DNA from: Occultella kanbiaonis
GTDB lineage: Bacteria > Actinomycetota > Actinomycetes > Actinomycetales > Beutenbergiaceae
Direction of reading: 5' to 3'
Assembly (NCBI RefSeq): GCF_009708215.1
Contig: NZ_CP046175.1
Span: 3,534,001-3,598,000 of the forward strand
DNA: 64,000 nt
Shown: piece by piece, positions 1-64,000 of the stretch
Numbering within the stretch: position 1 is the stretch's first letter
Layout of the letters: every line of letters begins with the position of its first letter
Made by a program: the position numbers and the translations under genes
Notes under the pieces: model-generated
Told to the model about the DNA's origin: nothing
Seen by the model: the letters and a program-made list of their open reading frames with translations, nothing else
The model's database searches: none

Positions 1-997
1 GGGTCCCGTCGATGATGTTCGCGGCGAAGTTCTCCAGGACCCCCGAGTGCTGGGCGCCCCAGGGCCGGGTGTACTCGATCGTCTCGGTCGTGTAGAGCGC
101 CTCCGTGTCCTGCTTGCCCATGAACAGCTGCTTGACCTCTTCCATGGACATGGTGTCGCTGATCTCGCGCTCGTCCCGGACCAGGCGGTGCACGGTGGCA
201 GTCTTGGAGTCGTCGACGATGATCTTGCCCTTGTCGCCGAGGATCTCGAACCGGTCGGTTCCGATGATGTCGTGGGTCGCGGTGACGAGCACGCCGGTGG
301 CGCCGTCGCCATAGTCGAGCACCACGGTCACCTCGTCCTCGACGGCGATGTTCCGCCGGAAACCGTACGCGACCTTCGCGAAGACCGACTCGGGCACCCC
401 GCAGATCCACTGCAACAGGTCGAGCTGGTGGGGCACCTGGTTGACCAGGACGCCGCCGCCCTCGCCACCCCAGGTGGCGCGCCAGGCGCTCTGGTCGTAG
501 TAGCCCTGCGGACGCCACCAGGTGGTGATCAGCCAGTTCGTGCGGCGGATCTTGCCGATCTCGCCGGACTCGACGATCTCCTTGATGCGCTGGTAGAGCG
601 GGTTGTTGCGCTGGTTGAACATGATCCCGAAGGTCAGTTCGGGCTTGGTCGCGGCGAACTCGTTGAGCTCCTTGACCTGCTTGGTGTAGACCCCGGCCGG
701 CTTCTCCACGAGCGCGTGGATGCCGCGGGACAGGGCGGCGATGCCCATCTCCGGGTGCAGGAAGTGCGGCACGGTGGTGACGACGGCGTCGACGTCGCCG
801 CTCTCCAGCATCTCGACGTAGTCCTCGTAGACCGACACACCCGCGTAGGTGCTCTGGGCGAACTCGCGCTTGGCCGGGTCACGGTCCGTGATCGCACCGA
901 TCACCATGTTGGGCACCAGGCCCTCGTCGATCATCTTGGCGTACATGCCGCCCTGGGTACCGAGCCCGATGATGCCAAGTCTGACCTTGTCTACCAC
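1..997 (-). CDS. Gfo/Idh/MocA family oxidoreductase, 3' end outside window
   Basis: NAD(P)-dependent sugar or inositol-type dehydrogenase. The first residues read VDKVRLGIIGLGTQGG, a Rossmann dinucleotide-binding start, and the central EKPAGVYTKQ stretch fits the EKP motif of this family. The last visible residues, around NFAANIIDGT, match the C-terminal helix of the family, so only a few dozen residues are missing. I chose the GTG at 997 because AGGAG lies about eight bases upstream. Family membership is clear from sequence; the substrate cannot be told. No partner gene is visible on this side. Confidence 0.85.
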   Translation of the reverse strand, partial: MVDKVRLGIIGLGTQGGMYAKMIDEGLVPNMVIGAITDRDPAKREFAQSTYAGVSVYEDYVEMLESGDVDAVVTTVPHFLHPEMGIAALSRGIHALVEKPAGVYTKQVKELNEFAATKPELTFGIMFNQRNNPLYQRIKEIVESGEIGKIRRTNWLITTWWRPQGYYDQSAWRATWGGEGGGVLVNQVPHQLDLLQWICGVPESVFAKVAYGFRRNIAVEDEVTVVLDYGDGATGVLVTATHDIIGTDRFEILGDKGKIIVDDSKTATVHRLVRDEREISDTMSMEEVKQLFMGKQDTEALYTTETIEYTRPWGAQHSGVLENFAANIIDGT

Positions 998-1178
998 GTT
1001 GGAGTCTCCTGAAGTCGTTCGAGTGGGGGCATCGCTGCCGTTCCCCAGAGGCTAGGCCGGGTCACCGGGGGTGCCCTATCTGTTGCCGCCTGTTGCCGCC
1101 TGTTCCCGCTGGGTGCCGACGGCCCTCGCGCACGGTCTGTACGTGCCGCATCCCAGGGATCGGTGCCAAGATGTGCCA

Positions 1179-1745
1179 ATGATCGTTGTGACCACGAATG
1201 AGATCCCCGGCTACCGCATCGACGCCGTCATGGGTGAGGTGATGGGTCTGACCGTCCGCTCCGCGAACATCGGGCAGAACTTCGTCGCCTCCTTCCGCTC
1301 GATCGGCGGAGGCGAGGTCACCGAGTACACCCGCCTCGTCTACGAGAGCCGCCAGGAGGTCATGAACCGGATGACCGTCGAGGCGCAGCGGCGCGGCGCG
1401 AACGCCGTGATCGGCATGCGGTTCGACACCGGCGACATCGCCCAAGCGTTCAGCGAGGTCTGCGCGTACGGCACCGCCGTCTACGCCACCCCGATCGGCG
1501 AGGACGAACAGGGTCACACGAAGCAGTCGGTCGAGCAGGCCAAGAACCCGGCCAACGTGGCCCCGGCCCCGGCGCCGAACCCCGGTCAGCCACAGGCTCC
1601 CGGCTACGGTGGGGCGTCCGGGCAGCCGCAGGGTGGCTACGGTCAGCAGCCGGGTGGATACGGTCAGCAGCCAGGTCAGCAGGGCCCGCCGCCGGCCGGT
1701 GGCTACCAGCAGCCGCCCGCGGGTGGCTACCAGCCGGGCTACTGA
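1179..1745 (+). CDS. YbjQ/UPF0145 family protein with Gly-Gln-Pro-rich tail
   Basis: A 188-residue protein. Residues 1-105 are a YbjQ/UPF0145 domain (starts MIVVTTNEIPGYRI, contains VYESRQEVMNRM and GANAVIGMRFDT), a small pentamer-forming fold of unknown function. The remainder is a disordered tail with repeated GYGQQPGG-like units, as seen in many actinobacterial cytoplasmic proteins. The frame is open further upstream, but the YbjQ domain conventionally begins at this ATG. Divergent from the preceding oxidoreductase. Function unknown. Confidence 0.85.
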   Translation: MIVVTTNEIPGYRIDAVMGEVMGLTVRSANIGQNFVASFRSIGGGEVTEYTRLVYESRQEVMNRMTVEAQRRGANAVIGMRFDTGDIAQAFSEVCAYGTAVYATPIGEDEQGHTKQSVEQAKNPANVAPAPAPNPGQPQAPGYGGASGQPQGGYGQQPGGYGQQPGQQGPPPAGGYQQPPAGGYQPGY

Positions 1746-1901
1746 CGACTCGCTGGCGCCCTGCGTCGGCAATCTGGGTCTCCCGACCGAGCTGTGGATC
1801 GACGGTCACACCACTGCGGCCGCCGTCGCTGCAATCGACGGCTGCCCACCCAGGGGCCCACACGTGCCGCTGTGACGCGACGCCGGTGACATGATCCGGT
1901 G

Positions 1902-2378
1902 ATGTCCGAAACTGGCCATCCCGGTCACTACGAGGTCGCCGTGCGCTGCCCGCTCGTCGTGCTGGCGGTCGCCGGCGCGCCGCATCAACTGGAACTGCTC
2001 GCCAAGCGGCTCGCCGACGACTTCCCCACCGAGCGCTTCGTCGGGATCCTCTGCGCTGCCGACGACGACGGCTTTGCCACCACGCTCAGCATCCTGCGGG
2101 CCGAGCTCGAAGAAGTGATCTTCACCGACTCCTCGGCACCCGAGGGTCTCCTCGGCGCGGACCTCGCGATGCGAGCTCTCGAGGAGTACCAGATGGGCCA
2201 GGACTTCGTGTTCACCGTGGCCGACCTCGGCGAGGCCATCACCTACGCGATCGATGTCCTCACCGATGAGAAGCGCAGCGACTGGGAGGGCACAGCGATC
2301 CTCGTCCTGGGATCCCGAAGCGACCTCACCGCCGCACGACGGGCCGTATCGGCATCCGGAGGCAACGCCCCACCCTGA
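1902..2378 (+). CDS. stand-alone protein resembling the FolC (folylpolyglutamate synthase) C-terminal domain
   Basis: A 158-residue protein. After about 15 residues it reads LVVLAVAGAPHQLELLAKRL, then FVGILCAADDDGFATTLSIL, EEVIFTDSSAPEG, and ends TAILVLGSRSDLTAARRAV. This order (strand, helix, 'GIL' strand, 'T..S.P' strand, acidic helix, 'LV.GS..L...AR') is that of the glutamate-ligase C-terminal domain of FolC. The ATP-binding central domain is wholly absent, and the DAAHN motif is reduced to VAGAPHQ, so it cannot be an active ligase. It could be a domain orphan with a regulatory role or just a distant Rossmann-like fold. The similarity is my reading of motifs, not a search result. Confidence 0.5.
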   Translation: MSETGHPGHYEVAVRCPLVVLAVAGAPHQLELLAKRLADDFPTERFVGILCAADDDGFATTLSILRAELEEVIFTDSSAPEGLLGADLAMRALEEYQMGQDFVFTVADLGEAITYAIDVLTDEKRSDWEGTAILVLGSRSDLTAARRAVSASGGNAPP

Positions 2379-2433
2379 CCTGGTCCTCTGGGGAGCGACC
2401 TTGCGCCGCCGACGCAGCGGCGTGGCAGGGACA

Positions 2434-3708
2434 CTAGAAGTCGACGGGGTCGCGGGCGATCGGGCAGGTCATGCAGTGCCCGCCGCCACGCCCGCGGCCG
2501 AGTTCGGCCCCGACTATCTCGACCACCTCGATGCCGGCGTCCCGCAGCAGCGCGTTCGTCAGCGTGTTCCGGTCGTAGGTGATCACCACGCCGGGCTCGA
2601 GGGCGACCGCGTTGTTGCCGCTGTCCCACTGCTGACGCTCGGAGGCATACGCGTCCCCGCCGGTCTCGATGACCCGCATCCCGGACAGTCCGAGCGCCTC
2701 GGTGACGACCTTGAGGAACGTGCCCTCCCCCTCGTCGATGACGTCGAGTCCCCCCGGCACGTCACCGGGCAGGAGGGTGAACGTGTGCACGCCGTCCATG
2801 ATCCGCGGATACAGCGTGACCACATCCCGGTCGGCGAACGTGAACACGGTGTCCAGGTGCATGGCCGCACGCAGCTTCGGCAGACCGGCCACCACCACGC
2901 GCTCGGCCGCGCCCTGCGCGAACAGGTTCGCCGCGACCTGTGTGATCGCCTGCCGGGACGTGCGCTCGCTCATCCCCATGAGCACCACCCCGTTGCCGAC
3001 CGGCATGATGTCACCGCCCTCGAACGTGGCCTGGCCCCAGTCCGCCTCCGGGTCGCCCCACCACACCTGCGAACCCGCGAACGAGGGGTGGAACTCGTAG
3101 ATCGCCTTCATCAGCAGGGTCTCGCCGCGCCGGGCCGGCCAGAACAACGGGTTCATGGTGAGTCCGCCGTACAGCCAGCACGTGGTGTCGCGGGTGTAGA
3201 GGGTGTTCGGCAGCGGGGGCATCAGGAACTCCTGCGCGCCGCGGGACTCCCGGGCCATCGTCAGTGCCGCCGACCGGAACTCCGCCGGCAGGTCTCCGGT
3301 CGCGAGGCCGCCGATGAGGTACTCGGCGAGCGTGGCCGCGTCGAGGGTGTCCAGGTACGCGCGGGTGTCGACGATCACGCCGAGACCCACCTCGTTCGGC
3401 ACGATCTTGCGATCGAGGAGCCAGGCGCGCGCTGCCGGGATCGCGATGGTCTCGGCGAGGAGGTCATGGAGCTCGAGAACGTGCACGCCCCGGTCGACCA
3501 TCTGCGTGACGAAGTCGGCGTGGTCGCGCTGGGCGTTCTCCACCCACATCACGTCGTCGAAGAGCAGAGCGGCACTGTTGCTGGGCGTGAGTCGCTGATG
3601 GGCCAGCCCGGGCCGGCAGACCAGTACGGTCCGCAACCGGCCGACCTCAGAATGCACGCCGTGAACGATGTCCGGGTCCGCTGCGGTGGGCATGCCCGAG
3701 CCTCTCAC
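2434..3708 (-). CDS. arcA: arginine deiminase
   Basis: Hydrolyses arginine to citrulline and ammonia, first step of the ADI pathway. The 424-residue product has the family length and motifs: FDDVMWV near residue 50, LYTRDT, EGGD, HLDTVFT (catalytic His/Asp), and the catalytic Cys412 in GGGHCMTCP near the C-terminus. The GTG at 3708 follows GGAGG by four bases; an ATG at 3693 with GAGAGG seven bases upstream is an equally good start. No arcB or arcC is in the window, so the rest of the pathway is elsewhere or absent. It lies 10 bases downstream of the thioesterase gene and is probably co-transcribed with it. Confidence 0.95.
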
Positions 3709-3718
3709 GCCGCCTCCG

Positions 3719-4216
3719 TCAGGGCGCGACGATCAAGCAGGAGCTCGACGCAGTGGCCAGGACCCGACCCCGGGCATCCCGAAGGTCCGCCTCCGCGAAG
3801 GCGGCCCGGCGACCGGGCTTGGTGACCCAGCCGTGCGCCGTCACCGGGCCGGTCTCGGCCGAGATCGACCGCAGCAGGGAGATCTTGATCTCCAGGGTCG
3901 TGTACCCGACGCCGGCCGGCAGCGTCGAGTGCACCGCGCAGCCACAGGCCGAGTCCAGCAAGGTGGCGGCGAAGCCGGCGTGGACAGATCCGATCGGGTT
4001 GTAGTGCGAGTCGTCCGGGATGCCGGTGAGCACCACGTCGCCCTCGGCGACGGAGACGAAGCCCATGCCCACGTGGGCCGCGATCGGCGGCGGCGGCACG
4101 ACGCCGTCGATCACCGCCTGCAACTGCTCAAGCCCGGTCCGCTGGAACGCGCGGGCGACCTGGGGCAGCGGGTCGCGGTAGTGCAACGTCCTGGTCCGTT
4201 CGGCCTCGGCGGTCAT
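3719..4216 (-). CDS. PaaI-type hotdog-fold thioesterase
   Basis: A 165-residue hotdog-fold acyl-CoA thioesterase. The motif [20 protein letters not shown] (central helix with the catalytic acidic residue) and the strand [12 protein letters not shown] followed by [19 protein letters not shown] are typical of the PaaI/YigI group. The frame extends upstream, but AAGGAG lies six bases before the ATG at 4216, which gives the usual family length. The start faces the divergent DUF4287-like gene. Substrate unknown. Confidence 0.88.
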
Positions 4217-4298
4217 CGTTCCACTCCTTCGTCGCACCCGGATCGCCGACCCTGTCGATTGCTCGGTCGGCCTCGCCACCGTACCGTCGGAGCCAGCG

Positions 4299-4883
4299 AT
4301 GACCGCCGATCTGGGAGCCATGGACATGAGCGATGACTGGGTGGCGCCACCCGTGCACGACGACGACCTCGTGCGCGCGAACACCGGGCACGGCTGGCAG
4401 GAGTGGGTCCGCCTCCTCGACTCCGGCCCGGGCCGTGCGGCCGGCCACACCGAACAGGCCCGCTGGGTGCGCGAGGAGCACGGCGTCGACGGCTGGTGGG
4501 CGCAGAGCGTCGTCGTCGGCTACGAACGGATCGTCGGGATCCGGCTGCCCGGCCAGCGGGCGGACGGCACCTTCACGGTGTCCCGGTCCCGCCTCCTCGA
4601 TGCCGATGCCGGCAGCTGGCGGGCCCGACTGCTCGACGACGGAGCCCGAGCCACGCTCTTCGCGCCGCCGACCACGTCGCTGCGCTCGAAGCCGGACGCA
4701 CGAAGCCTGCGCTTCGACCTCGCCGACGGCGCCGACTCGCTCGGCATCATCGCGGTCGCGCTCGACCCGGTCGCGGAGCGGGTCCGGCTGACCCTCACGC
4801 ACGAGAAACTGCCCGACGCCGCTGCGGCAGAGCGGTGGAAGGACCGGTGGGCCGAGTGGGTCGCAGACCTCGGGACCGAGTAG
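4299..4883 (+). CDS. DUF4287-like/SRPBCC-related protein
   Basis: A 194-residue protein with two parts. Residues about 20-85 (TGHGWQEWVRLLDS ... WVREEHGVDGWWAQSVVVGYERIVG) match the helical DUF4287-like region. The rest (SRSRLLDADAG ... LRFDLADGADSLGIIAVALDP ... RWKDRWAEWV) looks like a reduced SRPBCC/AHSA1 lipid-binding fold. GGAG lies six bases before this ATG; ATGs at 4320 and 4326 are alternative starts. It ends about 60 bases before idi but has no evident link to isoprenoid metabolism. Confidence 0.7.
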   Translation: MTADLGAMDMSDDWVAPPVHDDDLVRANTGHGWQEWVRLLDSGPGRAAGHTEQARWVREEHGVDGWWAQSVVVGYERIVGIRLPGQRADGTFTVSRSRLLDADAGSWRARLLDDGARATLFAPPTTSLRSKPDARSLRFDLADGADSLGIIAVALDPVAERVRLTLTHEKLPDAAAAERWKDRWAEWVADLGTE

Positions 4884-4941
4884 TGCCGATCGCCGCATAG
4901 GCTGGACCGTTGGAGCAGCACCCGAGGAGAGGCGGTCACAG

Positions 4942-5492
4942 ATGCCGGGTGGCGAAGAGATCCTGGTCGAGACGGTCGACGAGCGCGGACGGGCCACCGG
5001 AGTCGCCGAGAAGCTCGAGGCGCATCGCGAACCCGGTGTCCTGCACCGGGCGTTCTCGCTGTTCGCGTTCGACGGCGCGGGGCGACTCCTGCTGCAGCGT
5101 CGGGCTGCCGGCAAGTACCACTCCCCGCTGATGCTCACCAACAGCGCCTGCGGTCACCCGTTCCCGGGCGAGGCGCCGGTGGCGGCGGTCGCTCGCCGCG
5201 CCGCCGAGGAGCTGGGCACGCCGGTGGACGACCTGACCGAGCTCGGCATCGTGCAGTACCACGTGCATGACGGCCGACCGGACTGTACGAGCGTGAGTAC
5301 AACCACGTCTTCGCGGGCCGGGTGGACGCAGGGTCCGTCGCGGCCGACCCCGAGGAGATCGCCGAGGTCGTGTTCGTCACGGGGGCGGAGCTGGCCGCGC
5401 TGCGCGCGGCCGAGCCCTTCACGGCCTGGTTCGACGACGTCTGGGGCCTCGCTCAGCCATACCTGACCGACTGGGGCTTCCGGACCGGTTGA
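4942..5492 (+). pseudogene. idi: isopentenyl-diphosphate isomerase type I, frameshifted
   Basis: Nudix-fold enzyme interconverting IPP and DMAPP, the step after the mevalonate pathway encoded next door. Frame 1 gives the N-terminal two thirds: NSACGHPFPGE holds the family's catalytic cysteine and AARRAAEELG is the Nudix-like metal site. After YHVHDG the reading frame is lost; the adjacent frame continues with LYEREYNHVF and runs through EEIAEVVFV and WFDDVWGLAQPYL to TGA at 5490. Total length (551 bases) is one short of a multiple of three, so one base is missing around 5269-5280, plausibly a C after the Asp codon. As written the protein loses the conserved EYNH motif and would be inactive. 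It may be a sequencing error or a genuine recent lesion. Confidence 0.9.
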
Positions 5493-5756
5493 ACCGGCGA
5501 CCGGTCCGCGCAGCACCCCGCCGGCCCTTCGCGAGACCGCCACGACTCCCCCACGACACCTCCGCCGCACCCACGGCGCCGCGGCCCCCACGCGCATTCC
5601 ACGGCCGGCCGAGTCACTAGGATGTAGCCCGTTCCGCCCTGCGGCGATCGGTGCCGTGGGCAGCCTGCCCGAGATGTCGAACTACTCACGAAAGCCTGCG
5701 ATGCCCCGAACCCGTCCCGCCCGGTACCCCCGGGTCAGGGTCTGCAGCGCCTCGTG

Positions 5757-6752
5757 ATGGTGGCGTCGACTCCGCTCGTGGGCGCCGGCCGAGACGGCGA
5801 TGTCGAGGATGCCGGCAGGGTCGCGCCGGTCGCGACCGGCACCGCCCACGCCAAGGCGATCCTGATCGGTGAGCACGCCGTCGTCTACGGGCACCCGGCC
5901 ATCGCCCTGCCGCTCATTCCGTTGCGCACGATTGCGAGGCTACGCACCGTGCCCGGCCCGCTCAGCGCCCGGCACGGGGACCAGCGCGTCCGGGTGGAGG
6001 ACCTGCCCGAGAGGTTCGCGCCGGTCGGCGTCGCCGTGACGGCCGCGCTGGCCCACTTCGGCCTGCCCGGCGACGACCTCGAGATCGAGCTGGACAGCGA
6101 CATCCCGCCTGGTGCCGGGCTGGGCGCGAGCGCCGCATCCGCGCATGCCATCGTCGAGGCCGTGCGGGTGCACGCCGGTCAGGACCTCGATGAGGAGGCC
6201 AGGTTCGAGCTCGTGCAGACCGCCGAGCGGGTCGCGCACGGCAACCCCAGCGGGCTGGACGCCCGGGCCACCCGGGCTCGCACGCCGGTGGCGTTCACCG
6301 GCGGCGTCACCTCCGACCTGGCTCTCGGCGGCTCGTTCTCGTTCGCCGTCGCCGACACCGGTGTCCGCTCCCCGACCCGGGACGCGGTGGCGGGGGTGCG
6401 CAGGTTCGTCGAGGCCGAACCCGACCGCGGTAGCGAACTCCTCGAGCGCCTCGCCGAGCTGACCCGGGCCGCGGGGCGGGATCTCGGCGCGGGCAGGATC
6501 GCAGACCTCGGCGCACGCCTGGACGCGGCCCAGGCGGCGCTCGACGCTCTGGGCGTCGGGCACCCCGCCATCGACCGGCTCCTCGCCGCGGCCCGGGCGG
6601 CCGGCGCGGCCGGTGCCAAGCTCACCGGTGCCGGGCGCGGGGGCTGTGTGATCGCGGTGGCCGACTCCCCCGAGCGAGCCGCCGAGATCGTGACGGCGAT
6701 GCGCGATGCCGGCGCGGTCGGCGGCTGGGTCGTCACGGCGGCCGGCCGGTGA
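5757..6752 (+). CDS. mvk: mevalonate kinase
   Basis: GHMP kinase that phosphorylates mevalonate to 5-phosphomevalonate. The product (331 residues) has AKAILIGEHAVVYGHPAIALPL at the N-terminus, typical of mevalonate kinase, the ATP-binding loop PPGAGLGASAA near residue 115, and the C-terminal glycine-rich motif KLTGAGRGGCVIAV. A GTG directly before this ATG is an alternative start; the first 25 residues are poorly conserved. First gene of a tightly overlapped series: its TGA overlaps the GTG of mvaD by four bases. Confidence 0.96.
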   Translation: MVASTPLVGAGRDGDVEDAGRVAPVATGTAHAKAILIGEHAVVYGHPAIALPLIPLRTIARLRTVPGPLSARHGDQRVRVEDLPERFAPVGVAVTAALAHFGLPGDDLEIELDSDIPPGAGLGASAASAHAIVEAVRVHAGQDLDEEARFELVQTAERVAHGNPSGLDARATRARTPVAFTGGVTSDLALGGSFSFAVADTGVRSPTRDAVAGVRRFVEAEPDRGSELLERLAELTRAAGRDLGAGRIADLGARLDAAQAALDALGVGHPAIDRLLAAARAAGAAGAKLTGAGRGGCVIAVADSPERAAEIVTAMRDAGAVGGWVVTAAGR

Positions 6753-7723
6753 GCAGCACCGCCATCGCGCACCCCAACATCGCGCTCATCAAATACTGGG
6801 GCAAGGCCGACGAGCGGCTCTCGTTGCCGGCCACCGGCAGCCTCTCGCTCACCCTCGACATCGCTCCCACCCGCACGACCGTGACGCTGGACCCCGGCGC
6901 GGACCAGCACGTCGCGTCCTGGAGCGGCGAGCCGATGACCGGACGGGAACTCGAGCGGGTGAGCGCGTTCCTCGACCTGGTCGCCGAGCGCGCCGGCAGC
7001 CGGACCCGAGCCGTCGTCGAGACCGCGAACGAGATCCCCACCGGCGCGGGCCTGGCCTCCTCGGCCGCGGGCTTCGCGGCGCTGGCGGCAGCCGCGAGCG
7101 CCGCCTACGGCCTCGCCCTCTCACCCCGTGACCTGTCCCGGCTCGCCCGGCGCGGATCCGGGTCGGCGGCCCGCTCGGTCTTCGGGGGGCTCGTCCAGTG
7201 GCACGCCGGTGACGACGAGGGCTCGTTCGCGGAGCCGATCGAGGCACCCGGGCTCGAGCTCGCGCTCGTGGTGGCGGTCCTGACCGCCGGACGCAAGGCG
7301 ATCGGCAGCCGTGAGGCGATGCGGCGCACCGTGGCGACCTCCCCGTTCTTCGGCGCCTGGGTCGCGAGCGTGCCCGGCGAGCTGGACGCGATGCGCGCCG
7401 CGATCGCCCGGGCCGACCTCACCGCCGTCGGCGAGCTGGCCGAGTCGAACGCGATGCGGATGCACGCGACCATGCTGGGCGCGGTCCCCCCGGTGCGGTA
7501 CTGGAACGCGGACACGGTGGCGGCCCTCGACGTCGTGGCCCAGTGCCGCCGCGACGGCATCGAGGCGTACGCGACCATCGACGCGGGACCGAACGTGAAG
7601 GTGCTCTGCCGGCCCGAGGCGACGACCGCCGTCGCCGACCGGCTCCGGGCCGCGTTCGCCGACGTGGACCTGTTGGTCTCGGGATCCGGCCCGGGTGTGC
7701 GCATCGTCGGACCCGCCGCATGA
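6749..7723 (+). CDS. mvaD: diphosphomevalonate decarboxylase
   Basis: ATP-dependent decarboxylation of 5-diphosphomevalonate to IPP. The 324-residue protein shows the diagnostic AHPNIALIKYWGK start, then SLSLTLD, the phosphate loop PTGAGLASSAAGFAAL near residue 95, the [14 protein letters not shown] motif with the conserved Ser/Arg, and the C-terminal DAGPNVKVLC. GTG start, overlapping mvk by four bases and pmk by four bases. Part of the co-transcribed mevalonate operon. Confidence 0.97.
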   Translation: MSSTAIAHPNIALIKYWGKADERLSLPATGSLSLTLDIAPTRTTVTLDPGADQHVASWSGEPMTGRELERVSAFLDLVAERAGSRTRAVVETANEIPTGAGLASSAAGFAALAAAASAAYGLALSPRDLSRLARRGSGSAARSVFGGLVQWHAGDDEGSFAEPIEAPGLELALVVAVLTAGRKAIGSREAMRRTVATSPFFGAWVASVPGELDAMRAAIARADLTAVGELAESNAMRMHATMLGAVPPVRYWNADTVAALDVVAQCRRDGIEAYATIDAGPNVKVLCRPEATTAVADRLRAAFADVDLLVSGSGPGVRIVGPAA

Positions 7724-8817
7724 TCACCGCCCGGGCACCCGGCAAACTCTTCATCGCCGGCGAGTACGCCGTCGTCGAGCCCGGCGGGGACGCCGTCGTC
7801 GTGGCGGTCGATCGACACGTGCACGTGCATCTCGGTCCGGCAGACCGCGGCCGCGTCGACTCCGACCAGCCCGGCTGGGCACCGCTGACCTGGTCGCGGG
7901 ACGCCACCGGCGTCGTGGCCGACGACGATCGCGCCCTCGACCACGTGCTCTCGACCATCCGGACCGTCGAGGAGTTCGTGATCGGCCTCGGCATCGACCC
8001 CCGCACCCACTCCCTGCGGATCTCCAGCGACCTCGACGACGCCGACGGGCGCAAGTACGGCCTCGGCTCCAGCGCCGCCGTCACGGTCGCCACGATCCGG
8101 GCACTCGACGAGTTCTACGGACTGCGCCTGAGCCCGCTGGAGCAGTTCCGGCTGGCCCTGCTCGCGATCATCGAGGTGGCGCCGACGTCCTCCGGTGGCG
8201 ACGTCGCGGCGAGCAGCTTCGGCGGCTGGATCTCCTACCGCTCCCCCGACCGGGCCGCACTGGCCGAACTGCGCGCCCGCGACGGAGTGCTCGCCGCGTT
8301 CCGGGCGCCCTGGGCGCCGCTCGCGATCAGCCCGCTGCCGTCCCCGGACACGCTCGAGTTCGTGGTCGGCTGGACCGGTGCCGCGGCGTCGACGGCGCAA
8401 CTCGTCGATGACGTGCAGGCTGCGGTGGGCGCTGGCACGTCAGCGGGCCCGGCGCTGCCCTACGAGCGCTTCCTGACCGAGAGCCGCGCCCGCGTCGCGG
8501 ACCTGACGGCGGGTCTCGCCGATGGTGACCCCGAGCGGGTCCTGGCGGCCGTACGCGCGGCGCGGCGACTGCTCGTCGCACTCGGGACCGGCCTCGGCGT
8601 CGAGATCGAGACCCCGGCCCTGACCCGGCTGTGTGACGAGGCCGAGGCCATCGGGGCCGCCGCGAAGTCCTCCGGTGCCGGCGGCGGCGACTGCGGCATC
8701 GTGCTGGCCCCGGGCGGCACCGACCTGACACCGATGCTCGACGGCTGGCAGCGGGCCGGCGTGCGCAGGCTCACGCTCGCCGTGGCCCCACCGGAGCCGC
8801 GGGTGGGTGCCCGATGA
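7720..8817 (+). CDS. phosphomevalonate kinase (GHMP type)
   Basis: Converts 5-phosphomevalonate to 5-diphosphomevalonate. The 365-residue GHMP kinase starts ITARAPGKLFIAGEYAVVEPG, typical of the bacterial phosphomevalonate kinase, with the phosphate loop KYGLGSSAAVTVATI near residue 115, SSGGDVAASSFGGWISY, and the C-terminal GAAAKSSGAGGGDCGIVL. The ATG at 7720 overlaps the mvaD stop (ATGA). The frame is open far upstream but that part is antisense-like readthrough of mvaD in another frame. Confidence 0.95.
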   Translation: MITARAPGKLFIAGEYAVVEPGGDAVVVAVDRHVHVHLGPADRGRVDSDQPGWAPLTWSRDATGVVADDDRALDHVLSTIRTVEEFVIGLGIDPRTHSLRISSDLDDADGRKYGLGSSAAVTVATIRALDEFYGLRLSPLEQFRLALLAIIEVAPTSSGGDVAASSFGGWISYRSPDRAALAELRARDGVLAAFRAPWAPLAISPLPSPDTLEFVVGWTGAAASTAQLVDDVQAAVGAGTSAGPALPYERFLTESRARVADLTAGLADGDPERVLAAVRAARRLLVALGTGLGVEIETPALTRLCDEAEAIGAAAKSSGAGGGDCGIVLAPGGTDLTPMLDGWQRAGVRRLTLAVAPPEPRVGAR

Positions 8818-9902
8818 CAGAGAATGGGACCATGAGCGAATCCGTGGCGGCCGTGCCCATGCGCTGGGTCGGCCCGATCCGCATCAGCGGGAACGTGCTG
8901 TCCGGCGAGCAGGAGGTCCCGCTGGCCACGTACGAGTCGCCGCTGTGGCCCTCCGTCGGCCGTGGCGCGCGGATCTCCCGCCTGGTCGACGGTGGGATCG
9001 CCACCACGCTGGTCTCGGAGCGGATGAGCCGCTCGGTGTACTTCGAGACCGACGGCGCAGGCGTGTCCGTCCGCGCCCTCGCCGAGATCCGCGACCGGTT
9101 CGCCGAGCTCCAGGACGTCGTTGCCGCGAGCAGCCGGTTCGCCCAGCTCATCGACCTCCACAGTGAGATCGCCGGTCGCCTGCTCTTCCTTCGGTTCGAG
9201 TTCCTCACCGGCGATGCCTCGGGCCACAACATGGCCACGCTCGCGGCGGAGTGGCTGATGTCCCACCTGATGGCGACGTGGCCCCAGCTGCGGTACGGCT
9301 CGATCTCCGGGAACTACTGCTCGGACAAGAAGGCGACCGCCGTCAACGGGATCCTCGGGCGCGGCAAGCACGTGGTGACCGAGGCGCTCATCCCGCGCGC
9401 CGTCGTCGAGAAGCGGTTGCGGTCCACCCCGGAACAGATCGCCCGGCTGAACACGAACAAGAACCTGGTCGGCACGATCCTCGCCGGCGGGCTCCGCTCG
9501 GCCAATGCCCACTACGCGAACATGCTGCTGGCCTTCTACCTGGCCACCGGGCAGGACGCGGCGAACATCGTGGAGGGTTCGCAGGGCATCACCCAGGCCG
9601 AGGTCGACGACGGCGACCTGTACTTCTCCTGCACGTTGCCGAACCTGATCGTCGGCACCGTGGGCAACGGCAAGGGCCTGCCCTTCGTCGAGGAGAACCT
9701 GCAGCGGCTCGGGTGCCGCGAGGAGCGCGCTCCGGGCGAGAACGCCCACCGTCTCGCCGCCCTGTGCGCGGCATCGGTCTGGTGCGGCGAGCTGTCCCTG
9801 CTCGCGGCGCAGACCAATCCCGGCGAACTGATGGCCGCTCACGTGGCCATCGAGCGCTCCGCTGGCCACAATGCAGATCTGAACACCTCGAACCAGGAGT
9901 GA
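8814..9902 (+). CDS. hydroxymethylglutaryl-CoA reductase
   Basis: NADPH-dependent reduction of HMG-CoA to mevalonate. The 362-residue product carries TTLVSERMSRS, the cofactor-binding motif GDASGHNMAT near residue 140, SISGNYCSDKKATAVNGILGRG with the catalytic Lys, and EGSQGITQAEVDDGDLYFSCTLPNL. It lacks membrane segments, as in Streptomyces-type mevalonate clusters. The ATG at 8814 overlaps pmk (ATGA); an ATG at 8832 is also possible. The TGA at 9900 is in the same frame as the following HMG-CoA synthase gene, a notable arrangement. Confidence 0.96.
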   Translation: MTENGTMSESVAAVPMRWVGPIRISGNVLSGEQEVPLATYESPLWPSVGRGARISRLVDGGIATTLVSERMSRSVYFETDGAGVSVRALAEIRDRFAELQDVVAASSRFAQLIDLHSEIAGRLLFLRFEFLTGDASGHNMATLAAEWLMSHLMATWPQLRYGSISGNYCSDKKATAVNGILGRGKHVVTEALIPRAVVEKRLRSTPEQIARLNTNKNLVGTILAGGLRSANAHYANMLLAFYLATGQDAANIVEGSQGITQAEVDDGDLYFSCTLPNLIVGTVGNGKGLPFVEENLQRLGCREERAPGENAHRLAALCAASVWCGELSLLAAQTNPGELMAAHVAIERSAGHNADLNTSNQE

Positions 9903-9905
9903 GAC

Positions 9906-11078
9906 ATTTCCCCCGCAATCGGCATCGATGACCTCGCCTTCGCCACAGGCTCCTTCCGTATCGACCTCGCGGTCCTCGCCGAGCGGCTCGGCGCCGATCC
10001 GGCCAAGTACTACCGCGGGCTCGGGCAGTCCGAGATGAGCGTCGTGGCCGAGGACGAGGACGTCGTCACGCTGGGCGCCGCGGCGGCGCAGCAGATCCTC
10101 GCCCGCGGCGGCGCCGAGGGAGTGCGCACCCTGATGTTCGCGACCGAGACCGGCATCGACCAGTCGAAGTCGGCGGGCGTCTACGTGCACAGGCTGCTCG
10201 GCCTCGGCCCGAACGTGCGCGTGGTGGAACTGAAGCAGGCCTGCTACTCGGCGACGGCGGCGATGCAGTTCGCGGCGGCACTCGTCGCGCGGGACCCCAG
10301 CGAGAAGGTGCTCGTGATCGCGAGCGACATCGCGCGCTACGAGCTGGACACGGCCGCGGAGCCGACGCAGGGCGCCGGTGCGGTGGCCTTCACCGTCACG
10401 GCCAACCCGGCGCTGCTCAGGCTCGAGCCCGCGAACGGGGTCTACACCGAGGACGTCATGGACTTCTGGCGGCCGAACCACTCGACGACCGCGATCGTGG
10501 ACGGCAAGACCTCGATCACGGCGTACCTGGACGCCGTCGCCGGGGCGTTCGACGACTACCTGAGCCGCGGCGGCGCACCGTTCGACGCCATCGACTGGTT
10601 CTGCTATCACCAGCCCTTCACGAAGATGGCAGTGAAGGCCCACCGCCACCTGGCCGACCGCGCCGGGTCCGGCTCCGACCCGGCCGCCGTCGCCGCCCGG
10701 ATCGAGCCGACGACCGGCTACAACCGGCGGATCGGGAACAGTTACACGGCGTCGGTCTACCTGGCCCTGCTCGCGCTGCTGGACGGTGCCGAGGACCTCG
10801 CCGGCAAGCGGATCGCGATCGCGAGCTACGGCTCCGGCGCCGTGGCGGAGTTCCTCACCGGCACGGTCCCGGCGAACTACCGGACGGCGTTGCGCGCCGC
10901 CGATAACGAACGGCGGCTCGCCGACCGGGTGCCCGTGGACGACGCCACCTATCTGGCGCTGCAGCACGCCGCCCGCCGCCGGGACCCCTCGAACTATGAG
11001 ACCGCCCGGCAGACCCCCGCACCGTTCCGGTTCGGCGGCGTCCGCGACGACCAGCGGATCTACGAACCCACCGTCTGA
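9906..11078 (+). CDS. hydroxymethylglutaryl-CoA synthase, apparent ATT start
   Basis: Condenses acetyl-CoA with acetoacetyl-CoA to HMG-CoA. Catalytic Cys113 lies in VVELKQACYSATA, followed by YHQPFTKMAVKAH and GNSYTASVYLALLALLD. The conserved N-terminus IGIDDLAFAT lies upstream of the first standard start (ATG 10035, which would remove 43 residues including a conserved strand). The only room is after the in-frame TGA at 9900-9902: ATT at 9906, giving (M)SPAIGIDDL, has AGGAG exactly six bases upstream. The alternative is a GTG at 9899 overlapping the previous stop, which would need one base fewer in the C run at 9910-9914. 390 residues fits the family. Confidence 0.88.
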   Translation: MSPAIGIDDLAFATGSFRIDLAVLAERLGADPAKYYRGLGQSEMSVVAEDEDVVTLGAAAAQQILARGGAEGVRTLMFATETGIDQSKSAGVYVHRLLGLGPNVRVVELKQACYSATAAMQFAAALVARDPSEKVLVIASDIARYELDTAAEPTQGAGAVAFTVTANPALLRLEPANGVYTEDVMDFWRPNHSTTAIVDGKTSITAYLDAVAGAFDDYLSRGGAPFDAIDWFCYHQPFTKMAVKAHRHLADRAGSGSDPAAVAARIEPTTGYNRRIGNSYTASVYLALLALLDGAEDLAGKRIAIASYGSGAVAEFLTGTVPANYRTALRAADNERRLADRVPVDDATYLALQHAARRRDPSNYETARQTPAPFRFGGVRDDQRIYEPTV

Positions 11079-11108
11079 GCAGCTCCTGCGTGGATCGCAG
11101 CGTCGCGG

Positions 11109-11711
11109 TCAGTCTTCGGTCGACCAGATCGCACGCAGGGGCCGCATGCCCTCCTCGACATACTCGGCGATCGGGTGCGTACCGCCGTCGGTGAACCAGC
11201 GTTCGAGGGCGGCGAAGTACCCGAACGCGAGCGCGTTCGCGACCACGAGCGCCTGCGTCGGGGTCAGGCCCCGCTCCGGGGCCAGGAACGGTGCCGCCCG
11301 TTTCGCTGCCCGGTCGAGCGTTGCGAGAGCGGCCATCCGCACAGACGGTTCGCTGAAGAAGTAGCGGACCCGTCGCCTGGAGGTCGGCTCGGCTCCTCCC
11401 TCTGCCGGCGCAGCGCGCCCCTCCGACGCCAGCTCGTAGGTCACCACCGAGCCGAGCAGACTCCCGACCGGGTCGGCCGGGTCGATCAGCACCGCGAGTT
11501 CCTCGTCACTCAGTCCGTCGAAGTCGTCGGCGACGAGGAGACCCTCCTTGGTGCCGAAGTACCGATATACCGACGAGGGCGAGACCTCAGCGGCCGCAGC
11601 GATCTGCTCGATGGTGACGGCATCGAACCCGTGCGCGTCGAAGAGGTCGAGCGCGCGCTCGGTGATGGTGTGCATGGCAGCGCGGCGCCACTGCTCTCGG
11701 AGTCCCGGCAT
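11109..11711 (-). CDS. TetR/AcrR family transcriptional regulator
   Basis: A 200-residue repressor. The N-terminal helix-turn-helix reads ALDLFDAHGFDAVTIEQIAAAAEVSPSSVYRYFGTKEGLL at about residues 20-58; the rest is a variable ligand-binding domain. It is divergent from a four-helix membrane protein gene, and the region between holds two similar palindromes (see 11736-11744 and 11795-11809), so it probably represses itself and that gene. Converges on hmgs with only 30 bases between; no reason to think it controls the mevalonate genes. Ligand unknown. Confidence 0.92.
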   Translation of the reverse strand: MPGLREQWRRAAMHTITERALDLFDAHGFDAVTIEQIAAAAEVSPSSVYRYFGTKEGLLVADDFDGLSDEELAVLIDPADPVGSLLGSVVTYELASEGRAAPAEGGAEPTSRRRVRYFFSEPSVRMAALATLDRAAKRAAPFLAPERGLTPTQALVVANALAFGYFAALERWFTDGGTHPIAEYVEEGMRPLRAIWSTED

Positions 11712-11735
11712 CCACCGATGCTAGCAGTCTTGTGA

Positions 11736-11744
11736 CAGTTACTG
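11736..11744. promoter_or_regulatory. operator-like palindrome 1 for the divergent TetR
   Basis: CAGTTACTG, a perfect 4+1+4 palindrome, 25 bases upstream of the TetR start. Its core AGTTACTG recurs 62 bases away. Paired similar palindromes between a TetR gene and its divergent neighbour are the usual operator arrangement; binding is inferred. Confidence 0.55.
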
Positions 11745-11794
11745 GCTAATTGCGATTGACTCTCTCCGACACGGATGTCACAGTGGCTTCGTTC

Positions 11795-11809
11795 AGATAG
11801 TTACTGTCT
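11795..11809. promoter_or_regulatory. operator-like palindrome 2 for the divergent TetR
   Basis: AGATAGTTACTGTCT, a 7+1+7 palindrome with one mismatch, 31 bases upstream of the membrane protein start. Centre-to-centre distance to palindrome 1 is 62 bases, close to six helical turns, so both would face the same side of the DNA. Confidence 0.6.
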
Positions 11810-11839
11810 CAATGCCCACCGAGTCGAATGGAGAACGCC

Positions 11840-12322
11840 ATGACCGCAGCGACCACATCTCTCGCACGTCCCGGCCAGCGGGCCGCCCTGCCTGCCCTAT
11901 GGATCGGACTGTTGCTCACGGCCGCGGTCGGTGTGTACGCGCTGCTCGACGGCTCGACGACGCACGTGCTCGCCGACCACCTCCGGGCCACGTACCCAGC
12001 GTTCGACGACCAGGACGTGCAGGCCGGCGTGGCCGCCTACGTGACGATCCTGCTCGGGGTCACCGGCCTCGGTGTGGTCGGCTGGGTCGCCACGATCTGG
12101 GCCGCACGCAGCGGCAAGCGCTGGACCGTCTGGCCCGCGGCGACGCTGCTCGTCGCCGCCGTCGGAGTCGCCACGGTTGGCCTGACCACACTGGACACCT
12201 CCGGCGAGGTCGGCCTTGCACCACTGATGGGCTGGCTCCTGGTGCTGCCCTGCTTGCCTGGACTGGTGGCCGTCGTGATGCTCTGGACCCGGCGCCGCTC
12301 GGCATCCTCAACCTCGAGGTGA
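11840..12322 (+). CDS. four-helix membrane protein, probable TetR target
   Basis: A 160-residue protein with four predicted membrane helices (about residues 20-40, 65-90, 100-120 and 130-152), an external loop between the first two (TTHVLADHLRATYPAFDDQDV) and an RRRSA-type basic C-terminus. No family recognised; it resembles small integral membrane proteins often found beside TetR repressors. GGAG lies six bases before this ATG, which makes it a better start than the ATG at 11828. Likely repressed by the divergent TetR. Confidence 0.75.
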   Translation: MTAATTSLARPGQRAALPALWIGLLLTAAVGVYALLDGSTTHVLADHLRATYPAFDDQDVQAGVAAYVTILLGVTGLGVVGWVATIWAARSGKRWTVWPAATLLVAAVGVATVGLTTLDTSGEVGLAPLMGWLLVLPCLPGLVAVVMLWTRRRSASSTSR

Positions 12323-12627
12323 GTGCCGCGCAGTCCCCGTCGAGGGCCGCCGCATCCCGGTGGCGGACTGACGCATCCAGCTCGGCCGAGATCCGGTCAC
12401 GACCGGCGCCACGTCGGGTCGCGGCGCCTCGCGCTCGCCGGCGACGTGCGCGCACTGTGATCATGGCGAGTCAGCGCCGCCTCGAGAGCCTCACGACGAC
12501 GCCCGGTGCAGGCGCAAGGGCGAGGACCCGCGGGAGTTTCGCTGAGCTCTGCGACCCCGCGACCTCAAGGCCGTGCTCCGACGCTACGATCGTCATCCTG
12601 TCCCTTCTGTCCAGCGGGAGCCGCCTG
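12323..12627. other. non-coding gap before glutaminase
   Basis: About 305 bases. Open frames run through it only because of high GC; no recognisable protein, RNA or clear promoter seen. It presumably holds the glsA promoter. Confidence 0.4.
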
Positions 12628-13665
12628 GTGGAGACGCTGCACAACGACGAGGACGCCGCCCCGGTGGGCGTACAGGATGCCGCGGTCTCCACGGGCTCAC
12701 TGCCCGCGCCGGCGGACGTCCAAGGCCTCCTGACGGCGGCACACGAGCGATACCGGCAGGACCGGCGGGGCGCCGTCGCCGACTACATCCCGGCACTCGC
12801 CGCCGCCGACCCCGACCTCTTCGGACTGAGCCTGGGCGGGGTGGATGGAGCCGTCCACTCCGTGGGCGACGCTGCGGTCGAGTTCTCCATCCAGTCGATC
12901 TCCAAGGCGTTCCTGTTCGCGCTCGTCGATTCCGAACTCGGCCACGAGACGGTGCGACAGGCGGTGGGCGTCAACAACACCGGCCTGCCGTTCGACTCGG
13001 TGATGGCGATCGAGCTCAACGCCGGCCGACCTATGAACGCCATGGTGAATGCGGGCGCGATCGCGACGACCGGCCTCGTCCCCGGTGGCACCGGTGACGA
13101 GCGGTGGGCGTTCATCCTCGACGGCCTGTCCGCGTTCGCTGGCCGGGACCTCCACGTCGATGCGGACGTCTACCGCTCCGAGACCGCAACCAACGGCCGG
13201 AACAGGTCGATCGCCGGCTTGTTGCGCTCGTACGGCACTCTGACCGCTGACCCTCACGAGACCGTCGACCTGTACACCCGGCAGTGCTCGGTGAACGTGA
13301 CCGCCGAGGATCTGGCCGTCATGGGGGCGACCCTGGCCCATGGCGGCGTCAACCCTCGAACGGGGCAGCGGGTGGTCGAGCCGTCGGTGTGCCGTGACAC
13401 CCTTGCGGCCCTGGCCGCGTCCGGCCTGTACGAGCGCTCGGGCGACTGGCTGTACGAGATCGGCATGCCCGGAAAGAGCGGGGTGTCCGGTGGGCTCGTC
13501 ACGATCTCACCGGGCAAGGGCGCTCTCGGCTCCTTCTCCCCGCCACTGGATCCCGCCGGCAACTCGGTGCGCGGCCAGCGGGCGGCCCACTACCTCTCCA
13601 GTGCTCTTGGGCTGAACCTGTTCGCCTCCCGACCGCTGCCGGCCGGTGACGCGAGCTCCGGGTGA
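12628..13665 (+). CDS. glsA: glutaminase A
   Basis: Hydrolyses glutamine to glutamate and ammonia. The 345-residue serine-dependent enzyme shows the beta-lactamase-like S-I-S-K motif at residues 90-93 (FSIQSISKAF), VNNTGLPFDSVMAIE, GRPMNAMVNAGAIA, and the C-terminal GKSGVSGGLVTISPGKGALGSFSPPLD with RGQRA. The frame is open for another 800 bases upstream, but homology begins about here; GGGAG lies seven bases before the GTG. Ends in a strong hairpin shared with the convergent gene. Confidence 0.95.
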   Translation: METLHNDEDAAPVGVQDAAVSTGSLPAPADVQGLLTAAHERYRQDRRGAVADYIPALAAADPDLFGLSLGGVDGAVHSVGDAAVEFSIQSISKAFLFALVDSELGHETVRQAVGVNNTGLPFDSVMAIELNAGRPMNAMVNAGAIATTGLVPGGTGDERWAFILDGLSAFAGRDLHVDADVYRSETATNGRNRSIAGLLRSYGTLTADPHETVDLYTRQCSVNVTAEDLAVMGATLAHGGVNPRTGQRVVEPSVCRDTLAALAASGLYERSGDWLYEIGMPGKSGVSGGLVTISPGKGALGSFSPPLDPAGNSVRGQRAAHYLSSALGLNLFASRPLPAGDASSG

Positions 13666-13686
13666 GCCGCAGGGGCCGGCTCACCC
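13660..13686. terminator. bidirectional hairpin terminator
   Basis: A perfect 10-base stem (GGGTGAGCCG / CGGCTCACCC) with a seven-base loop lies between the convergent glutaminase and hydrolase genes and contains both stop regions. No U-tract follows, as is common in actinobacteria. Confidence 0.7.
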
Positions 13687-14553
13687 GCGCAGTTCGCTGA
13701 GGCTCTCGTTCGCGACAGCGGCCAGCACGGTGTCGAGGGTGCGGTCGGCACTGAGGATGCGGCTGTGGCCGAACCCTTCTGTCTCGATCACCCGGACCTG
13801 ACCGCCACGCTGGGCCTCGAGCTGCCTGACCTCGCCGATGTCAGCCCAGCCGTCCGCGCGATCGTGGATGTAGGTGAGCCGCACGTCGGGAGACAGCGCG
13901 AGAACGGTGGCGTCGAAGCGGGTGTAGACGTCGGGTGCCGCGCGCCGCAGGCGGTGCGCGTACCACTCCTCGTGCAGGGCCCGAGCGCGCTCACCGAGGC
14001 CCAGGTTCCTGGCGAATACCTCATTGAGGTACCGAAACCGAGTGATCGCCGCGATGGCGACGAGGTGTCCGGTGACGTCGCTCTCGGCGGCTGCGGTGAG
14101 CGCCGCAAGCGAGCCGACCGAGTGGCCCACGACCGCGTGGAACGGGGCGGCCTCGCGCTCGGCGAGGGCCGTGACGATCGCGTGGTAGTCGCCGATGTTG
14201 GTGCGCCGACCCGGCGAGTCCCCGCACCCGGGGGCGTCGAAGGAGACGACCCGGAATCCCTCGTAGCGCAGGTCCCTGACGAGTGCAGCGAACTGTGAGG
14301 CGCGCCCTCGCCAACCGTGCACGAGGAGGACCGTCCGCTCCCCCTGGCCCCACTCGTAGGTGACCACCCTCCGGCGGCCCACATCGACGACGGTCCGTCG
14401 CGCCTCCTCATGGGTGGCGCGTTCATACTCGCGGACCCGGCGGCGGGCACCCACCCGGATGAAGAACGGGTAGGTCACTGTCGCCGCGAACCGTGGCGAC
14501 AGCCGGTCGAGGGCGCGCACCGGTTGCCACGTGGGAAGACCTGAACCAGACAT
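13681..14553 (-). CDS. alpha/beta hydrolase
   Basis: A 290-residue serine hydrolase. Oxyanion region VLLVHGWRGR near residue 100, FDAPGCGDSPG, nucleophile elbow GHSVGSLAAL, catalytic Asp likely in YIHDRADGWADI and catalytic His in TEGFGHSRILS. The start at 14553 has GGAG six bases upstream; longer in-frame extension crosses the regulatory region and is unlikely. Divergent from a TetR regulator with an operator palindrome between. Substrate unknown; probably a small ester, lactone or acyl compound sensed by that regulator. Confidence 0.9.
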   Translation of the reverse strand: MSGSGLPTWQPVRALDRLSPRFAATVTYPFFIRVGARRRVREYERATHEEARRTVVDVGRRRVVTYEWGQGERTVLLVHGWRGRASQFAALVRDLRYEGFRVVSFDAPGCGDSPGRRTNIGDYHAIVTALAEREAAPFHAVVGHSVGSLAALTAAAESDVTGHLVAIAAITRFRYLNEVFARNLGLGERARALHEEWYAHRLRRAAPDVYTRFDATVLALSPDVRLTYIHDRADGWADIGEVRQLEAQRGGQVRVIETEGFGHSRILSADRTLDTVLAAVANESLSELRG

Positions 14554-14566
14554 CGGGATCTCCAAA

Positions 14567-14610
14567 CAGTACGGACGATCGTTCGAATAGATATATGGAC
14601 GACTGTACTG
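14567..14610. promoter_or_regulatory. TetR operator between hydrolase and regulator
   Basis: The 70-base gap contains CGGACGATCGTTCG (14572-14585), a 7+7 palindrome with one mismatch around the ACGATCGT core, typical of TetR-family operators. It is nested in a wider CAGTAC/GTACTG inverted repeat (14567-14572 and 14605-14610). It overlaps AT-rich promoter sequence (ATAGATATAT), so binding would block both genes. Confidence 0.6.
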
Positions 14611-14623
14611 ATATTCTCCGGAT

Positions 14624-15271
14624 ATGCCAACAGTCATCGACGGGCGTCGCGCCCGAGGGGATCGATCACGCAAAGCCGTGCTCTCCGTGGCGACGCAGCT
14701 CGCGAGCACGGACGGGCTGACCGGTGTCTCGATCGCGCGACTCGCAACAGAGACCTCCTCGAGCAAGAGCGGTGTCGCTGCCTTGTTCGGCTCGAAGGAA
14801 AATCTGCAGCTCGCGGTCGTCAGCGAGGCCAAGCGCATCTTCATCGACGTCGTCGTCCAACCCGCACGCACCGAGGCGGCCGGCTTCGACCGGCTGTGCG
14901 CACTCGTGCGGACCTGGATCGATTACTCGTCCGGCCGTACGTTCCGCGGCGGTTGCTTCTTCCTCGCCGCGTCGGCCGAGTTCGCCGCGCACCCCGGGGC
15001 CGTGCGCGACGCGATCACCGAGGCGATGGATCTGTGGCGCTCGTACCTGGAACACCAGATTTCACGGGCTATCGCGGACGGGGCGCTTCCCCGACTGGAC
15101 GATGCCACCCAGCTCGGTTTCGAACTCGAGGCGCTGCTGTCCCATGCCAACGCCGAGTCGACCCTGCACGACCGCAGCGAACCGTACCGGCGCGCGGAAC
15201 GCGCCATCGTCGAGCGACTTGAGGCCCTGGGCGGGGACCAGCGCGTGCTGGACCGCGTACGCGGTCCCTGA
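14624..15271 (+). CDS. TetR/AcrR family regulator
   Basis: A 215-residue regulator. HTH at about residues 15-60 (RKAVLSVATQLASTDGLTGVSIARLATETSSSKSGVAALFGSKENL). The C-terminal half with GRTFRGGCFFLAASAEFAAHPG and AIADGALPRLDDATQLGFELEALL matches the TetR C-terminal ligand domain common in Streptomyces. Divergent from the alpha/beta hydrolase, which is its likely target through the palindrome at 14572-14585. Confidence 0.92.
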   Translation: MPTVIDGRRARGDRSRKAVLSVATQLASTDGLTGVSIARLATETSSSKSGVAALFGSKENLQLAVVSEAKRIFIDVVVQPARTEAAGFDRLCALVRTWIDYSSGRTFRGGCFFLAASAEFAAHPGAVRDAITEAMDLWRSYLEHQISRAIADGALPRLDDATQLGFELEALLSHANAESTLHDRSEPYRRAERAIVERLEALGGDQRVLDRVRGP

Positions 15272-15299
15272 CGGAACGCGAACCGTCCACCGCAGACGG

Positions 15300-15557
15300 T
15301 CAGCGGTTCCGGGCTGCGATCAGTTCGTTGAGGCGTTCGTCGCCCCAGGCGCGGGCCGCGTCGATCACGACGATGAGGCTGCGACCCAGGTCCGTGAGCT
15401 CGTACTCGACGTGCGGCGGGTTCTCGGCGAAGTCGTGGCGCAGGATCAGGCCGTCACGCGCCATGTCACGCAGCGTCTGGGTCAGCACCTTCGGCGTCAC
15501 CGTTCTCAGCGCGGCGCGGAGCTCGGTGAAACGCCGTCGCTGTTCGACGAGGCAGAA
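15300..15557 (-). pseudogene. HxlR-family regulator, 5' truncated
   Basis: The last about 85 residues are a textbook HxlR winged helix: LVEQRRRFTELRAAL, TPKVLTQTLRDMARDGLILR, PPHVEYELTDLGRSL and a C-terminal helix. The N-terminal part with the CP...GGKW..LIL helix is missing; upstream of about 15557 the frame turns into unrelated proline- and arginine-rich sequence. A chimeric 126-residue product is possible but would lack the first helices of the fold. The breakpoint marks the start of the degraded region to the right. Confidence 0.8.
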
Positions 15558-16411
15558 GCTTCGTGGCGGCTGGGCTGGGGGTTTCCGACAGGGGTTGGTG
15601 CCGTCGCTTCGCGCTCGTTGCATCTGCCTAATCTGACCTATTGGGGGTGTCATGCCTGGGCATCTGTCCAGCGGGCGCATGGGTGCTCGCGCCGACCATG
15701 GCCCGGCAACGATTGCTTGGTCAGAAGCCTTTCCACCGCCGAGGATTGCCGTCCCCCGCTGGTGGGTGGCTCATAGCAGGCCGCCTGATCCGTGACACCT
15801 CACGCGGGCTGACGCCGCCAACGACGTCCATTCCGCTCAGTGAGGAGGACGCCGGCGTGTCCAGTCAGTCTGCCACCCTGACTGAGTTTGACCGCTTGTC
15901 GTCTGGGTCGATACCCACGCCGCGACCACAGCTACGCATCGCCGCTACCTCCGACGCCACCTTTCGCGGCCAACCAACCCTCCCCACGAACCGCGCTGCC
16001 CGCGCCTGGCGCCGTATTGGATCGGGCGGTGCGCCGAAGGCGACGTCGATTCGATGGTGATCGCTGCATAGGAAACTGGCTCCTGCGGACAACAATATGT
16101 GATGTCATCAAGATGCCGGCTGCCGGGTCGACGAGGCACGCACACCACGACGTGGGCGCGATGACGGCAAGAGCGACAGGGTCGACGGCGTGCTGGCGGC
16201 GGGTTCCAACCTGCTCATGGCACTGGCGACGCCGCTCGATCGGCGTACTGGCGAGCCACACCCGACCCCTGCGATATCTTGACCGCGGCACGCGAGCACC
16301 CGCAGATCGCGAGCACCTCAACCTCGAACGAGCGCGTTGCACCGACGCTGCCCTCCCTCTTGCGGCGCCTGCCGGAGCCCTCCCTCTCCCGCGGGAGGGG
16401 GCCTGGTGGGC
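15558..16411. other. non-coding degraded stretch
   Basis: About 850 bases with no convincing gene on either strand. Composition is less GC-biased than the flanks (AT-rich patches near 15640 and 16075), with none of the third-position GC pattern that marks real genes here. It lies between the truncated HxlR and the broken permease and probably holds sequence left by deletions or a lost mobile element. No terminal inverted repeats or transposase remnants found by eye. Confidence 0.5.
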
Positions 16412-17550
16412 TCACTCGAAGCGCAGAGGTTCAATCGGGTCCTGCCTGGCAGTTCGCAGCGCGGGCATGGTCCCGGCCAGGAACGCGACTGCCATGACGC
16501 TCAGGATGACCGTGGCCACGGTGGCGGGTTCAAACAGGATCAAGGTCAGGCCCGGCAGGTCGGACAGGATCGAGGAGGCAGGGCAGCTGAGACTGCCTCG
16601 CCGACGCCGAAAGCAGCCAGTACGCCGATGGCGCTGCCGAGCAGGCCGATGACGACGGCTTCGATGGTGAACAGCGATAACACCTTCGCGCTGGACACCC
16701 CCATGGCCTTCATGAGGCCGATCTCGCGGGTGCGTTCCTGGACGGCCATGTAGAGGGGTGTTGATGATGCCGATGGAGGCGGCCAGCAGGGCGATGATCG
16801 CGAACCCGTTCAGGACCAGCACGATGGTGTCGATGACCGAGGTGAACGTGCCGAGCTGGTCTTCCAGCGTGGTCGCGGTGTAGCCAGCGTCGGCCAGCCG
16901 CTCCCTGAAGGCGTCGGTGGCTTCGTCGCCGGCGTCCGGTTCGAACCACACCGAGGCGGAGGCGTAGGTCTCGGCCTGCCCTTGCGCCGCGCCGGTCATC
17001 TGCAGGTCGAACAGGGCGGTGGTGAGGGCCTCGTTGGGGATGGCGCCGGCCATCGAGATCAGGCCTGGTTCGGCGATTCCGACCACGGTGACCTCGGTGG
17101 TGGTCTGTGTGCCGCTGGCGTCGGTGACGGCCAGCACCACATTCTGGCCGATCGCGTCCTGTGCGGGCCCTAGTCCGAGCGGCTCCAGATAGGTATTGGG
17201 GAGCACGATCTGCGGCTGGTCGCCCTGCAGGTCGACCTGGTCACCTGCCGCTAGTTCCACGCTCACCCCGGGCATGATCTGTGACAGCGCGAGCTGGTAG
17301 CGGGTACCGTCGCCGTGCTGAATGAAGTCGACGCTCACGTTGAGCGCGGGCTGTACCCGCAGCACGCCGTCGATGTCGGCGACCTCGTCGATGTCGTCGA
17401 CGGTGAGCGCCACCGCAGTGCCGGCGCCGGGTGCACCGGCGCCCCACCGCCGGGCACGCCGCCGGCGCCTACGTCGATCTGGTCGAGATCCCTGGTGATG
17501 TCCAGGCGCTTCATCGCGAACGGGCCGTGCTGCATGAGCGCGAGCTGCAC
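16412..17550 (-). pseudogene. FtsX/MacB-type ABC transporter permease, multiply frameshifted
   Basis: Pieces of one permease lie in different frames. Starting at 17550: KRLDITRDLDQIDVGAGG; shift to DDIDEVADIDGVLRVQPALN and a periplasmic MacB-like domain (VVLAVTDASGTQTTTEVTVVGIA); a membrane helix TIVLVLNGFAIIALLAASIGIINT; shift to VQERTREIGLMKAMG, the hallmark FtsX cytoplasmic motif (about 16546-16749); then back to LFEPATVATVILSVMAVAFLAGTMPALRTARQDPIEPLRFE. At least three frame changes, and the N-terminal membrane helix is missing. No ATPase partner remains. Confidence 0.85.
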
Positions 17551-17766
17551 AGTGATGGTCGGTTTTCGTGATCGTCCGCATGCTGCGGCCTTCCGATCGA
17601 GGCCCGCAGGGCGCCGCGCTGAAGCGGAGCAGGTCTAGGCACTGGCCGACGTCGCGGTGTACGGTGCTCACACCCTTGGAGAAGTTGCGACGTTGCAGTG
17701 CTCCCACGGGCCCGTTAGCCATTCGTTGCTCCTGACCCCGGCAACTCCACAAGTCCGGGGAGTGCC

Positions 17767-18249
17767 GTGGGCAAGTCACATGTTGTACCCGTTGAAGCCA
17801 CCTTCCAGCCGGCCGTCCACTATGAAGAGAGCGCTCAGGACGGGTCCGCGTGTTCGCGCGGAGTGATCTGCATCGGCCTCCGCCTCCGTGGGGAGGTGGA
17901 AGGTGATCAATCCACGGCGCTGCAGCGCATTGCCAGCGACATCGCCGCCTTCCTCAATGAGTACTTTCCCGAGCTGAGCGTCGAGGCACGTCCACACTCG
18001 GTCACGCTGATCTGTCCAGGGCCGCCCACTCATCTCATGAACATCGCCGATGCCGTGATCTGGCACCTCGGATGCCTGGGCCGCTGGGAGGGATCGCTAC
18101 CGTTCGACGCTCAGGTTGGTGTCGCCGTCGCGATAGACGGAGTCAGTGCCCCGGATCTGCTGAGCCGTGCCGAGGCAGCGGCCCAGTGTCCGATCCTGCG
18201 CGGGCCGAAACGGTCGGCACGGACGGACCACGTTCCACATGGGTGGTGA
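17767..18249 (+). CDS. GGDEF-like degenerate domain protein
   Basis: A 160-residue protein, not firmly recognised. The segment TALQRIASDIAAFLNEYFPELSVEARPHSVTLICPGPP followed by DAQVGVAVAIDGVSAPDLLSRAEAAAQ...GPKR has the order of the second half of a GGDEF domain (helix, catalytic hairpin, SIGVA strand, 'ADLL..AD.A...AK..G' helix), but the GG(D/E)EF signature is absent, so no cyclase activity is expected. GTG start with GGGGAG four bases upstream. Overlaps the STAS gene, so the two may form a signalling pair. It could also be decaying, since it sits among pseudogenes. Confidence 0.45.
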   Translation: MGKSHVVPVEATFQPAVHYEESAQDGSACSRGVICIGLRLRGEVEGDQSTALQRIASDIAAFLNEYFPELSVEARPHSVTLICPGPPTHLMNIADAVIWHLGCLGRWEGSLPFDAQVGVAVAIDGVSAPDLLSRAEAAAQCPILRGPKRSARTDHVPHGW

Positions 18250-18253
18250 TCGA

Positions 18254-18553
18254 ATGCTCGTCGAGGAAGAGTTCGACACCTACGTGTGGATCAAGGACGG
18301 TAGCGAGGGCCCAGTCGTGTGCGTGTGTGGCCCGCTCTCTTTGCGCGCCGCCAAGTTGTTGATCGCCGCCATCGCCCACGAGGGCTCGCATGCGGTACTT
18401 ACGATCGACTTGGGCCAGGCCACGTTTGCAGAGGCGAGGGCGGTACGTTACCTCGTCGAAGAGGTCAATGAATATCGTCGCCGCGGATCGAACATCCAGG
18501 TGCACGGCTCATGCATCAACCTCCTGCTTCTAGGAGTGAGCCATTCCGAGTGA
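18254..18553 (+). CDS. STAS-domain protein (anti-sigma factor antagonist-like)
   Basis: A 99-residue single STAS domain: GPVVCVCGPLSLRAAKLLIAAI (first strand and helix), VLTIDLGQATFAEARAVRYLVEEVNEYRRRG and IQVHGSCINLLLLGV. The usual phosphorylatable Ser/Thr position (D-x-S-G) is replaced by FAEARA, so a classic SpoIIAA switch is unlikely. An ATG at 18239 would overlap the previous gene by 11 bases; the ATG at 18254 is preceded by GGTGG. Probably co-translated with the GGDEF-like gene. Confidence 0.65.
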   Translation: MLVEEEFDTYVWIKDGSEGPVVCVCGPLSLRAAKLLIAAIAHEGSHAVLTIDLGQATFAEARAVRYLVEEVNEYRRRGSNIQVHGSCINLLLLGVSHSE

Positions 18554-19010
18554 CTGCGCGGACGACGGACACGATCCGCGCTGACCGAGTGAGAGCACTC
18601 GGAACTGCGCCGAATTGGGCATATTCGTCGTTGTAGGCCACGACCGTGAGGTCTTCCGGGATCTGCATGCCGCGGTCGGGCGCCGCCTCGGTCAGTCGGG
18701 CCGCATGGTCGTCCGTGTGTACGAGCACGGCGCTGATGTCGGCCTACGCACAGCTGTCGAGCAGTGCCTCTAGCGCTCCGGATAGCTCCGCAGGCGCCTC
18801 GCTGGGCTTTGGCAGTGCGACGTCGGGTACCTGCCTCATCCCGGGTCGGTCGACGGCCTGGCGGTAGCCGATTCGTATGGGAGATGCGGTCGGGGTCCGA
18901 TCGAAAGCAACGATCGCCACGGCCCGGTGCCCGACCTGGTAGAAGTGTTCGACCGCGAGCGACGCGCCGTAGGTGTGGTCAGTTCGGACGTAATCGAACT
19001 GCTGTGCGGC
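18516..19010 (-). pseudogene. LacI-family regulator remnant with in-frame TAG
   Basis: Minus-strand reading gives QQFDYVRTDHTYGASLAVEHF, then YQVGHRAVAIVAFDRTPTAS, IRIGYRQAV, ALEALLDSCA, a TAG at 18746-18744, and ADISAVLVHTDDHAARLTEAAP with GMQIPEDLTVVAYNDEYAQFG. This is the order of the LacI/GalR effector-binding domain ('LAVEHL..LGHR.IA', 'G...A', 'AVF..ND..A', 'G..IPED..VVGFDD'). The DNA-binding half and first strands are gone and the C-terminus is degraded. No functional product is expected. Confidence 0.8.
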
Positions 19011-19329
19011 CGAGGGTCAGCTCCACCGGACGGAGGGCGCCCCGGCCCTACCCGCCGCCCGGGTCCGGACACGTGGCAGGGCGTATATCCGGGACATCGA
19101 CGACAACGCCGCCGTAAATCACACGAGCGCCGACACTCCAGCCGCGGCCACCCGCCCGGCCCAACGACCGGTCACCTCTGCAGACAGTGGTACGCCCGGT
19201 CGACCATCTCACCGACGAGCTGCGGCCCTCAATGGCCGCACCGCTCGCCGTCGAGGCCGTCGTCCTGGGCCTGGTACCAGCCTCGATTCCAGCGTGGAAA
19301 CCGAGCGGCCGGGGGTGGCCCTTGAACTG
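19011..19329. other. non-coding gap
   Basis: About 320 bases in which I see no gene. It is upstream of the LacI remnant (where its DNA-binding part should be) and downstream of the DUF4261-like gene. Confidence 0.4.
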
Positions 19330-20121
19330 TCAGCCGAACGGCCAGCGGCGCTTCTTGGGCTTCTCGGCGGGCTGCTGACCAGGCTGCTGGGCGACGAGGT
19401 CGAGCACCGGGCGACCGTCCACAGTGCCGGTGCCCTCGACCAGCAAGTACGGCGTCCGCTCGATGACGATGGTGCCGCCCTGCTGCGGAAGCCGGCTCTG
19501 GTTGAGCTCGGCTGCGGTGCCGGCCTGGAGCAGGGCGTGCGCGGCGGCCGGCCCGCGCTCCCCACGCAGCTGCAACTCGCGGCCGCCCAGCGCCGCGAGT
19601 CCCGAGGTGAAGGCAACGCTGGCGGTCTGGTCGCCGTCGAGCCACATCGCGTGGACGCCGGTGAGGTTGACCGCCATGTCCCGTTCCGCCCAGCCCATGA
19701 ACATCACGTCCGTGGTGACGTGCTGTTGGTAGGGCAGCCACACGGCCACCGCGTCGTCGCGATCGAGCAGGTAAGCGACGACCGTGGCCCACGTGTCCAG
19801 CGCAGCGGCGAAGTCCTGAGGCGGGTTCACGCCGAGGCTGATCGAGGCACGGTGATCGGCGACCGGCTGTGTGAGCGTCTGACGCAGCGGGCTGGTGGCC
19901 AGGTCGGCCTCCAGCCGCGGGTCGGAGATCGAAGAGCCGAATGCACCGATCGTCAGGTCGGCGCCGTTGACGCGCATCTCGAAGCTCGGCAGCAGCGGCG
20001 CGCCCGCGAGCGGGTCGCCCATACCGGGCTGGATCGAGGAGAGTACCTCCCCCATGTCCGTGGGGACGCTCGAGAGCAGCACGTGGGCGCTGACGGCGGG
20101 GGTGGGCGGCTGCTCGGTCAC
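19330..20121 (-). CDS. DUF4261-like protein of unknown function
   Basis: A 263-residue soluble protein. The layout HVLLSSVPTDMG ... DHRASISLGV ... ALDTWATVVAYLLDRDDAVAVWLPYQQHVTTDVMF ... VNLTGVHAMWLDGDQTASVAFTSGLAALGGRELQLRG ... PYLLVEGTGTVDG resembles DUF4261 proteins, some of which associate with secretion or stress functions; this match is tentative. The tail is QPGQQPAEKPKKRRWPFG. Start GTG at 20121 chosen because AAGGAG lies five bases upstream; the open frame extends 200 bases more without a ribosome site. Confidence 0.6.
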   Translation of the reverse strand: MTEQPPTPAVSAHVLLSSVPTDMGEVLSSIQPGMGDPLAGAPLLPSFEMRVNGADLTIGAFGSSISDPRLEADLATSPLRQTLTQPVADHRASISLGVNPPQDFAAALDTWATVVAYLLDRDDAVAVWLPYQQHVTTDVMFMGWAERDMAVNLTGVHAMWLDGDQTASVAFTSGLAALGGRELQLRGERGPAAAHALLQAGTAAELNQSRLPQQGGTIVIERTPYLLVEGTGTVDGRPVLDLVAQQPGQQPAEKPKKRRWPFG

Positions 20122-20389
20122 GAGCACTCCTTCGATCGCGGTGTCACAGCCGCGCGAGCGCGCGGCCAGGGGATCAGCATGGCTCAGCACGGCCTCGTCG
20201 AGGGAGGGCAAGAACTGCCCACCCCAGTCGCCGTCGGGCGCCTCGACCTCGAGGTCGGCTGTGCAGAGTTGTGTCAGACCTACTGCCACATCGAGCCTGC
20301 CGCTGCCCACTCCTGCGGACAGCCCCAAGGCCGGAACGGCGGGTTCGCGCCGAAAATCCTGGAACCTCGGTGTTCCATCCTCTGTCTTG

Positions 20390-20462
20390 TGGAGCTAAGG
20401 GGATTCGAACCCCTGACCTCTTCCATGCCATGGAAGCGCGCTACCAACTGCGCCATAGCCCC
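20390..20462 (-). tRNA. tRNA-Ala (anticodon GGC)
   Basis: On the minus strand the 73-base gene begins GGGGCTATGGCGCAG, has the anticodon stem CTTCC/GGAAG with loop ATGGCAT (anticodon GGC, U33 in place), a GGTTCGAATCC T-loop and closes with TAGCTCC plus discriminator A. CCA is not encoded. The acceptor has one G-U pair. Confidence 0.96.
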
Positions 20463-20491
20463 GTGTGGGAGCCCCGAAGGGCGTTGCCAGT

Positions 20492-21142
20492 TTAGACGAT
20501 GCGAGCCGCAACTGCGAAATCGGCTTCGCGCACCCCGACGTTGTGGGCGGACAGCCGCCAGCTCGGCCGCTGCCCGTCGTTCGTACGCAGCACCGACCAG
20601 TGGCAGTTGCCGATCCCGGTGATGCCCCGCCAGACCTCGGGATCCTGGCCGATCAGGGCCGTGATCCCGGCGCTGATGGCCGCTCCATGGGAGACGATCA
20701 CGAGGATCTCGTGCTCGCCGAGGGGCTCTGCCGCAGCGAGCACGGCCGCGGCGAACCTGTGACCGACCTCACGTCGGGTCTCGGCGTTGATGCCCGCGGG
20801 GTGGTCGCCGGCGTTCCACGCCGCGAACGCGTCGGGCCAGCCGGCCTCGATCTCCGGGTGGGTCAGGCCCTCCCAGTCGCCGAAGCTACGCTCGCGCAAC
20901 CGGACGTCGGTGGTCACGTCGGCCCCGTCGATGTCGGCCAGTGCACGCGCGGTCTCGAAGGCACGCACCAGGTCGGAGGCGACGATCCGGGCGGGCCGAA
21001 GCTGGGCGAGCACGGGCGCCGCGGCCGCGGCCTGCGCCTGGCCGCGTTCATTGAGGGCGATGTCGACCTGACCCTGCAGCCGTCCGGTCGCGTTGTAGTC
21101 CGTCTGCCCGTGCCGCCAGAGCAGGATGGTGCCGGCGCTCAT
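20492..21142 (-). CDS. histidine phosphatase (phosphoglycerate mutase-like)
   Basis: A 216-residue branched histidine phosphatase. LLWRHGQTDYN gives the phosphorylated His, SDLVRAFETA the second Arg, ERSFGDWEGLTHPE the acidic residue and VIVSHGAAI the second His. In actinobacteria a gene of this type commonly follows rsfS; it could be a phosphoserine or glucosyl-3-phosphoglycerate-type phosphatase, which cannot be decided here. Its ATG overlaps the rsfS stop by four bases. Confidence 0.92.
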   Translation of the reverse strand: MSAGTILLWRHGQTDYNATGRLQGQVDIALNERGQAQAAAAAPVLAQLRPARIVASDLVRAFETARALADIDGADVTTDVRLRERSFGDWEGLTHPEIEAGWPDAFAAWNAGDHPAGINAETRREVGHRFAAAVLAAAEPLGEHEILVIVSHGAAISAGITALIGQDPEVWRGITGIGNCHWSVLRTNDGQRPSWRLSAHNVGVREADFAVAARIV

Positions 21143-21552
21143 GCCTGCTCGCCGGGTGGACCTGCCTGCACCTCGTCCGTCTTGTGACCGTGGACGTCCG
21201 CCGGCAGTTCGACCACGGGGCAGTCCTTCCAGAGCCGTTCCAGGGCGTAGAACTCCCGGTCCTCGTCGTGCTGGACGTGCACGACGATGTCCCCGAAGTC
21301 GAGCAGCACCCAGCGACCTTCGGCGACACCCTCCTTCCGGACGGTCTTGGCGCCCTCGTTCGCGAGAGCATCCTCCACGGCGTCCACGATCGCCTTCACC
21401 TGGCGTTCGCTGGAGCCGGAAGCCACGACGAAGACATCGGTCAGAACCAGTCGCTCGGAGACGTCGAGCGCGATGATCTCGCGGGCCAACAGGTCGGCGG
21501 CGGCGCGGGCGGCGGCGATCGCCAGGTGGATGGCGCGGTCATCAGCGGGCAC
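21139..21552 (-). CDS. rsfS: ribosome silencing factor
   Basis: Binds ribosomal protein uL14 and blocks 50S-30S joining in stationary phase. The 137-residue RsfS/Iojap protein contains ALDVSERLVLTDVFVVASGSSERQVKAI, GRWVLLDFGDIVVHVQ and REFYALERLWKD, all diagnostic. Located between the large acidic protein gene and the phosphatase, in the conserved nadD-rsfS neighbourhood. Confidence 0.96.
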   Translation of the reverse strand: MPADDRAIHLAIAAARAAADLLAREIIALDVSERLVLTDVFVVASGSSERQVKAIVDAVEDALANEGAKTVRKEGVAEGRWVLLDFGDIVVHVQHDEDREFYALERLWKDCPVVELPADVHGHKTDEVQAGPPGEQA

Positions 21553-21656
21553 GGTGCTCCTCGGTGTCGGTCAGGCGGTGTGTAGACGGCGGTGTACCGC
21601 CCGACTACAGGCGGGTCGCGTCCTCGGCCAGTCTATGCGGCAGGTGTGCCACCGGC

Positions 21657-23297
21657 TCAGGACCCCGACGAAGATGCGACTCCCGTGACCAGGGCACCGA
21701 GTCCATCACCGCCGAACACGTTGCCGCTAGCGACCTGCCAGACGAGCAGTCCGAGCACGAGGCCGACGAGGATCAGGACGATGATCTGGAGCGCCCGAAG
21801 CCACGCGGGCGTGCGCTCGTCGTCCTCGTCCTCGTCGTCGTAGTCGTCCTCATCGAGGTCGTCGTCGAAGAACTCATCGCGGGCGCCGGCGGTCGCGCCA
21901 GCCTCGGGCTGCTCGTCCGCTGCGGGCTCGGGTTCACCGGAGATGACGCTCGCCCACCTCGGCCGCATGTCGAACGCGTCGTCCTCGTCCTCGACGTCCT
22001 CGGGTTCGGTCGACGCCGTCTGGCCGGCAGCGTCCTGATCCACGGCGGCGTCGGCAGGCGTTGCAACGGCCTCGTAGTTCCGACGTGAGCGTCGCGTGGA
22101 GGGCAGCGGTCCGCCGTCGTAGAGCAGGTCTGCCTCGGCCTTCGCCGGTTCGTCTGACTGCACCGGCAGGACCGCAGTCTCGTCCGGTGCGTCCGATCCC
22201 CAGACCGACGCGGCATCCGCGGTCGGCAGCGGCCCCGGAGTGGCCGCGGGCGACCGCTCGGCCACGATCTCGGCGCGGAGCGGCTCCGGCGCGGCGTCGG
22301 GCGCAGCGTTGATGTCGCGCACGGCGCGCTGGATCGGGGTCAGGCCCCCGGTCTCGTCCAGGCCGCGGGTGGCCCGGGCCGCCGCCGGCGGGCGCACCAC
22401 AGGACGGCGGCCGGTGCTCGTCCGCTCACTGGGGGCTTCCGGGGTGGTCGGCTCGGCGTCCGCGCTGGCTTGCTTGGCGCGTAGCGACCGCCGTGACACG
22501 GCGCCGAACTCACCGGTCGTCGCAGCGGACTCGGCCGACGGCGCACCCGCCCTTGACACGCCGGCGGAGGACTCCTCGTCGGCGTCGGCCGTGGCTGCGG
22601 CAGCCGTCGAGTCCTCGCTGGTCGCGTCGATCGCGATCGCGTCGTCCGAGGTGAGCGGCGCCGCCGAGGCGGCCGGCCCAGCCGGGCCGGGCCGGGCCGG
22701 GCCGGAGGGCACCGAGTCGGGGTCGGCCGGAACCGGAGCCGCCTGGGCTTCGTCCGCCGAAGGCGTGTCCGACGCACCGGACGGCGGGTCGGCGGGCGCC
22801 GTACCGTCGGTCGCGGTGTCCGTGCTCGCCGGGTCGGCGATCGCCGCGCCTTCGCTTGCCGGGCCGGTGGTCGCCGGGGCGGCAGCCGCCGCAGCGTCAC
22901 TCTCCGTGACGGTGGTCGCGGTGTCCTGGCCGGCCGCGCCGTCGGTAGCTGTGCCGGTGGTCGCGGTGTCGGGGCCGGCCGCGCCGTCGGTAGCTGTGTC
23001 CGTGGGCGAGGAGGAGACTGCGCCGGTGGCGCGGCGTCGCGGTCCGCCGCTGGCGGGGGTGGCCGCAGACGGCGCCGTGTGCGCGCTCAGGGCGCTCGTG
23101 GCGGACATCGGGGTCGGCACCGGGCCGTCCGGGCCCAGCTGCAGGGCGCCGCTGGCGAGTGCCTCGTCACGGGCCCGCAACTCGCGGCGGCTCAACGGTC
23201 GCTCGAGCCCAGCGGCACGCGCGCGGGCGCGCTCGGCCTCCCGGCGCCGTCGACGTTCGCCGAGGCCGGCGGTCGAGGTGTCCTCCTCCTCGCTCAC
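21657..23297 (-). CDS. large low-complexity protein with C-terminal membrane anchor
   Basis: A 546-residue protein. The basic N-terminus ([16 protein letters not shown] ... [12 protein letters not shown]) is followed by about 400 residues of Ala/Thr/Asp/Ser/Pro-rich disordered sequence, an extremely acidic run around residue 490, and one membrane helix ([22 protein letters not shown]) near the end. Tail-anchored with a disordered cytosolic body. ATG overlaps the nadD stop. Similar genes between nadD and rsfS are common in Micrococcales, but the function is unknown. It contains a 43-base tandem repeat and a five-copy pentanucleotide run, so its length may vary between strains. Confidence 0.8.
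22681..22705. repeat. pentanucleotide repeat (GCCGG)5 inside a CDS
   Basis: Five uninterrupted copies of GCCGG lie in the low-complexity part of the tail-anchored protein gene. A gain or loss of one unit would shift the frame. Confidence 0.8.
22911..22998. repeat. two tandem 43-base copies with 45-base period
   Basis: Positions 22911-22953 and 22956-22998 are identical except for about two bases (TCCTGGCC versus TCGGGGCC). The period is a multiple of three and encodes the repeated GAAG-DTATT-type peptide, so copy changes keep the frame. Confidence 0.85.
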
Positions 23298-23947
23298 AGT
23301 TCCTCCTCCCCCACGGCTGGTGCCAGCCTCTCGGTGATCGTCGACACGTCCCTGTAGAGCCGGTGCTTGCCGATGTACTGCACCACACCGTCCGGCACCA
23401 GGTACCAGACCGGCTTGCCGGCGATCACCCGCTGCCGGCAGTCCGTCGAGGAGATCGCCATGGCCGGGATCTCGAGGAGCGAGTACTCACCGGGGGGCAG
23501 TTCCTCGGCGCTCAGGTCGTGCCCGGGCCGGGTGACACCCACGAAGTGGGCCAGCTTCAACAGCTCCGAGACGTCCTTCCACTGCATGATCTGGCTGAGC
23601 GCGTCGGCGCCGGTGATGAAGAAGAGTTCGGCGCCCGGGTAGGCCGCATGCAGGTCGCGCAGGGTGTCGATCGTGTAGGTGACCCCGGGTCGGTCGATGT
23701 CCACCCGGGACACGGTGAACCGAGGGTTCGAGGCGGTCGCCACCACCGCCATCAGGTAGCGGTGTTCCGCGACCGTGACGTCGCGGTCCAGTTTGAACGG
23801 CTGCGCCCCGGTGGGGACGAAGACGACCTCGTCCAGGCCGAACTCGTCGGCGACCTCACTGGCCGCGACGAGGTGGCCGTGGTGGATGGGGTCGAACGTG
23901 CCGCCCATGATGCCCACCCGCAGGGGCACCGGGCTTGCTGCGATCAC
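23294..23947 (-). CDS. nadD: nicotinate-nucleotide adenylyltransferase
   Basis: Adenylates nicotinate mononucleotide in NAD synthesis. The 217-residue nucleotidyltransferase shows [15 protein letters not shown] at residues 13-27 (the T/HxGH motif), [19 protein letters not shown] and the C-terminal [28 protein letters not shown] (ISSTxxR motif). Read from proA side towards rsfS. Confidence 0.96.
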
Positions 23948-23993
23948 GATCCGTTCCGCCGGGGCGTGGCCCGGAAGCCGGCAAGACCCACGA

Positions 23994-24149
23994 TCAGCGG
24001 TGGCGCGTGCCCACGCTGCGGAATGCGAGAACCACCAACAGCAGGAACACGAAGATGACGAACGCGACCAGGCCGAAACCGATCGGCGGCAAGCCCGAGC
24101 CGGCCTCCTCGCCGTGCTCGACGGCGAATGTCAGCAGTGAGTTACTCAT
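23994..24149 (-). CDS. small single-helix membrane protein
   Basis: A 51-residue protein: [19 protein letters not shown], then a membrane helix [20 protein letters not shown] and a short RSVGTRHR basic end. GAGGAGG lies about ten bases before this ATG. A small membrane protein of this shape is often found between proA and nadD in Micrococcales; function unknown. Confidence 0.75.
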
Positions 24150-24234
24150 CGACTCGGGTCCTCCTCGGTTCCACAACTCTCAAGGGACAAGTCTCGCACG
24201 TCCGGCAGCCAGCTCCGAGACGCCACGGTGGTGA

Positions 24235-25581
24235 TCATGGCCGCACGTGTCCGTCGCCCTGCACGATCCACGTGGTGGTGGTCAGTTCGGCAAGTCCCAT
24301 CGGCCCACGCGCGTGCAGTTTCTGGGTGGAGATGCCGATCTCGGCACCCAGGCCGAGCTGTCCCCCGTCGGTGAACCTGGTGGAGGCGTTCACCATGATC
24401 GCCGCGGAGTCGAGCTCGGTGGTGAACCGCTGCACCGACGTCACGTCGGCCGTGCAGATCGCCTCGGTGTGGCCGGACGTCCAGATGCGGATGTGCTCGA
24501 TGGCGGTGTCCAGGTCCGGCACCACGCGCACCGCCAGGTCAAGGCTGAGGTACTCGGTGGCCCAGTCCTGCTCGGTTGCCGGTTCGAACTCGACACCCTC
24601 GCCGAGGTGCACGGCGGTGGCCTCGTCCCCGTGGATCCGCACCCCCGCCGCGCCGAGCGCGCTCAGGGCGCCGGGCAGGAACTCGGCGGCGATCGCCTCG
24701 TGCACGAGCAGGGTCTCCAGGGCGTTGCACACGCCCACGCGCTGGGTCTTGGAGTTCAGCAGGATCGCGATGGCCTTCGCCACGTCCGCTCCCGCGTCGA
24801 CGAACAGGTGGCAGTTGCCGACGCCGGTCTCGATCACGGGGACCGTGGACTCGGTCACGACGGTCTGGATCAGGCTGGCGCCGCCGCGGGGCACGAGCAC
24901 GTCGACCAGGCCCCGGGCCCGCATGAGCTCGCGGGCACCCTCCCGGCCGTGCGCGTCGATGGACTGGATGGCATCCGCGGGCAGTCCCACTCCGGTGAGC
25001 GCCTGCGAGAGCACCCGGACGATCACCTCGTTGCTCCGGGCCGCCGCCGAACCGCCGCGCAGGATCACCGCGTTGCCACTCTTGAGGGCGAGCCCGGCGG
25101 CGTCCACCGTCACGTTCGGCCTGGCCTCGTAGATCATCCCGACCACGCCCATAGGCACCCGCAGCTGACGCACGGTCAGGCCGTTCGGCAGGGTGGACCC
25201 GCGGACGACCTCGCCGACCGGGTCGGGCAGCGCGGCAAGGTCCCGCAGCGCGCCGGCGATGGCGGCGATCCGGCCGGAGTCGAGACGGAGCCGGTCGACC
25301 AGGCCCGGGCTCATCCCGTTCGCCTGCTCCCGCTCGACGTCCTCGGCGTTGCCGGCGATGATCTCCGCCTGCGCGGCGACCAGCGCGTCGGCGAGCACGT
25401 GCAGTGCCTCGTCCTTGGTGCCGCGGGTCGCGCTCGCGAGCGCGCGCGCCGCGATCTTCGCCCGTTGGGCGGCCTGGACGACGGCGGTGCGTGCCTGCGT
25501 GGCTGCCTGCGGTTCGCCGTCGGTCGCCTCGGGCGCCACGCTGGTCGTGGCGGCAACGCCGGGTTCGGTCTGGACGCTCAT
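24235..25581 (-). CDS. proA: glutamate-5-semialdehyde dehydrogenase (gamma-glutamyl phosphate reductase)
   Basis: NADPH-dependent second step of proline synthesis. The 448-residue product contains [47 protein letters not shown], the catalytic Cys in [15 protein letters not shown], and [13 protein letters not shown]. About 35 extra N-terminal residues precede conserved sequence. The frame is open a further kilobase upstream, but that overlaps the monooxygenase gene. proB lies 8.2 kb away rather than adjacent. Confidence 0.95.
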
Positions 25582-25670
25582 GGGATCAAGGATAGGCCGG
25601 GCCGGCCCGGTCACCGGGTCGGGTCCAGTGGGTGGCCCGACCCGGGGCGCGCGGGCAGATGCGTCGTCGG

Positions 25671-26717
25671 TCAGGCGCCGGCGGCGGCTCGGCTGCGCGC
25701 CGTGCGGGCGGTCGCGGGGCGCGCAGTCTCGACGGACCCGGCCGCACCGGTCCGGGCCGGGGCGGCAGCCTCGGTACGCAGACCTCTGGCGGTGAGGGCG
25801 GGCACGACGTCCTGCACCAGGGCGAGGACATCGGTGGGCACCGACGCCGGGATCACCGTGAATCCGTCGGCCGCGCCGGCGTGCACCCACTCGGCCCACA
25901 GGTCGACCAGGTCCGCGGCTGTGCCGATCGAGCGCAGCGGGGCGGTCCGAGGCGCCGTCTCGAGGGAGTTGAGCAGGTCCCAGCGCGCCTGGGCGCTGGG
26001 TCGGTCCGCGGAGATCACGACGTGGATGTCGACGAGCACCGTGATGTCGTCCGGGTTGCGGCCCCACTCGGCGGCGGCGCGCCGGATCGCGGTGCGGGCC
26101 GTGCGCGCCTCCTCCAAGGTGGCCACGGACAGGCGTGCCACATCCGCGCGGGCCGCCGCCAGTTCGAGGTCGACGGCGTTGCGGACTCCGATCACCACGA
26201 TCGGGGCGCGGCGCTCGGATTCGGCCGGGGCGGAGGATCCGCTGGCCGCCTTGCCGCGCGAGCGGCGCTCCGGCGTGGCCCAGGAGTTGATGACGGCGTC
26301 CACCGCACGGGCGCTCGTCCCGTTGACCGGTGCGGCCTCGAGCTGCCAGCCGGCGCGCTCCGCGCTGGCGCGGTGCACGCTGGAGATCGCGCCGGCCACG
26401 TGCTCGGGGCGGGCCACACCGAGCGGCACGGTGGCCACGAGCGTTGCGGTACGGGTGTGCCGGGCCAGGCGGGAGGCGGCCACGGCGCCGTCGAGCCAGG
26501 CGTCCCGGCGGCGAGGGCCGCCGACGCGGAACGTCTCGTCGAGGCTGAGCAGGTCGATGCCGCCCTTGTCCGCAAGGGACGCGAGGCCTGCGAGCCGGCC
26601 CATGATGAAGGACTCGGCCTCGGTGTCCTCGGTGCGGCGCCACTCGCGGGGGGCACCGGCGCCGGAGAGGTCGAGGGCGATGAGGGTGGAATTACGGGTA
26701 CGCGGGGACTGCGACAT
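25671..26717 (-). CDS. LLM-class (luciferase-like) flavin-dependent monooxygenase
   Basis: A 348-residue protein of the bacterial luciferase superfamily. Visible features are [15 protein letters not shown] near residue 55, [16 protein letters not shown] and the C-terminal [31 protein letters not shown], typical of the NtaA/SsuD/DszA group. Substrate is unknown. Its leader carries a SAM-IV-type riboswitch and a cysteine-rich peptide, which points to organosulfur or sulfonate scavenging under sulfur limitation. Two flavin reductases that could supply FMNH2 are encoded 2.5 kb away. The Ala-rich C-terminal tail is atypical. Confidence 0.85.
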
Positions 26718-26769
26718 GGGTGTTCACGCCTTCATGTTCGAGGGGGAGCCCCGTCCGGTTCGCCCGCGC

Positions 26770-26788
26770 GGCACGTGTCACTCGTGCC
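26770..26788. promoter_or_regulatory. hairpin in the monooxygenase leader
   Basis: GGCACG/CGTGCC six-base perfect stem with a seven-base loop, between the leader peptide and the monooxygenase start. It may take part in attenuation. Confidence 0.45.
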
Positions 26789-26817
26789 GGCCTGCGGGCC
26801 GCCTCGGATGAGGGGGT

Positions 26818-26847
26818 GATGCCGAGGGGCGGAGCGCCCGGGGCATC
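26818..26847 (-). terminator. attenuator-like hairpin after the leader peptide
   Basis: GATGCC...GGCATC outer stem with an inner GGGCG/CGCCC helix starts 15 bases after the leader stop codon. No U-tract follows. It is placed where ribosome stalling on cysteine codons could change folding or Rho access. Confidence 0.5.
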
Positions 26848-26861
26848 GGATGAGGGTCGGC

Positions 26862-26948
26862 TCAGGCCTGGACCGACATCGAACAACAGCACATGGCGAG
26901 AGAGATCTGCAGCGGCGTGGTCGCTCGTTCCCTGGTGATGGTGCCCAT
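26862..26948 (-). CDS. cysteine-rich leader peptide
   Basis: A 28-codon frame in the monooxygenase leader. It starts at ATG 26948 (AGAGGG about 11 bases upstream) and ends MCCCSMSVQA. The second ATG at 26894 would give only those ten residues. Three consecutive cysteine codons (TGC TGT TGT) are rare by chance in this GC-rich genome. Poly-cysteine upstream ORFs acting as cysteine sensors are known in mycobacteria. Ribosomes would stall here when Cys-tRNA is scarce and open the downstream gene. Translation is inferred. Confidence 0.65.
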   Translation of the reverse strand: MGTITRERATTPLQISLAMCCCSMSVQA

Positions 26949-26989
26949 GTGCGGTGTTTCCCTCTTCTCGAGCGCCTGCGGCGCCGTGC

Positions 26990-27100
26990 GCTTGCTCCGC
27001 ATCGAATGACCGGAACCAGGTCGTCACCCGGGGCACCCCACCGCAGTTGGAGGGTTGCCGGTCAGCAAGCCGGGGCTGTGCGCTGACACTCAAGACCTTG
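26990..27100 (-). ncRNA. SAM-IV-type riboswitch
   Basis: Minus-strand RNA reads GGTCTTGAGTGTCAGCGC, then AGCCCCGGCTTGCTGACCGG, CAACCCTCCAACTGCGGTGG and GGTGCCCCGGGTGACGACC. These are the conserved blocks of the actinobacterial SAM-IV aptamer: a GGTC/GACC closing stem, GCTGRCCGGCAACCCTCC core, CGGTGGGGTGCCCCGGGTGA pseudoknot region. It binds S-adenosylmethionine and normally switches sulfur or methionine genes off. A promoter ends just upstream. It lies about 270 bases before the monooxygenase start, with the cysteine-rich leader in between. Exact 3' edge uncertain. Confidence 0.88.
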
Positions 27101-27106
27101 GGGATA

Positions 27107-27136
27107 AGTCTAGGAGGCCCTTTGATGACGTGTCAA
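27107..27136 (-). promoter_or_regulatory. sigma-70-type promoter of the riboswitch transcript
   Basis: Minus strand TTGACA (27136-27131), 18-base spacer, TAGACT (27112-27107). Transcription would begin around 27100, right at the closing stem of the riboswitch. Confidence 0.75.
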
Positions 27137-27159
27137 CAAATCCGTGCGGTCCGTACGGA

Positions 27160-28965
27160 TCAACATGTCGGGGTGGGATCTGCGCCGTCCAGGCGAGCCG
27201 AGGTCCACTCCACCAGTTCGTCGGTGAGCGCAGAGTCCGCCGCGACCAGGCTCAGGTGGTCCAGACCGGTGTACTCGCGGTAGTCGAGGGACTGCCCGGC
27301 GGCGCACTGCGCGCTCACCCAGGTCCGCTGCATCGACGGCAGCACGAGCGTGTCGGCGTCGCCCTGCGCGACGAGGACCGGCACGTCGATGAGGTCGGTG
27401 GGGCTGTTGTCCCGCAGTGCGGTCCCGAGGGCACCGTCGAGTGCCTCGTCGACGAACACCGGGTCGAACAACTGCGAGGCCGCGACGCCCGCGGCGAGGG
27501 CGTCCCGGCCCTCGAAGCACAGTGCACCGATCCGTTCCACCACGGACTCGGTGCCCGGGGTGAGGACGTCGTCGACGCCGAGCTCCGGGTAGTACTGGGC
27601 CCACGAGGCGGCGATGTAGGCCGAGACGACCTTTCCGGCGACCTTGTCCTTGATGCCGGCCGCGAGGCGGTACAGGTCGGTGGCCGGCGCCATCGCCGCG
27701 ACCCCCACGACGGTGAACTCCGGCGCGTACTCGGGGGCGACGATCGCCGTCCAGAGCGCGCCGTGACCGCCTTGCGAGTGCCCCCACACCGCCGTCGTCT
27801 CGGACAGAGCCAGCCCCTCGATCTGATGGGCCGCACGGAGCGCGTCCAGCACGTCGCGGCCGGCCTCCTCGCCGACCAGGTAGGGGTGCGGACCCGCCGT
27901 GCCGAGGCCGACGTAGTCGGTGAGTACCCCGGCCCAGCCCTGGGCGACCATGTCCTCGAGCGCGGCACCCGCACCGCCCCCGAACGGGGCCGGTGCGAGC
28001 GAGGGTGCGCAGCGCGGCACGATCCCGGTGGTGCCGTGGGCAACCGAGACCACCGGCAGCGCCTCCGCGGTTCGGTCGGCCGGCGCGATCACGGTGCCGC
28101 TGGCGACCGCGGGCGAACCGTCCGCGTGGGTCGTCGTGTACAGGATGCGCCAACCGTCGGCGCCGGGTGGCACTCCGCTCGAGAGCGGCTCGAGCCGCAG
28201 GAGCTGTCCCGGCGCGTCCGGTACCGCGATCGGTGGGGTGTAGAACCCGTCCGGCACCACCTCGGGCCCGCCGGCCCGCAGCCAGTAGGTGCCACCGGCC
28301 AGGAGCACCGCGACCAGCAGGGCTGCGATCCCGACGGCGAGGGCGCCCCCGCGCCGCAGCCGTCCCGCCGGCCGCCGTGGGTCTCGCGCCCCGGAGTCGT
28401 CCGAACCCTGCCTGCGCCGCACCATCGCCAACGCGGCCGGGATCCCGAGCACCAGGCCCGCGTAGACGAGGAACGCACCGAAGATCACCCCCACGGCGAG
28501 CACGGTCAGGACCGGCCAGGCCTGGGCGAGCGCGGCGAACAGCAGCGCCGCGACCCCGGCGAACGCGGCACCGGCCCGCGCGGCCCGGGTACCGCGGATC
28601 GCACCGACGATGCCCGCGATCCCGCTCGCTGCCAGCGCCACGGACGCGACGGTGACCAGTCCCGGCAGCGTGAGCCCGCGCCACAACACGACGAACGCGC
28701 CCAGGCCGACCAGCAGCACCGCGAGGACGACGTCTACCCGGGCGATCGATGACCCACCCGCCTGCAGGTACCGGGCCACGCCGGCGAGCACGAGGCCGGC
28801 TGCCACAAGTCCGACGAGCAGGTGGATACCGGCGCCGGACGCGACCGTGATGAGCACGACCCCGAGCAGGACCATCAACGCGCCGACCACCACGGCCACG
28901 GCGGGCGGGGCCGGCTGCGGATCCAGGGGGCGCCATCGCCGTGCCTGCTCGGTCCCTGCGGTCAC
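27160..28965 (-). CDS. secretory-lipase-family hydrolase fused to a multi-helix membrane domain
   Basis: A 601-residue protein. Residues about 20-205 hold six or so membrane helices in HdeD-like pairs (VVVGALMVLLGVVLI, GLVAAGLVLAGVARYL, VLAVLLVGLGAFVVLW, etc.), then a further helix (GGALAVGIAALLVAVLLAGGTYWL), then an extracellular alpha/beta hydrolase of the secretory lipase family: VSVAHGTTGI, nucleophile VWGHSQGGHGAL, acid QGDADTLVLP, His in GLDHLSLV. GTG 28965 chosen for the GGGGGAG just upstream. The substrate is probably an ester outside the cell. Confidence 0.85.
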   Translation of the reverse strand: MTAGTEQARRWRPLDPQPAPPAVAVVVGALMVLLGVVLITVASGAGIHLLVGLVAAGLVLAGVARYLQAGGSSIARVDVVLAVLLVGLGAFVVLWRGLTLPGLVTVASVALAASGIAGIVGAIRGTRAARAGAAFAGVAALLFAALAQAWPVLTVLAVGVIFGAFLVYAGLVLGIPAALAMVRRRQGSDDSGARDPRRPAGRLRRGGALAVGIAALLVAVLLAGGTYWLRAGGPEVVPDGFYTPPIAVPDAPGQLLRLEPLSSGVPPGADGWRILYTTTHADGSPAVASGTVIAPADRTAEALPVVSVAHGTTGIVPRCAPSLAPAPFGGGAGAALEDMVAQGWAGVLTDYVGLGTAGPHPYLVGEEAGRDVLDALRAAHQIEGLALSETTAVWGHSQGGHGALWTAIVAPEYAPEFTVVGVAAMAPATDLYRLAAGIKDKVAGKVVSAYIAASWAQYYPELGVDDVLTPGTESVVERIGALCFEGRDALAAGVAASQLFDPVFVDEALDGALGTALRDNSPTDLIDVPVLVAQGDADTLVLPSMQRTWVSAQCAAGQSLDYREYTGLDHLSLVAADSALTDELVEWTSARLDGADPTPTC

Positions 28966-29201
28966 GACGCTCCCCCAACCCGCCGGTCGGGTGCCGGCAC
29001 TCGTGGGCCGAACCGGCCCGGGGAGCCAGTCTGGCGCACCTGCGACCGCCGCGCCGCCGTGCCCTTCCACGGACGGGCCATCTCGCCATTCGGGATTCCC
29101 CGGACGTCCCCGAACCGGGTGACGGCCCGGCGGTAGCGTCGGGCCAAGGGAGCACGCCCTAGGCACCCGACCAGTCAGATCGCCGAGTTCGGACGGGAAC
29201 G

Positions 29202-29744
29202 ATGACCACCACTCTCACCACCCTCAGCGGGAACCCGCGACGGGGCTCTCGCACTCTCGCCGTGGCCGAGGCCGCCGCCACCCGGATCGTCGGTCTGGTC
29301 GGTGGGTCCGCCCAGGTCGACGGCCGCGTGATCGAGCTCGCCGATCTCGCCGGGCAGTTGTTCGCACCGGAGCACCCCGAGGCGGACGCGGCGCTGGACC
29401 GGGTTGCCGGTTCAGACGTCCTCGTCGTGGCGACTCCGGTCTACAAGGCGAGCTACACCGGACTGCTCAAGTCCTTCCTCGACCTCTACGGCGCGAACGG
29501 GTTGCGCGGGGTCGTCGCCCTGCCCGTCGTGGTCAGCGGCAACCCGGCCCACCTGCTCTCCACCGACATCCACCTGCGGTCGCTGTTGGTGGAGCTCGGC
29601 GCGAGCGTCCCCACCCGCGGGCTCGGGGTGGTGGAGTCGCAGCTGGGCACGATCGAGGACGTCCTGGACGCCTGGTTCGCCGACCACGGCGGGCTCCTGC
29701 GTGGCGCGGTCACCGCCCGGGCGGGCGCGGGGGCGGCGGCATGA
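29202..29744 (+). CDS. NAD(P)H-dependent FMN reductase
   Basis: A 180-residue flavodoxin-fold reductase. TTLSGNPRRGSRT is the phosphate-binding loop, VATPVYKASYTGLLKSFLDLYGANGL the flavin-contacting stretch, then PVVVSGNPAHLLSTDIHLR. Close in style to MsuE/SsuE, which feed FMNH2 to sulfonate monooxygenases. Overlaps the next flavin reductase gene by four bases. Divergent from the lipase gene. Confidence 0.9.
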   Translation: MTTTLTTLSGNPRRGSRTLAVAEAAATRIVGLVGGSAQVDGRVIELADLAGQLFAPEHPEADAALDRVAGSDVLVVATPVYKASYTGLLKSFLDLYGANGLRGVVALPVVVSGNPAHLLSTDIHLRSLLVELGASVPTRGLGVVESQLGTIEDVLDAWFADHGGLLRGAVTARAGAGAAA

Positions 29745-30304
29745 GCGCCGAGACGCTGAGCGACCTGGAGCGCCTGCTCGCCGAGCAGGACGAGCCCCAG
29801 TTGAATGCCGACGAGTACAAACAGGTCTTCCGCCAGCACCCCGCCGGGGTCGCTGTCGTGACGTTCAACGGTTCGGGCACGGAGGCTGTCGACCCGGTGC
29901 CGGTCGGTTTCACCGCGACGTCGGTCATCTCGGTGTCCGCCGCTCCCCCGCTGCTCGCGTTCTCGATCGCATCGACGTCCTCGTCCTGGCCGGCGCTGAG
30001 CCAGACCGGCACGGTGGTCGTGAACTTCCTCGACGGCCCGTCCGCGCATCTGTCGACCACCTTCGCGACGAGTGGCATCGACCGGTTCGCCGATGCCCCG
30101 TGGCACCGGCTGAGCACCGGTGAACCCACCCTGACCGAGGCCTGCGCCCGCGTCCGGGGGCGCGTGGTGCAGCGGATCCCGGCCGGCGACAGCTACCTGG
30201 TCACCCTGCGGGCACTCAGCGCCCAGATCCCCAGGACCGGCTCGCCGCTGGTCTACCACGACCGCAGCTACCACCAGATCGGCGGGCACAGCCGGCTGGC
30301 CTGA
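29741..30304 (+). CDS. flavin reductase, FMN-binding split-barrel family
   Basis: A 187-residue protein. After a 25-residue acidic helix it shows FRQHPAGVAVVTF, PVGFTATSVISVSAAPPLLAFSI, VVNFLDGPSAHLSTTFA and LVYHDRSYHQIG, typical of DIM6/NTAB-type flavin reductases that partner two-component monooxygenases. ATGA overlap with the FMN reductase shows translational coupling. Probably serves the luciferase-like monooxygenase encoded on the other strand nearby. Confidence 0.9.
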   Translation: MSAETLSDLERLLAEQDEPQLNADEYKQVFRQHPAGVAVVTFNGSGTEAVDPVPVGFTATSVISVSAAPPLLAFSIASTSSSWPALSQTGTVVVNFLDGPSAHLSTTFATSGIDRFADAPWHRLSTGEPTLTEACARVRGRVVQRIPAGDSYLVTLRALSAQIPRTGSPLVYHDRSYHQIGGHSRLA

Positions 30305-30305
30305 T

Positions 30306-30334
30306 CCCGGCCGAACCGGCCCACCGGGGCCGGG
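30306..30334. terminator. hairpin between convergent genes
   Basis: CCCGGCC/GGCCGGG seven-base stem with a 15-base loop between the flavin reductase and the convergent membrane protein gene. Confidence 0.45.
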
Positions 30335-30344
30335 TGACCGGAGG

Positions 30345-32204
30345 TCAGGACCAGTCCGGCAGGAACGCCTTCGTGGCGGCATCGATCGCGATCGAGTACG
30401 TCCAGTCGGTGCGCCGGGTGGACCCCCACGCCTGCCAGCCCTGCCGGTCACTGTGCGCGAGCACGGTGACGCCGTCCGGCACCCAGGGTCCGGCGATCGG
30501 CGCGAAGAACGGGATCGCCCCCACCGCGCCGATGAAGGTTGCCCAGCGCCGGGCGATCTGGCTGCGCTTCCACGGACCGAGGACCACCATCACCCGGCGG
30601 TGCTGCAGGTAGTTCGCCACCAGCTCGATCTCCCACGCGAAACCCTGACGGACCTCGAGGGGGGTCGCGCTGAGCACCACCGCCCGAGCCGTCTGCGCGT
30701 ACCGGGCCACGTGCTGCTGCCACTCGTCGTTGCTGAAGCTGGCCCGCGCCGCTCCGATCGGGGCGATCCGCGCGCCGGGCGGCGCGATCGCGATCACCGG
30801 CCCGGACATCGAGAGCTGCTGGACGAGCACCTCCTCGAACCGCACCTGGCGGAACAGGCTGAGTGCCCCGAACAGCCCTCGGCGTCGCAGCAGGCCCGGC
30901 AGCTTCAGCGAGTCCTCGTCGAAGCTGCGCAGGTACAGGTAGTGCGGGCGGGTGTCCTGGGCGAGGGCATCCGCCACCGAGGCCGCGCGGATCCGCCGCC
31001 CGAACTCGTCGAGGGCGACGAGCAGGGCGATGGCCACGAGTAGCAAGGGCACCAGCCAGATCCGCTGGTCGCCGGCGAAGGCCCGCGCGATCGGGTAGAG
31101 CGGCCCCGCGAGCGGCTCCCAGCGCCCGGAGAGCCCGGCCCCGGAGTCCACCGGCCAGCCACCGCTGGCGCCCGCATACCAGTTCAGCAGCACGAAGACG
31201 ACCAGGATCACCGGCAGCAGGCCGTACGCGATGGTGCTCAGGGCCATGCCGACGCCGCCCCGAACGCTGAGGCTGCCGAGCCGGGTGGGCCGCACGTCCT
31301 CCACCGGGTGCGGCGGGATGAGGCGGTACATCAGGGCGATGAGCCCGACCAGGACCGCGAGCGCGAGCAGCACGGCGAGCGCCGCAGAGGTGTCCCCGGC
31401 GATGACCGAGTTCAGTTCGACGAGGCCCAGGAAAGCGGCGAAGAACCAGACGACCATCCGGATCCGCCGCTTCCACCGGGCGCCCAGCACCACCCGGGTC
31501 AGGTCGTGGTACCGGGGTGAGGTCGAGCCGGACCGGTACCGGGGGCGGCGCGCGAACGCGATCAGCCGGAAGGGTCCGACGAAGATCACCCAGATGAACA
31601 CCACGAACACGATCGTCTGCACGAGCACGTCGCTGAGGTTGTAGGCGGGGGTGTTGACCCGGTTGTACCCGTCCGCGGCCAGGGTGTCCTGCAGGTCCAG
31701 GGCGAACGGCCCGATCCGGCCGGCGCACGCTCGCGGGTCGGCCTCGCACGGCATCCGCAGCTCGACGAGCGCGGTCGAGTCCTCCGCGCTGGTGATCCAC
31801 TGCGAGCGGAGCTCGGCGTCGCCACCGTTCCAGCGGACCCGCTCCTCGCCGTCGAGCACCTGGACCTCCGTGACCGGCCGGCCCGGGATCCCCCGCCACT
31901 CGGCCAGACCGATGGCTTCGTCGTCGTCGTCACAGACGGCGTACCACAGGGTCAGCTCCTCGCCCGCGCCGGGGCCCTGCCAGCGCCACTGCTGCGCGGT
32001 GCCGCAGCCGGGCGCGTCCCCGACGCTCTCGTCGACGGCGGAGGTGAGCAGGAACCAGTCGTCCCCGGGTGCCCACGGCGGGTCCCCGGCCGGAGCCGCG
32101 GAGGCCGACGGCGCACCGAACGCTCCGAGGAGCACGGCCACCAGGGTGGCGGCAAGGCCGAGCAGGACGCGCCGGGCCGGGCGCGCTGGGGCAAGCGACG
32201 TCAC
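30345..32204 (-). CDS. membrane protein with C-terminal TIR-like/RSF-motif cytoplasmic domain
   Basis: A 619-residue protein, third gene of a coupled cassette. Signal peptide at residues 12-35, an extracellular domain of about 150 residues with paired cysteines (PGCGTAQQW, PCEADPRACAG), then six or so membrane helices between about 180 and 400. The cytoplasmic domain begins HYLYLRSFDEDSLKLP and continues FEEVLVQQLSMSGPVIAIAPPGARIAPIGAAR, DEWQQHVARYAQTARAVVLSA, GFAWEIELVANYLQHRRVMVVLGPW. This pattern resembles TIR/SLOG-type Rossmannoid effectors, but I cannot name a family with certainty. Start GTG 32204 gives a GTGA overlap with the SLOG gene. Confidence 0.75.
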   Translation of the reverse strand: MTSLAPARPARRVLLGLAATLVAVLLGAFGAPSASAAPAGDPPWAPGDDWFLLTSAVDESVGDAPGCGTAQQWRWQGPGAGEELTLWYAVCDDDDEAIGLAEWRGIPGRPVTEVQVLDGEERVRWNGGDAELRSQWITSAEDSTALVELRMPCEADPRACAGRIGPFALDLQDTLAADGYNRVNTPAYNLSDVLVQTIVFVVFIWVIFVGPFRLIAFARRPRYRSGSTSPRYHDLTRVVLGARWKRRIRMVVWFFAAFLGLVELNSVIAGDTSAALAVLLALAVLVGLIALMYRLIPPHPVEDVRPTRLGSLSVRGGVGMALSTIAYGLLPVILVVFVLLNWYAGASGGWPVDSGAGLSGRWEPLAGPLYPIARAFAGDQRIWLVPLLLVAIALLVALDEFGRRIRAASVADALAQDTRPHYLYLRSFDEDSLKLPGLLRRRGLFGALSLFRQVRFEEVLVQQLSMSGPVIAIAPPGARIAPIGAARASFSNDEWQQHVARYAQTARAVVLSATPLEVRQGFAWEIELVANYLQHRRVMVVLGPWKRSQIARRWATFIGAVGAIPFFAPIAGPWVPDGVTVLAHSDRQGWQAWGSTRRTDWTYSIAIDAATKAFLPDWS

Positions 32205-32755
32205 GCCGGCCTCGCGTAGCCGTCCGGCCACACGACGGCGACCTCGATGCCGCCGGCGCGGGCGGCGTCGACGATCTGCGCCGTGCCGCCGATGCCGCGC
32301 TCGCGCTGCCCGTCCCAGACGGCGAGGAGCAGGTCGGCTCCCTCGAGCACGGCCAGCCCGGCCGCCAGATAGGCGTCCGGCGAGGGCTCGGGGTGGTCGA
32401 GCACGCGGACCGAGGCGGCCCGCGCCAGCAGGGCCCGGAACGGGGCCCGGTAGTCGGCCGGGAGGGTCTCGGCATAGCCGTCGGCGGGCAGCACCACGTC
32501 GAGCTGCAGGCCGAGCGACAGCGCGATCCCGGCCGCCAGCTGGTCGGCCCCCTCGGCCAGGCTGCTGACCAGATGGGCCGGCCCACCCGACCGGCCCGGC
32601 GGGCCATCAGCGTGGCCATCAGCGTGGCCGCCGACGGAGCCGTCGGCCTCGTCGACGGCGTACGGGACGAGCACGGCCCGCACGCCCCGTGCGATCACGT
32701 CCCGGGCGGCGTCGTCGTAGTTCCGGTGGCCCGTGACGGCGATCCTGGCGCTCAT
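32201..32755 (-). CDS. SLOG-family (Rossmannoid nucleotide-binding) protein
   Basis: A 184-residue protein. RIAVTGHRNYDD at the N-terminus, LVSSLAEGADQLAAGIALSLGLQLDVVLPADGYAE, a helix FRALLARAASVRVLDHP, and DLLLAVWDGQRERGIGGTAQIVDAARAGGIEVAVVW. These are the phosphate-binding and ligand motifs of the SLOG superfamily, predicted to sense or process nucleotide-derived signals in bacterial conflict systems. Histidine-rich insert (GGHADGHADG) between residues 40 and 50. Overlaps both neighbours by four bases. Confidence 0.85.
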   Translation of the reverse strand: MSARIAVTGHRNYDDAARDVIARGVRAVLVPYAVDEADGSVGGHADGHADGPPGRSGGPAHLVSSLAEGADQLAAGIALSLGLQLDVVLPADGYAETLPADYRAPFRALLARAASVRVLDHPEPSPDAYLAAGLAVLEGADLLLAVWDGQRERGIGGTAQIVDAARAGGIEVAVVWPDGYARPA

Positions 32756-33702
32756 CCGACCGACTCGTCCGGGGTTCGGCCCGGCTCGGCGGTGCGCAGC
32801 GACTGCCAGGTGGTCAGCTCGTCGGCGAGCACCGCCTCGGCACGCGCCACGAACGTGGTCCAGTCCGCCTCGGCGATCCCCTCGCGGGTCCAGGCGACCA
32901 GGGTGGCCAGGTGGCTGGCGGTGCGGCCGTAGATCTCGTGCGTCTTGCGGTGCTGGCGCATCTGGCTCCAGGCCCCGAACACTGCGGCGAGGGCACCGAA
33001 CACGCCGAGCAGGTCGAGGTCGATGATGTTGGCGGCCTTGAGCACGGCGGCGGCCAGACCCGCGGCCTCGGCGAGCAGCATCGCGAGGAACCAGCGGTCA
33101 GCGAGCACGCCGTGCCGGCGGCTCTTGCGGGCGTACCAGGTCATCTGTTCGACGATGCGCCCCGTGATGTACGCGTCCCGGCGCGTGGCGAAGTCGGCCT
33201 CGCGCAGGTCCGACATGGCACGGGTGACGTACTCGAGGTTCTGGCCGTGGGTGGCCAGCGTCACGCCCAGGTCGGCGATCTCGTCGTTCTGGGCCGCCAG
33301 GAACATCCGCCGCGCCCGGGGCCCGTCCAGGTCCGGGCCGAACGGAGCGCCCTGCACCGCGAAGCGCCAGCTGTCCGCCTTCGCCGACTCCGCCACGGAG
33401 CGGGCCCGCAGCCAGTGGGACTCGGAGTCCTTGGTGTTCAGGTACACGCGCAGCAGCAGACTGGCACCGAAGCAGACGGCACCGAGGACGGCGACGATGT
33501 CGGCACCGGAGCCCGGCAGCGGGATGGAGAACGTGCCGCAGAGGGCGGCCAGGACCAGCAGGGTGTAGTGCACCCGCATGCCGCGCACGAACGTCGTCTG
33601 TGACCTGACGGCCACGTCGTCGGCGGCGGCGACCACCCCCGAGAGGTCCTCGTCACGCAGGATGCCCGGCGGGCGCACGCTCGGCTCCGACCTCTGGCTC
33701 AT
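32752..33702 (-). CDS. SLATT-domain (DUF4231-like) two-helix membrane protein
   Basis: A 316-residue protein, first gene of the cassette. Two helix pairs are visible: RVHYTLLVLAALCGTFSIPLPG with IVAVLGAVCFGASLLLRVYL, and FLAMLLAEAAGLAAAVLKAANI with LLGVFGALAAVFGAW. Between them is the SLATT signature region HWLRARSVAESAKADSWRFAVQGAPF, plus a long helical stretch with YITGRIVEQMTWYARKSRRH. SLATT proteins associate with SLOG and nucleotide-second-messenger enzymes and are predicted pore-forming effectors. Starts 57 bases downstream of proB. Confidence 0.85.
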   Translation of the reverse strand: MSQRSEPSVRPPGILRDEDLSGVVAAADDVAVRSQTTFVRGMRVHYTLLVLAALCGTFSIPLPGSGADIVAVLGAVCFGASLLLRVYLNTKDSESHWLRARSVAESAKADSWRFAVQGAPFGPDLDGPRARRMFLAAQNDEIADLGVTLATHGQNLEYVTRAMSDLREADFATRRDAYITGRIVEQMTWYARKSRRHGVLADRWFLAMLLAEAAGLAAAVLKAANIIDLDLLGVFGALAAVFGAWSQMRQHRKTHEIYGRTASHLATLVAWTREGIAEADWTTFVARAEAVLADELTTWQSLRTAEPGRTPDESVG

Positions 33703-33759
33703 GCATCCCTCCGGCGATCCATCGACGGCTCAGCCTAATGGCCTCCAGCGGCCACGTGG

Positions 33760-34911
33760 TCAGGTTCCGCGGTAGGGACGCACCTGCACCAGGTCGTCGC
33801 GGTGGACCACCTCGCGGGCGTTGCCGTCCCCGAACCGCTCCCGCAGCTGCACCGAGGTGGCACCCATCCGTTCGGGCAGCTCGTCGGCGGAGTAGGCGAC
33901 CAGTCCCCGGGCCACCACGGTGCCGTCCGCGGCGGCGATCTCCACCGGGTCCCCCGCCTCGAAGGTGCCCTCGACGCCGATCAGGCCGGCGGCGAGCAGG
34001 GACTTCTTCCCGACCGTGAGCGCGCGGACCGCGCCGTCGTCGATGATCAGCCGACCGCTGGTGTGGGCAGCGTGCGCCAGCCACAGGCGCCGCGTCTGGA
34101 TCCGGCGACCGGTGGCCGAGAACCAGGTGCCGACGTCCTCGCCGGCGAGCGCGGCGGCGGCGTTCGCGGCACTGGTCAGGATGACCGGCACACCGGAACC
34201 GACGGCGATCTGGGCGGCCTCGACCTTCGTCACCATGCCGCCGGTGCCCACGTGCGACCCCTTGGCGGTCAGCTCGATGCCCTCGAGATCCGCGGGCGAG
34301 TCCACGCGGGCGACCCTGCTCGAGCCGGGCCGGCTCGGCGGGCCGTCGTAGAGCGCGTCGACGTCCGAGAGCAGCAGCAGTCCGTCGGCGCGGACAAGAT
34401 GCGTGACCAGGGCCGCGAGGCGGTCGTTGTCGCCGAACCGGATCTCGTGGGTGGCGACGGCGTCGTTCTCGTTCACGATCGGGATCACGCCGAGCGCGAG
34501 CAGACGCACCAGGGCCCGCTGGGCGTTCCGGTAGTGGCTGCGCCGGATCACGTCCTCGACGGTCAGCAGGACCTGCCCCACGGTGCGCCGGTGCGCCGCG
34601 AAGGCCCGGGTGTAGTGCGCCATCAACAGGCCCTGGCCCACGCTCGCCGCCGCCTGTGCGGTGGCGAGGTCCTTCGGGCGGGAACTCAGTCCGAGCACGG
34701 TGAGCGCGGACGCGATCGCACCGGAGGAGACCAGGATCACCTGTCCGCCGGCCGCCACCCGGGCGGCGAGGACGTCGGTGAGCGCCCGCAGCCGCTCGAC
34801 GTCGAGTCGCCCGGCCTCATCGGTGAGCGACGACGACCCGACCTTCACCACGAGCCGCCGTGCCCGGGCGGGATCGGCGAACGCCGCGCGATCGGTGAGC
34901 TCCGCCGTCAT
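33760..34911 (-). CDS. proB: glutamate 5-kinase
   Basis: ATP-dependent first step of proline synthesis. The 383-residue protein has an amino-acid kinase domain ([68 protein letters not shown]) and a C-terminal PUA domain ([29 protein letters not shown]). ATG 34911 overlaps the obgE stop by four bases. The next gene downstream should be proA by synteny, but accessory genes intervene. Confidence 0.96.
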
Positions 34912-36404
34912 TCGTCGTCGTCGCGATCGGTCCACAGTTCGGCGCGGGCCGCGGCCTTGGCGTCCATCCGGCCGTGGAACTCCTCCCGCTTCTCGGCGCG
35001 GGTGGGCCTGCTGCGGTCCTCGAGGCGGAGGTCGGTGCCCCGCGGGGAGGCGAGCAGTTCGGGTCCGGTGAGCAGGGTCGGCTCCCAGTCGAACACGACG
35101 CCGCGGGGACCGTCGCCGATCACGACCTCATCACCGGCCACGGCGCCGGCCTTGAACAGGCCGTCCTCGACGCCGAGCCGGGCGAGCCGGTCCGCGAGGT
35201 ACCCGACGGCCTCGTCGTTCGCGAAGTCGGTCTGACGCACCCACCGCTCGGGCTTGTCGCCGCGGACCAGGTAGTAGACGTGGTCGCTCTGCCGGCGGGT
35301 CACCGTGAAGCCGGACTCGTTGACCGCGCGGGGGCGCAGCACTTTGCGGGTGGGCTCCGGGGCGGGAGCGGCGTCACGAGCCTGCTGCACGATCTCCGCG
35401 AGAGCGAACGACAGCGCCCGCAAGCCCTCGTGGGAGGCCGTCGAGATCTCGAACACGCGCAGTCCGCGAGCCTCGAGCTCGGGGCGGACCAGCTCAGCCA
35501 GGTCCCGCGCCTCTGGCACGTCGATCTTGTTCAGGACCACCAGCCGGGGTCGCTCGGTCAGCGGGGTCCGGCCGCCCTCGATGCCGACGTCGCCCGCGTA
35601 GGTGGCCAGTTCCGCCTCGATCACGTCGAGGTCGGTGATCGGGTCGCGGCCCGGGTCGAGGGTGGCGCAGTCGAGGACATGCACGATGACCGCGCAGCGC
35701 TCGATGTGCCGCAGGAACTCCAGGCCGAGGCCCTTGCCCTGGCTGGCGCCGGGGATCAGTCCGGGCACGTCGGCCATGGTGTAGCGGGCCTGGCCGGCCT
35801 GCACCACCCCGAGGTTCGGGACGAGGGTGGTGAACGGGTAGTCGGCGATCTTCGGCCGGGCGGCGGACATCGCGGCCACCAGGGAGGACTTGCCGGCGCT
35901 CGGGAACCCGACCAGGGCCACATCCGCGACGGTCTTGACCTCGAGGACGAGGTCCTCCTCCCAGCCCGGCTCACCGAGCAGCGCGAAGCCGGGGGCCTTG
36001 CGCTTCTGCGAGGAGAGCGCGGCGTTGCCGAGCCCGCCCTGACCGCCCCGGGCGGCCACGTACCGGGTGCCGGCGCCGACCAGATCGGCGAGCAGGACAC
36101 CGTTGGGGTTCTTCACGACGGTGCCGTCCGGCACGTACAGCACCAGGTCCTCGCCGCGCTTGCCGGTGCGCATGTCACCGGCGCCCTGGGTGCCGTTCTC
36201 GGCCCGCCGGTGCGGGGAGTGGTGGTAGTCGAGCAGGGTGGTGGTCTGCGGGTCCACCTCGAGGATCACGTCACCGCCGGAGCCACCGTTGGCGCCGTCG
36301 GGGCCGCCAAGAGGCTTGAACTTCTCCCGGTGCACGGAAGCGCAACCGTTGCCGCCGTCACCGCCGCGCGTGTGCAGGACCACACGGTCCACGAAGTTCG
36401 CCAT
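34908..36404 (-). CDS. obgE: Obg GTPase
   Basis: Essential ribosome-associated GTPase. The 498-residue protein has the glycine-rich Obg domain ([30 protein letters not shown]), G1 [15 protein letters not shown]2 [15 protein letters not shown]3 [11 protein letters not shown]4 NKIDVPEA, and the C-terminal OCT domain ([20 protein letters not shown]). A disordered charged tail ends in DRDDDE. Downstream of rpmA across a strong hairpin. Confidence 0.97.
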
Positions 36405-36457
36405 GACTGGCTACCTCCTCATTGCTTGGGGGTGGAACGGACTGGCTGAAACACCGA

Positions 36458-36498
36458 CGGCGGGGGCGGAGCGGCTCAATGCCGCTCCGCCCCCGCCG
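36458..36498 (-). terminator. 18-base-pair hairpin between rpmA and obgE
   Basis: A perfect 18-base stem (left arm 36458-36475, right arm 36481-36498) with loop TCAAT. It follows the rpmA stop and would partly terminate ribosomal-protein transcription before obgE. No U-tract. Confidence 0.8.
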
Positions 36499-36524
36499 GA
36501 CGTACCTACGAGTGCGTGGCCCGC

Positions 36525-36782
36525 TCAGGCCTCGGCGGCGACGACGTCGATGACCTTGCGGCCCCGGCGGCTGCCGAACAGCACCGAACCCGGCTCGAGG
36601 GCGAACAGGGTGTCGTCCTTGCCGCGGCCGACGTTGTTGCCCGGGTGGAAGTGGGTGCCACGCTGGCGGACGATGATCTCGCCGGCCTTGACGACCTCGC
36701 CACCGAAGCGCTTGACGCCCAGACGCTGAGCGTTGGAGTCGCGCCCGTTGCGGGAGGAGCTTGCGCCCTTCTTGTGTGCCAT
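36525..36782 (-). CDS. rpmA: ribosomal protein bL27
   Basis: 85 residues beginning [27 protein letters not shown], the conserved N-terminus that reaches the peptidyl transferase centre, then [27 protein letters not shown]. Follows rplU by 39 bases. Confidence 0.98.
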
Positions 36783-36821
36783 GACGAACCTGCTCTCTTG
36801 AAGCTCTACGGGTGGGAGGGG

Positions 36822-37127
36822 TTACTTGATGCCGGTGACCTTGAGGCGCGTCAACCGCTGACGGTGCCCCAGGCGACGGCGGTAGCCGGTCTTGTTCTTG
36901 AACTTGAGGATGGTGATCTTCGGACCCTTCTCGTCCCGAACGATCTCCGCCGTCACTGTGATCTTCTTCAGGTCGGCGGCCTCGGAGGTCACCTTGTCCC
37001 CGTCGACGAGCAGGATGGGCTCGAGTTCGACCGAGTCGCCCTCGGCCCCCTTGAGACGGTCCACGACGACGACGTCACCGACGGACACCTTCTCCTGTCG
37101 GCCGCCGGCCTTGACGATCGCGTACAC
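36822..37127 (-). CDS. rplU: ribosomal protein bL21
   Basis: 101 residues beginning [26 protein letters not shown] and ending [24 protein letters not shown], both diagnostic for bL21. Two GTG codons occur in a row; the second (37127) is preferred because AGGA lies six bases upstream and the family start is M-Y-A-I-V. Confidence 0.97.
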
Positions 37128-37130
37128 CAC

Positions 37131-37478
37131 GTTTCCTGCTCATCTCTGTCGTCACAACATGTCTGGGTTCCCGCGCCGGGCAGCCATCTCGGGCCAACTG
37201 GCCAGCGAAGACGTCCGCTGCTCGCATGCTCGCGCCGCGAGAGGCGCGCACCACGGGACACGGTGCACAAGCACCGACGCTCAAGATTACGCGAGAGGGG
37301 CCCTGGGAGCAAACCACCGGCGTGTGAGTTTCGCCATGACGTTCGCGGCGATCCCTGGGCCCACCCGCGGCCCGCCGTCGGCGCACCCGGGTACGGCAGG
37401 ATGTGACGCCTACGACCGACGACCACCGGTGGCACCTGAGCGACCTCGTGCGACCGCCGAGCAGACCGGAGCCCACCC
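37131..37478. other. divergent intergenic region rplU / peptidase E
   Basis: About 350 bases holding the rplU promoter and a long rplU leader. GTGC-rich inverted sequences (CGGTGCACAAGCACCG near 37261) could form a leader hairpin. No gene seen. Confidence 0.5.
37284..37312 (-). promoter_or_regulatory. promoter of rplU-rpmA
   Basis: Minus strand TTGCTC (37312-37307), 17-base spacer, TAATCT (37289-37284). It gives a leader of about 150 bases before rplU. Confidence 0.6.
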
Positions 37479-38213
37479 ATGCCCGCCGATTCTCCCACGA
37501 TCCTGGCCACGTCCGGTGGCTACCGTCCGGGGCACCGGGTCCCCCTGGAGTTCGGCGCCCTGGTGCACCACGCCGTCGACCTCTCCGGCGCATCCGGCCG
37601 CGCGCCCCGGGTCAGCTACCTCGGCACGGCAGGGGGCGACCAGGACTGGCGGGCCGCGAGCATGCACGACGCGGCGCGGGTGGCCGGCTTCGACCTCACG
37701 GTCGTGCGGCTGTTCACCATGCCGAACCTGGACGACGTCGAGGGTCACCTGCTCGAGGCCGACGTGGTCTGGGTGGACGGCGGGTCGGTCGCGAACCTGC
37801 TCGCGGTCTGGCGCGTGCACGGCCTCGACGAGATCATGCGCAGGGTCTGGGCGGCCGGGGTGGTGCTCGCCGGGGTGAGCGCCGGCTCGATCTGCTGGTA
37901 CGGCGGCGGCACCACGGACTCCTTCGGCCCCGAACTGCGCGCGGTGACCGACGGTCTCGGACTGCTCCCCTACGGCAGCGGCGTGCACTACGACGGCGAG
38001 TCCCGCCGTCGTCCCCTCGTGCACTCCCTCGTGGCGGACGGCACGCTCGGCGAGACCCACTGCACGGACGACGGCGTCGGCCTGGTCTATTCGGGGACCC
38101 GCCTCGTCGAGGCGGTCACCGAGGCTCCCGGCAAGGGTGCGTACGTGGTGCGGCGCGAGGCCGACGGCCGCGTACGCGAGGATCGCATCGAACCGCGGCT
38201 GCTGGCCGGCTGA
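37479..38213 (+). CDS. peptidase E (S51) family protein
   Basis: A 244-residue class-I-glutaminase-fold serine peptidase that would cleave Asp-X dipeptides. The nucleophile Ser134 lies in VLAGVSAGSICW, with WVDGGSVANLLAVWRVHGLDEI before it, and catalytic His probably in HYDGESRRRPLVH. Start ATG by family length; adjacent upstream sequence is the rplU promoter region. No operon partner. Confidence 0.9.
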   Translation: MPADSPTILATSGGYRPGHRVPLEFGALVHHAVDLSGASGRAPRVSYLGTAGGDQDWRAASMHDAARVAGFDLTVVRLFTMPNLDDVEGHLLEADVVWVDGGSVANLLAVWRVHGLDEIMRRVWAAGVVLAGVSAGSICWYGGGTTDSFGPELRAVTDGLGLLPYGSGVHYDGESRRRPLVHSLVADGTLGETHCTDDGVGLVYSGTRLVEAVTEAPGKGAYVVRREADGRVREDRIEPRLLAG

Positions 38214-38303
38214 GCGGCCGGTGGGGCCGGTGACCCCCGCGGGGACAGACCTGCCCATCAGCCCCGGCCGGTGGCCGGTGGCGGGCGACTAACCTTGGAC
38301 GCG

Positions 38304-40421
38304 ATGAGTCTCCAGTCCCCGACCGCGCCGGTGCCCCCGAAGCGGCGTGTGCAGCCCGCGGCTCCCCGCACACCGAGCCAACTGCTGCTGGCCGCCGGCG
38401 GCGACCCGTTCGACCACGCCCGCGCGACGGTGGACTCGGCGCTCGGCGCGGCCGGCGAACTCCTCGGCTTCCTGCCGCGGGAGCAGGAGCAGCTCCGGCA
38501 GCGGTTCACCACGATCGTCTCGATGCTCGAGGCGGACCGCCGGATGCTCGCCGACTGGCGACTGATGCTGACCGAGCAGCAGATCCTGGGTTCCGTGACG
38601 CCACCGACCTGGGGTGAGTACGCGACGCTGGCGGGCGCACCGGCCGGCCGGACACCGGTCGACCCGGACGCCCGGGCCGAACCGGTGTACGGCTTCAACG
38701 CGGTGCTCGGGCACGTCGGCGGGGCGCTGAAGTCGGCCACGGACGCTCTCGCGCAGTTCGGCGGGCAGATCGGTTCGTCCCGCCGGTTCCTGCTCGCGGG
38801 CAACGTGGCCACCGCGGCGGCCGGGGTCGAGCATCTCGCCGCCATGTTCACCGCGGCGATGTGGGACTACGAACGTCCGGCCATGCCGACGTTGCCGGCC
38901 CGATCCGGGCGCATCGAGCTGCGCGCGTCGCCCCGGGCGCGGCCGCAGACCAGGTGGGCCCGGTACGCCCGCGTGATGTTCGTGGCGGACCGGGTCGAGT
39001 TCACCACGGCGCAGGGTCGACGGGTGATCGGCACGGACACCCCGATCGCGTACCTGCTGCACGTCGCACCGCCGTCCCCGGTGGACGTGCTGGCCCCCTA
39101 CGACCCGGCCGAGCGGTACGCCCGGGTGCCGCTCTACGACGCCCTCGGCGCGGTGCACTTCTGCAACGAGGCGGGCCTCAGCATGGGGGCGATCGCCGTC
39201 GCGGACTGGCTCGTCCAACCCGAGGCCACGGTGGCCCAGTCCTGGTCGATGGCCCCCGGCGCCGAATACCTGCGGGCCCACGCCCGCCTGGTCTGGGCAC
39301 TGCAGGCGACCGGCGTCACCGCCGGGGCCGCCACCCTGCGCGTGCCGATCAGACGTGGCGTGGCGCACCCGCCGATGGCGGACCCGGACCGGGTCCGGCC
39401 AAAGACGAAGACCGGCAGCACCGGACTGGCGACGCCGACCAACCCGGCCGCCACCCCGATCGACGTGGTGGCTGACCTGATCCGCCCGGCACCGCATCTG
39501 CTCCCCTACCGCGGCACCGGGGCCCGGCCGGCCGATGCCTACCGCCGCCGCGCCAAGCGCGGCAACACCTTGAACAAGGACACCGGCCCGGCGTCGCCAC
39601 TGAACGGGATCCTCCGGTGGCCGGCGCTGGCCGCGATCATCATCGGCGGCCTCGGATCGGCGTACCTGCTCGCGAACACCTGGTGGGTGCGCACCTGCGT
39701 CGTCCTGATGTTCGCGGCCGTGCTCGAACCCTGGCTCTGGTGGCTCTGGGCCTGGTTCCGTGACCACGACTTCCGCCGGATGAAGGCTGTGTACCGGCCC
39801 GGGTCCGCACCGGGCCGGACCTTGCGGTTCTCGCGGCGGGCAGCCCTGCTCTACGACGGCGCGAACGTCGGCATCCGCAGTGCCACCGGCCACGAGGCCT
39901 GGCTCGCCGCGTCGTCCGACTCCGACCTCGGGTTGGTCTCCCTGCAGCGGCTGATGCACGAGGGGCAGGCCTGGGCGTTCGCGCTCACCGACCGCTGGGG
40001 GCACTGGCGCGCCGTGCTACCGGCGCAGGACTGGGCACCCGGGGGCGACCTCAGCGGTCTGGCCGGCTTCGCCCAGACCGCCGGCCTCGAGCTCGGCGAC
40101 ACGACCGCCGCGCCGTTCCCGGTGACGAACGACCCGCTGGACGAGTCGTCGGCGTTCGCCGCGACCCGGTCGATGGGACCGCGCACGCGCGGCATGGTGA
40201 TGCTCGGGATCTACGCCCTCTCCGTGGCCCCGCTGACCCTGCTCGGCGCCCGCACCGCCACGTTCATGCTGTTCCTGGTGGCCGCGATCGCGCTGACGCC
40301 CACGTTCCTGCGCTATGTCTGGAACCGGTGGCTGGACCGGCGCCCCGCGGCCAAGGGTTCCCAGGCGGACCCGCGAACGGCCGAGCCGCTGCAGATGGGC
40401 ACCGCGAACACCGGGGCCTGA
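38304..40421 (+). CDS. large membrane protein of unknown function
   Basis: A 705-residue protein. The N-terminal 170 residues are helical and soluble (FDHARATVDSALGAAGELLGF ... EADRRMLADWRLML ... LGHVGGALKSATDALAQFG). A beta-rich domain follows (ARYARVMFVADRVEFTTAQGRRVIG). A pair of helices near 440-490 (GILRWPALAAIIIGGLGSAYLL, VRTCVVLMFAAVLEPWLWWLWAWF) and another pair near 620-665 frame a second soluble domain. No family recognised. Inserted between rne and rplU, which are frequently adjacent in actinobacteria. Confidence 0.75.
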   Translation: MSLQSPTAPVPPKRRVQPAAPRTPSQLLLAAGGDPFDHARATVDSALGAAGELLGFLPREQEQLRQRFTTIVSMLEADRRMLADWRLMLTEQQILGSVTPPTWGEYATLAGAPAGRTPVDPDARAEPVYGFNAVLGHVGGALKSATDALAQFGGQIGSSRRFLLAGNVATAAAGVEHLAAMFTAAMWDYERPAMPTLPARSGRIELRASPRARPQTRWARYARVMFVADRVEFTTAQGRRVIGTDTPIAYLLHVAPPSPVDVLAPYDPAERYARVPLYDALGAVHFCNEAGLSMGAIAVADWLVQPEATVAQSWSMAPGAEYLRAHARLVWALQATGVTAGAATLRVPIRRGVAHPPMADPDRVRPKTKTGSTGLATPTNPAATPIDVVADLIRPAPHLLPYRGTGARPADAYRRRAKRGNTLNKDTGPASPLNGILRWPALAAIIIGGLGSAYLLANTWWVRTCVVLMFAAVLEPWLWWLWAWFRDHDFRRMKAVYRPGSAPGRTLRFSRRAALLYDGANVGIRSATGHEAWLAASSDSDLGLVSLQRLMHEGQAWAFALTDRWGHWRAVLPAQDWAPGGDLSGLAGFAQTAGLELGDTTAAPFPVTNDPLDESSAFAATRSMGPRTRGMVMLGIYALSVAPLTLLGARTATFMLFLVAAIALTPTFLRYVWNRWLDRRPAAKGSQADPRTAEPLQMGTANTGA

Positions 40422-40462
40422 CTGCCCTGCCCTCCGCGTCGGCACGCGCACCCGGCCGGAGA

Positions 40463-40496
40463 CGACCGTGGGGCCCCGATCGGGGCCCCACGGTCG
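40463..40496. terminator. 34-base perfect palindrome, bidirectional terminator
   Basis: Arms 40463-40477 and 40482-40496 (CGACCGTGGGGCCCC and its complement) around GATC. Sits between the convergent membrane protein and rne genes. Confidence 0.8.
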
Positions 40497-40513
40497 CGTT
40501 CGGCCGTCCGTGC

Positions 40514-43500
40514 TCAGTCGGCGTCGGGACCGTCCGTCGCGGAGTCCTCGGCCTCGGGCGCCGGTGACTGCTCCTGCCGAGCGTGGGTCGCCGGGGCCGC
40601 GAGGGCGTCATAGCTGCCCTCGACCAACCGCACCTGGACCGGCTCGTCGCTGCCGTTGCCGAGCAGGGCGCCGTCCACGGAGGCCACCTCGGCGGCAGCC
40701 GCCTCGAACTGGGCCGAGCTCGAGGAGTCCCGGCCGATCCCGCGGGCCAGGGCGTCGAGCCGCTCCCCGACCGTGCGGTCCGGGATCGGCAGACGCGGGA
40801 GCAGGCCGAGGCTCGCGCCGGTGCCGTGGCCGGCGGCCTCCGCCGGAGCCTCGTCGGCCTCGGGGTGGGAGTCGACCGCGGGTTCGCCGTCGAGCACGGG
40901 GGCGTGCGGCGCGTCGCCGTCGTGCTCCTGCGGGTGGCCGTGCTCCTGGTCGTGAGCGTGGGCCGCCGCGGCCGCGATGGTGGCCAGGGTGGCGCGCACC
41001 GCGGCGCGCTGCTCCGGGTCGACCTCCGGCTCCGGGGCGGCTGCGGGTGCCGGCTGGCGGTTGTCGCCGCCGCTGCCACCTGTGCTGCCGCTACGGCGGT
41101 TGCCCCGACGGCGACCGCCGCGGCTCTCCTCTGGTTCCGGCTCGCTCGGCCCGTCGTTCTCGACCGGTTCGGCGTGGACGATGAACCCACGGCCGTTGCA
41201 GTGCTCGCAGGTCTCGCTGAACGCCTCGACCAGGCCCTGGCCGACCCGCTTACGGGTCATCTGGACCAGGCCGAGCGACGTCACCTCCGCCACCTGGTGG
41301 CGGGTGCGGTCACGGCCGAGGCATTCGGTCAGGCGGCGCAGCACCAGGTCCCGGTTCGCCTCGAGGACCATGTCGATGAAGTCGATGACGATGATGCCGC
41401 CGATGTCACGCAGCCGGAGCTGACGCACGACCTCCTCGGCCGCCTCGAGGTTGTTCCGGGTGACGGTCTCTTCGAGGGTGCCGCCGGAACCGGTGAACTT
41501 CCCGGTGTTGACGTCCACCACGGTCATCGCCTCGGTCCGGTCGATCACCAGGGAACCGCCGGAGGGCAGGTACACCTTGCGGTCCATGCCCTTGGCGAGC
41601 TGTTCGTCGATGCGGTGCGCCGCGAACACGTCCTTGTTCTCGACCCAGTGGTGCAGGCGCGGTGCCAGGTCCGGGGCCACCGAGGAGACGTACTCCGAGA
41701 TGGTCGACCACGCCTCGTCACCGGAGACCGTCAGCGAGGCGAAGTCCTCGTTGAACACGTCCCGGACCACGCGGGTGGCCAGCTCGGGCTCACCCTTGAG
41801 GAGCACGGGCGCCGTGACCGACTTGCGGGAGGTCTTGGTCTCGATGTCCGCCCACTGCTTGGTGAGCCGCTCCACGTCGTTGCGCAGCTCCTCCTCGCTG
41901 GCGCCCTCCGCCGCGGTGCGCACGATGACGCCCTGGCCGTCGGGGACGATCTCCTTGAGGAGCTTCTTCAGCCGCGCCCGCTCGGTGTCCGGGAGCTTGC
42001 GGGAGATCCCCGTCATCGCCCCGGACGGCACGAGCACCAGGTACCGGCCCGCGAGGGTGATCTGTGAGGTCAGCCGGGCGCCCTTGTGCCCGATCGGGTC
42101 CTTGGTGACCTGCACCAGCACGGAGTCGCCGGAGGACAGTGCCTGCTCGATCCTGCGCGGCTGTCCCTCGAGCCCGGCAGCGTCCCAGTTCACCTCACCG
42201 GCGTACAGGACGGCGTTGCGACCCTTGCCGAGGTCGATGAAGGCCGCCTCCATCGACGGCAGCACGTTCTGCACGCGGCCGAGGTAGACGTTGCCGACCA
42301 TCGAGGTCTGGGTCTTGCGGGCCACGTAGTGCTCCACCAGGACGTTGTCCTCGAGCACCGCGATCTGGGTGCGGCCGTCCCGCTCACGCACCACCATGGC
42401 GCGCTCGACGGACTCGCGGCGGGCCAGGAACTCCGCCTCGGTGATGATCGAGCGACGACGGTTCGAGTCGCGACCGTCACGGCGCCGCTGGCGCTTCGCC
42501 TCCAGCCGGGTGGAACCCTTCAGTGCGGTGACCTCGTCGCGGGCGGCGCGGGCGCCGTCATCCGAACGGGAGCCGCCGCTGCTACCACTGCCGCCTCGGC
42601 TGCGGCGACGACGCCGACGGCGTGAACCGCCCTCGGAGCCGTCGCCACCGTCGCCGTCCTCGTCGCCCGCGTCGGTGTCCTGCTTCGCGTCGGTATCGGG
42701 CTCGACGTCCTTGGCCGCCTCGTCCTTGGCGCCGTCGTCCTGGGACTCCTCGCCGGTGGCTGCGTCGTCGTCCTCGGAACCGTCGTCGCCGGTGTCGGAG
42801 TCGGAGTTCGCCGGTCGGCGGCGGCCCCGCCCGCCGCGGCGGCGGCGGCGGCGGTTCGGCGCGCCGCCCTCGTCACCGGAGGCGTCCGTGGCGCCGTCGG
42901 TCTCCTCGGTGTCGCCGGTCTCGTCCTCGACCGGGGCGACCGGTTCGTCCGCGACCCGACGGTTGCGCGCGGGCCGCTCCTCGCGGGGCTCCGGCGGGCC
43001 GGCCGGGGCGGCCGCACGACGGCTGCGGCGGGCGACGTCCGGCGCCTGGAACAGCAGTGCGGTGGCGGGCAGGCGCGGCGACTCGTCGTCGGACTCGTCG
43101 TCGTCGCCCAGTTCGTCGGCCAGTTCGTCGTCGGCCGGCGCGTCGTCGACGTCGGTCTCGTCCTCGTCGTCGACGCCCGGGCCGGCGTGACGGTCCCGCT
43201 CGGGCAGGTCGATGTCGACGCGGGCCAGATCCGCGGAGGCCGCCTCGTCGGCGTCGACGTTCTCGCGGTCCACGCCGAAGGCGGCGAACACGTCGAGGGT
43301 GGGCGCGGGGGCGGGAGCACCGGCAGCGGCCCCGGCCCGGCGTGAGCGTCGGGCCCGCTTGGGCGCCTCGGCCTGGGTCTGCGTCAGGGTGGCCTCGGCA
43401 GCAGGTGCCGCCTGGACGTCGTCGGCCTCGGCCTCGGTGGCCTGCGCGGCCGCGATGTCGACCTGCTCGGCGCCGCCCGCGACCTCGGTGGCGTCGGAGT

Positions 43501-44056
43501 CGGGGCCGCTCTTCTTCCGCGACCGGGAGCCGGCCGACCTGCGCTTCTTCGGTGCCGGCTCGGCGTCCGACGGCGTCGCGGCGTCGGCGGGTGCGTCACC
43601 CTGGGCGTCGGTCACATCGGTCACCGTCTCCACGGCAGCCGCGGCTTCCTCGGTGACCTTCTTCTTGCGGGGGCTGCGCTTGCGCACCGGCTTGGTCGGG
43701 GCGTCCGCCTCGGCCGCGGGGCCGGCCGTGCCGTCGGTGCTGGAAGTGCTGTCGGTGCCGGCAGTGCTGTCGGTGCCACCACTGCCCTCGGCGCCCTCGT
43801 TCGGGAGCGAGCCTGCGCCGTCGGCGGTCTCCGGCCCGGGCGACCCGGCGCCGCCGGAGGATGCCTGCGCGACCTGCGCGCCGCCGTCGGCCGTCTGTGC
43901 GGCCTGCGCCGCCGCGGCCGCGGCGTGCTCCTCGGGGGTCATCACCGGCCGGGTGGCGCGGCGCGAGCGGCGCCGGCGCGGCTGCTCGGTGGCGGCGACC
44001 TCGGTCGGCTCCGTTGCCGTGGTCTGTTCGTTGCTGAAGCTGTCGTTCTCGGTCAC
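40514..44056 (-). CDS. rne: ribonuclease E/G
   Basis: Single-strand endoribonuclease central to mRNA decay and rRNA processing. The 1180-residue protein has a very long disordered acidic/basic N-terminal region (about residues 1-540), then an S1-like domain (IAVLEDNVLVEHYVARKTQTSMVGNVYLGRVQNVLP), the catalytic DNase-I-like core with IIVIDFIDM, TRKRVGQGLVEAF and the zinc-link CEHCNGRGF, and a His- and Pro-rich tail (AHDQEHGHPQEHDGD). An N-terminal rather than C-terminal scaffold is the usual actinobacterial form. GTG 44056 with GGGAG eight bases upstream; longer readings run into the intergenic region. Confidence 0.95.
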   Translation of the reverse strand: MTENDSFSNEQTTATEPTEVAATEQPRRRRSRRATRPVMTPEEHAAAAAAQAAQTADGGAQVAQASSGGAGSPGPETADGAGSLPNEGAEGSGGTDSTAGTDSTSSTDGTAGPAAEADAPTKPVRKRSPRKKKVTEEAAAAVETVTDVTDAQGDAPADAATPSDAEPAPKKRRSAGSRSRKKSGPDSDATEVAGGAEQVDIAAAQATEAEADDVQAAPAAEATLTQTQAEAPKRARRSRRAGAAAGAPAPAPTLDVFAAFGVDRENVDADEAASADLARVDIDLPERDRHAGPGVDDEDETDVDDAPADDELADELGDDDESDDESPRLPATALLFQAPDVARRSRRAAAPAGPPEPREERPARNRRVADEPVAPVEDETGDTEETDGATDASGDEGGAPNRRRRRRGGRGRRRPANSDSDTGDDGSEDDDAATGEESQDDGAKDEAAKDVEPDTDAKQDTDAGDEDGDGGDGSEGGSRRRRRRRSRGGSGSSGGSRSDDGARAARDEVTALKGSTRLEAKRQRRRDGRDSNRRRSIITEAEFLARRESVERAMVVRERDGRTQIAVLEDNVLVEHYVARKTQTSMVGNVYLGRVQNVLPSMEAAFIDLGKGRNAVLYAGEVNWDAAGLEGQPRRIEQALSSGDSVLVQVTKDPIGHKGARLTSQITLAGRYLVLVPSGAMTGISRKLPDTERARLKKLLKEIVPDGQGVIVRTAAEGASEEELRNDVERLTKQWADIETKTSRKSVTAPVLLKGEPELATRVVRDVFNEDFASLTVSGDEAWSTISEYVSSVAPDLAPRLHHWVENKDVFAAHRIDEQLAKGMDRKVYLPSGGSLVIDRTEAMTVVDVNTGKFTGSGGTLEETVTRNNLEAAEEVVRQLRLRDIGGIIVIDFIDMVLEANRDLVLRRLTECLGRDRTRHQVAEVTSLGLVQMTRKRVGQGLVEAFSETCEHCNGRGFIVHAEPVENDGPSEPEPEESRGGRRRGNRRSGSTGGSGGDNRQPAPAAAPEPEVDPEQRAAVRATLATIAAAAAHAHDQEHGHPQEHDGDAPHAPVLDGEPAVDSHPEADEAPAEAAGHGTGASLGLLPRLPIPDRTVGERLDALARGIGRDSSSSAQFEAAAAEVASVDGALLGNGSDEPVQVRLVEGSYDALAAPATHARQEQSPAPEAEDSATDGPDAD

Positions 44057-44485
44057 GGGTTGTGCTCCCGGTGCCCCGGTGCCCCAGCCATACCCGCCTG
44101 GCGCCCTTGGGCGGTTCGTCGGCGTCACCCCGCGGGGTGGCCGTAAGAAAGTCGTGTGTGCCTCGAGCCTCGCGAGTTCTCGCGTCGACCGTCCGCCGAT
44201 TCCATCACGCACCATGTGGGCACGTTCTCCGGGTGGTCGGTCCTGGCCCGCGCCTTGCCTGGTGGCGGCGCGTGTTCCACAACCCCAACTACCTTTGCCG
44301 ATGTCGTCGGGCTCACCGGCAGGTATGGGACTGACCGGCTCGCCGCGGCAAGTATCGCACAGGCCCTCCGCGGGAGGAGGTGACACGCCGTCACCACACG
44401 GGACCTTGGTCCCAGGTCTGCGGCAGGGCCGCACCTAGCGTCTTGTCTACCGCGCACCTCGCTCCCCAGAAGGATGGCCCCACCG
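44057..44485. promoter_or_regulatory. divergent regulatory region rne / cydA
   Basis: About 430 bases with no gene. It carries the long rne leader on the left, and before cydA two palindromes: GGTGAC-N5-GTCACC (44379-44395) and GGGACCTTGGTCCC (44400-44413). Confidence 0.6.
44400..44413. promoter_or_regulatory. DosR-box-like palindrome upstream of cydA
   Basis: GGGACCTTGGTCCC is a perfect palindrome matching 12 of 14 positions of the core of the mycobacterial DosR consensus (GGGACTWWAGTCCC). It lies 73 bases before the cydA start, in an operon ending with a DosS-like kinase. Binding is inferred. Confidence 0.65.
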
Positions 44486-46006
44486 GTGGAAGCACTCGAC
44501 GTAGCCCGTTGGCAGTTCGGCATCGTGACCGTCTACCACTTCATCTTCGTGCCGCTGACGATCGGTCTGGCGCCGTTGGTGGCGATCATGCAGACGATCT
44601 GGACCTTCACCGGCAAGGAGAACTGGTACCGGCTCACGAAGTTCTTCGGCAAGCTTCTGCTGATCAACTTCGCGATCGGCGTGGTCACCGGGATCGTCCA
44701 GGAGTTCCAGTTCGGCATGAATTGGAGCGAGTACTCCCGGTTCGTCGGCGACGTGTTCGGGGCACCACTGGCCATCGAGGGCCTGGCCGCGTTCTTCGTG
44801 GAGTCCACGTTCCTGGGCCTGTGGATCTTCGGCTGGGACCGGCTGCCGAAGAAGATCCACCTGGCCTGCATCTGGGCGGTCGCGATCGCGACGAACGCCT
44901 CCGCGTTCTTCATCCTCGCCGCCAACTCGTGGATGCAGCACCCCGTCGGGGCGATCTTCAACGAGGAGACCGGGCGCGCCGAGATGGTCGACTTCGGCGC
45001 GGTGCTGACCAACAACACACTGGTCGCCGCGTACTCCCACACCGTCTCGACGTCGCTGCTGGTGGCCGGGACGTTCGTCGCAGGCGTGGCCGGATGGCTG
45101 CTGGTACGAGCGGCCCGGAACTCGCAGAAGGACCTGGCCCGGACCGTGTACCGGCCCGCCGCCCTGCTCGGGCTCGCCACCATCGTGATCGCCGGCGCCG
45201 GGGTGGTCGTCAGCGGCGACTACCAGGGCAAGCTCATGTACGAGCAGCAGCCGATGAAAATGTCCTCGGCGGAGGCCCTGTGTGAGGGCGAGAACGGCGC
45301 GGACTTCTCCCTGCTCACCATCGGGGACCTGTCCAACAGTTGTGAGGGCGTGCAGCACATCCTCACCATCCCCGGCGTGACCAGCTACCTCGGTACCGGC
45401 GACTTCGACGGGTACCTGCCCGGCGTGGAGGACCTCCAGGAGCAGTATGCCGAGCAGTACGGCGAGGGCGTCGACTACCGCCCGAACCTGGCCCTGACGT
45501 ACTGGTCGTTCCGCCTCATGATCGGTTTCGCGGCCGGGTCGGCGGCGCTGGCCCTGGTGGGGCTGTGGCTGCTGCGGCGCGGCCGGATCACGGACTCGAA
45601 GTGGTTCGGGCGGCTGTGCCTCGTGGCCATCCCGATGCCGTTCATCGCCGCCTCGTTCGGGTGGATCTTCACCGAGACCGGGCGCCAGCCCTGGGTGGTG
45701 GCCCCGAACCCGACCGGCGTGGATCTGGTCTGGATGCTCACAGCGGACGGACTGTCCACGACGGTGCCCGTCGGCGAGGTGCTCGCCTCCCTGATCACGT
45801 TCACCGTGCTCTACACGGTGCTCGCGGTGGTCTGGTTCACGCTGATGCGCCGGTACGCCGCGATCGGGGTGGCACCGGCCGCCGGCACCACCGCCGCCGC
45901 GACCGGTTCGCCCGACGATCCCGACTCCGACGACGGGTCCGATGATCCCGGCGGCACCGGAAGCGCCGAGGATCCCGAGTCCCAGCCCCTCTCGTTCGCG
46001 TACTGA
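44486..46006 (+). CDS. cydA: cytochrome bd ubiquinol oxidase subunit I
   Basis: Heme-carrying subunit of the high-affinity quinol oxidase in the plasma membrane. The 506-residue protein starts EALDVARWQFGIVTVYHFIFVPLTIG (first heme ligand His), then EFQFGMNWSEYSRFVGDVFG, AAYSHTVSTSLLVAG with the b558 His, RLMIGFA and the GRQPWVV motif of the quinol site. Acidic Asp/Ser-rich C-terminal tail. GTG 44486 preferred over the ATG at 44474, which abuts the AGAAGG ribosome site. Confidence 0.96.
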   Translation: MEALDVARWQFGIVTVYHFIFVPLTIGLAPLVAIMQTIWTFTGKENWYRLTKFFGKLLLINFAIGVVTGIVQEFQFGMNWSEYSRFVGDVFGAPLAIEGLAAFFVESTFLGLWIFGWDRLPKKIHLACIWAVAIATNASAFFILAANSWMQHPVGAIFNEETGRAEMVDFGAVLTNNTLVAAYSHTVSTSLLVAGTFVAGVAGWLLVRAARNSQKDLARTVYRPAALLGLATIVIAGAGVVVSGDYQGKLMYEQQPMKMSSAEALCEGENGADFSLLTIGDLSNSCEGVQHILTIPGVTSYLGTGDFDGYLPGVEDLQEQYAEQYGEGVDYRPNLALTYWSFRLMIGFAAGSAALALVGLWLLRRGRITDSKWFGRLCLVAIPMPFIAASFGWIFTETGRQPWVVAPNPTGVDLVWMLTADGLSTTVPVGEVLASLITFTVLYTVLAVVWFTLMRRYAAIGVAPAAGTTAAATGSPDDPDSDDGSDDPGGTGSAEDPESQPLSFAY

Positions 46007-46018
46007 GTCGAGGAAGCC

Positions 46019-47065
46019 ATGGATCTGCCCCTGCTCTGGTTCTTGATCATCGCCTTCTTCTGGATGGGCTACCTCGTCCTGGAGGGCTTCGACTTCGGCG
46101 TCGGCATGCTGATGCGCCCGCTCTCGCGCAGCGACACCGACCGGCGCCTGATCATCAACACGATCGGCCCGGTCTGGGACGGCAACGAGGTGTGGCTGAT
46201 CGTGGCCGGTGCCGCCACGTTCGCGGCGTTCCCGGAGTGGTACGCCACGATGTTCTCCGGGTTCTACCTGCCCCTGCTGGCGATCCTGGCGGCTCTGATC
46301 ATCCGCGGCGTCGCGTTCGAGTACCGCGGCAAGATCCACGACGACGCCTGGCGGGCGCGGTGGGACTGGGCCATCACGATCGGGTCCTGGGTGCCGGCGA
46401 TCCTCTGGGGCGTCGCGTTCGCGAACTTCGTGCGCGGGGTGCGCCTGGACGCCGACCACCAGATGGTCTCGGGGTTCTTCGAGCTGCTCTCCCCGTTCGC
46501 GCTCCTCGGTGGCGCCACCACCGCACTGCTGTTCGCCCTGCACGGCGCGATCTTCATCAGCCTCAAGACCGACGGCGACATGCGCGAGCGCGCCGGACGC
46601 ACGGCCGCCGTGCTGGCCGTGCCGACCCTCGTGGTGGCCGGGGCATTCGCGATCTGGGCGCAGGTGGTGCACTCGGCGCACACCTGGACGTGGGTGCCGG
46701 TGGGCGTGGCCGCGGCGGCGCTGGTCGCGGTCGTGTTCGCGACCCGGGCCCGCAGGGAGGGCTGGGCGTTCACGCTCAGCGCGCTCACGATCGCCGCCGT
46801 GGTCGTCTTCATCTTCGGCTCGCTGTACCCGAACGTGCTGCCCGCGATCAACGACCCGGCGAACTCCCTGACGATCGCCAACGCCTCGTCGACCGACTAC
46901 ACGCTGACCATCATGACGTGGGTGGCGGCGTGCCTGACCCCGCTGATCATCGCGTACCAGGGCTGGACGTACTGGGTGTTCCGCAAGCGCCTGACCACGG
47001 CCGCCATCCCCGCCCACATCGGACTGCCACGCAAGGACCCCGCGAAGGACCCGGCCCGCTCGTGA
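46019..47065 (+). CDS. cydB: cytochrome bd ubiquinol oxidase subunit II
   Basis: A 348-residue membrane subunit: LLWFLIIAFFWMGYLVLEGFDFGVGML, TIGPVWDGNEVWLIVAGAATFAAFPEWYATMFSGFYLPL, and FEYRGK are diagnostic. AGGAAG lies just before the ATG. Overlaps cydD by four bases (GTGA). Confidence 0.97.
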   Translation: MDLPLLWFLIIAFFWMGYLVLEGFDFGVGMLMRPLSRSDTDRRLIINTIGPVWDGNEVWLIVAGAATFAAFPEWYATMFSGFYLPLLAILAALIIRGVAFEYRGKIHDDAWRARWDWAITIGSWVPAILWGVAFANFVRGVRLDADHQMVSGFFELLSPFALLGGATTALLFALHGAIFISLKTDGDMRERAGRTAAVLAVPTLVVAGAFAIWAQVVHSAHTWTWVPVGVAAAALVAVVFATRARREGWAFTLSALTIAAVVVFIFGSLYPNVLPAINDPANSLTIANASSTDYTLTIMTWVAACLTPLIIAYQGWTYWVFRKRLTTAAIPAHIGLPRKDPAKDPARS

Positions 47066-48903
47066 GCAAGCCCCTCGATCCGCGCCTGCTCCGCCGAGCC
47101 CACGCCGCTCGCACCTACATGCTCCTCACTGCGGTGCTGACGGTGGCGGTGACGGCGTGCGTGGTGGCCGGCGCGATCCTGCTCGCCCGCGCGGTGGCCC
47201 CGGTGGTCACCGGGGCGGCGACGCTCGGACAGGTCCTGCCCCAGATCGCCTGGGTCGGCGCGCTGTTCATGGTCCGCGCCGGGCTGTCCGCGGTCTCGGA
47301 GTCGATCGCGCACCGCAGCGCCGTGCGAGTGATCACCGAGCTGCGGGAACAGGTACTGGTCCACGCTGCGGACCTCGGGCCACGCTGGCTCGCGACGAAC
47401 GGCGCCGATACCGCCACTCTGGCGACGCGCGGCATCGAAGCCCTCGAGCCCTACTTCGTCCGGTACCTGCCGCAGCTGCTGCTGACGGCGGTGCTCACTC
47501 CGGCGGTGTTGGCCGTCATCGCCGGGCTGGACGTGGTCTCCGCGGTCACGATCGGGATCACGATCCCGTTGATCCCGCTGTTCATGTGGCTCGTCGGGGT
47601 CGCCACCCAGAAGTACGCGGCGGACCGGTTGGCGGCGCTGTCCCGCCTTGGCAGCCAGCTCCTGGACCTGATCGCCGGGCTGCCCACGCTGCAGGCGTTC
47701 GGGCGGGCGCTCGGCCCGGTGCGCCGGGTCCGGGAGCTGGCCGACGCGACCCGTCGCACCACGATGGCGACGCTGCGGGTGGCGTTCCTGTCCGGCGCCG
47801 TGCTGGAGCTGCTCGCCTCGCTGTCGGTGGCGATGGTCGCCGTCGGGGTCGGGCTGCGGCTCGTCTACGGCGAGCTCGACCTGACCACGGGACTTGCCGT
47901 CCTGATCCTGGCCCCGGAGGTGCTGCTGCCGCTGCGGCAGGTGGGCGTGCACTTCCACGCGGCCGCCGACGGCGTGGCTGCGGCCGACCAGGTGCACACC
48001 GTCCTGGACACGCCCGTGACCGACCGCGACCAGCCGGCCGCCCCGGGCACGCGTCCGGTCGGCGTCGTGACGGCGCTCGAGTGGGACGGCGTCGACGTGC
48101 GCGCCGGCGACCGCGGCTACGCGGCACCGGCGGGACTGAGCGGCGTGGTCCGCCCGGGGGCGATCACGGCACTCGTCGGCCCGAGCGGTGCCGGCAAGAG
48201 CACCGCGGTGATGACCGCGCTCGGTGTGCAGGCCCCCGACGCCGGGCGGGTGCTGCTGCACACCCCCGACGGCGTGGTGCCGCTCGCCGAGGTGGCGCTC
48301 GCCTCGTGGTGGGCGCAGGTCACCTGGGTGCCCCAGCGGCCGGTGATCGAGCCGGGCACGCTGCGCGAGTACGTCACGGGGGCCTCGCTCGCCACGACCG
48401 GCGGCCGCGAAGGTGCCGAAGCGGCAGCCGATTCAGCACTGTCGGCATCACCCGCCTCGGTGCCAGGTGGTGAGAGTGCCGAAGCGGCACCAACGGCAGC
48501 ACTGTCGGCGGCGGCCGCGGCGACCGGGTTCGACGACGTGCTGGCCGGGCTGCCACGTGGCTGGGACACCCCGATCGGGCGGGGCGGCGTGGGCCTGTCC
48601 CTCGGGCAGCGGCAGCGCCTCGCCCTGACCCGGGCCCTGCTGCACCCGGGCCGGATGCTGGTGCTGGACGAGCCGACCGCGCACCTGGATGCGGCGAGCG
48701 AGGCGCAGGTGCTCACCGCCCTGCGCGCCGCGGCCGACGCCGGGAAGGCGGTGCTGGTGATCGCGCACCGGCCCGAGCTCATCGCGGCCGCGGACCATCT
48801 CCTCGAGGTGCGTGCGGGTGCGCTGCCCGAGGCCGGCGGTGCCGCCGAACGGGACAGCGTCGGGCGCGTCGATCGCTCCGATCGGGCGGCGGTGACCCGA
48901 TGA
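47062..48903 (+). CDS. cydD: ABC exporter subunit CydD (cytochrome bd assembly)
   Basis: One half of the heterodimeric cysteine/glutathione exporter needed for bd oxidase assembly. 613 residues: six membrane helices to about residue 320, then the nucleotide-binding domain with Walker A VGPSGAGKSTAV, signature LSLGQRQRLALTRALLHP, Walker B MLVLDEPTAHLD and IAHRPE. Between Walker A and the signature is an Ala/Ser/Glu-rich insert encoded by two 33-base repeats. GTG overlaps cydB. Confidence 0.95.
   Translation: MSKPLDPRLLRRAHAARTYMLLTAVLTVAVTACVVAGAILLARAVAPVVTGAATLGQVLPQIAWVGALFMVRAGLSAVSESIAHRSAVRVITELREQVLVHAADLGPRWLATNGADTATLATRGIEALEPYFVRYLPQLLLTAVLTPAVLAVIAGLDVVSAVTIGITIPLIPLFMWLVGVATQKYAADRLAALSRLGSQLLDLIAGLPTLQAFGRALGPVRRVRELADATRRTTMATLRVAFLSGAVLELLASLSVAMVAVGVGLRLVYGELDLTTGLAVLILAPEVLLPLRQVGVHFHAAADGVAAADQVHTVLDTPVTDRDQPAAPGTRPVGVVTALEWDGVDVRAGDRGYAAPAGLSGVVRPGAITALVGPSGAGKSTAVMTALGVQAPDAGRVLLHTPDGVVPLAEVALASWWAQVTWVPQRPVIEPGTLREYVTGASLATTGGREGAEAAADSALSASPASVPGGESAEAAPTAALSAAAAATGFDDVLAGLPRGWDTPIGRGGVGLSLGQRQRLALTRALLHPGRMLVLDEPTAHLDAASEAQVLTALRAAADAGKAVLVIAHRPELIAAADHLLEVRAGALPEAGGAAERDSVGRVDRSDRAAVTR
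48414..48509. repeat. two 33-base direct repeats inside cydD
   Basis: 48414-48446 and 48477-48509 share TGCCGAAGCGGCA at the left and CAGCACTGTCGGC at the right with a different seven-base centre; the offset is 63 bases, keeping frame. They encode the AEAAA...ALSA insert. The second copy contains GTGCCGAAGCGGCAC, itself palindromic. Confidence 0.8.
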
Positions 48904-50792
48904 CGTCCGCCACCCCCACGGCCGGCACCACCGCCAAGGCCGGCGCCGACCCGGCACCCGGAGCCACCTCCCCTGCCGGCGCCGCCGCCAGCCACTCTCC
49001 TGCCGCCAGCCACTCCCCCGCCGCCCGCCGCGACGGCCGGGACCTGACCGCATTGCGCCGGATCCTCCCGCTTCTGCGCGTCGACCCGAGCCGCGTGCTG
49101 GTCGCGATCGTCTGCGGCACCCTCGCCCTGGGAAGCGCCGTCGGGCTCGCTGCGGCGTCGGCGTGGCTCATCGCGCGGGCGTCCGAGATGCCGCCGGTCA
49201 TGCACCTCGGCGTGGCCGTGGTGGCGGTCCGCGCGCTCGGCATCTCGCGCGGTGTGTTCCGCTACCTGGAGCGGCTCTCCTCGCACGAGGTGGCGCTGCG
49301 CGGCGTGGTGGACCTGCGCACGAACGTGTACCGGATCCTCGCCCTCGGGCACCCGGAGGCGACCGCGGGGATGCGCCGCGGCGACGTGCTCGCCCGGGTC
49401 GGCGCCGACGTGGACGCGGTCGGCGACGTGGTGGTCCGGGCACTGATCCCGACGGCGGTCGCGGTCGTGGTCTCGGCCGGCACCGTCGGCCTCGTGGCCG
49501 CGTTCTCCCCCGCCGCCGCGGGCATCCTTACCCTCGCCCTGCTCCTCGCCGGGATCGGCGCACCGGCCCTCGCCGCGGCCGCGGCGAGACGCAGCGAACT
49601 GGCCGGCGTGCAGGCCCGCGCGGACGTGGCGGCCGCGTCCATGGTGATCCTCGACGGCGCCACGGAGCTGCGCGTGTCGGGTCGCCTCGCCGCCGCGGTC
49701 GCGGACCTGCGCCGCGCCGAGGCGCGGGTGGCCGCCGCCCAGGACGCCGCCGCCCGGCCCGCAGCCCTCGCGCAGGGGCTCGGTGTCCTCGCGACCGGCC
49801 TGGCCGTGGTCGGGGCGATGCTGGTCGGGATCCCGGCGACGACCGCCGGGACCCTGGCACCGGTCGAGCTGGCCGTCGTGGTGCTCACTCCGCTGGCCGC
49901 GTTCGAGGCCGCCGGTGCGCTGCCCGCGGCCGCGCTGCAGGTAATCAGGTCCGGCGGCGCCGCGCGCCGGCTCGTGGACCTGCTGGACCGGTCCGGCGCC
50001 TGGCCGACCGGCGACGACGCCTCGGTCGCGGCGGCGACGCCAGCCCGGGCGAGCGCCACGGCCCGGCCGGCCTCCGCCGTCGACCCGACGGTCGTCGCGA
50101 CCGGCCTCGCCTGCGGCTACCCCGGCCACCCGCCCGTGCTGACCGGCCTCGACCTGCGCCTGGAGCCTGGCCACGCCGTCGTCGTGGTCGGGCCGAGCGG
50201 GATCGGCAAGACCACCCTCCTGCTCACCCTCGCCGGCCTGCTCGAACCCGTCGCGGGCGAGGTACGCATCGGCGGCACGGACGGCGGTGCGCACCCGTCC
50301 ACGACCGTCGCGGTGACGGCCGAGGACGCCCACGTGTTCGCCACCACCGTGCTCGAGAACCTGCGGGTCGCCCGCGGCGACGTCACGCCGATCGAGGCCA
50401 CCGAGGCCCTCACCCTGGCCGGGCTCGGCGACCTGCTGGACCGGCTGCCGGACGGCCTGGACACCATGCTCGGGCCGGACGCCACAACGCTCTCGGGCGG
50501 GGAACGCCGTCGGCTGCTGCTCGCCCGGGCCCTGCTGCACCCGGCCCCGTTGATGCTCCTGGACGAGCCCGGCGAACACCTCGACCCGGCCACCGCGGAC
50601 GCCCTCATCGCCGACATCCTCAGCGTCGGCCGCGAGCGTGGTGTCCTCGTGGTGACCCACCGCCTGGCCGGGCTGGACGGAGCAGACCAGGTGATCGACC
50701 TCGGTGCTCGGGACATCGGTCCCTCGCCGAAGGCCCCGGTCAGCGGCCACACTGGGGAGATGGAGACGCTCGAACCCGGCCGCCGGCCATGA
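48900..50792 (+). CDS. cydC: ABC exporter subunit CydC
   Basis: Partner of CydD. 630 residues: 45-residue disordered start, six membrane helices with RALGISRGVFRYLERLSSHE, then Walker A VGPSGIGKTTLLLTLAGLLEP, signature LSGGERRRLLLARALLHP, Walker B LMLLDEPGEHLD and the H-loop VVTHRL. Overlaps cydD (ATGA) and the kinase gene (ATGA), so five genes form one transcript. Confidence 0.95.
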   Translation: MTSATPTAGTTAKAGADPAPGATSPAGAAASHSPAASHSPAARRDGRDLTALRRILPLLRVDPSRVLVAIVCGTLALGSAVGLAAASAWLIARASEMPPVMHLGVAVVAVRALGISRGVFRYLERLSSHEVALRGVVDLRTNVYRILALGHPEATAGMRRGDVLARVGADVDAVGDVVVRALIPTAVAVVVSAGTVGLVAAFSPAAAGILTLALLLAGIGAPALAAAAARRSELAGVQARADVAAASMVILDGATELRVSGRLAAAVADLRRAEARVAAAQDAAARPAALAQGLGVLATGLAVVGAMLVGIPATTAGTLAPVELAVVVLTPLAAFEAAGALPAAALQVIRSGGAARRLVDLLDRSGAWPTGDDASVAAATPARASATARPASAVDPTVVATGLACGYPGHPPVLTGLDLRLEPGHAVVVVGPSGIGKTTLLLTLAGLLEPVAGEVRIGGTDGGAHPSTTVAVTAEDAHVFATTVLENLRVARGDVTPIEATEALTLAGLGDLLDRLPDGLDTMLGPDATTLSGGERRRLLLARALLHPAPLMLLDEPGEHLDPATADALIADILSVGRERGVLVVTHRLAGLDGADQVIDLGARDIGPSPKAPVSGHTGEMETLEPGRRP

Positions 50793-52417
50793 CGAAGTTC
50801 CTCGACGCCGTCCTGTCGGTCACCTCGCACCTGCACCTGGACGACATGCTCGCCAACTTCGTGCGGGCCGCCGCGGACCTGACCGGCGCGAAGTACGCCG
50901 CGATCGGCGTCCTCGACGCGGCCGGCGAGACGGAGACGTTCGTCCAGCACGGGGTGGACCCGGTCACCGAGGCGGTCCTGGAGCATCCGCACGGGCGCGG
51001 GATCCTCGCCGAGATCCCCACCGACGGGGTGCTGATGCTGTCCGACCTGACCACCCACCCACGGTTCCAGGGGTTCCCCGAGGGGCACCCGATGATGCGC
51101 TCCTTCCTGGGCGTCCCGGTGCGGGTGGCCGACCAGGTCTACGGCCGGCTCTACCTGTCCGAGAAGACGGGCGGCGACTTCACCGACACCGACGCCGAGA
51201 ACATCCGGATGCTCGCCGCGGCGGCCGCGATCGCGGTGCAGAACTCACGCCTGTACAAGGCGGCGCGGACCCGGGAGCGTTGGCTCGCCGTCGGGCAGGA
51301 GATCACCACGGCGCTGTTGTCCGGGCTCGACGTGGAGGACGCCCTCGCCCTCATCGCCCGGAAGGTGCGCAAGGTGGCGGACGCGGACACCGCCGTGGTG
51401 GTGCTGCCCGGCCTCGACGACTCCTGGCTGATCGAGTTCGCCGACGGTGACCCGGTCGGCGACCTGATCGGGATCGTGATGCCGCCGGACGGGCGGGCGA
51501 TGACGGTGCTGGCCGAGAAGGAGGGGATCATCGTCGATTCCTTCGCCCGTGCCCGCAACCTGCGGGTGCCCGAGTTCGGCCGGTACGGGCCGTCGCTGTA
51601 CGCGCCGCTCGTCGCCGAGGGGCAGAGCATGGGCGTGATCATCCTGCTCCGGAACAAGCACGCCCCCGAGTTCACCGAGAGCGACCTGAACGTGGCCGAG
51701 TCGATCGCCCGGCAGGCCGCGCTGGCGCTCAAGCTCGCCGAGGCGCGCCAGGCCCAGGACCTCGCCGGGCTCGTCGAGGAGCGCGCCCGGATCGCCCGGG
51801 ACCTGCACGACATGGCGATCCAACAGTTGTTCGCCACCGGGCTGCAGCTGGCCCATGCGCGCGACCAGGTGCCGCCCGAGCGTGACGAACTGCGTCAGGT
51901 GCTCGCCACGGCGCTCGACGGGGTCGACGACTCGGTGCGCCAGATCCGCGCGATCGTGCAGAACCTACGCTCCCCGAACGAGAACGCGCCGCTCCTGGAG
52001 CGGCTGCGCCGGGAGACCTCACTGGCCCGTACCGGTCTCGGCTTCGCCCCGTCCCTAGTGCTGGAGGCCACCGACCCCGTCACCGGGGTGCCGCAGCCGT
52101 CGGACCAGGCAGCCGACGACCTCGACGCGCGCGTGGACGCCGACCTCGCCGACGACGTGGTCGCGGTGGTCCGGGAGGGGCTCGCGAACGCGGCCCGGCA
52201 CGCCCGGGCGTCGTCGGTGCACGTGCGGCTGGCGGTCGGGCCGGAGGACATCGAGGTGGTGGTCACCGACGACGGAGTCGGGCTCGATCCCGAGCGCAAC
52301 CGCTCGTCCGGGCTCGACAACCTCGCCACTCGGGCCCGCCGGCACGGCGGCGAGTTCCGGTTGGGGCCAGGGCCTGACGGCGGGACGTCGTTGGTCTGGA
52401 CGGCCCGGTCGGGCTGA
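50789..52417 (+). CDS. DosS/DevS-like GAF-GAF sensor histidine kinase
   Basis: A 542-residue cytoplasmic kinase. GAF-1 (about 20-155: LTGAKYAAIGVLDAAGE ... FLGVPVRVADQVYGRLYLSEKTGGDF), GAF-2 (about 185-315: ADTAVVVLPG ... YAPLVAEGQSMGVIILLRNKH), HisKA_3 with phosphorylated His340 in RIARDLHDMAIQQLFATGL, and the HATPase core (REGLANAARHARAS, VTDDGVGL). Domain order matches mycobacterial DosS, a heme redox/gas sensor. Whether GAF-1 binds heme is not provable here. Last gene of the cyd operon. Its regulator may be the NarL-type protein at 55755-56411. Confidence 0.92.
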   Translation: MTKFLDAVLSVTSHLHLDDMLANFVRAAADLTGAKYAAIGVLDAAGETETFVQHGVDPVTEAVLEHPHGRGILAEIPTDGVLMLSDLTTHPRFQGFPEGHPMMRSFLGVPVRVADQVYGRLYLSEKTGGDFTDTDAENIRMLAAAAAIAVQNSRLYKAARTRERWLAVGQEITTALLSGLDVEDALALIARKVRKVADADTAVVVLPGLDDSWLIEFADGDPVGDLIGIVMPPDGRAMTVLAEKEGIIVDSFARARNLRVPEFGRYGPSLYAPLVAEGQSMGVIILLRNKHAPEFTESDLNVAESIARQAALALKLAEARQAQDLAGLVEERARIARDLHDMAIQQLFATGLQLAHARDQVPPERDELRQVLATALDGVDDSVRQIRAIVQNLRSPNENAPLLERLRRETSLARTGLGFAPSLVLEATDPVTGVPQPSDQAADDLDARVDADLADDVVAVVREGLANAARHARASSVHVRLAVGPEDIEVVVTDDGVGLDPERNRSSGLDNLATRARRHGGEFRLGPGPDGGTSLVWTARSG

Positions 52418-52450
52418 CCCGGCCGGGCCGATCGTGGCCCCCGCTGCCTC

Positions 52451-54322
52451 TCACCACCACCCGACGAGCTTGTGCAGCTCGTCCTCGAGGCGGCGGGCGA
52501 GCGAGGTGTCCGCTGCGACTGCTGCACGCTGATCCAGCGCGCCGGCGGGATCGCTGGTGATCAGCCCGTCGACACCATCGCGCACGAATCGGCGCATCGC
52601 GGCCGGGTCGTTGACGGTCCACAGCAGCAGCTCGGCGCCGGCGGCGTGCGCCTCGCTGAGGATCCGCGGGGTGTAGGAGGACTCCTCGAGGGCCACGAAG
52701 TCCGCCCGCCCGGGGTGGAGGCGGCCCCGGTGGAAGGCCACCACCCAGCCGGTCGTGACGTCGGAGAACCGGCCCTCGATCTCGTTCACCAGTGCGATGT
52801 CGAAGGCCTGGACGCGGGCGGTCGCGACCAGGCCGTGAGCCACCAGCACGGCCACGACGTCGCCGACGTAGTCCCCCTGCTCGCGCCCGTGGGTCTTCAG
52901 TTCCACCAGCAGCGCGATGTCCAGTTCGGCGGCTCGGGCCGCGAACTCCTCGAAGGTGGGGATGGTCGCAGTGTGTCCGCCCTGCCTGACCGTGGTCCCG
53001 GTCAGCTCCGCCGTCGTCAGCTCGAACACGGACCTGTTGATGCCCGCGATGCGACGCAGGTTGGTGTCGTGCACGACCACCAGGCCACCGTCGGCGGCCT
53101 GCTGGACGTCGAGCTCCACGTAGTCCGCGCCGACGGCCGCCGCCGCGTCGAGCGCGTCGAGCGTGTTCTCGACCGCGTCGTCCGTCACGCCTCGGTGCGC
53201 GATGACCGCCGTCGTCACCTCGTCGCGGACCGCGATCATGACCGTGGTGTTGACGGTGACCGCCACGGCGAGGACCGCGCCGAGCACCGCCACGCCGACG
53301 GCTCGGCCACCGGGCATCCCGGTCCATCGGGGGACCCATCCCGCGGCACGGGAGGCCTCGGGCGGAGGTTCGGTGTCCGGCGCGTCGAGCGGGGCGGTCG
53401 TCAGCCAGCCGATGTCGCCGCCGTGCTCGCGGCGCCGGTCCGCCAGAACCACCAGCGCCTGGGTGAGCACCGCGACGATGAGACCGCTCACGGCCAGCAC
53501 GGCCACCTGCACGACGGTCACGGTCAATCCTGCGACGAGCGGGGTGGCGGGCGGCCAGACGGCGTCGGCCAGCCGCACGGCGTACAGGATCAGCACCACC
53601 AGGCCACCGAGGACGACGGCGGAGACGGTCCAGGCCGCGGCGAACAGGCCGACCACCCGGGCGCTCTGCCCGCGGGTCATCCGCCAACTGCTCGCGAGGG
53701 CCGCGAGCACGGACACCCGGCTCGTGAGTAGTACCGCCGGGACCAGGACCAGGCGCACGTTGACGTAGAGGACGGCCACGGCGCCGAGCATCCAGACCAG
53801 CGTGCCGACGACCGTCTTGCGCAGCTCACCGGCGACGAACGGCGGCAGCTCGACGCCGCGGGTCAGGAAGGCACCGACCTCGAGACCGCCCAGCGGCACG
53901 AGCAGGAACGCGTACGCGACGAACACCAGGAGCTGTGGGCCGAGCAGGCGCCGGCCCACGGCCGCCAGTTCGGCGCCGATGGCCCGCGGATGCAGGATGG
54001 AGTCGTCGCGCAACCGGGTGCCGATCAGGATCAGGACGCCCTGCCCGATCAGGACGGCGACACTCGCCACGGCCGCGAGCAGCAACAACAACAGGAACGA
54101 GACCGGGTGCGTGAGCAGCCGGACGGCCGTGGCCTCCGTCAGCGCCGTCAGCCCGGCCGCCCTGAGCGCCGCGCGAAGGAGCAGCGCGACGATCGGCACC
54201 ACGACGAGCACCGTCGCAGCCTGGAGCGCCACGGTCGTGCGCAGGTAGAGGCTCCGATTGCGCGCGACCGTCACCGCGGCGGTGGCCAGGATGCCTGGCC
54301 TCCGCCGTTCGGCAGGGCTCAC
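52451..54322 (-). CDS. glycerophosphodiester phosphodiesterase with N-terminal membrane domain
   Basis: A 623-residue protein. Residues 1-340 hold about eight membrane helices (GDPD-associated membrane domain), and the C-terminal catalytic domain shows VIAHRGVTDDAVENTLDALDAAAAVGADYVELDVQQAADGGLVVVHDTNLRR, LLVELKTHG and LLLWTVNDPAAMRRFVRDGVDGLITSDP. Would hydrolyse glycerophosphodiesters from lipids at the membrane. Overlaps the dipeptidase gene by four bases. Converges on the kinase gene. Confidence 0.93.
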   Translation of the reverse strand: MSPAERRRPGILATAAVTVARNRSLYLRTTVALQAATVLVVVPIVALLLRAALRAAGLTALTEATAVRLLTHPVSFLLLLLLAAVASVAVLIGQGVLILIGTRLRDDSILHPRAIGAELAAVGRRLLGPQLLVFVAYAFLLVPLGGLEVGAFLTRGVELPPFVAGELRKTVVGTLVWMLGAVAVLYVNVRLVLVPAVLLTSRVSVLAALASSWRMTRGQSARVVGLFAAAWTVSAVVLGGLVVLILYAVRLADAVWPPATPLVAGLTVTVVQVAVLAVSGLIVAVLTQALVVLADRRREHGGDIGWLTTAPLDAPDTEPPPEASRAAGWVPRWTGMPGGRAVGVAVLGAVLAVAVTVNTTVMIAVRDEVTTAVIAHRGVTDDAVENTLDALDAAAAVGADYVELDVQQAADGGLVVVHDTNLRRIAGINRSVFELTTAELTGTTVRQGGHTATIPTFEEFAARAAELDIALLVELKTHGREQGDYVGDVVAVLVAHGLVATARVQAFDIALVNEIEGRFSDVTTGWVVAFHRGRLHPGRADFVALEESSYTPRILSEAHAAGAELLLWTVNDPAAMRRFVRDGVDGLITSDPAGALDQRAAVAADTSLARRLEDELHKLVGWW

Positions 54323-55758
54323 CCGGTGGGGTCGAGGTCCCCGGTGGAGCCGGAGTGGGCCTCACCGGCCCCCGCGAGACCCAGGCGGCGCAGGAACATG
54401 GCCACGCCGAGGGCGGTGTGCTCGATCTCGGCCGGATGCACGCTCTCGTTCGGTGCGTGCATGAGGCTCGCGGGGTCGGCCAGGCCGAGCATCACGATGG
54501 ACGCCTCCGGCTGGGCGGCGGCAAGTGCCGCGGTCAGCGGGATCGAGCCGCCCTGGCCGGAGGTCACGGTGGGCTTTCCGAAGGCGTCACCGAGCGCCTC
54601 GTGCAGCGCCGCGAACGTGGGGGTGCTGGTGTCCGCACGGTAGGGACGCCCGTTGCCGCCGGACTCGGTGGTCACCTGCACGCCCCACGGGGCGACGTCG
54701 GCCAGGTGGGCCCGCAGCAACCGTTCCGCCTCGTCGGGGTCCACGCCGGGCGGTACCCGCAGGTTCAGGCGCGCGGCGGCGCGGGGCTGGATCGCGGCGA
54801 CGGACCCGACGACGGCGGGCGCGTCCAGGCCGATCACGGTGAGGGCGGGGCGGGACCAGACCTGATCGGCCACGGTGCCCGAGCCGAGCCGGCGTCCGCC
54901 GGGCAGGATCCCGGCCTCCGCGCGGAAGGCGTCCTCGGGGTACGGGACGCCGTCCCAGACCCCGTCGCTGGCCAGCCCGCGCACGGTGGTGTTGCCGTCG
55001 GCGTCACGCAGGGTCGCCAGGATCGCGATGAGAGCCGCGAGCGCGTCCGGCGCGGCGCCACCGAAGGCACCGGAGTGCAACTCCCCGGCGACCGCCTCGA
55101 CCCGGACGATGACATCCACCACGCCGCGCAGCGAGACGGTCAGGGTGGGTTGCCCGACCGTCACGTTGCCGGTGTCCTGGATCAGGATCACATCGGCGGC
55201 GAACTCCTCGGGGTGCGCCTGCACGTACTGCTCGAGGCCGCCCGTGCCCTGCTCCTCCGAGCCCTCGATGACCACGGTCAGGGAGACCGGGTACGCGCCG
55301 TCGGGCCGGAGCGCGCGCAGCGCGGTCAGGTGGGCGACGATGCTGCCCTTGCAGTCCGCGGCGCCGCGGCCGTGGAACCGGCCGTCCCGCTCGGTCAGGG
55401 TGAACGGGTCGGTGGCCCAGGCCTGCGTGTTGGACGCGGGCTGGACGTCGTAGTGGGCGTAGAGGAGCACCCGGGGTGCGCCGGCCGGTCCCTCGTGGTG
55501 CGCGATCACGGCGTCCGTGCCGTCCGGGGTGCGCACCAGGGCGGCGTCGGTCAGGCCGAGCTCCGCGAAGGCGTCCGCGACCCACTGTGCGGCCAGCCGG
55601 CACTGCTCGGGGTCCTCGACGGCGGGGTCGGCGACCGATCGGTACGCCACCAGCTCGGCGAGGTCGGACAGCGCCTGGGGCATCAGGCCGGCCACCCGTG
55701 CGCGCAGGTCGGCATCCGCCGAGCCCTCGCTCGCGGTCGCAGTCCCGTCGGTCGTCAT
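54319..55758 (-). CDS. M20 family dipeptidase
   Basis: A 479-residue zinc peptidase of the M20/CNDP type. LLYAHYDVQPA and FHGRGAADCKGSIVAHL supply metal ligands, VIEGSEEQGTGGL the general base, LRGVVDVIVRVEAVAGELHSGAFGG the dimerisation lid, MHAPNESV the last His. ATG 55758 overlaps the regulator stop (ATGA), so it is translated with the response regulator and the GDPD gene. Confidence 0.94.
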   Translation of the reverse strand: MTTDGTATASEGSADADLRARVAGLMPQALSDLAELVAYRSVADPAVEDPEQCRLAAQWVADAFAELGLTDAALVRTPDGTDAVIAHHEGPAGAPRVLLYAHYDVQPASNTQAWATDPFTLTERDGRFHGRGAADCKGSIVAHLTALRALRPDGAYPVSLTVVIEGSEEQGTGGLEQYVQAHPEEFAADVILIQDTGNVTVGQPTLTVSLRGVVDVIVRVEAVAGELHSGAFGGAAPDALAALIAILATLRDADGNTTVRGLASDGVWDGVPYPEDAFRAEAGILPGGRRLGSGTVADQVWSRPALTVIGLDAPAVVGSVAAIQPRAAARLNLRVPPGVDPDEAERLLRAHLADVAPWGVQVTTESGGNGRPYRADTSTPTFAALHEALGDAFGKPTVTSGQGGSIPLTAALAAAQPEASIVMLGLADPASLMHAPNESVHPAEIEHTALGVAMFLRRLGLAGAGEAHSGSTGDLDPTG

Positions 55759-56411
55759 GAGTGCTGCCCCTCGCTCGGTGCCCGCCACCGGCCACCGCGG
55801 TGGGCGGCCACCCAGGCGGCAACCTGGGTGCGTCGCTGCAGACCCATCTTCGCCAGCAGCGACGTGATGTGATTCTTGACGGTCTTCTCGGCCACCCCGA
55901 GCCGGTCCGCGATCTCGCGGTTCGACAGGCCCTCACCGATCAGGTCGAGCACCTTCAGCTCGCTCGGGGTCAGGTCCGCCGTCGGGTCCGGGTGGGCGTC
56001 CTGGCGGCGGGTGACGGTCCGGTCGTCGAGCAGGGTCCGTCCGGCTGCGACGGCACGGACCACGTCCGCGATCTCGGCGCCACGCACGGACTTCAGGACG
56101 AACGCCTTCGCTCCCGCGGCCAGTGCCGCCGCGACCGCGTCGTCGTCGTCGAAGGAGGTCAGCACCACCGCCCGCGCCTCCGGCAGCACCCGCGCGGCCT
56201 CGGTGATGATGTCCAGACCGGTGCCGTCCGGAAGCTGCAGGTCCACGAGCAGCACATCCGGGCGGACCAGCGGCACCCGGCGATGCGCCTCGGCGACCGA
56301 GGATGCCTCGCCGACCACGGTCAGCCCGTCCGAACGCTCGATCACTTCGGCGATGCCCCGCCGCACCACCTCGTGATCATCGACAATCATCACGCGCACC
56401 GGATCCGTCAT
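55755..56411 (-). CDS. NarL/FixJ (DosR-like) response regulator
   Basis: A 218-residue two-domain regulator. Receiver: VMIVDDHEVVRRGI with phosphorylated Asp57 in LLVDLQLPDGTG, then VVLTSFDDDDAVAAALAAGAKAFVLKS. Output: LuxR-type HTH LTPSELKVLDLIGEGLSNREIADRLGVAEKTVKNHITSLLAKMGLQRRTQ. Overall close to mycobacterial DosR. No adjacent kinase in its own operon; the GAF kinase across the convergent junction, 3.3 kb away, is the natural partner. Confidence 0.94.
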   Translation of the reverse strand: MTDPVRVMIVDDHEVVRRGIAEVIERSDGLTVVGEASSVAEAHRRVPLVRPDVLLVDLQLPDGTGLDIITEAARVLPEARAVVLTSFDDDDAVAAALAAGAKAFVLKSVRGAEIADVVRAVAAGRTLLDDRTVTRRQDAHPDPTADLTPSELKVLDLIGEGLSNREIADRLGVAEKTVKNHITSLLAKMGLQRRTQVAAWVAAHRGGRWRAPSEGQHS

Positions 56412-56532
56412 GGCTGCGAGCCTATCGGCCCGAAGACACCGCGGGAGCGCCCTCTCAACGGCCGGCCGATCTGTGCCTTGACTCCCGATCAGGGTGACGT
56501 CGACGAGGCCCGGGCGGGGCCCGCCCCCGAGC

Positions 56533-57537
56533 TCAGCCCGGGGCCTGCGCCGTGGAGCGGCGCACCTGCAGTTCCACGGGCAGCACGTTCAGGGCACCGG
56601 CTGCGTCCGTCAATGGCTCCGCGAGGAGCAGGTCCACCGCCGCGGCACCCATCCGCTGCGCCGGGACCGCCACGGTCGTCAGCGCCGGGGCGAGCAGGCG
56701 GGCGACCGGCACGTCGTCGAAGCCGACGACACTCATCGCCTCCGGCACGCCCACGCCACGTTCACCGAGACGCCCGAGCAACCCGAGGGCGAGCTGGTCG
56801 TTGAACACCAGGACCGCCGTGACCCCCTCGGCGATGGCCAGGTCTGCGGCCGCCACTCCCCCGGCCGGCCCCGGTCGGAACGCGCCCAGGTCCACGATCG
56901 TCACGTCCCGGCCCTGCGCGCGCCAGGCATCGACCGTGACGGTCAGGCCGGCGCGCCGCTCCGCGTCCGACCACGACGTCGCCGGACCGCCGGCGTAGCC
57001 GATCCGCGCGTGACCGAGGGCGAGCAGGTGCCCGACGGCCTGCCGGATGCCGTCGGCGTTGTCCCCGGTGACGGCCGGGACCCCGGGCAGCGACCGGTTG
57101 ATCAGCACGACCCGGCTGCGTGCGGCCAGCGCGAGCAGGTCCGCGTCGGCGGCGCGCGGGGAGGCCAGGATCATCCGGTCCACGTCCGCGGCGAGCTGCC
57201 CGAGGACCTCCCGCTCCCGGTCGACGTCCTCGTCGGTGTCCGCGATGATCGCGGTCAGGCCGGCGGCCCGCACCCGGTTCTGCATGCCCTTGGCCACCGA
57301 GGAGTAGAACGGGTTCTCCAGGTCGGGGATGACCAGGCCGACGGACTGGCCCCGGCCGGTGACGAGCGCGCGTGCGGCCCGGTTCGGTTCGTAGCCGAGC
57401 GCGGCGGCCGCCCGGCGGACCCGGTCCGCGGTGGCCGCGGCCACGGTCGTGGACCCGGCGAGGGCACGGGACACCGTCGCGATGGAGACGCCGGCCTCCC
57501 GCGCGACGTCGTGGATCGTGACCACATGATCAGCCAT
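56533..57537 (-). CDS. LacI-family transcriptional regulator
   Basis: A 334-residue repressor: HTH VTIHDVAREAGVSIATVSRALAGSTTVAAATADRVRRAAAALGYEPNRAAR at residues 6-58, then a periplasmic-binding-protein-like sensor (VGLVIPDLENPFYSSVAKGMQ, LALGHARIGYAGGP, VLVFNDQLALGLL, MSVVGFDDVPVARLLAPALTTV). Divergent from the KDPG aldolase/kinase genes, with two AAACGTTT operators between. Inducer likely a sugar acid or its 2-keto-3-deoxy derivative. Confidence 0.95.
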   Translation of the reverse strand: MADHVVTIHDVAREAGVSIATVSRALAGSTTVAAATADRVRRAAAALGYEPNRAARALVTGRGQSVGLVIPDLENPFYSSVAKGMQNRVRAAGLTAIIADTDEDVDREREVLGQLAADVDRMILASPRAADADLLALAARSRVVLINRSLPGVPAVTGDNADGIRQAVGHLLALGHARIGYAGGPATSWSDAERRAGLTVTVDAWRAQGRDVTIVDLGAFRPGPAGGVAAADLAIAEGVTAVLVFNDQLALGLLGRLGERGVGVPEAMSVVGFDDVPVARLLAPALTTVAVPAQRMGAAAVDLLLAEPLTDAAGALNVLPVELQVRRSTAQAPG

Positions 57538-57565
57538 GCGCTCCCCTCCTCAGCCAGATCATCAC

Positions 57566-57573
57566 AAACGTTT
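57566..57573. promoter_or_regulatory. LacI operator half-set 1 (AAACGTTT)
   Basis: ACAAACGTTTACA, palindromic core AAACGTTT with the central CG characteristic of LacI/GalR-type sites. 29 bases upstream of the repressor start. Confidence 0.7.
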
Positions 57574-57632
57574 ACATTCGCCCTTGTCGGCCCATCCTTA
57601 CCGTGCTAGCGTCGCCGGTCAAGACCAATCTG

Positions 57633-57642
57633 AAAACGTTTT
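57633..57642. promoter_or_regulatory. LacI operator 2 (AAAACGTTTT)
   Basis: TGAAAACGTTTTGA, perfect palindrome apart from its outer bases, 23 bases before the aldolase ATG. Centres of the two sites are 68 bases apart. Confidence 0.75.
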
Positions 57643-57664
57643 GATTCGCGGAAGGCACCCTCCC

Positions 57665-58291
57665 ATGACCGAACTGCTCGACCAGATCGCCGCCGCCCGG
57701 CTCGTGCCGGTCGTCGTCCTCGACGACGCCAAGGACGCCGCCCCGCTGGCGCACGCGCTGATCGCCGGTGGCCTGCCCGTGGCCGAGGTGACGTTCCGCA
57801 CCGACGCCGCCGTGGCGTCCATCGAGGCGATGTCCGCGATCGACGGGATGCTCGTCGGCGCCGGCACGGTCCTCACCGCCGAGCAGGTCGACGCCGCCGT
57901 CGACGCCGGGGCCAGCTACATCGTCTCCCCCGGGCTGTCGACCGCCGTGGTGCGCCGCGCCAAGGAGCGCGGCGTGCTCGCCCTGCCCGGCGCCGTCACC
58001 GCCACCGAGGTGCAGGCCGCGCTCGCCGAGGGCCTGACCGCCGTGAAGTTCTTCCCGGCCGAGACCTCCGGCGGCGCCGCCGCGATCAAGGCGCTGTCCG
58101 CCCCGTTCGCCGGCCTGAAGTTCGTCCCGACCGGCGGCATCGGCCCGAAGAACGTGGCCGAGTACACGGCCGTCTCCGCGGTGCTCGCCATCGGCGGCAG
58201 CTGGATGGTCCCCCGGGACAAGGTCGCGGCCGGCGCCTTCGACGAGATCACCGCCCTCACCGCCGAGGCCGTCGCCCTCGTGCGCGGCTGA
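57665..58291 (+). CDS. eda: 2-dehydro-3-deoxy-phosphogluconate (KDPG) aldolase
   Basis: Cleaves KDPG to pyruvate and glyceraldehyde-3-phosphate. The 208-residue class I aldolase has RLVPVVVLDDA, the catalytic Glu and Arg in VAEVTFRTDAA, GAGTVLT, and the Schiff-base Lys in AVKFFPAETSGG, then FVPTGGIGPKN. GGAAGG is upstream of this ATG; the longer frame begins inside the operator. First gene of the LacI-controlled cluster. Confidence 0.94.
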   Translation: MTELLDQIAAARLVPVVVLDDAKDAAPLAHALIAGGLPVAEVTFRTDAAVASIEAMSAIDGMLVGAGTVLTAEQVDAAVDAGASYIVSPGLSTAVVRRAKERGVLALPGAVTATEVQAALAEGLTAVKFFPAETSGGAAAIKALSAPFAGLKFVPTGGIGPKNVAEYTAVSAVLAIGGSWMVPRDKVAAGAFDEITALTAEAVALVRG

Positions 58292-58343
58292 GCCGCGCCC
58301 GCTCCCCACGTACCCGCAACCCGCCCACGACAGGACCACAGCC

Positions 58344-59444
58344 ATGAGCCTGACCATCCGCCCCGCCGCCGAGTGCCGCTACGACATCGTCTCCCTCGGT
58401 GAGGTGATGCTGCGCCTCGACCCGGGCGAGGGCCGCATCCGCACCACCCGCCAGTTCCGCGCCTGGGAGGGCGGCGGCGAGTACAACGTCGCCCGCGGCC
58501 TACGTCGCGCGTTCGGGCAGCGCGCCGCCGTCGTCACCGCGCTCGCCGACAACGAGGTGGGCCGCCTGGTCGAGGACTTCATCCTCCAGGGCGGCGTCGA
58601 CACCCAGTTCATCAGGTGGGTGCCCTACGACGGCATCGGCCGCGAGGTCCGTAACGGCCTGAACTTCACCGAGCGTGGCTTCGGCGTGCGCGGCGCCGTC
58701 GGGGTCTCCGACCGCGGCAACACCGCCACGAGCCAGCTGGGTCCCGGCGACATCGACTGGGACCACCTGTTCGGTGAGCTCGGCGTGCGCTGGTTGCACA
58801 CCGGCGGGATCTTCGCCGCCCTGAGCGAGTCCACCGCCGAGGTGGTCGTGGAGGCCGTGACGGCCGCCAAGAAGTACGGCACCGTGGTCTCCTACGACCT
58901 CAACTACCGACCGAGTCTGTGGAAGTCGATCGGCGGCCAGGCCAAGGCGCAGGAGGTCAACAAGGCGATCGCGGGGCACATCGACGTCATGATCGGCAAC
59001 GAGGAGGACTTCACCGCCTCCCTCGGCTTCGAGGTCGAAGGGGTGGATGAGAACCTCTCCGACCTGGACATCTCGAAGTTCCAGTCGATGATCGCGACCG
59101 CGTCCGCCGCGTACCCGAACTTCCAGGTCATCGGGAACACGCTGCGCACCGTGCACTCCGCCTCGGACAACGACTGGGGCGCGATCGCGTGGAGCAAGGA
59201 GGAGGGCTTCGCCCAGGCCACGCACCGGCCGCACCTGGAGATCCTGGACCGCGTCGGCGGCGGGGACTCCTTCGCCTCCGGCCTGATCTTCGGACTGCTC
59301 GAGGGCGAGCCGCTGAGCACCGCCGTCGAGTACGGCGCCGCGCACGGGGCGCTCGCCATGACCACCCCGGGCGACACCACCATGGTCACCAAGGCCGAGG
59401 TGCTCAAGCTCGCCGGCGGCGGGAGCGCCCGCGTCGACCGCTGA
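58344..59444 (+). CDS. PfkB-family sugar kinase, likely 2-keto-3-deoxygluconate kinase
   Basis: A 366-residue ribokinase-like enzyme. DIVSLGEVMLRLDPGEGRIRTTRQF, GGGEYNVARGLRRAFGQRAAVVTALADNEVG, VSYDLNYRPSLWKSIGG, IGNEEDFTASLGF and the anion hole/catalytic Asp in DRVGGGDSFASGLIFGLLEG. Directly follows eda, so it probably makes KDPG from KDG. An insertion of about 25 residues after EEDF is typical of this subgroup. Confidence 0.88.
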   Translation: MSLTIRPAAECRYDIVSLGEVMLRLDPGEGRIRTTRQFRAWEGGGEYNVARGLRRAFGQRAAVVTALADNEVGRLVEDFILQGGVDTQFIRWVPYDGIGREVRNGLNFTERGFGVRGAVGVSDRGNTATSQLGPGDIDWDHLFGELGVRWLHTGGIFAALSESTAEVVVEAVTAAKKYGTVVSYDLNYRPSLWKSIGGQAKAQEVNKAIAGHIDVMIGNEEDFTASLGFEVEGVDENLSDLDISKFQSMIATASAAYPNFQVIGNTLRTVHSASDNDWGAIAWSKEEGFAQATHRPHLEILDRVGGGDSFASGLIFGLLEGEPLSTAVEYGAAHGALAMTTPGDTTMVTKAEVLKLAGGGSARVDR

Positions 59445-59505
59445 CGCGTTCCATCAGGTGACCAGGGTGCGGCCGGCAGCGGATCCACAAGTACGCTCAG
59501 GATCC

Positions 59506-60462
59506 ATGCACAGCCGCACCCTGCTCACGTTCGGCGAGACGATGGGCCGCCTCGACGCCGAAGGCATCGGCCTGCTCGACGGCGGCCGTCCGCTCTCCCT
59601 GAAGCTCGCCGGGGCCGAGAGCAACGTCGCCATCGCGGCCGCTCGTCTCGGCGCCGACGTCACCTGGGTCGGCCGGGTAGGGCCCGACGGCGTCGGTGAC
59701 CTCATCGAGCGACGGTTGCGTGCCGAGGGGGTGAGCACGCGGGCGCTGCGCGACGACGCGTTCACCGGTCTCATGATCTCCTCCCGGCGCACCAGTGCGG
59801 GGGTTCGGGTGGACTACCACCGGGCCGGCAGCGCCGGGTCCCGACTGCGGCCGTCGGACCTGCCCCAGGAGTTGATCGCAGGGGCCGGCGTGCTGCACGT
59901 CACCGGCATCACTCCGGCCCTGAGCGCGGGCGCACGGGAGGCGACGTTCTACGCCGTCGACGTCGCCCGCGCCGCCGGCGTGCTGGTGTCGGTGGACGTC
60001 AACCACCGCGCAAAACTCTGGTCGGCGCAGGAGGCGGCGCCGGTGCTGCGCGACCTCGTGGCCCGCGCGGACCTCGTGTTCGCCGGACCGGAGGAGGCCC
60101 GCCTGGTGCTCGACGCACCCAACGACGCAGCGGACCCGCTGACCCTGGCCCGCGCCGTGGCCGGCCTCGGGCCGACCGCCGTGATCATCAAGGACGGCCC
60201 CCGCGGCGCCGTCGCGATCGTCGACGGCGCCGAGCACGTCGCTCCCCCGGTGCCGGTGCACGCGGTCGATCCGGTCGGGGCGGGCGACGCGTTCGTCGGC
60301 GGCTACCTCGCCGACCTCCTCGATGGCGCCGACCCCGCGACGTGCCTGACGACGGCCGGCCGCACCGGCGCCTACGCCGTCACCGTGCCCGGTGACTGCG
60401 AGCACCTGCCCTACCGGCACGAACTGGCCGCGTTCGCCGCGGCAGAGGACGTGGCCCGGTGA
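59506..60462 (+). CDS. second PfkB-family sugar kinase
   Basis: A 318-residue ribokinase-like enzyme: LLTFGETMGRLDAEG, KLAGAESNVAIAAARLGADVTWVGRVGPDGVGDLI, VSVDVNHRAKLWS, FAGPEEARLVL, IIKDGPRGAVAIVDG and catalytic Asp in AVDPVGAGDAFVGGYLADLL. Only distantly similar to the kinase before it; looks like a classical KDG or KDGal kinase. Start ATG 59506 by family alignment. Overlaps or abuts the second aldolase. Confidence 0.9.
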   Translation: MHSRTLLTFGETMGRLDAEGIGLLDGGRPLSLKLAGAESNVAIAAARLGADVTWVGRVGPDGVGDLIERRLRAEGVSTRALRDDAFTGLMISSRRTSAGVRVDYHRAGSAGSRLRPSDLPQELIAGAGVLHVTGITPALSAGAREATFYAVDVARAAGVLVSVDVNHRAKLWSAQEAAPVLRDLVARADLVFAGPEEARLVLDAPNDAADPLTLARAVAGLGPTAVIIKDGPRGAVAIVDGAEHVAPPVPVHAVDPVGAGDAFVGGYLADLLDGADPATCLTTAGRTGAYAVTVPGDCEHLPYRHELAAFAAAEDVAR

Positions 60463-60500
60463 GTGTCGGTCCCATCCCTCGACCCGCCCAGGAGCCTGAC

Positions 60501-61145
60501 GTGACCACGCCCGCCGTGCACCCGTTCACCGCCTACTTCGACGCCGCCTACGCCGCGGTGCCGGTGATGGCGATCCTGCGTGGCTACTCCCCGGAGCGCA
60601 CCGTCGAGCTGTGCACCCGCGCGTGGGACCTCGGCCTGACCCAGGTGGAGGTCCCGATCCAGACCCCCGACGCCGTGCCCTCGCTCGAGGCGGCCGTGGC
60701 CGCGGCGCGTGAGCGCGGCGCCGAGGTCGGCGCCGGCACCGTCACGACGCCCGAGCAGGTGGACCTCGCACACCGGGTCGGCGCGGTCTTCACCGTGGCG
60801 CCGGGCTTCGACCCGGACGTCATCGCGCGCAGCGTGGAGCTCGAGGTGCCGCACGTGCCGGGGGTGTCGACACCGTCGGAGATCCAGCAGGCTGCCAAGC
60901 TCGGCCTGACCTGGGTGAAGGCGTTCCCCGCGTCCGTGCTCGGACCGGCCTGGATCAAGGCCGTCCTGGCCCCGTTCCCGGGCGTCAGGATCGTGGCCAC
61001 GGGCGGCATCAACGCGGCCAACGCGGCCGAGTACCTGGACGCCGGCGCCCGCGTGGTCTCGCTCGGGTCCGCCCTGGAGGACCCGAGTCAGCTCGACCGG
61101 GTCGCGGCCCTGCTCACCGGGCCGCGCGGGCGCGCGCAGACCTGA
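60501..61145 (+). CDS. KDPG/KDPGal aldolase family, second copy with altered active site
   Basis: A 214-residue class I aldolase: AVPVMAILRGYSPERTVELC, GLTQVEVPIQTPDAVPSLEAAV, GAGTVTTPEQVDLA, PGVSTPSEIQQA and the Schiff-base Lys in WVKAFPASVLGPAWIKAVLAPFPGVRIVATGGI. The Arg of the KDPG aldolase EVTFRT motif is Gln here (EVPIQT), closer to DgoA-type 6-phosphogalactonate aldolases (EIPLNSP). GTG 60501 has AGGAG six bases upstream; a GTG at 60459 overlaps the kinase stop. Confidence 0.88.
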   Translation: MTTPAVHPFTAYFDAAYAAVPVMAILRGYSPERTVELCTRAWDLGLTQVEVPIQTPDAVPSLEAAVAAARERGAEVGAGTVTTPEQVDLAHRVGAVFTVAPGFDPDVIARSVELEVPHVPGVSTPSEIQQAAKLGLTWVKAFPASVLGPAWIKAVLAPFPGVRIVATGGINAANAAEYLDAGARVVSLGSALEDPSQLDRVAALLTGPRGRAQT

Positions 61146-61192
61146 GCCGCTAACGCTCGGACCGGCGCCACCGTCGGCGCCATACTGGAAGC

Positions 61193-62614
61193 ATGGCCCC
61201 CGACGGGCAGGTGGTGAGCGCCGGAGCGCAGCACCGGCTCTGGCCATTCGTTGAGCGAGTGCTCCGAGCGTTCGACGTGCCCGGGATCGCCGTCGGGCTC
61301 GTGGCCGACGGTGAGCTGGCCGCAGCGCGCGGGTTCGGCGTGCGCGATCGCACCACGTCCGAGCCCGTCACCGAGGACTCGATGTTCCACCTGGCCTCGG
61401 TGTCCAAGCCGTTCGTCGCGGTCGCGATGCTGCAGCTCGCCGAGCGCGGGCAGGTCGACCTGGACGCTCCGGTCCTCACCTACCTCCCGTACTTCCGGGT
61501 GCTCGGCGGTCACACCGAGGCGATCACGGTGCGGCACCTGCTCACGCACACCGCCGGTATCCCGGACGTCGAGGACTACCGCTGGCACGAACCGGAGCAC
61601 GACGACGGCGCCCTCGAACGGTTCGTCCGGTCGGTGGCCGCGAGCACGTCCGAGCGGGCCCCCGGTGGCGAGGTGCACTACTGCAACACCGGCTACGAGA
61701 TCGCCGGCGACATCATCGCGAAGGTCGGCGGCCGCAGTTTCGAGGACCACCTGAGGACCCGCGTGCTCATCCCGGCCGGGATGACCAGGAGCACGTTCAT
61801 ACCCCGCGAGGTGCCCGGCCGGTTGGCGACCGCTCCGCACCTCGGCGTGCCCGCTGCGGTACTCCCCGGTGTCTACCCCTACCATCGCGGGCACGCGCCG
61901 AGCTCGACCCTGCACTCCAGCGTGGTGGAGCTGAGTCGGTTCGCCACCACCCTGCTCGACGGCGACTCGCTGATCTCCCGGCTCACCCGCGACCGGATGT
62001 GGCAGCGGCAAACTTCGGTGGACTGGTCCGACATCGCGGACGGGGTGGGCACCGGGTGGTTCCTGGGCGGCTACCGCGGCCGCGTGCTGGTCGGCCACGA
62101 GGGCGAGGACCCCGGGTTCACCGCCTACCTCGGACTCGTCCCGGAGCTCCGCGGCGCAGTGGTTCTGCTCGCGAACTCGAACTCGGTCCCGCTGGCGACC
62201 CTCACGAGGGCCGCTCTCGACGTGCTGCTCGGCGAGGGCGTGGACGAGTTCGAGGTGCCTACGACACCGATCACCGTGCCCGTGGGCGCGGTTCTCGCCG
62301 AGCACGGCGTCTTCGCCGCCATCGCCGAGTACCGCCGCCTCGCCGACGACCCGACCTACGACGCGTCGCCGGATGTCTTCATGGACGCCGCGTGGGCCGC
62401 CATCGAGGTCTATCGCAGCGACACGGTCCGCCCGCTGCTCGAGACCTGGACCCGGGTCCAGCCGGACTCGGCGCAGGCGTGGGAGGCGACCGGCTGGGCG
62501 GACCTGCACGAGGGTGACCGGGAGGCTGCCACGACACACCTGCGCCGCGCCCTCAGCCTGGATCCCGGTGCCGAGGACGCGGCGCGGCTGCTCCGCCGGG
62601 CGGAGCGTGGCTGA
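61193..62614 (+). CDS. beta-lactamase-family serine hydrolase with C-terminal TPR-like repeat
   Basis: A 473-residue class C beta-lactamase-like protein. SxxK motif in FHLASVSKPFVAVAML near residue 68, YxN motif in VHYCNTGYEIAGDII, and GHEGEDPGFTAYLGLVPE for the third element. No signal peptide is visible, so it probably acts in the cytoplasm. Residues from about 385 form helical TPR-like sequence (AIEVYRSDTVRPLLETW, AQAWEATGWADLHEGDREAATTHLRRALSLDPGAEDAARLL). Function unknown. Confidence 0.88.
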   Translation: MAPDGQVVSAGAQHRLWPFVERVLRAFDVPGIAVGLVADGELAAARGFGVRDRTTSEPVTEDSMFHLASVSKPFVAVAMLQLAERGQVDLDAPVLTYLPYFRVLGGHTEAITVRHLLTHTAGIPDVEDYRWHEPEHDDGALERFVRSVAASTSERAPGGEVHYCNTGYEIAGDIIAKVGGRSFEDHLRTRVLIPAGMTRSTFIPREVPGRLATAPHLGVPAAVLPGVYPYHRGHAPSSTLHSSVVELSRFATTLLDGDSLISRLTRDRMWQRQTSVDWSDIADGVGTGWFLGGYRGRVLVGHEGEDPGFTAYLGLVPELRGAVVLLANSNSVPLATLTRAALDVLLGEGVDEFEVPTTPITVPVGAVLAEHGVFAAIAEYRRLADDPTYDASPDVFMDAAWAAIEVYRSDTVRPLLETWTRVQPDSAQAWEATGWADLHEGDREAATTHLRRALSLDPGAEDAARLLRRAERG

Positions 62615-62698
62615 GGGTCCTCAACCGCGTGTGTGAGCGCTCGGGGACCCCGCGGAAAACACCACCGGCGGACCTTCCGACGGGGCCATACTGGGTCC

Positions 62699-63712
62699 GT
62701 GGCTGCCTCGCGTGGGCTCCGACTCGACCAGCCGCCGACGATCGCGCCGGCCGGCGGCCAGGTGAAACGCGCGCTGCTCATCGGTGTCGACGACTACGAA
62801 CACACAGCCGGACTGACCGGTTGCGTCAACGACGTCACGGCCCTGCGACCGCTGCTGGCCCGCAACGCCGACGACAGCCCGAACTTCGAATGTCGCACCA
62901 TCCTCGGCCCACCCGAACGGGTCACCCGGCCTTCGGTCCTCGCCGCGCTCGCCGCGCTGTGCGCGCCGGGCGCCGACCTGGCCCTGCTGTACTTCGCCGG
63001 GCACGGCCGCAGCAGCGGTGAGGACGTCACGCTCGTGACGACCGATGGCATGGAGCACGCCTGGGGCGTGGGCTTCGCCGAGGTGATGGCGCTGGTGATG
63101 GCGTCGCCGGTGCCGGAGGTCCACGTCATCCTGGACTGCTGCTTCTCCGGCGCGGCCGGAGCGGTCCCGCAACTCGGCTCGTCGGCCGCGACCCTGCGTT
63201 CGGGCGTGGCGATCCTGACGGCGGGGCGCAGCGACCAGCTCGCGGCCGAGTCCGGTGGCCGCGGGCGGTTCTCGGTGATGCTCTGCGGTGCCCTCGACGG
63301 CGGAGCGGCCGACGTGCTGGGTCAGGTCACCGCCGCGGGCATGTACGCCTATCTGACCGAGTCGTTCGGGGCGTTCGACGCGCGGCCGATGCTCAAGGCG
63401 AACATCGACCGGCTTCGCGCCCTGCGGAGCACGCGACCCTGGATCACGCCGTCCGACCTGCGCCGCCTTCCCGTGCTCTTCGAGACCGAGGACGGGGCGC
63501 TGCGCCTCGATCCCGGGTACGAACCGACAGCCGGCCTCGGCGAGACCGGCAAGGAACACGACTTCGCCCTCCTGCAGCAGTGCCGGGATTCACGCCTCGT
63601 GGAGCCCGTCGACGAGGAGCACCTGTACTACGTCGCGATGCACTCGGGTACGTGCCGCCTCACGCCGCTGGGCCGGCACTACTGGCGGATGGCCGCCTCC
63701 GGGCGGATCTGA
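62699..63712 (+). CDS. caspase-like (C14) protease
   Basis: A 337-residue protein. ALLIGVDDYEHTAGLTGCVNDVTAL opens the caspase fold, catalytic His in ALLYFAGHGRSSGEDVTLV, catalytic Cys in VHVILDCCFSGAAGA, then RFSVMLCGALDGGAADVLGQVT. After about residue 250 comes LPVLFETEDGALRL and a C-terminal helical module (KEHDFALLQQCRDSRLVEPVDEEHLYYVAMHSGTCRLTPLGRHYWRMA) that resembles a winged-helix-like effector-association region. Several GTG starts are possible (62633, 62699, 62762). Followed at once by a small membrane protein gene, a layout seen in bacterial caspase-based conflict systems. Confidence 0.85.
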   Translation: MAASRGLRLDQPPTIAPAGGQVKRALLIGVDDYEHTAGLTGCVNDVTALRPLLARNADDSPNFECRTILGPPERVTRPSVLAALAALCAPGADLALLYFAGHGRSSGEDVTLVTTDGMEHAWGVGFAEVMALVMASPVPEVHVILDCCFSGAAGAVPQLGSSAATLRSGVAILTAGRSDQLAAESGGRGRFSVMLCGALDGGAADVLGQVTAAGMYAYLTESFGAFDARPMLKANIDRLRALRSTRPWITPSDLRRLPVLFETEDGALRLDPGYEPTAGLGETGKEHDFALLQQCRDSRLVEPVDEEHLYYVAMHSGTCRLTPLGRHYWRMAASGRI

Positions 63713-63737
63713 GCGAGAACGAGCTGCGAGGGTGACG

Positions 63738-64000
63738 ATGGCGCAGACCCGACCGGACCGAGACACCGAGCGCAATGCCGCGCTGGCGTGCTTGCGGGAC
63801 TGCGTCGCGCCGGGGGCCATCGCGATCGTGTGCTGGTTCGCGCCGAGGTGGCCCCCGCTCCAGGACTTCGTGCGCGACCTCGGGCTCGTCGACCTGGCGA
63901 CGGTGCAGTGGTTCGCGGCCATCGGCGCATCGATCGCGACGGTGCTGGCCGCGATTCACCTGCTCCGGGCCGGCTCGCACCTGGTGCGGTGGCGGTCCGC
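63738..64000 (+). CDS. small two-helix membrane protein, 3' end outside window
   Basis: 87 residues visible: a basic start MAQTRPDRDTER, helix CVAPGAIAIVCWFAPRW, a short loop, and helix VQWFAAIGASIATVLAAIHLL. GAGGG lies five bases before the ATG. Only 25 bases after the caspase-like gene, so probably co-transcribed. No family recognised; a membrane effector partner is plausible. Confidence 0.7.
   Translation, partial: MAQTRPDRDTERNAALACLRDCVAPGAIAIVCWFAPRWPPLQDFVRDLGLVDLATVQWFAAIGASIATVLAAIHLLRAGSHLVRWRS

Follow-up and report, generated by a model that had tools for sequence, protein, structure and literature searches.

Three overlapping genes behind proB encode a SLATT protein, a SLOG-like protein and a receptor-like membrane protein (TIRL) whose inner domain is modeled with a fold like those of TIR and DNPH1 domains. 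We hold with about even confidence that they form a variant of the TIR/SLOG/SLATT nucleotide-signal systems built around a membrane receptor, running from receptor to signal to SLOG to a SLATT leak. The predicted function is that of an alarm, which might detect trouble at the surface of the cell and make its membrane leak. The sequence-only reading of this DNA had named a candidate nucleotide-signal system, and conservation of the triad, recurrence of its partners and the TIR/DNPH1-like inner fold support that proposal.

Gene layout and the SLATT and SLOG-like proteins

The window, meaning the whole 64,000-nucleotide stretch analyzed, is part of one 5.65 Mb chromosome. As first described, the cassette consists of three minus-strand genes with four-base overlaps (Table 1), namely ATGA at 32755-32752 between the SLATT and SLOG-like genes and GTGA at 32204-32201 between the SLOG-like and TIRL genes, an arrangement that suggests coupling of the three. 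The SLATT start, 57 bp downstream of proB and read in the same direction, is preceded by a GGAGG stretch, while a second in-frame GTG nine codons upstream of the TIRL start would give a protein of 628 aa. The gene order is rplU-rpmA-obgE-proB-cassette, followed by two facing flavin-enzyme genes, a lipase gene, a gene without a Pfam match, and proA (labeled from its Aldedh family sequence and position). A scan for promoters and terminators, uninformative at this G+C, found none.

Table 1. Features of the cassette and its borders, in window positions
Feature	Residues	Position	Strand	Remarks
proB		33760..34935	-	AA_kinase + PUA (Pfam); directly upstream, 5' edge of accessory slot
SLATT protein		33702-32752	-	316 aa; predicted membrane/pore effector
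SLATT_3 domain	25-175	33178-33630	-	Pfam; N-terminal half of tandem fusion
SLATT_1 domain	178-299	32806-33171	-	Pfam; fused after SLATT_3
SLOG-like protein		32755-32201	-	184 aa; YpsA/YspA type; probable nucleotide sensor
TIRL protein (third protein)		32204-30345	-	619 aa from GTG start; receptor-like membrane protein
TIRL outer domain	38-180	31665..32093	-	Mog1/PsbP/RseB-C/PknH-ectodomain-like fold
TIRL membrane region	190-405	30990..31637	-	About five helices; model helices and hydropathy
TIRL inner TIR/DNPH1-like domain	415-619	30348..30962	-	Conserved W524-E525
LRSFDED motif	425-431	30912-30932	-	Within TIRL inner domain
E525 codon	525	30630-30632	-	Conserved W524-E525 of TIRL inner domain
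Flavin reductase gene		29741..30304	+	Flavin_Reduct 111 bits (Pfam); faces cassette, 3' edge of slot

The first protein had been called a SLATT protein, and it matches SLATT_3 and SLATT_1 above the cut-offs of both Pfam (104.4 and 90.5 bits; cut-offs 26.3) and NCBIfam (126 and 89.4 bits; cut-offs 45 and 41). Consistently with a two-helix membrane module in each half of the fusion, hydropathy peaks at residues 44-87 and 205-244. Pore formation by SLATT is a prediction in the available text of PMC12632851. The SLATT protein is matched by 76 plasmid records, all below 60% identity and 41 of them typed as conjugative. SLATT relatives thus travel on plasmids, and both plasmid neighborhoods inspected (L201 and L202) hold a TIR gene and a TPR-S protein.

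The second protein had been read as SLOG, which stands at the level of the family; alone, it scores 17 bits against Pfam YAcAr, below the cut-off of 28.2, and is therefore termed SLOG-like. All seven aligned SLOG-like members, the window's included, match YAcAr (best E 1.8e-4) and three of the seven match YpsA, both counted at E below 1. The best PDB match of their profile is YpsA (2nx2, E 0.006), and GHR, LAEGAD and GG[TS]A motifs are present in the seven, so that family-level similarity and glycine motifs both point to a SLOG of the YpsA/YspA type. At the position that we take to match the catalytic Glu of LOG enzymes, 19 aligned SLOG rows carry Asp (10), Gln (4, all Occultella-type), Glu (4) or Thr (1). 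Because the LOG-type Glu is not conserved, the alignment favors a protein that binds rather than cuts a nucleotide.

The TIRL protein and its inner domain

Searches of Pfam, NCBIfam and PADLOC (E up to 1) and of PDB sequences (E up to 10) gave no match to the TIRL protein. Its sequence and AlphaFold model (mean pLDDT 69.5) suggest one protein that joins an outer domain, membrane helices and an inner domain. The cysteine-bearing outer domain and several membrane helices first described for this 619-residue protein hold up: Cys67 and Cys91 are near-invariant, about five helices are predicted, and a positive-inside pattern of K/R counts places the C terminus in the cytoplasm. Matches of the outer domain include the envelope sensors MucB (8.9), PknH (8.8), RseB (8.7) and LpqN (6.0). 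A match to a transporter or to an enzyme unrelated to signaling had been named as evidence against a signaling role; the protein matched no transporter and no other named family, and a transporter identity was set aside. Six PDB matches of the A3 profile, led by a repeat-containing designed TIM barrel (E 5.5e-5) and followed by lactate oxidase among others, were put down to chance, because single stretches score poorly.

Middling-confidence models of the inner domain fold like DNPH1/NDT and TIR domains, the nearest structures being deoxyribonucleoside hydrolases, which suggests a DRHyd (DNPH1/NDT) fold. The TIR-like label given by the sequence-only reading may apply to the fold but not to the family. 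In Pfam, 20 domain rows gave no match to any TIR family, and the domain of the TIRL protein itself has no Pfam or NCBIfam TIR match at E up to 1. The profile and structure comparison once suggested for the C terminus likewise gave a DNPH1/NDT- and TIR-like model fold with profile scores that were not significant, whether against single NDT, DRHyd or TIR sequences or against the SLOG alignment (the proB control scored lowest). An hhalign comparison with DRHyd returned a probability of 6%, which is not significant alone and lies above 100 of 100 shuffles.

The LRSFDED motif was found as first noted. E525, W495, R426 and F428 are identical in all 42 aligned inner-domain rows, as expected of an active site, and the Glu lies in the helix after the strand of the VVLSA segment, at the catalytic position by the register of the profile alignment. 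An Asp that we take to lie near the DNPH1/NDT nucleophile has no clear counterpart in the alignment, and one weaker homologue (L015) lacks the motif by eye.

Recurrence of the cassette and its parts

Among the matches, the nearest named relatives of the chromosome are three Occultella species (95, 93 and 85% identity in the TIRL protein). A match to the TIRL protein is present in 10 of 24 family genomes, one of which (G003) has a 57-residue stretch with a stop. Within the first 1.5 kb after proB, five of the 24 genomes (four of the window's genus and G021) carry SLATT-SLOG-TIRL, representing two genera and one locus, and another (G017) carries SLATT-SLOG right before its contig ends. SLOG-TIRL follows proB in two genomes (G015 and G013), TIRL lies behind other genes in two (G011 and G012), a flavin reductase gene comes directly after proB in six, and the remaining eight have other genes. 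Three lone TIRL paralogues (L027 to L029) lie elsewhere. The absence of SLATT from the locus in several relatives counts against our main reading.

Compared with three congeners, dN/dS is 0.07-0.09 for SLATT, 0.15-0.25 for the TIRL protein and 0.28-0.38 for SLOG, values that exclude chance. Among congeners the cassette and proB have broadly similar dS, which peaks for SLOG in the comparison with the most distant congener, so the cassette was most simply inherited vertically in the family, with the chromosome. Of the earlier proposal of an accessory insertion in a defense island, the insertion is upheld by the varied cargo after proB. The defense island is not supported: inheritance appears vertical, the Pfam-scanned neighbors include no mobile-element family, and no composition break was found.

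A profile search with up to 10 candidates scored per genome found the inner domain in at least 19 of 246 Streptomyces genomes, in at least 22 copies; phylum-wide, with up to six candidates scored per listed genome, at least 2 of 396 genomes have it. The 22 copies and five further Streptomyces loci make up 27 loci, three of which (L103, L105 and L106) are almost the same locus repeated and non-independent. In a six-frame scan, 8xMP was near 16 of the 27 (one a fragment, L108), SLOG within 2.5 kb of 10 and SLATT near one (L113, SLATT_3+SLATT_1 by Pfam); nine loci have both 8xMP and SLOG. Throughout the 19 genomes, 8 of 29 SLOG and 14 of 18 8xMP matches have a TIRL domain no more than 2.6 kb away, where chance would give about 0.02 each, and two more 8xMP copies (G838 and G968) adjoin a SLOG. 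A third of the Streptomyces loci (9/27) have none of the partners, which counts against the main reading, as does the resident rather than mobile look of the cassette in the window.

The contexts are varied. A mobilizable Streptomyces plasmid (L200) carries TIRL-DUF4328-8xMP-SLOG. At L114 a caspase gene overlaps a SLOG gene, with a TIRL gene close by, and at L061 TIRL has an nSTAND1-WD40 gene on one side and, on the other, a cyclase gene whose N terminus resembles SLOG by eye. The inner domain is fused to SBP_bac_5 at L101 and to sub-threshold TPR repeats at L032, and a TIR_2 gene lies 2.6 kb from TIRL at L056. Two Streptomyces genomes have SLOG-SLATT pairs (L065 and L066) for which no TIRL gene was called up to about 8 kb away; the SLOG-SLATT_3/1 pair at L065 has a true TIR_2 gene at a distance of about 3 kb, as though TIR were able to replace TIRL. 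Across these contexts, one conserved inner domain is accompanied by outer parts and membrane partners that can each be exchanged. Conservation of the triad, on which the sequence-only reading had staked its case, is thus seen in the five family genomes, and the neighborhood search that it proposed finds the parts grouped in Streptomyces, where the membrane partner is another one, and on a plasmid from that genus. Viral contigs gave 33 pattern matches and no relative, phage records had no match to the L064 inner domain, and literature searches on 8xMP and on the LRSF motif returned no relevant paper.

Related systems, proposed mechanism and alternatives

Nucleotide-centric systems of TIR, SLOG and SLATT were reportedly described by Burroughs et al. 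in 2015. They are summarized in the available text of PMC9503650 and PMC7159879, the former describing a TIR-DrHyd-SLOG clade and phage TIR-SLATT pairs. The cassette shares with them a SLATT protein predicted to act as a signal-gated membrane effector, a SLOG in the sensor role and a domain of the TIR-DrHyd-SLOG clade as possible signal maker. It differs in that its candidate signal maker has no Pfam model and forms one protein with membrane helices and a sensor-like outer domain, and in that 8xMP can replace the membrane effector at inner-domain loci. Thoeris, in the accessible portion of PMC11204291, pairs the ThsB TIR with a ThsA that is SIR2-SLOG or TM-macro, the SLOG of ThsA binding a cADPR isomer. 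A TIR-type signal maker, a SLOG sensor and, in one Thoeris variant, a membrane effector are common to both, whereas SLOG and effector are separate genes here, no SIR2 or macro domain was found in the three proteins, and no PADLOC model, ThsA and ThsB included, matches them at E up to 1. In DRT10, SLATT is needed for phage defense, and the signal maker, unlike that of the window, is a reverse transcriptase with an ncRNA (PMC12632851, available text).

A Klebsiella plasmid (L202) has a cassette of SLATT_3/SLATT_1, a ThsB-type TIR and TPR-S, and on an Agrobacterium plasmid (L201) SLATT_3/1 adjoins a TPR-S protein, a TIR gene being close by. Both share with the window the SLATT fusion, a TIR gene, a sensor-type gene and three roles per cassette; they differ in their ordinary TIR gene, in TPR-S in place of SLOG and in a plasmid site by transposon genes. 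The inner domain shares its fold and Glu position with DNPH1 and nucleoside 2'-deoxyribosyltransferases (DRHyd). These are enzymes of nucleotide metabolism, unlike the signaling setting proposed here.

In the proposed mechanism, the outer Mog1/PsbP-like domain would sense an external cue, be it damage, a step in phage entry or a toxin, and the change would be relayed through the TIRL helices to the cytoplasmic domain. There, Glu525 would serve to break the N-glycosidic bond in NAD+ or a different nucleotide, yielding a signal that the SLOG protein would bind without cutting it. SLOG would then gate the tandem SLATT protein, and the resulting leak would stop growth or kill the cell. Overlapping genes, conserved co-occurrence, folds, the invariant Glu and purifying selection support this mechanism. 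By analogy with the families, we would expect such a cue, enzymatic activity of the inner domain, a signal molecule, its binding by SLOG, the opening of a pore and a role in anti-phage or other conflict.

Since the cassette at the proB locus looks resident rather than mobile, the main rival is a resident envelope-stress module, not immune, whose outer domain monitors the envelope while inner domain, SLOG and SLATT adjust membrane permeability or physiology. The envelope sensors among the outer-domain matches, the fixed locus with vertical inheritance and low dN/dS, and neighbors free of mobile-element families all fit such a module. We nevertheless consider it unlikely, given its patchy presence in the family and in Streptomyces, the swapping of membrane partner and outer part, copies in five plasmid records, and caspase, nSTAND or TIR neighbors elsewhere that resemble conflict biology.

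Two further alternatives concern the inner domain itself. It could be a non-catalytic nucleotide-binding switch acting on its own membrane helices, with SLOG and SLATT a separate neighboring two-gene unit, as the L065 and L066 pairs, TIRL genes that occur alone, the Asp lacking a counterpart and the motif-less homologue would allow; the four residues invariant as in an active site, and the fact that the domain repeatedly adjoins SLOG and either SLATT or 8xMP, make this quite improbable. We regard as very improbable an effector that kills by NAD+ exhaustion, with SLATT and SLOG as regulators or immunity partners. A TIR/DNPH1-type fold with Glu at the catalytic position would suit that role, and TIR NADase effectors are described in the available text of PMC9503650, but a link to a predicted pore and a SLOG sensor fits signaling better, and among the three genes SLATT is under the strongest constraint.

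The receptor-to-leak reading has a broader form, which we put forward tentatively and as somewhat doubtful: a layout like that of Toll-type receptors, with outer sensor, helices and a TIR-like N-glycosidase, its signal read by SLOG and executed by SLATT or 8xMP. The family would be modular, with sensors (Mog1/PsbP-like, the C-terminal solute-binding domain of L101, the TPR-like region of L032) and pores swapped around one inner domain.

Most described bacterial TIR-type signal makers are soluble. Here a TIR/DNPH1-like domain would be linked both to a sensor-like domain on the other side of the membrane and to a SLOG/pore pair, so that the conversion of a surface event into a nucleotide alarm in bacteria becomes testable with three genes. 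The cassette also points to a conserved inner domain without a name in Pfam, NCBIfam and PADLOC searches, and ties the 8xMP family to nucleotide-signal loci.

Neighbours of TIRL, SLOG and SLATT genes

In 8 of the 27 Streptomyces loci carrying the inner domain of TIRL, the third protein of the window cassette, the TIRL gene adjoins a gene for a DUF4328-type membrane protein (cluster c2), an assignment that was checked by Pfam at L059, L062, and L064. At Streptomyces locus L114, a caspase gene overlaps a SLOG gene and a TIRL gene lies near; the caspase-fold peptidase of the window shares 39% identity with the L114 caspase over 329 aligned positions. The next gene after the window caspase gene encodes a 467-aa protein whose N-terminal stretches appear hydrophobic by eye.

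No TIRL gene was called near the Streptomyces SLOG-SLATT_3/1 pairs of L065 and L066. Close by are a radical-SAM-like gene (a sub-threshold match, in L065) and a TIR_2 gene (in L065, and assigned by eye in L066), and we take these neighborhoods to be, perhaps, of the FxsB/FxsC type. Two plasmid cassettes parallel that of the window, with a SLATT_3/SLATT_1 fusion accompanied by TPR-S and TIR genes.

Coordinates of the window genes and compared loci
Feature	Locus	Coordinates	Strand	Remarks
Caspase-fold peptidase gene	window	62762-63712	+	Peptidase_C14, 46 bits; PADLOC caspase
Occultella-type SLOG gene	window	32755-32201	-	
SLOG-SLATT_3/1 pair	L065	8539-14178		Streptomyces
SLOG-SLATT_3/1 pair	L066	9059-15845		Streptomyces
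SLATT_3/SLATT_1 fusion, TPR-S protein, TIR gene	L202	3950-7146		Klebsiella plasmid; TIR ThsB-type by Pfam
SLATT_3/SLATT_1 fusion, TPR-S protein, TIR gene	L201	1-4819		Agrobacterium plasmid; TIR by annotation
DUF4328-type neighbor of TIRL	L095, L096, L097, L098, L099, L059, L062, L064			
Two TIR-domain genes	L199	2208-7486 (G000:C1 about 4826200-4831500)		same chromosome, outside window

Sequence variation in SLOG and TIRL

Occultella-type SLOG proteins, including that of the window, carry a Gly/His/Asp-rich low-complexity insertion of variable length, which is absent from the three SLOG proteins aligned from other genera of the family. Their GG[TS]A motif is followed by Gln, a position occupied by Glu or Asp in 14 of 15 other aligned rows; the L065 SLOG has GGTG in place of this motif. 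A long open frame at L015 (genome G154) matches TIRL residues 385 to 610, and within this region both the LRSF motif and the Trp-Glu pair are absent by eye. The L015 frame is perhaps an inactive sensor version.

A TIR-gene locus elsewhere on the chromosome

The two TIR-domain genes of L199 adjoin genes for a Mu-type transposase (Mu-transpos_C, rve) and an AAA_22 ATPase. L199 looks like a conflict locus of O. kanbiaonis, more mobile in appearance than that of the window.
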